Under the pieces are notes generated by a model. That model did no database searches. It saw only the letters and a program-made list of their open reading frames with translations, and was not told the origin of the DNA. Below, piece after piece: positions 1 through 23,859 of a stretch of 23,859 nt of DNA. Source of the DNA: Pigoraptor vietnamica. Its lineage: Eukaryota > Opisthokonta > Filasterea. Made by a program: the position numbers and the translations under genes. The stretch is taken from contig CALSCQ010002021.1 in NCBI GenBank assembly GCA_943704525.1, positions 1 through 23,859 of the forward strand. The letters run 5' to 3'. Numbering within the stretch: the first letter of the stretch is position 1; every line of letters begins with the position of its first letter.

Positions 1-210
1 CCTCCCCCCTCCCGGAAAGCGTGTGGTTTGCCTTTGTTGCAAGAAGTGTGCGGACCGGGGGGCGATCGCGAAACTGACCCTTCGTGCTTGCGATCGCAGG
101 AAACGATGCACCGAGCGCGCACCATGCTGCTCATGATCCCCGGGCACCTCATCGTGACGATGGCGGCAGAGGACAAGGAGCTGCAGCGTGTGCTCAAGAG
201 CCTCTACTGA
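1..210 (+). CDS. 3' end of an unrecognised gene (partial)
   Basis: An open frame runs from the window edge to a TGA at 208-210. A good splice acceptor (gatcgcag, ending at 99) lies in it, so the last exon is probably 100-210, reading in phase to the C-terminus LQRVLKSLY. The stretch before 99 may be intron; a possible donor GT lies near 20. The last exon encodes a short hydrophobic Met/Leu/Ile patch followed by a charged, probably helical tail. I do not recognise the family. The case for coding is the acceptor, the clean stop and sensible codon use; only about 37 residues are visible, so confidence is modest. Confidence 0.4.
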   Translation, partial: PPPSRKACGLPLLQEVCGPGGDRETDPSCLRSQETMHRARTMLLMIPGHLIVTMAAEDKELQRVLKSLY

Positions 211-616
211 GAACTGGCAAGACAAGCCATGAGCGACGATCACCGGCGAAGGCAGTGAACTGGCGTTGTCAAACAAGGTCTCGAGTCACGTCACGTGCCT
301 TGGCGTTCGCCCGCACGACGTATTGAGCTCCCTCTCACATCACTATTCGCGTAACAGCGGCGCGTGTTCCAAAAAACCTCCTCTCAAAAGGTGCAGCAGC
401 ACAAAGTAAATTATACAGAACGCATACGCCACATTCGTGACGATCTGTTGGTCAGCCCCGGAATTTTATTCTTGGGTTACCCCGTACTCGTACAATGCAT
501 GCTGTGGGTCCAATGGCATCTGTCGTGCTCGGTCGTGGTCGTGGTCGTCACGCGCAGGCCCGTTCATGTGAGTGGGGCGCCTGTCTGACGGTACGCGTGT
601 GTACGTGCGCTGCAAA
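211..616. other. Intergenic gap between convergent genes
   Basis: This 406-nt stretch lies between the stop of the partial left-edge gene and the stop of the RING ligase. I see no coding exon in it. It should hold the two 3' UTRs, and a possible poly(A) signal for the ligase is at 465-470. Confidence 0.6.
465..470 (-). promoter_or_regulatory. Possible poly(A) signal of the RING ligase gene
   Basis: AATAAA is read on the minus strand about 147 nt downstream of the ligase stop codon. It has the canonical sequence at a plausible distance. Whether this lineage uses AATAAA is unknown, so this is a suggestion. Confidence 0.35.
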
Positions 617-3239
617 TCAGTTGAGGTACACGACCTCCCGGTCTTCCACATCACGGCGACACTTTGGGCACTTTGGGAGCGCATGGACGCACGCCGAGCA
701 GAAGGCGTGCTTGCACGGGCGCAGCAGCATGTCGAGGGGTCGGTCGTAGCAGACCGAGCACGTGACCCCGGTGCCAGCCGAGTCCTCGTCGCTCTGCGTG
801 ATAAGGGGCGGCGATTGGGTCACACAACGGTCAAACTGGTGAAGGCGCCTCGATAATGTCACGTGAGCTCGCGATGCGCACAAGCAGCGTCCCTCGCGGG
901 CTTACCGAGGATGCAGAGAGAGCGCGGCTCAAGGAACGCCTGTGCGCTTTGACGAGCCGGACGAGTTCGTCCAACTTGTCCGCCGGGAGAGAGGCTGTAA
1001 CGGGCACCCATCACACACACACAAAAAAAAAGGTACGGCGTGAGTCACAGACGAAGACGGGATCGTTGCCTGAACACATGAACGAAGCAGAAGCAGAGCA
1101 CGGCCGCGGGTGGGGTGACTGGAAGAGAGAGGAGGGAGAGCCATTTGGCAAACTCACGCACCAATGTCAGACGCCTGTAGGAGGTCGCGTGTCACACGGA
1201 GCAACGCGATGATGCGCTCGTGGTCGCGCGCTTCGTTCGCTGGTGCTTGGTCGGTCGACGGCTGAAGAGGCCGACGGGAACGCCAACAGATGGAGGCGTG
1301 CATGTCAGAGTGTGGCGCGCAGAGACGTCCGCGCGTGCGATGTGTATGAGTGCGAAGACAAGAGGAGGTTGGCTCCGTTGAAGGCCTTTCACTGTGTCCG
1401 TGTCGGGGGCGAACGCGCGTTACAATGTTATAACGGACGATGCGCACCTTGGCAAGGGCCGCTGCCAGTTCACCGGCGAGAATTTCATTGCGGGCCCTAA
1501 GGGCGCTCAACTCCTCCTCGTGCCTGCACTTGGGATATGAGCACGCACACACGCGAACGGACAGGGTACACTGGGCACAAGCATGCCGGCACCTCAGCGT
1601 ACGGCTGAAAGCACATTCACCGAGAGACTTACAAGCGGTACGACAGAGAGCACGCATACGGACCGCTCAAAAGCACACCCCAAGAGCCCGCAGGCCGAGG
1701 GACGTCCGCAAACGAGAATGCGCCGGCAACAGGCAACGTGTGGCTGACGGGCCGAGCACCCTCGCGCCCTTTACATGTACTCATCGAATGATCACAAGAA
1801 TAAACACGCATGCGGCACATACACACGCGCGAGAAGCCTTTTAGAAGCCCACGTGCGAGTCACGGTGTCTGCCCCTAGCGTCGCACGCACTCTGGCCCAC
1901 AGAGACACGTGACATATACACGCCGACCAACACTGACGAGCGCATACGGAATATGGACTGAGTCAAACAACAACGCATATGGGGCATTGCGCCAAAAGGC
2001 ACTCGCCGACAGCAACCCCACACCCACATTTTCAAGATGTGTCGTGCGCACTTTGCGTCCTCCTGGGCCCGTTCCAGCTCTCCGGTCAAGTCGGCGGTTT
2101 CGCCCTTCCAGCACGCTAGCAGAAACTTGCACTTGAGAGCGTTCCTCTTCTTCCCGGCCCTCTTCCCAATGGCGTACTCCCTAAGCAACGCGGTTGCCTG
2201 CAACGCCCGGGAAAAAAAAAAAGAAGTGATGAGCACAAGCGATGCGCTCAAACACGCACGCAACTTTTGTGCCGACGGAGCACACGGCAAGCAACACGCA
2301 CCGGGGACGCGATCGTCACGAGGACGAGCGCCGACGCCTTGAACCACCCAGCGTATGCCGCATTTCGGACCAAGAAGGGCCTGTCGCAGCCGCCGTCCCT
2401 AACCACCAGCCCAGTCTCACCCGGCGCGAGGATGCCCTCGGGGCCCTCGACGTTCGGACAAAAGGTGGGCGCTAGTTGCACGAGCCGCCCGACGGTGATC
2501 TTACCGCAGAATGAATCCTTCACGCCGGCGCCGCAGCACGACCAGTGCGGGTACATTCTCTTTTCGACACTGTCGCCGCCGTGCACACACACGGCGCCCT
2601 CCACATTAGATGCGGACGAGCACCATTGCTTGCACTCGACTCCGCGCCACTCGCCCGAATGGGGGACGCTGACGGCGCGGCATGGCGCGTCCTCCATTGT
2701 CTCACCACAGCAAGACCAATGCGCCCGCGCGCAAACGCCATCGCCGTGCCCGCAGAAAGGGCCATCCTCCGCGCCCTGGAGAGAGCAACCGCCGCGCGCA
2801 CGCCAGATGCCGCTGTGGAGTGGCGGGACGAGCACGAGGTCGTGCTCACCGTCCTGGCCAATGCGGTAAAAATTTGCGTGGTCGGTGGCCAACCAGCGCA
2901 CGTGAGCCGACCTGCGCCGTCCGTGACTGTAAGTTGACTGAGGAAGGAAAGGGCACAAATGCGCACACGCACGCACCCATAGCGCTCTGCACACGCGCGC
3001 ACACCCACCCACAAACACTCTGCATGCACACATAAAACACACACACGGTCACACGCGCATACACACACAAACACTCTGCATGCACACACAAACACACACG
3101 CACGCTCACACGCACACACATACACACACACCACACACATACACACACACACACACATACACACACACCACACACACACACACACACCACACACACACAC
3201 ACACACACGCTCACACACATACACACACACACATACACA

Positions 3240-3286
<47 letters not shown>

Positions 3287-3307
3287 CACACGCGCACACA
3301 CACGCTC

Positions 3308-3346
<39 letters not shown>

Positions 3347-3439
3347 CACACGCACACACACACACACACACACTCTCTCTCTCTCTCTCACACACGCACA
3401 CACACACACACACACACACACTCTCTCTCTCTCTCTCTC

Positions 3440-3515
<76 letters not shown>

Positions 3516-3653
3516 TGGCATCGCTCACCCCTTCTCGCTAAGGCCAAGAATCTTCCCCGGACCCCCGCCGTCCTGGTTGCCCCACTTCCAGTTCGGCCCC
3601 CTGCGCACGGTCAGTCCCACGCGGAAATTGTCGGCGGTGACGATGCCTTCCAT
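617..3653 (-). CDS. MIB/HERC2-domain RING E3 ubiquitin ligase
   Basis: Predicted ubiquitin ligase of 453 residues. Exons in order: 3653-3529, 2926-2302, 2197-2028, 1523-1448, 1261-1162, 994-906, 793-617; all junctions keep phase. Residues about 8-75 form a MIB/HERC2-like domain ([15 protein letters not shown], later [13 protein letters not shown]) split by intron 1. Two Cys/His-rich units follow (about 79-124 and 131-182), each with HSGxW, a CxHG-type step and HWSCCG. An SH3-like segment lies near 188-245, then a charged helical, probably coiled-coil region (about 255-395). The C-terminal C3HC4 RING uses C407, C410, C422, H424, C427, C430, C437 and C440 and ends 13 residues before the stop. 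Known mind-bomb ligases ubiquitinate membrane ligands, but this protein lacks ankyrin repeats, so its substrate cannot be inferred. The start is the ATG just before the MIB fold; a TATA-like box lies about 75 nt upstream. Confidence 0.85.
2994..3516. repeat. Composite (CA)n/(CT)n microsatellite in ligase intron 1
   Basis: About 520 nt of CA dinucleotides interrupted by CG, AT and CCA steps, with two (CT) blocks near 3373-3390 and 3420-3440. A 20-nt unit starting caaacactctgcatg occurs twice, near 3012 and 3068. The tract fills most of the first intron of the ligase (3528-2927), so it reads as (TG)n in the transcript. Confidence 0.95.
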
Positions 3654-3989
3654 GCTTCTGAGTGCGAGTGCGACGATTCCTTGGGAAAAGGGGAACGTTG
3701 CGCCACTGAGACGCAGAGGGCCCCTTTTTATACATTCTCCGCACTCGCGTGCGTGTGCGCGTGTGTGCGTGTGCGCGTGCGTGCGTGTGCGCTTCGCCTG
3801 TGCTTGTGTGTGGCAGAGATAACCGGATAACGGTCACGCTGTCAGATAACAATACTTCCACAGAGTAACTGCTCGTGTTACAACCGAGATACGAATTCCG
3901 CGCCAAAACGCGCAAACGGCGCTGTACTCCTGTCTCACGCACACACACGCGCGCGCACAACACAGAGACTTCTCTTTACGGCAAAAAAG
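3654..3989. other. Divergent promoter region, ligase and BIN4
   Basis: This 336-nt spacer lies between two divergent start codons. It has a GT/GC-rich alternating stretch near 3745-3790 and the TATA-like box, with no open exon. It presumably drives both genes. Confidence 0.55.
3725..3732 (-). promoter_or_regulatory. TATA-like box upstream of the ligase
   Basis: TATAAAAA is read on the minus strand, ending about 72 nt before the ATG of the MIB/RING ligase. Sequence and spacing fit a core promoter element with a short 5' UTR. No similar box is evident before BIN4 on the other side of this 336-nt divergent spacer. Confidence 0.45.
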
Positions 3990-5635
3990 ATGTCTTCCAG
4001 CGATGACCGTGGGTCGCTGTTGTGCCTTTCGCATAACCCTTGTTCTTTCTTTGTAATAGCCGGCGTGTGTGTGCAATGTGTGGGTGTGTATGAACATCTC
4101 ATCCCCCCTTCCCCCCTTCCCCCCTCCTATTCTTTGTGCCCAAATAGCCTTTTCTCTGGACGAAGGCGACAGTGATTACGGCGGTGGGAAGGCGACGAAG
4201 AACGCCAAGTCCCCGAAAAAGGCAACTCCCGCCGCGCGAAAAACACCCCCGGCGACAAAAAAGGCGTCCGCAGGTCGCAAACGAAAACAGAAAAGTTCGG
4301 ACAGCGACGACAGTGACGCCGAGTTTGGGGATGGCGGTGACTCGCCGCCGGTACAGCGTCGGGCGTCTGCGCGGCCAACAAAACGCGTGCGTGTGATATC
4401 GGACGACGACGAGGGAGAGGGAGAGGACGATGCGTCTGTGGTGGAGGTAAAAGCGCCGCCCAAAGCGAAACGGGCACCGACTCGCCCTGCCGCACGAAAG
4501 CGAAAACTAAGCAGCTCGGAGGAGGAGGAGAAGGAGGAGGAGGTCGCAGAGAGTGAGTCGAGTGCGTCGGAACCGGAGGACAGCGGCAGTGACTATTTGG
4601 ACGCGGACAGCGACGACGATTTTGGCGGTGCGAAGACGAAGCGCAAGTCGCCGAAGAAGGCGCCGGCGTCGGCAAAGAAGGGCGCCGTGCGCGCGACGCC
4701 GACTGCTGCGAAGGCAAAGGCAGCGTCGGCGTCGCCGCGGAAGAGCGCGGCGAAGGAGAGCGAGCCCGCGAAGGGGTCGGACTCTGTTACAGCTCGTGGT
4801 GGAGCGGTTTCTGCTAGAGAACTATTCGGTCTGGACTCTGACAGCGAGGACGAAGCCGTGCCCATGTCGGGTGAGCTCGCGTCCCCGTCGGAACCGCCCG
4901 CGAGCCAGAGTCAGACGACGGCGAGCCAGGCCCTTGCGAGCCAGGAAGGAAAGAAGAAGACCAAGGGACCGGTGGGTGTGGGATGGGGCCGCACTGCACG
5001 CACGCACGTAAGCACTCCTCGTATGTCCGTCCTCTCACGCGTGCTTCCCGCATTGCTCGCGGTCAAGCTTGTGGGCGTACGCGCATGTGCCAAGCCCGCT
5101 CACGTGACGCTTCTCTGCAGGCCACCCTCGCGTCCACAATCCCCATCGTCGTCCCGCACGCGCGTCGCAACACGACGTTTGCGATGGAGACGAATGAGCC
5201 CGAGGTGTGTTGGCTTGCGTGTCTGTCTGTTGCACTCCAAGAGTTTCCCGGCACGTGCCTAACTGCCCGCTTCGTCACACACGCACACACGCAGCTCGAC
5301 CTCAGCGGCGACACTGGCGCTGTGGGCCGTTTCAGCCTTGCGGACGATGCAGAGAGCCCAATCGTACTCGACTTGAAAGGTGCGTTGGTGTGTACGTTGG
5401 TCCCTCTCTCGCGTGCGCACACGCTTGACCGCGTCCAGCGGAGTCGTTGGACGGACGTCTGTGATTCGAACTGATCCGATATCTCTGACGATGAGACATT
5501 GATGGATGTTCGCGTAGCGTGTGGAAAGTGTGACCAGCATTCAACCGTTGAACACTTCTCTGCGATGATTGATGGTGCACGTGTGTGTTTTACTCTCCTG
5601 TGCGCCACGTCGCGCGCCCGCACGCACGCACACAC

Positions 5636-5671
<36 letters not shown>

Positions 5672-6487
5672 ATTTTGACGCTCTCGATTCGTCCGCAGGC
5701 TTTCTCTTCAGGGGGAACTTGCGGCCGTGCGCTTCGCTCCTTGTCGTTAACATTGGTCCACAGGCGGCGAAAGTAGAGGTGCGACCTTGTGCCATCCATA
5801 GCAATTGGCATGGGCTTCCGAACACTTCATTTCTTTGTGTGTCACTTTTCGTTGCTTTGTGCGCTTGAAAATTACAACTCATCCTCTCTGTCTCTTATTC
5901 GCTCGACATTTAGGCGGTGGTGGATCGCTATGTGCACTGCACGCACGCGAGCAACGTGCTGGACACGGAGACACTCGTCGAGGGGCAACTGGAGGAGGTG
6001 GGTCGGTGAAACGGGGTCACGCACGCACGCACGCACGCATACACACACACACACACATACACACACACGCGCGCGCGCGCTTGAGCCCGCTTGTGTTGTT
6101 CATGCCAGTGGTGAGGTGCGAACTGAGCCTCTCCGCTCGTTGCAGGATCTCGACGAAGTGTCGGCGGCTGTGACCGATGTATGGCGCATGGACGACGACG
6201 AGGGCGGCGCATCGTCGGCGCCCACAAAGGGACGGGGAAAGAAGGGTGCCGGCGCGTTCCTGAGCTCGGAAGACGTCGTAAGGAAGCATTCCGACGGCGC
6301 TGCGAAGCCCAAAAAGGCCAAGGCCAAGGCGAAGAGTGCGCGAGGGAGTGCGAAGGGCGCGGGGAAGGGTGCGAAGGCGACCAAAGCAAAAACAGGGGCG
6401 CAAAAGGCGTCAAGAAAGAGTGTGGGCGATGCGCCGAAGCGGGCGAAGAAGACTGCGGCCAAGCGGCCCAGGGTGGACTCGGACTGA
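3990..6487 (+). CDS. BIN4: BIN4 homologue, DNA topoisomerase VI accessory subunit
   Basis: Predicted nuclear protein of about 505 residues. Exons: 3990-4008, 4148-4971 (or to 5007), 5121-5204, 5295-5379, 5699-5778, 5914-5997, 6146-6487. Both candidate donors of exon 2 keep phase; the longer adds 12 residues. The core (about 285-410) carries the hallmarks I recall from plant BIN4/MIDGET: IDLSGDMGAVGR-like (here LDLSGDTGAVGRF), LDLKG, a VVNxGxxxAKxEAVVD stretch and TLVEGQLEE. In Arabidopsis BIN4 binds DNA and works with topoisomerase VI in endoreduplication; that role here is inferred. The N-terminal half alternates acidic Ser/Asp blocks with Lys/Ala/Pro blocks and holds an SQ cluster (residues 259-272). 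The C-terminus is very Lys/Ala rich and histone-H1-like. Introns 4 and 6 contain CA repeats. The tiny first exon (MSSSDD) is supported by phase and by the start beginning an acidic N-terminus. Confidence 0.85.
5618..5670. repeat. (CA)n microsatellite in BIN4 intron 4
   Basis: About 50 nt of near-perfect CA repeat, preceded by CGCACGCA variants, lies about 25 nt before the acceptor region of exon 5. Confidence 0.9.
6019..6082. repeat. (ACGC)n, (CA)n and (CG)n tract in BIN4 intron 6
   Basis: ACGC tetramers run into CA repeats and then alternating CGCGCG, inside the last BIN4 intron. All of it is alternating purine-pyrimidine sequence. Confidence 0.85.
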
Positions 6488-6634
6488 AGGGTCCTATAAA
6501 GAAGTTACTTGTTTGCGGCTGTGCCTGTGAGCCTAGTGTGCGCGCATCGTCCAGACGCCAAGGCACGAGTCATGTATACAAACATGCCCAACGAACAGCA
6601 GGGTGATGAAGAGAATGGATCCATTCGGCCGCAT

Positions 6635-8057
6635 CTATATTTCGTGCGACTCCTCCGTGTCGCTAATGTGCTTGACGCGCACGTAGCAGTCGACGCCGTA
6701 CCCGCTCAGGTTCTGCACCTGCAGCGACCCACCGAGAAACTGCGCGTACGCCCTCGTCATGGGCATTCCAAACCCCGTCGACGGCATCCGTCCAGAGTCC
6801 TCCGCGCTCACAAGCTGCCTCGCAATCGGCGGCACAGGCGAGTACCCATGCGCACCCCCCGACGCTGCAGCCGCGTGGTGCGACAGGCGCGAGGGTGACG
6901 GCACGTAACTCCACAAATAGTCGAGCGTCTCTGCGTCCATGGAACCTCCTTGGTCCGATACGCGGATCGTGATCTCGGTGCCGCCCTTACACACCGTGAC
7001 GACGATCGGCGGCGGAGCCGACGCGAGCGCGTGTTTTTCCATGACGGCGCGCATGCTGTTCTTGAGCACTTCGATGGCCATGTACTCAATGTGGCTCGGT
7101 ATGTAGGAAAAGGTCGCGCCAATGTGGCCCTCTATCTTCACCTCGGGGTGTGCGCCGTACGCACGGTCGCAGAGCTGCTGGACCTGCTGCGCGGCGCCCC
7201 ACACGACGCGCGCGGGGCTGCAGTGCTCGTCGACGATGCCGATGCGGCCAATGTGCGAAGCGCAGCCCGAGTGAAAGGCGTTGTGGAGGGCGAGGTGGTG
7301 TTCTGCAGCAGCAGATAGAAAAGGGAAGGAGGGGGGGGGTTGGGTTGAGTGGGAGGGACGCAAGTAGTTAGAGAAACGGGGTAGATACGCCATAAGAGAG
7401 CGCGACTAATACCGCACAGCACACAACCACGCAACGCGGTGCGCACACACGCATGAAGCCCGCACCTGCGAGCACGCGTCGGCTGATGCGCGTTCGGATC
7501 ATCTTCTCCAGAAAGTCGTTGAGCTCTCTTCGCGGCACGTGCTCGGCAATGTCGCGCACCGCCAGCGCAAGCGTCGGTATGACGTCCTTGTGCATCGCGA
7601 GGCAGTGGCGGAGGACATCGACGAACCCGCGCTCGTCCGCCAGCGTCCGGATCTCCGGAAAGTTCTTGAAAGCCTCAAACGCGTCCACGTAGCACTTGTA
7701 GACGACCTGAATGTGCGGGTTGCACCCGGCTATGAAGGGCAGCTGGTTCATGTCGCGAATACGCCGCGCCAATCGCACGCTCAGCTCGTGTCGCAAGCGT
7801 CGCGCGCTCTCCGTTAGCTTGTGCTCGTCGAGGCGAAGGCCCAGCTGCATCATCGACCGTATGGTCGTCCGGAAGGGCCGCTGACACGCGTACTCCTCCA
7901 CCGCGCCCTCGATCGAATAGGGTGTCGTCTTTGGGGATACATCGTGGGTGAGGCGCGTCGTCAAGTGCCTCGAGAGAACACGATGGTGCAACACGCGCAG
8001 GCACGACTGCGTCACGGCGACGGGCGATCGGCGCGCGTGAGCGACCAATGAAGCCAT
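6635..8057 (-). CDS. BCKDK: Mitochondrial branched-chain ketoacid dehydrogenase kinase-like
   Basis: Predicted mitochondrial matrix Ser kinase of the PDK/BCKDK (GHKL) family, 419 residues, from exons 8057-7466 and 7302-6635 joined in phase. It would phosphorylate and switch off the E1-alpha subunit of the branched-chain (or pyruvate) dehydrogenase complex. Residues 1 to about 40 are Arg/Ser rich with almost no acids, a typical import signal. The N-terminal four-helix domain contains LPFIAGCNP and HKDVIPTL. The ATP-binding domain shows the N-box (HIEYMAIEVLKNSMRA, 268-283), a G1 box (SDQGGSM, 313-319) and GFGMPMTRAYAQFLGGSLQVQ (374-394). The ATP lid (about 332-372) is Ala/Pro/His rich. FIxGCNP and the LGGSL...VKHI ending resemble BCKDK more than PDK as I recall them, but a PDK assignment is possible. 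The gene is convergent with BIN4, 147 nt apart. Confidence 0.85.
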
Positions 8058-8204
8058 CAGCGCATGCGCGCGCCGTCACGGCACGCACGCGGGAGGCACC
8101 TGCGTGGTCGGCGACGAAAGCAAGCCCCAACACACACAATCGCACGACGCACGCAGATTTTTTGGGAGAATGCTCCAACGACTTGATGAGACGAACCCAC
8201 GCGG

Positions 8205-8240
8205 ATGTGTGTGTGTGTGTGTGAGAGTGAGTGTGTGTGC
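8205..8240. repeat. Short (GT)n tract
   Basis: About 35 nt of GT dinucleotides with GA interruptions, roughly 150-180 nt upstream of the BCKDK-like start codon. Confidence 0.8.
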
Positions 8241-8361
8241 CTTTTTCTAAGTACACGTTTCCTTCGTTCTAATTCTGAGGAGAAAGAGGCGTGTTGTGCA
8301 AGGTAAACTTTTGTGTGTATGCGGCCTTTGCACGTCATCACCTGACTGTTACGCGCGTAAT

Positions 8362-8374
8362 AGGTGGATGTTAC
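8362..8374 (+). promoter_or_regulatory. AGGTGGATGTTAC element, copy upstream of the BCKDK-like gene
   Basis: Third exact copy of the 13-mer, about 305 nt upstream of the BCKDK-like start and in reverse orientation relative to that gene. Confidence 0.3.
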
Positions 8375-8816
8375 CGTTAGACCCGCGGATTACCCACGGC
8401 AGTTCATTTGCGCTTCGGGCTTCTGCGCGCCACTCTCTGCCAAAGCACCCATGTCGGACAACTGTCGCGAACTTCGACTTGTTTCCCGCGGAGCATATCG
8501 TCGAGAACACCAGTCCTCTTAAAAAAGTGGTGCCGGTCCATCCATTCTCTCCTAGGCACGATCGCAAGGTGGGATTGAGGGGCGAATCGAGCGAAGTAAC
8601 GACAATGCTCGGGTATTCCGCTTCTCGACACAAAGTAGTGCGCTCTCTCGGCACCGTGGGGGAAGCATGCACTCTGAGTGGCTCGCGCGCAGAGTCACTT
8701 TGTCACGGGGAGTTTGCGAAGATTCCAATTGATCATTCCGCCGCGCAGTTGCTTCGCCTGCAGTCAGTGTCGTTTCAGAAAGTGCACACACGAACACAGC
8801 GCGCACGGAATGGAAA

Positions 8817-9536
8817 TCATGCACCTGTGTTGTGTGTGGTTTGTGTTTGGCGGGAGAAAGCGTCCATGTTGTCCATGGCCGGGTACATCACCTCGTATCC
8901 GTAGTGCTTGAGAAGGCGCACGGCAGGAATGCTACGGTGACCCGAGAGGCATATGGCAACAACGGGCCGCGATTTGTCCTATGAAGGAGAGTACTATCAG
9001 GGACACTCACACAGGAGTCGTCATGGCACCGAGAGAGATTCACAACGCCTTGCGCCCACCAAATTCAGGCTGTGGAACTTTGCATCCAGTTCGCCGATGG
9101 GGCAGTGTACGGCGCCCTCAATGTGGCCACCCGCGAACTCGGACGGCGAGCGCACGTCCAGCACTGTCGGTCGCTGCGAGGGATTTGCGTGCGTCACGGC
9201 CGCGTGCAAATCTCTGCATGTTGGACGGTCATATGTGAGCACACATTGGTACGTGTCGAACTGATTTCAAGAAAGAAGGACCAAACAAGACATCGATTGC
9301 ACGACGGCCATTAAGCCCATCGACTGCCGTGTGACACCAGAGAAGGAGGGGAAAGTGGCAAGAGTCGTACAACAACCGAGCGTGATGCCCACCAATACGC
9401 ACAAGCAAGCCCGAAGAGTGTCAACGTACGCTGCGGAAATCTCGGGAATGCGGAAGAGGGGATCGAGCGGCATCCACCACAGCGCCGGCTTCGAGCTCTC
9501 AGTCGCTGTGTCGGACGCACTTTCGTTTCCCGCCAT
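8817..9536 (-). CDS. Single-domain rhodanese-like protein
   Basis: Predicted sulfurtransferase-fold protein of 140 residues from exons 9536-9430, 9213-9060 and 8978-8817. The first junction, through the donor GTACGT, creates EISAADLHAAV, the usual entry to a rhodanese domain, which supports the model. VLDVRSPSEFAGGHIEGAVHCPIGEL (residues 53-78) is the classic first half. C97 in ICLSGHRS is the predicted catalytic cysteine with a six-residue loop. The end (MYPAMDNMDAF) replaces the more usual GG-M-x-W motif. There is no obvious targeting peptide. Such proteins move sulfur to thiol acceptors such as cyanide or glutathione; the actual acceptor is unknown. It is divergent from SNRNP25, with 329 nt between start codons. 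Confidence 0.8.
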
Positions 9537-9865
9537 TTCAACCGAGTGCCATGCAGCACGTTCGCAACTCTTTTTCACCGCGCGCACTCACAGCGCCAAT
9601 GCGCAACGGCGGTGTGCCTAATCGCCTCGCACACGCTGGAGGGTAACAGACGGCAGTAGCGAGATCTCGCAAATTAACCACCAATCAGAGGCCCCGGCGC
9701 AAACTCGCCAGGGTAACAGTCAGGCCATTTTGTGTGTGTGTGCTGTTTCCCCTCTCAGTATTGATCGCAGCGCGTTTGCTTTGGGTGAAAACCGTGTCTC
9801 GTTTCACAACTTCGAGTTGCGTTGTGTTTGTAGTTTGCCACTGTGTCCAGTGAACGAGCAGAAGA
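9537..9865. other. Divergent promoter region, rhodanese and SNRNP25
   Basis: This 329-nt spacer lies between two divergent start codons. I see no TATA box or exon; a short GT run lies near 9731-9740. Confidence 0.5.
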
Positions 9866-10640
9866 ATGGCAGTCGCGGCGCGCGAGGCGGTGTCGCACAC
9901 GCGTGCGCTCGAGATGCTGTCGGGTCTGTTTGCCTCGCTCGTCGAGAGCGACCCGCTGCTTTCGGACGTGTCTGCGGAAGCGCACTTGGAGGACATTACG
10001 ACGCTCATCGCGCTGGAGCACGGAAATGCGATGATTATCGGCGTGCGAAAGTTCACTGGCGAATCTGTCAGTGAGTGTTGCTTGGCCCTTTTTTTGTTCT
10101 TCTTCATTTTATGTGTCTTAATGTGTGTCTGTGTGCGTGTGTGCACGTTTTGGTGTGCGCGTGTGCGCGCGTTTTGGTGTGTGGCGTGTGAGAATGTGTG
10201 GGCGTGTTTCTATACGTGTGAACCCATTTGTTTTCTGCGCGTGTTACTGTGACTGCAGTGCGTCAGACTAACCTCGCACGCTTCGGCAGCCGTCGTCGTT
10301 CTTATGCAAGCGACTGTCAAGGACCTCAAGCGGGCCATTCAGCGCAAGATTTCTCAGTTGGAGGAGACGAAGATGGGATCGCGTCGCATCAGCTGGTGAG
10401 TGCGTCTGCATGTCGCGTTACACCATAACGCACTTTTGCCTTTGCGAAATGTGAGTATGTGTGGGTGTTCCATGAGCTCAGCGAATTCAAACTCTGCGCA
10501 GGAAATACGTGTGGAAGAACTTTGTGTTGTCGTTTAAAGGAACGCGCCTCACCGACGACCGCGCGAAGCTCACGGACATTGGCATTCGCACGCGCGATGA
10601 AGTCGCCTTCGCACGGCGCCCCATCCGCAGCGACGACTGA
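9866..10640 (+). CDS. SNRNP25: U11/U12 snRNP 25 kDa protein
   Basis: Predicted minor-spliceosome component of 149 residues. Exons: 9866-10070, 10290-10395, 10502-10640, all in phase. SNRNP25 belongs to the U11/U12 di-snRNP that recognises U12-type introns in the nucleus. Features matching the family as I recall it are VSAEAHLEDITTLIALEHGNAM, then VTVVVLMQATVKDLKRAIQRK (a ubiquitin-like strand-helix), RRISWKYVWKNFVLSFKGTRLTDDRAKLTDIGIRTRDEVAF and a short charged tail. The human protein is slightly shorter at the N-terminus. The exon 2 acceptor is the second of two nearby AGs (ending 10289); only this one keeps frame, and an ACTAAC branch-site-like motif sits about 18 nt before it. Both introns have U2-type GTGAGT donors. 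Confidence 0.88.
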
Positions 10641-10996
10641 GGCGCACACCACCTTCGCTCTCAAATCGCGTGTCCGCGCCTTTCTACGAATCGCGGCTTG
10701 TGGTGCAAGTACTCACCTTCGCTCTCAAATTGCGTGTCCGCGCCTTTCTACGAATCGCGGCTTGCGGTGCAAGTACGGCGTGCGGCATTGTTGCAAATTC
10801 CTCAATACCCAGCCCACGCGCTCGCTATCGGTTGCGTCGCGACAGGTCCCGCGCTACGAACGAGAAGCACGCCGCAAGACGGCGCCTTGCTTCCTTTCTC
10901 GCTCTCCCGCTTCCCACCGCCCAAACGGCCAAAGGGAAACAATGAAATTTGCAAGTGATCGCACAAATTAGCGCCAGTGAAAAGCTTACGGGCATC
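10641..10996. other. Intergenic gap between SNRNP25 and PIG-L (convergent)
   Basis: This 356-nt stretch lies between two stop codons. It contains the 64-nt tandem duplication and no recognisable exon, and it presumably contains both 3' UTRs. Confidence 0.55.
10651..10776. repeat. 64-nt tandem duplication, two copies
   Basis: Copy 1 is 10651-10714 and copy 2 begins at 10715. The units start accttcgctctcaaat and end ggtgcaagtac; over the first 62 nt they differ at two positions. The repeat starts 11 nt after the SNRNP25 stop, so it probably lies in that gene's 3' UTR. Confidence 0.9.
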
Positions 10997-12005
10997 TCAG
11001 TTTATCGGCGTGAGCGTATTGACGTGCATGTACCGCGAAAACAAGACGTACAGTCGCCTAAACCACACAAACTGCGACGCATGCGCGCGCATCGCACGCA
11101 CTGCTCTCACATAAGAGGCGGGCGAGGACACCGCCACCCTCTCGCACAACAGCAGAGACAGCGGGACGTCCACGAAGGACGCGTACTTTCGAAGCAGACT
11201 CGTCGTCTCGAGGGCCAGCGAACGGATCCCCTTCAGTTGGCCGCTAGAACACATGCTTCGCACGGCGCGATAGACGGCGCAGTGGTTTGCGTGGCCAGAA
11301 ACGCCCCCATCGTCGAAGGTGACCAGCACGGAAATGCCACCGGCCGGATCGCCGCCCACGCCTTGCGATGCGCGATCAACGTAGCTCGTAATGTGCTCTG
11401 CCACAACACGAAGGTCCCACTTGGCTGCTGGATCGTCCCTCAGACGCTTATCGTCCACAACAAAGACGCGAGATTCGTTCACACCAAGCACCTGCCAGAC
11501 GCATGTCGCGCGAAGTAAGCAAGAGTATTATGAATTCTCTTTAAGACGTGTGTGGAACAAACGCACCTTGCAGCTCTTTTCGAGCTCGTGCCTTCGCACG
11601 GATCCAAGGCCGTCGTAGTTGCCCGTGGAGAGGCACAGCACGTGGACGTTGCGTCCGTCGCGCGCAAGTCGGAGGATGGTGGGCGCAAAGAACATGCACT
11701 CGTCGTCGGGGTGCGCAATCACGACGAGGGCATCGCCATCGCGTGCCGGCTCGCTTCTGCGTGAGTGAAAGTCACACATACACACAGAACCCCTCAGTAA
11801 AATTACACGTACATATGAAACACCTCAGCACAGACCCCTATACTCCCACAATAATGAATACTGACCTCGCCTCTCGCCGCTGTCGCCTTGCGAGAACAAT
11901 CAAAAGAAGAAACACAAACACGTTCACGGCGACGAGCACTCCCTTCACGGCCAACTCGGCCGCTTGCACAGCACCATCGACTGCATCCCAGTCCATTTCG
12001 ACCAT
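10997..12005 (-). CDS. PIGL: GlcNAc-phosphatidylinositol de-N-acetylase (PIG-L)
   Basis: Predicted ER enzyme of 274 residues that removes the acetyl group from GlcNAc-PI, the second step of GPI-anchor synthesis. Exons: 12005-11866, 11756-11567, 11491-10997, in phase. The N-terminus has one hydrophobic segment (about 18-42) followed by ARRQRR, fitting a membrane anchor with a cytosolic catalytic domain. Zinc-site motifs are visible: HPDDE (62-66) and HANH (177-180) in [35 protein letters not shown] and [18 protein letters not shown] match the family's C-terminal half. Human PIGL is about 252 residues; the extra length here is N-terminal. I chose the first of two nearby ATGs (MVEMDW); the second, three codons later, is possible. 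Confidence 0.9.
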
Positions 12006-12630
12006 TTTGACAGCGGGAAATCACAGTTAAAGGAGTACGATTGTCAATCGTTTTTCTGTGAAACTGCAAAACCTTCAACGTGGGCGTGTTACCGTTTGTC
12101 ACTTTTGAGCACCCCGGATGCGCAGTACGAGGACTAGAGTTATAGATTGTCCTGCTTTGTTCTCGATTGCTCAAAATAATTGAAATATAAATCACATTTG
12201 TATGAAATTTGTATTGAAACCAGGGTGTGAAATGGCCAGTGGTGGAGTCCGTCCAATTAGGAAATTTTCAGAGATTTGGTTTTGTGTGGCGCCTACTCAG
12301 TGCACCGCAGGGTGGGTGTTTCCCAATGCATTGGCCCTTGGTTGGGGTTACAAGTCACTGCAACATACAGTGAGGGTCTCCAATTTGAATGCAAGGTGGA
12401 TGTTACGCCACTGCAGGCAGAGGTGGATGTTTACATTTGGTGTAGGGTGGGAGTTATGTGTGTCTGGGTGGCCACACCCCTCACGATGTGTGCTCAAGGG
12501 CTCCTCGGCGCATCTCGCACACAACGTTCAAAGCAAAAGGCACTTTGACTTGGCATTTTCTTCAGCATCTTTGCTCCTTTATCCTCTTTTGCGCAACGCG
12601 GGCGTAGCATTGCGCTCGATCGTAAGGAGG
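12006..12630. other. Divergent spacer, PIG-L and secreted gene 1
   Basis: About 625 nt without a recognisable exon. From about 12308 to 12457 it holds four GGTGG-A/G-x-GTT-like motifs, including the exact AGGTGGATGTTAC at 12394-12406 and a one-base-longer variant at 12421-12434. Confidence 0.5.
12394..12406 (+). promoter_or_regulatory. AGGTGGATGTTAC element, copy upstream of secreted gene 1
   Basis: An exact 13-mer also found at 8362-8374 and 14619-14631, always in gene-free 5' flanking DNA. Degenerate relatives lie at about 12308, 12421 and 12445. Function unknown; it could be a transcription-factor site or a remnant of a dispersed repeat. Confidence 0.4.
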
Positions 12631-13160
12631 ATGGCCCGCGCCCTTGCTGTCTTCGCCCTCGTGGGCTGTGTGCTTGTCGGCTTTGCTCTTGGCGAGCGTG
12701 AGTGTCCTCGTTTTTGTGAGCCTGCATCCTATTCACGATGTAATGCCCCGTAGTGCCCCGTAGAAATGACGTTGTGTTGTCTGAGGCGAGGTTGATGCAT
12801 GCGTCGGTCGTCAGATATGCATATCAGTATGCGTTATTGCTCGCTATTGTTCAGACGCATAACACCTTCTCGCGTTGCGACACACAGGCGTCTCGAAGAC
12901 GTTTGATCCGGCCAACTTCGGCTTCACGAAGGGCGACGATAACGCGGTCTTTACGACGTACGTGGACCGGGATGCCTCTGGCAAGCCGACGGTCGTTGGG
13001 TTCTCGTGGCCCGACTTTGTGTCTGGCCGCCTCGGGCTCCCCCCGCACCCTGCCGTTGCGATGCTCGAGATGCCCGAGGTCCGCGACGTGCCCTACAAGA
13101 CGTTCGAGTTTGACTGGAACAACGGTGGGTTGATCTGAATATGCCTCGTGCGTGCGTGCA

Positions 13161-13206
<46 letters not shown>

Positions 13207-14422
13207 TGTGGGCGCTCGTGGCAAGCAGGGCGTATTGTCGGTCACTTTCTAACCGACTCTTCACCCCTGGCTACGTTAGGGGGCCACCCTGGCGGTCTCT
13301 CGCTTGAGGACCGCGTCATCTACGACTCGCTCACACCGGGTGAGGAGCAGGCGCTCTTCCTCGTTCAGCACGGCGCGTGGATGGTCCCCCACTTTGACAT
13401 GCACGCGTACCACGTGGACATGTCGTACATTAGCGGCATCCAGCCGTGCTCGTCGTTCCCGCCGTGCGTTTTCGACCCCGCCATGATGGGCAAGACGATG
13501 AACTATCCCGCGGCGCGCTTTTTCCCGCCCAACTTCAAGCCGAGCCTCTACGCGGCGGTCCCCATGATGGGCATCCACTGGTGCGTTTTTCTCTTTTTTT
13601 TTTCCTGTTTTGTTTCGTATCTCACTCTTCCCCTCTCAACGCACCTCAAAACCGCGCGCGCTCGTTGTACGTTGACCTTATTCTCGGACAAGACCCTGCC
13701 TCACTCGCAATCCTGTTTGCGCTTGCAGGGACGACGTCACGGCGGACGTGACGCCAGAGTCGTATGCCACGACCCCCGCGATCATCTACGGTTCGTGGGA
13801 CGGCCGCATGATTTTCACCGAGGCGATGCCCGCCAAGAGCAACCTCGAGGCCATTCGCTCGTCGGCGTCCAAGATGCAGGTCGGCTCGCTCATGCGCCCC
13901 TCGCACTTCCAGCGCAGCGGCTACTACGCCAGCAACTACCGCATCTACTACAGCGCCGAGACGAACAACTTTTATTACGAGCTCTTCGACTTTGACTACT
14001 TTGAGGGTGAGTGGATGGCACGTGAGCCGCTCTGTCGGCGTCGGCTGTCTTCCTTCGCACCGTGTCGCGCATGTCGCTTGTTGGGATGGCACGTGAGCCG
14101 CTCTGTCGGCGTCGGCTGTCTTCCTTCGCACCGTGTCGCGCATGTCGCTTGTTGGGCCGTGGTCGCTGACGCCCTGCCTGGTTGCCGCACACAGTGGATG
14201 ATGAGTATGCCGATGACGAGTGGTACGAGAAGTTCAACAAGTGGCAGGTCCAGTTTAAGGTGCGTTGTTGTCGCATTGCGCCCTGTATCTGTGCCGGCAC
14301 CCTCCCGCTTCTTACATGTTAATCTGTGCCTGATGTTGAGTTTCTGACGCTGTTCGTTTCACTTGCAGGCGTGGAAGGCGAACGCTGGCTCGTGCAACAC
14401 GCCGCCGCCCGGCATGCCGTAA
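12631..14422 (+). CDS. Secreted TTHB210-like (DUF5602-type) protein, paralogue 1
   Basis: Predicted secreted protein of 333 residues. Exons: 12631-12697, 12888-13124, 13280-13580, 13729-14006, 14195-14259, 14369-14422, all in phase. Residues 1 to about 21 are a clear signal peptide (MARALAVFALVGCVLVGFALG). The body resembles the bacterial TTHB210-like domain as I recall it: a strand-rich half with VFTTYVDRDASGKPTVVGFSWPDF, then DWNNGGHPGG, MVPHFDMHAYHV (H139, D141, H143, H146, a possible metal site), VPMMGIHW and AIIYGSWDGRMIFTEAMP. A Cys pair near PCSSFPPC and a C-terminal GSC may form disulfides. An acidic, Trp-rich tail follows. Biochemical role unknown. The next gene is a tandem paralogue with the same exon plan. 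Confidence 0.85.
13157..13208. repeat. (GT)n/(GTGC)n tract in intron 2 of secreted gene 1
   Basis: About 50 nt of GT dinucleotides passing into GTGC tetramers, within the intron 13125-13279. Confidence 0.9.
14013..14154. repeat. 71-nt perfect tandem duplication in intron 4 of secreted gene 1
   Basis: Copy 1 is 14013-14083 and copy 2 is 14084-14154. The copies start ggatggcacgtgagccgc and appear identical by eye. They make up most of the intron 14007-14194. Exact identity points to a recent event, or to an assembly artefact. Confidence 0.93.
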
Positions 14423-14975
14423 GGCGCGAACTCAGTCGTGCTTCAGTGCTCAGTCGCCGTCCTCGACCTGGGGACGAATGTAATTGCCTGACAGCATTCT
14501 CACCGTGGCGTATGTGAGTCACGGTCGCAGCGTAGGGCAGAGCAAAGTTCTCAACAACCCAAGCCGGCGAATGCAATTGTTAACCCTCATCAAGGGTGGA
14601 AATTATGCGGTTGGTGTAAGGTGGATGTTACAGATAGTATGCACAGTGGGGATTAGCGAGACCGACCACACCCCCTGGGGACTAAATTGGCCGCATTTGG
14701 CTCGACGGGGCGGTGACCCACTCCTCGTGCCTCTTCATCCCAAAAAACGCATCTTTGCCTTTCTTCAGACCTCACGCCGATTCGTTCATTATTTTGAGAG
14801 ACGCCGTTATCTGCTTGTGTAGTTGAAACGATCGCTCAGCCACCGACGGACTCGGCGCACTGCTCCAGCCGGCGGCTCAGGCACCGCGGTTGAGACATTA
14901 GGCGACAGACTCGCACTGAGGGCGTGGGGGTCTCGTTTTAGGGGATTCTCTATCGCTTGCGTCCGCCCGTTTAAT
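14423..14975. other. Spacer between the two secreted paralogues
   Basis: 553 nt between paralogue 1 stop and paralogue 2 start, with no recognisable exon. It holds the AGGTGGATGTTAC element at 14619-14631 and a related GGGTGGAAATTATG nearby at 14594. A TTTCTTCAG stretch near 14760 resembles TTTTCTTCAG at the matching place upstream of paralogue 1. Confidence 0.5.
14619..14631 (+). promoter_or_regulatory. AGGTGGATGTTAC element, copy upstream of secreted gene 2
   Basis: Same 13-mer as at 12394-12406 and 8362-8374, 345 nt before the ATG of paralogue 2; the paralogue 1 copy is 225 nt before its ATG. The same orientation in both paralogues fits either inheritance by duplication or shared regulation. 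Confidence 0.4.
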
Positions 14976-16841
14976 ATGGCGCGAGGCATCGCGCTGCTCC
15001 TCGTGAGCCTTGCCCTTCTCAGCGCTGTTGCGGGCGAATGTAAGTCTGTGTCAGATTGAGTTGTCGCCAGGCTTGTGTTGCGCCCACTCTTGCATTTTTG
15101 CGAGTAAATGTTGTCTCCTGTCGTTGCTCACCAAAGTGCGTGGCGTGACTGCGTTCATATCTCAAAATCTGAGCGGCGGGCGTGTCTTTTCAGTATTGTT
15201 GTTGCTACTGTACTGTCCAGAATTGCCAAATGACCCTCACGCCATGTCCGCCGCTGTGTCTGCAGACCATGTCAGCGTGTTCAACCCTGCCGACTACGGG
15301 TTCGAAGTGGGCGACTCGCACGCCGTGTTCACATTGTACCTCGACACCAATGCGACGGGCGAGCCCAACGTGGCGGGCTTCCGGTTCCCCGACTTTACGA
15401 CCGGGCGCCTCGTCCTTCCGTCGCACCCCATGACCACGTCGTTTGACGTTCCGTCGTCCGTCGAGCTTCCATACAAGATATTCTCGTTCGATTGGAACCC
15501 AAGTGAGTGCATGTCCATTGTTGGCTGTTGTGATCATGAGTGCCTCAGTCTGTCAATCTCCATTCATTTCGATTGTCGTGCAAGCAATGTGTGGCCGGCT
15601 GAACCCCGGCTGTCTTTCATATATGCCGCATTGGTCAGACAGTGCCCGTAACGGTTGCCGGCTGTGGCGATGCTTAACATGTGGCTCCGCTCCCCCGGTT
15701 GATTTTTGCGATCCCGTCTGCTCACTGGTTTTTGAAATTCCGACCTTGAGTTCGTTTGACTTCGCTTGAACTGACCGATGCATTCATTCCCCCGCAACAC
15801 TCAGACGGGCACCCGGGCGGCCTCTCCCTTGCGGACCGCGCCACGTACAACAAGCTGCCAGATAGCCAGAAGGCGGCGTTCCTTGCACAGCACGGCGCCT
15901 GGATGGTCCCCCACTTTGACTTTCACCTCTACCACGTCGGCATTGATTTCCTCGACGACATCCAGTGCGAGGCGTTCCCCCCGTGCTCCCTCAGCGCGAA
16001 CCAGAAGGCGGCGGCGACCAATTACCCGCCGGCGCGCTTCCTTCCGAGGCACTACGTCCCGGACATTAACACTGTCGTGCCGATGATGGGTCTCCACTGG
16101 TGGGTCCCTAATCTATTGAGTGTGGACGTGTCGTGAACTATGCCGTGAGCCGAACAGCAACAGTTTCCTGTGTAGATCTGTCCGTACGCCTCCGTCGGCA
16201 AGGGAACTGGAGTCTCGTCCCCACAGGCTGAAGACGTCGTCATGTGTGCCGGCCGTTGTGCTAATCGCAACTCCTCCCTTTCATTGTCAGGGACGACGCG
16301 TCAGAGGACGTCACTCCCGCGCACTATGCCGCCAACCCTGCCGTCATTTACGGCTCGTGGAACGGGCGCATGATCTTCACGGAGACAATGCCCGCCAAGA
16401 GCACCTTTGAGACGATTCGCGCGACGGGCGCGACGTACACCGGCTCGCTCAAGCGCCCGCTGGCGTTCCAGCGCACGGGACACTACGCAGGGCAGTTCCG
16501 GATTCACTACGATTCCGTCGCCGAAGAGTTCGTCATCGAGATATTCGACTTTGAGCGCATCGAAGGTGCTTAGTGTTTCTATGCCAACCCTCACTGCTGT
16601 TGTTGGTAGCACGCAGGGAATTGAAGCCGTCGTGCCTGACATTCCGATTCGCGCGCGTTGCAGTGGATGCTGCGTACGCCCCCGACGAGTGGAGGGAGGC
16701 CTACGGAGAGTTCACGAGCTCTTTCGAGGTGCGTGCGCGTTCGTTGGCTCAGTTAATCCAGACACAGCGTTCATTCCGACTCACCCGAAATGCGCACGCA
16801 TTTGATCGCAGACGTGGAAGAGGAACAGCTGTAACAACTGA
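14976..16841 (+). CDS. Secreted TTHB210-like (DUF5602-type) protein, paralogue 2
   Basis: Predicted secreted protein of 321 residues. Exons: 14976-15039, 15266-15502, 15805-16099, 16291-16565, 16664-16728, 16812-16841, in phase. The signal peptide is residues 1 to about 20 (MARGIALLLVSLALLSAVAG). It shares with its upstream neighbour GHPGGLSLxDR, QHGAWMVPHFDxHxYHV (H137, D139, H141, H144), FPPC, VPMMGxHW, YGSWxGRMIFTExMPAKS and FQRxGxYA. All five intron positions and phases are the same in both genes; exons 2 (237 nt) and 5 (65 nt) are equal in length. The C-terminus is shorter and ends NSCNN after a conserved TWK/AWK step. The pair clearly arose by tandem duplication. I infer an extracellular or lumenal, perhaps metal-binding role, unproven. 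Confidence 0.85.
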
Positions 16842-16980
16842 ATGCCGGGGAGGAAATGGAGACGCCGCACTTGGCTGGCGTCGTTGACAGTAAACATTGT
16901 CGAGTCGGCCGCTGTTGTGCAGCTGTTGCACGGTCGTTGGTCACGAGGAATGCGAAATAGAGAGGTGCAACGCGACGAGC

Positions 16981-18499
16981 TCACGTCTCGGACGCTCCGA
17001 CGTCATCGATGCCTACTCGCCGTATGACGCGCGCATCTGCCCAGTGCACGAGTTAGCCGAAGAAAAACAGCATAGAATCGAAATCATCGCAGAAGCAAAA
17101 TTAACATAGAAGATTGACAGAGGCAAAACGAACATTCAAACGCACCTTCTTTGGCGCGCATTCTGACGAGGTCGATGCAGGTGAGTGCGTCCTCAAAACT
17201 GTCGTGCCCTTCCGACGCACGCTGCTGAATCAAGCGGCCCAGCAGCTCGGCGCTCAGCGTACGGAGAGCCCGCTTGTACGGCGACCCCAACTTGTGAGGG
17301 AAGAGCACCGACGTGTCCACGACGCGGCCGTGAGATATCTGCGCCACGTGGCAAGAGGAAAACAATCAGCGACACTCTTGCGGCAGGCTCACGTGACGAC
17401 AGGGTGCGTGCGTCACTGACCCGCAACGCATGGAGGTCGCTCTCGAGCGAATGCCCGACGAGAATGGTACCGCAGGACACGAGACGGAGCACTTCGCTCT
17501 GCGCCGCCTCAAAGTCGCATGCGTCTGGCGCGGCGAGCTTTTCCGCCGTCATTCCGCTAAACTCAGTGTTGAGATCGACGACTGTGCCCGTCGGCCGCAC
17601 CACGCGATCCAGCGCCACCTTGCCGAATCCGTCCACAAGCGTCACGCGGGCCAGTTCGAAGCCCAACGTCGTGTATATCTACGCTCACACGCACGCGCCG
17701 CGCAAGGACAGCAGAAGTGAGATGGTTGGAAAAAAGGGCAAGGCGTACACCGTCGCACGTGACCCACCATTTCACAGTCGAGGCCGTAGACGCGCGCGCC
17801 TCTTTCCCCAGGGACAGTCGCGCGGCAGTCGTCGTAAGTTAGAGGGGGCGACGAAGGCACGTGCACGGCGGCGGTTCGGCACCCGGGGCTCCCTCCGATG
17901 CCGTTGCAGCACGAGTAGACGTCCATCGTGCCCTCCACCCACCGCCCTGTGGCGTTAAATTGAGTCTCTTGTTAACATTACAACCGTCAAAGTGCTTTCG
18001 AGCACGTGCTGCGCCGTTGTGAACGACGGTTGCATGGCGCCTTTTCTTTCGCGGACGTCGTCGCACAGACGATCACACCACGCGCAACAGCCCAAGTCTA
18101 GAGACAGCTCACCCTTTCTGCGCGTCCACTGGCGGCCTGGGTGGTAGGCGCAGGTGGCCGGGGGTTCGGCACCGTCCTCGAGAGACACGCCGCACCGCAT
18201 GCATGCGGGAGAAAACGGCTCGTCGGCCGCACTCTGCAGCAATCAGCCGGTAATTAACAGCACATCAACTAACGGACCAACTCATATGCGATTACACGTG
18301 CTTATGCGTGCACGTGCAATGGCAAAAGCAAACAGGAACTGCACGGCCTCTGCCTCACTGAGTCGATGCACGCAAGGGCACGCACAGGGGGATCGCCTTC
18401 GGCCGGCGGGACGATGAAGCCGTTCTCGACCAGCTGCTCGCGTGTGAGGATGTAGGGTGCGGCCACAGCAGCCGTGAGCTCTGTGCCTGATGGTGCCAT
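16981..18499 (-). CDS. REXO1: REXO1-type RNA exonuclease (DEDDh)
   Basis: Predicted nuclear 3'-5' RNA exonuclease. Exons: 18499-18359 (or to 18386; both keep phase), 18233-18113, 17946-17768, 17678-17421, 17338-17146, 17036-16981; about 315 residues from the ATG at 18499. An N-terminal PYILTREQLVENGFIVP segment leads to a zinc module (CMRCG, CAYHPGRQW, YSCCNGIGGSPGC) typical of REXO1/Rex3 proteins. The exonuclease shows YGLDCEM (ExoI Asp and Glu), YTTLGFELARVTLVD, FSGMT, GHSLESDLHAL (ExoII), VVDTSVLFPH, PYKRALRTL and HDSFEDAL (ExoIII His and Asp). The final junction makes KEDARVIRR, like the family's end. Relatives trim structured RNAs such as 5S rRNA, tRNA or snRNA; the substrate here is inferred only by family. 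The true N-terminus is uncertain because an in-frame opening continues upstream and a His-rich exon may precede it. Confidence 0.85.
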
Positions 18500-18542
18500 T
18501 ACACCGTAAGAAATGTGAATACAATTCATGCCTCGTCGCGAT

Positions 18543-18578
<36 letters not shown>

Positions 18579-18591
18579 GCACACAACACAC

Positions 18592-18628
<37 letters not shown>

Positions 18629-18641
18629 GCACACAACACAC

Positions 18642-18728
<87 letters not shown>

Positions 18729-18729
18729 G
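18543..18729. repeat. Long (CA)n microsatellite
   Basis: About 185 nt of CA dinucleotides with two cgcgcacacaacacacaac interruptions about 50 nt apart, so the array itself contains a duplicated block. If the His-rich exon is real, this is its intron, read as (GT)n. Confidence 0.95.
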
Positions 18730-18765
18730 ATCGTAAACCGAAACCCACAGCGCTTCCCGCGCAAC

Positions 18766-18863
18766 CTGGGGCCCTCGCCGTGTGCGTGCGCATGCTGCCC
18801 GTGGGCGTGGGAGTGCCCGTGGCAAGGGGCGCCGTTGTGGCTGTGGCCGTGTGTTTGCTCCAT
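18766..18863 (-). CDS. Possible His-rich first exon of the REXO1-type gene
   Basis: From an ATG at 18863 the minus strand reads MEQTHGHSHNGAPCHGHSH followed by more His/Ala/Gly, then GEGP. The donor could be at 18766 (CAG then GTTGCG) or further on, where GT repeats supply donors in any phase. The next DNA is the long microsatellite and then the REXO1-type exon, so this is either that gene's first exon or a tiny separate gene. Such His-rich tails can bind metal ions. The phase of the join cannot be settled by eye. Confidence 0.35.
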
Positions 18864-19417
<554 letters not shown>

Positions 19418-20075
19418 ATGGTTGTCCTTCACGTGAAGCGGGGCGACGAGAGCCTCTTTCTGTTTCAGACGACGTGCGATGTCCCTCTCGACAAGCTCAT
19501 CCCTGAAGTAACCGCCATATACAACGGGCGGTTGCGCGTAGAGCGCCTTTGCGAGGGTGCGTGGGCCACACATTGCGACAGTGCGCGCTCAAGCGTTCCC
19601 CTCTCTGTGTGGTGATGTGTCTGCTCTTCAATGGCCCATGAATGTGGCACAATGAGCAGTGGGGGCCCATAGGAAGTGTTGGTCGCTGCATCTTACCTTG
19701 GACATCCCCCGTGTGTGCAGCTGCGCGCGACCTCGCAAAGCACGGCGTGTGTCTCCCACCGAACATGCAGGGCCTGACGCCGGAGCAGATCGAGGAGATG
19801 CACTATGTCGACGACTGGGGGCAGAAGTGCCGTCCCATGGGCGGCGTCGTCGTCAACCCGGACCCAATGGGACGGCGGAACGGCGAAGGTGCGCGGGCAG
19901 CGTGCATGCGTAGTGTTAAACACTGAATTGCTTAGGTTGTCGTTTTGTTACGTAGCGATGATCCAGCACTATGCGGACGTTATTGAGAAGGCCTGCGCGG
20001 AAGCACTCGCGGTCATCAGCAAGGTTTGTGGTTGCGCGTATGAGTGACGTGTATTTATAGTGTGGGGAGTGCGCA

Positions 20076-20107
<32 letters not shown>

Positions 20108-21403
20108 GTGCGTCTATGTAGCTCGTGTGAGAGTGCGTACGTGCGTTCACGTGCGCAGGTGCGTGTGTGTGCATGCGCCCTCACAGACACACACACTCGT
20201 GCGCTTTGCAGAATCAGGCGGCTGCGAATGTGTGTGTGACGGACAAGATGATTGCGGATGCCATTGCGACCATCGGCGGCGCAGTCACAATGGCCTATCC
20301 CATGGGCCTGCCTCCTCACGAGCACGTGAAGGCCATCCTCGAAGACGACGAGGACCTCTCGGGCACGCAGGTGCGTCACACACACGTCACTCGTGCGTGC
20401 TTCTTTCACACGTCACTCGTGCGTGCTTCTTTGCCGCTGTCTCTGCGGGGACTGAACTGCGCTGTTTGTCGGAGTGCGCATGGTGTGCTTGTGTGGGATG
20501 CTTACTTCGCGTTACTCATATTTGGCACGTTCACAAGCATTAAGTTCGCACTTGTCTGTTGCATTCCCTTAGCATCCCTTTCCCCTCAACGTCCCAACAA
20601 CCCCACACTCCCTGTGTTTGCAACGTGTGACCATGGGTCGATGATTTACACGTCCCCCATCTCGCTGGCGCAGGCATCGCAGGCGGTGATTGATCCCGCG
20701 CAGGCGCAGCTGTGGTGGGCGGGGAAGGAGCTCCTCCGCGACAAGAAGCTTGGTGACTTTGTGGGCCGAAATGAGAAGACAAAGCTCATAGTCAAGATCC
20801 AGAAGGTGCGTGCAGTCCCCGCGAGCGCATGTGCGTGCGTGTGCAGATGCCAATAAGTGTGGACTCTGTGTGTGCGTGCGTGCGCGGGGCTGCTTGGTGC
20901 TCTGCTCTCTTGTGTCGTGTTTGTGTTCGTGTTGGTGTGTGTTTTGTGCTCGTGCGTTGTTCTGACCGCTCGTGTCACGTGGCCGCAGCGGGGAGCGGGC
21001 GCCCCAGTGCGCGAGCCTGCGGTTGACGAGGCGACGCAGCGACAGCTCATGGCCATGTACCACAAGAAACAGGAGGAGCTCAAGGTGGGGCGGCGCTTAT
21101 GCAGCGCACACATAAGCAACCCTCACCGACTCACAGACTCACCGCCTCACACCGACCCACACCGACCCACACGGATCCGCACACTGAACTTGCTCTGCAC
21201 GTCCACTCATTACTATCACGCTTCACACCGCGCACTCGCACTCGCCATTCACGTGCACTCACATGCGAACTTACCTCGCGCATTTCGCACAGAGGATTGA
21301 GGCTGACGACTCGGATGCCTACCATGGGGCGGCGTGGGCGGACACAAGCGCCCTCAAGCAGTCGCTGCGCGGTCTGGACAACGTCGGCTGGCGGCCGCGG
21401 TGA
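19418..21403 (+). CDS. CFAP298: Cilia- and flagella-associated protein CFAP298
   Basis: Predicted 290 residues, the length I recall for human CFAP298 (C21orf59/Kurly). Exons: 19418-19556, 19721-19888, 19956-20023, 20212-20370, 20674-20805, 20989-21084, 21293-21403, all in phase. The family is needed for assembly of axonemal dynein arms and for cilia motility and polarity. Strong matches as recalled: MVVLHVKRGDESLFLFQ, YNGRLRVERLCE, HGVCLPPNMQGLTPEQIEEM, DDWGQKCRPMGG, GRRNGEA, YPMGLPPHE, DLSGTQ, AQLWWAGKELLRDKKLGDFVGRNEKTKLIVKIQK, GAPVREP, MAMYHKKQEELK and a C-terminus with WADTSALKQSLRGLDNVGWRPR. This indicates motile flagella or cilia at some life stage. A (GT)n tract and a 26-nt tandem duplication lie in introns 3 and 4. 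Confidence 0.95.
20077..20110. repeat. (GT)n tract in CFAP298 intron 3
   Basis: About 30 nt of GT repeat within the intron 20024-20211, followed by a looser GT-rich stretch. Confidence 0.88.
20381..20432. repeat. 26-nt tandem duplication in CFAP298 intron 4
   Basis: Copies 20381-20406 and 20407-20432 are identical by eye (cacacgtcactcgtgcgtgc then ttcttt). They begin 11 nt into the intron. Confidence 0.9.
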
Positions 21404-21693
21404 CATGATGTCTCACATTGCCCCAGCGTGCGTGCGTGCGTGCGCGCAGCGTCAAGTGCCTTTTTTCATTCACACACAATGGCTCAGCTCCATTAATCGC
21501 CTTTGGTTCGTCGCAATCGTTTCGCGTGCAAGTACGAACAGGCGGCGCTCTAGGCGATCGACGGCAGCCGCCGAAGATTCTTGCAGACGACCGAAGTTGA
21601 GAGAGACGAGGAGGGCGTGGGGATGTGCCGTGTTCCCGTGAATGGCCACTCCTACTCCGAGCGACCCACGGTATGGGCTCAGAGTGGCCTTTC

Positions 21694-23640
<1,947 letters not shown>

Positions 23641-23687
23641 TTGTGCCTCGCGCGCATCGGGCGCCGGTGGGGCACTGCATTGAAATT

Positions 23688-23698
23688 CTTAAATAATA
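23688..23698 (-). promoter_or_regulatory. AT-rich TATA-like element before TGS1
   Basis: TATTATTTAAG is read on the minus strand about 48 nt before the TGS1 ATG, in otherwise GC-rich DNA. It may serve as a core promoter box, though the match to TATAAA is imperfect. Confidence 0.3.
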
Positions 23699-23743
23699 CA
23701 CGCGCGCGGTATTCCCTTCATCTCTCTCTCTTTCTCCCCTCCG

Positions 23744-23859
<116 letters not shown>

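What the first reader, a model, noticed from the sequence alone, without database searches (positions are those of the whole stretch)
5121..6238. BIN4 (topoisomerase VI accessory) homologue in a flagellated eukaryote
The exons spell LDLSGDTGAVGRF, LDLKG, VVNIGPQAAKVEAVVD and TLVEGQLEE in the order I recall from plant BIN4/MIDGET. BIN4 is best known from plants, where it acts with topoisomerase VI. Its co-occurrence with CFAP298 means that a lineage with motile cilia keeps it, implying a TOP6A/TOP6B pair elsewhere in the genome.
Basis: partly seen in the sequence, partly recalled or inferred. Interest (0 to 1): 0.75.

Follow-up and report, generated by a model that had tools for sequence, protein, structure and literature searches.

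The report
BIN4 topoisomerase VI helper gene
This is a normal, intact protist gene for BIN4, a DNA-binding helper of the enzyme topoisomerase VI, which is best known from plants but already reported from many single-celled eukaryotes, flagellated ones included, so it is sound but not surprising.

Summary
The four quoted peptides are present in order. The core matches Arabidopsis BIN4 at 38% identity over 104 aa; the Arabidopsis letters are recalled, as no BIN4 model or structure appeared in Pfam, PHROGs or PDB. Not resting on recall: the same 32.5-Mb genome holds a 13-exon TOP6A that matches solved Top6A chains far better than Spo11. A recalled RHL1 query finds one exon at a contig end. TOP6B was not found in six searches, but TBP, one of four control proteins, was not found either, so its absence is undecided. 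The CFAP298 neighbour is real. The surprise is not justified: BIN4 and RHL1 are reported in all eukaryotes with eukaryotic topo VI, including many protists, and topo VI in choanoflagellates (PMC11302465, passages and sections). A new member of a known kind.

The parts
3990..4008 (+). BIN4 exon 1 (start codon, MSSSDD)
   Evidence: GT-AG boundary, phase fits exon 2; the start codon choice is inferred
4148..4971 (+). BIN4 exon 2: long acidic/serine-rich and basic low-complexity N-terminal region
   Evidence: open frame, GT-AG; 34% D+E+S in the first 280 residues
5121..5204 (+). BIN4 exon 3: start of conserved core (IPIVVPHARRNTTFAMETNEPE)
5295..5379 (+). BIN4 exon 4: LDLSGDTGAVGRFSLADD...IVLDLK
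   Evidence: the open stretch with exons 3 and 4 scores best of 692 in the window against recalled BIN4
5699..5778 (+). BIN4 exon 5: GFLFRGNLRPCASLLVVNIGPQAAKVE
   Evidence: rank 4 of 692
5914..5997 (+). BIN4 exon 6: AVVDRYVHCTHASNVLDTETLVEGQLEE
   Evidence: rank 2 of 692
6146..6487 (+). BIN4 exon 7: end of core and Lys/Arg-rich tail, stop codon at 6485-6487
   Evidence: 31% K+R in the last 90 residues

Best explanation
The gene is an intact orthologue of BIN4 (MIDGET) in a protist that also carries a cilium gene. Shown: the complete open gene structure, the BIN4-like core between a low-complexity N-terminus and a basic tail, and a TOP6A gene and an RHL1 exon in the same genome. Inferred: the protein binds duplex DNA and, with RHL1, forms the eukaryote-specific accessory part of a TOP6A/TOP6B heterotetramer that passes one duplex through another to decatenate DNA. 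The TOP6B subunit is inferred and was not seen in the assembly. Whether the complex serves endoreduplication, as in plants, is unknown here.
For: Seven exons join in frame with GT-AG introns. 38% identity over 104 aa and 80 bits to the recalled Arabidopsis BIN4 core; score 197 versus a maximum of 51 in 2000 shuffles. TOP6A is complete (13 exons, 418 aa), found by Pfam models exon by exon: spliced, TOP6A-Spo11_Toprim 3.1e-67 and TP6A_N 6.3e-23; the PDB chain 2zbk topoisomerase VI subunit A matches at E 1.3e-51 over residues 72-418, against SPO11 (8urq) at 4.9e-16 over 130-321 only. A recalled RHL1 query matches one exon at 38% identity, E 3.4e-10. No BIN4 relative was confirmed in the prokaryote genome collection or in viral contigs, which is consistent with a eukaryote-only family. 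PMC11302465 says that RHL1 and BIN4 are in all topo VI eukaryotes and not in other organisms (passages).
Against: The BIN4, RHL1 and plant SPO11-3 reference letters are recalled, not retrieved; a search of papers for four recalled BIN4 peptides found none. No Pfam or PDB match supports the core. TOP6B was not found. No AT-hook core of the RGRP type was found in the protein; I recall that one is described for plant BIN4 but could not confirm it (one search found no paper) and do not take it as defining. There is no expression or biochemical evidence.
Confidence: 0.88

Rival explanations
1. The protein is primarily a kinetochore component (CENP-U-like); the topoisomerase role is secondary or absent.
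For: Plant BIN4 is listed as a CENP-U homologue (PMC11794483, passages), and Arabidopsis BIN4 co-precipitated with KNL1 (PMC12595034, passages).
Against: The Pfam scan of the whole protein at E up to 10 returned no CENP-U family (HMMER's filters can drop weak matches), and the PDB search of the core returned no CENP-U chain. TOP6A and an RHL1 exon are present in the same genome. PMC11794483 says that BIN4 mutations have no known implications for kinetochore assembly or cell division.
Confidence: 0.05
2. TOP6A, RHL1 and BIN4 persist without a canonical TOP6B, the B subunit being lost or diverged beyond recognition.
For: Six searches for TOP6B failed. The two family models used rang over their cut-off in 4 of 14 control genomes, all archaea. 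TOP6A was found with a plant query in five separate exon matches (E 1.3e-26 to 0.0146). The recalled TOP6B query matches solved topoisomerase VI subunit B chains at 1.2e-93.
Against: The assembly is in 1395 contigs, the RHL1 gene is cut off by a contig end, and TBP was missed among four control proteins. The exons of BIN4 itself were also missed when the recalled plant core was part of a query. The tool warns that the empty answer shows nothing without a genome known to match. PMC11302465 reports the subunits and accessory proteins together (section 13).
Confidence: 0.06
3. The likeness to BIN4 is a chance resemblance in an unrelated nuclear protein with acidic and basic repeats.
For: Much of the protein is low-complexity, and an unrelated frame of the window reaches a score of 53.
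Against: The aligned 104-aa core is not low-complexity by eye, and its score of 197 is far above all 2000 shuffles. The genome independently holds TOP6A.
Confidence: 0.01

Closest known systems
BIN4/MIDGET (Arabidopsis AT5G24630), accessory protein of plant topoisomerase VI
   Same: Conserved core in the same order (38% identity over 104 aa to recalled letters), and a genome that also encodes TOP6A and an RHL1 exon.
   Different: From a protist with a cilium gene; about 280 residues of low complexity before the core; no RGRP-type AT-hook core; TOP6B not found in the assembly.
CENP-U (CCAN inner kinetochore)
   Same: Named in two 2025 papers as a relative of plant BIN4.
   Different: No CENP-U match for this protein in the Pfam scan or for its core in the PDB sequence search.

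Membership tests
BIN4 | Conserved core (P-V-P, DLSGDxGAVGR, LDLKG, VVN-G-AK-EA, SNV-ET-VEG-LE) | tested here: met
   40 identical columns in the pairwise alignment with a recalled Arabidopsis core; 38% over 104 aa. The reference is recalled, so retest with authentic sequences.
BIN4 | Restricted to eukaryotes | tested here: inconclusive
   No relative confirmed by tblastn in the prokaryote genome collection (80 pattern stretches, possibly a capped list, from two short peptide patterns) or in viral contigs (11 and 28 stretches). A diverged relative could be missed. PMC11302465 states the restriction (passages).
BIN4 | Co-occurs with TOP6A (SPO11-3) | tested here: met
   C999:31982-29221 (- strand), 13 exons; 2zbk topoisomerase VI subunit A E 1.3e-51 versus SPO11 4.9e-16.
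BIN4 | Co-occurs with RHL1 | tested here: met
   One exon at C1082:9881-10087, 38% identity, E 3.4e-10 with a recalled Arabidopsis query; the match runs slightly into the following intron, and the gene is cut off by the contig end.
BIN4 | Co-occurs with TOP6B | tested here: inconclusive
   No TOP6B in six searches; fragmented assembly; TBP missed among four control proteins.
BIN4 | DNA binding and physical association with the topo VI complex | not testable with these tools
   Needs biochemistry.
TOP6A rather than SPO11 (C999 gene) | Full-length match to topoisomerase VI subunit A, better than to meiotic SPO11 | tested here: met
   Best subunit A chain matched over residues 72-418; SPO11 over 130-321 only and 117 bits lower. 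68% identity over 369 aa to recalled Arabidopsis SPO11-3. No phylogenetic tree was built.
CENP-U | CENP-U family match | tested here: not met
   No such family among Pfam matches at E up to 10.

The most novel reading that the evidence does not exclude
The lineage keeps TOP6A, RHL1 and BIN4 but has lost the canonical TOP6B, so that a DNA-cleaving A subunit with its eukaryotic accessory proteins works without, or with a very different, ATPase subunit.
Probability: 0.06. Interest if true: 0.65.

Novelty: new member of a known kind. Interest (0 to 1): 0.2.

Why it matters
It adds one more protist genome in which BIN4, RHL1 and TOP6A go together, in line with the published rule that the accessory proteins track eukaryotic topo VI. 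If the species is a relative of animals, which weak evidence allows (RAD51 and uL2 rankings), it would be a further case of the retention of topo VI in unicellular holozoans that PMC11302465 calls unusual (passage). What topo VI does outside plants stays open.

Tried and rejected
Considered and rejected. (1) The TIGR01052 (top6b) hit at C1323 (E 2.5e-4, 23.4 bits, far below the cut-off): the translated locus reads as the N-terminal ATPase and following part of an ordinary eukaryotic topoisomerase II, by my recognition of the sequence; no family scan was run on it. (2) The HATPase_c frame beside BIN4 (window 6635-7405, -) belongs, with BCDHK_Adom3 at 7368-8075, to a mitochondrial-type dehydrogenase kinase, not to TOP6B. 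(3) CENP-U as the better name: no match. (4) BIN4 or TOP6A relatives in viral contigs, or BIN4 relatives in prokaryote contigs: none confirmed.

Led nowhere. Naming the organism: the SSU rRNA search of the genome got no answer four times. Best PDB matches for RAD51 and uL2 only hint at an animal-like or related lineage (the outputs do not name organisms, and chain-to-organism identities are my recall). Structure prediction was not attempted, because a spliced protein is not read letter for letter from contiguous window DNA. The 2022 paper on topo VI evolution (PMC9665070) and the original BIN4 paper (PMC2174874) are not held. Paper searches were seen as listings with starts of abstracts; from these I opened passages of PMC7971027 and PMC9198077, which mention topo VI only in reference lists. 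A search for BIN4 with AT-hook and topoisomerase found no paper.

Full report
What was checked. The finding names exons at 5121-6238 that spell BIN4-like peptides. The sequence shows them on the + strand, split by introns. Splicing at GT-AG sites gives a complete gene: exons 3990-4008, 4148-4971, 5121-5204, 5295-5379, 5699-5778, 5914-5997 and 6146-6487, introns of 139, 149, 90, 319, 135 and 148 bases, and an open CDS of 1518 bases for 505 residues. GC at third codon positions is 0.715 against 0.562 over the introns, as expected for real exons in this GC-rich window. The four quoted peptides fall at residues 310, 334, 353 and 384. The splice sites were chosen by eye; no transcript was available.

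What it is. Pfam gave no meaningful family for the whole protein (best a CobS_N match at E 0.11, below its cut-off) and none for the core; PHROGs gave none for the core; the only PDB match of the core was insignificant (E 1.7). No library on hand therefore tests BIN4 membership. Forty columns are identical. Of the 692 open stretches of at least 15 residues in the window, those with exons 3-4, 6 and 5 rank 1, 2 and 4; rank 3 is an unrelated frame. The weakness is that the reference letters are recalled; four recalled peptides were not found in the paper library.

The genome. The window lies in G000:C821, an assembly of 32.5 Mb in 1395 contigs. TP6A_N has one match and TOP6A-Spo11_Toprim three, all four in one gene on C999. 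Spliced, it has 13 exons with GT-AG introns and encodes 418 residues, with Pfam TOP6A-Spo11_Toprim at 3.1e-67 and TP6A_N at 6.3e-23. Against PDB it matches topoisomerase VI subunit A chains (archaeal, by recall): 2zbk over residues 72-418 at 1.3e-51, then 2.9e-40 and 2.2e-32. SPO11 (8urq, yeast by recall) matches only over 130-321 at 4.9e-16. NCBIfam, a library for prokaryotes, returns six A-subunit models, named topoisomerase IV or VI subunit A, the best at 4.1e-80, all below their curated cut-offs. Against recalled Arabidopsis SPO11-3 it is 68% identical over 369 residues. It is TOP6A rather than a meiotic SPO11, though no tree was built. No separate SPO11 was listed in these two family searches, which match exon by exon and can miss short exons.

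A recalled Arabidopsis RHL1 sequence hits C1082:9881-10087 at 38% identity, E 3.4e-10. The match appears to run a little into the next intron, and the contig ends at 10129 in a TC repeat, so only part of RHL1 is present there. Pfam gave no family for this exon.

TOP6B was not found with the Pfam transducer model, NCBIfam top6b, whose only hit I read as topoisomerase II, a recalled Arabidopsis TOP6B, which matches solved subunit B chains at 1.2e-93, and three degenerate patterns for conserved motifs. The two family models rang over the cut-off in 4 of 14 control genomes, all archaea. Three facts limit this negative. BIN4's own exons were also missed by a query holding the recalled plant core. 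The tool warns that the empty answer shows nothing without a genome known to match. In a control query of four near-universal proteins, RAD51, PCNA and RPL8 were found but TBP was not. Absence of TOP6B is therefore undecided.

Neighbourhood. Of ten stretches scanned in that call, others gave a RING protein, a mitochondrial dehydrogenase kinase (two frames), a PIG-L deacetylase, an RNA cap guanine-N2 methyltransferase, a rhodanese domain and a weak RNase_T match below its cut-off; two gave nothing. These fit an ordinary eukaryotic chromosome.

How it most likely works. According to PMC11302465 (passages), plant topo VI requires RHL1 and BIN4, both of which bind DNA in vitro. This protein has the same core with a Lys/Arg-rich tail (31% K+R in the last 90 residues), and the genome has TOP6A and an RHL1 exon. 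The best reading is a DNA-binding accessory subunit of topo VI that helps duplex passage and decatenation. The DNA binding, the complex and the TOP6B partner are inferred.

What is known. PMC11302465 (2024; I read passages, section 13 and part 1 of the discussion) states that RHL1 and BIN4 are found in all topo VI eukaryotes, except one dinoflagellate with bacterial-type topo VI. It confirms topo VI in at least 16 SAR orders; the figure is not held, but the legend names 20 orders, four of them apicomplexan and without topo VI, so that the 16 include, by my count, Bicosoecida, Pelagomonadales, Chlorarachniales and Prorocentrales. It also reports retention of topo VI in Choanoflagellatea, Filasterea and Ichthyosporea; BIN4 there follows from its general statement and was not seen by me species by species. 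That bicosoecids and choanoflagellates swim with flagella is general knowledge. BIN4 together with motile cilia is therefore not new. Two 2025 papers link plant BIN4 distantly to CENP-U and to KNL1 pull-downs (PMC11794483 and PMC12595034, passages); this protein shows no CENP-U match.

Lineage. The organism could not be named. Its RAD51 matches recalled human RAD51 at 84, 87 and 85% identity in three stretches, and PDB chains named RAD51 homolog 1 rank above those named RAD51. For uL2 the top row is a chain (11he) scored over two stretches; below it one chain (9eho) and a group that I take to be animal ribosomes rank above chains that I take to be plant and fungal (organisms recalled). This is weak and only compatible with an animal relative such as a choanoflagellate.

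Verdict. A real, intact BIN4 gene; new member of a known kind; interest low. The one open point of interest is the unseen TOP6B.

Noticed in passing
G000:C1082:9881-10087 (L008, L013): Probable RHL1 exon at the very end of a contig that stops in a TC dinucleotide repeat; the rest of the gene must lie on another contig or be unassembled.
   Followed up: partly
G000:C999:29221-31982 (L006), - strand: Complete 13-exon TOP6A gene; the toprim VDSDPYG motif and the E of LLVEKDA are present, so it looks catalytically intact by sequence (motif roles recalled).
   Followed up: yes
window about 12620-14010 and 14980-16580 (+): Tandem pair of similar multi-exon genes whose first exons begin with hydrophobic, signal-peptide-like stretches (by eye); no Pfam family at E up to 1 for rough splices of either.
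   Followed up: partly
window, about 2990-3540, 18520-18740 and 19120-19260: Long CA-rich simple repeats, reading as HTHTHT/VCVCVC frames; not coding evidence.
   Followed up: no
G000:C420:28800-31000 (L019): A second gene similar to RAD51 (49-76% identity in the listed stretches), probably DMC1 by recall, beside the RAD51 gene on C1179; it suggests that meiotic recombination genes are kept.
   Followed up: no
window 19409-21403 (+), approximate: CFAP298 gene confirmed by Pfam (E 2.1e-37) on a rough splice.
   Followed up: yes
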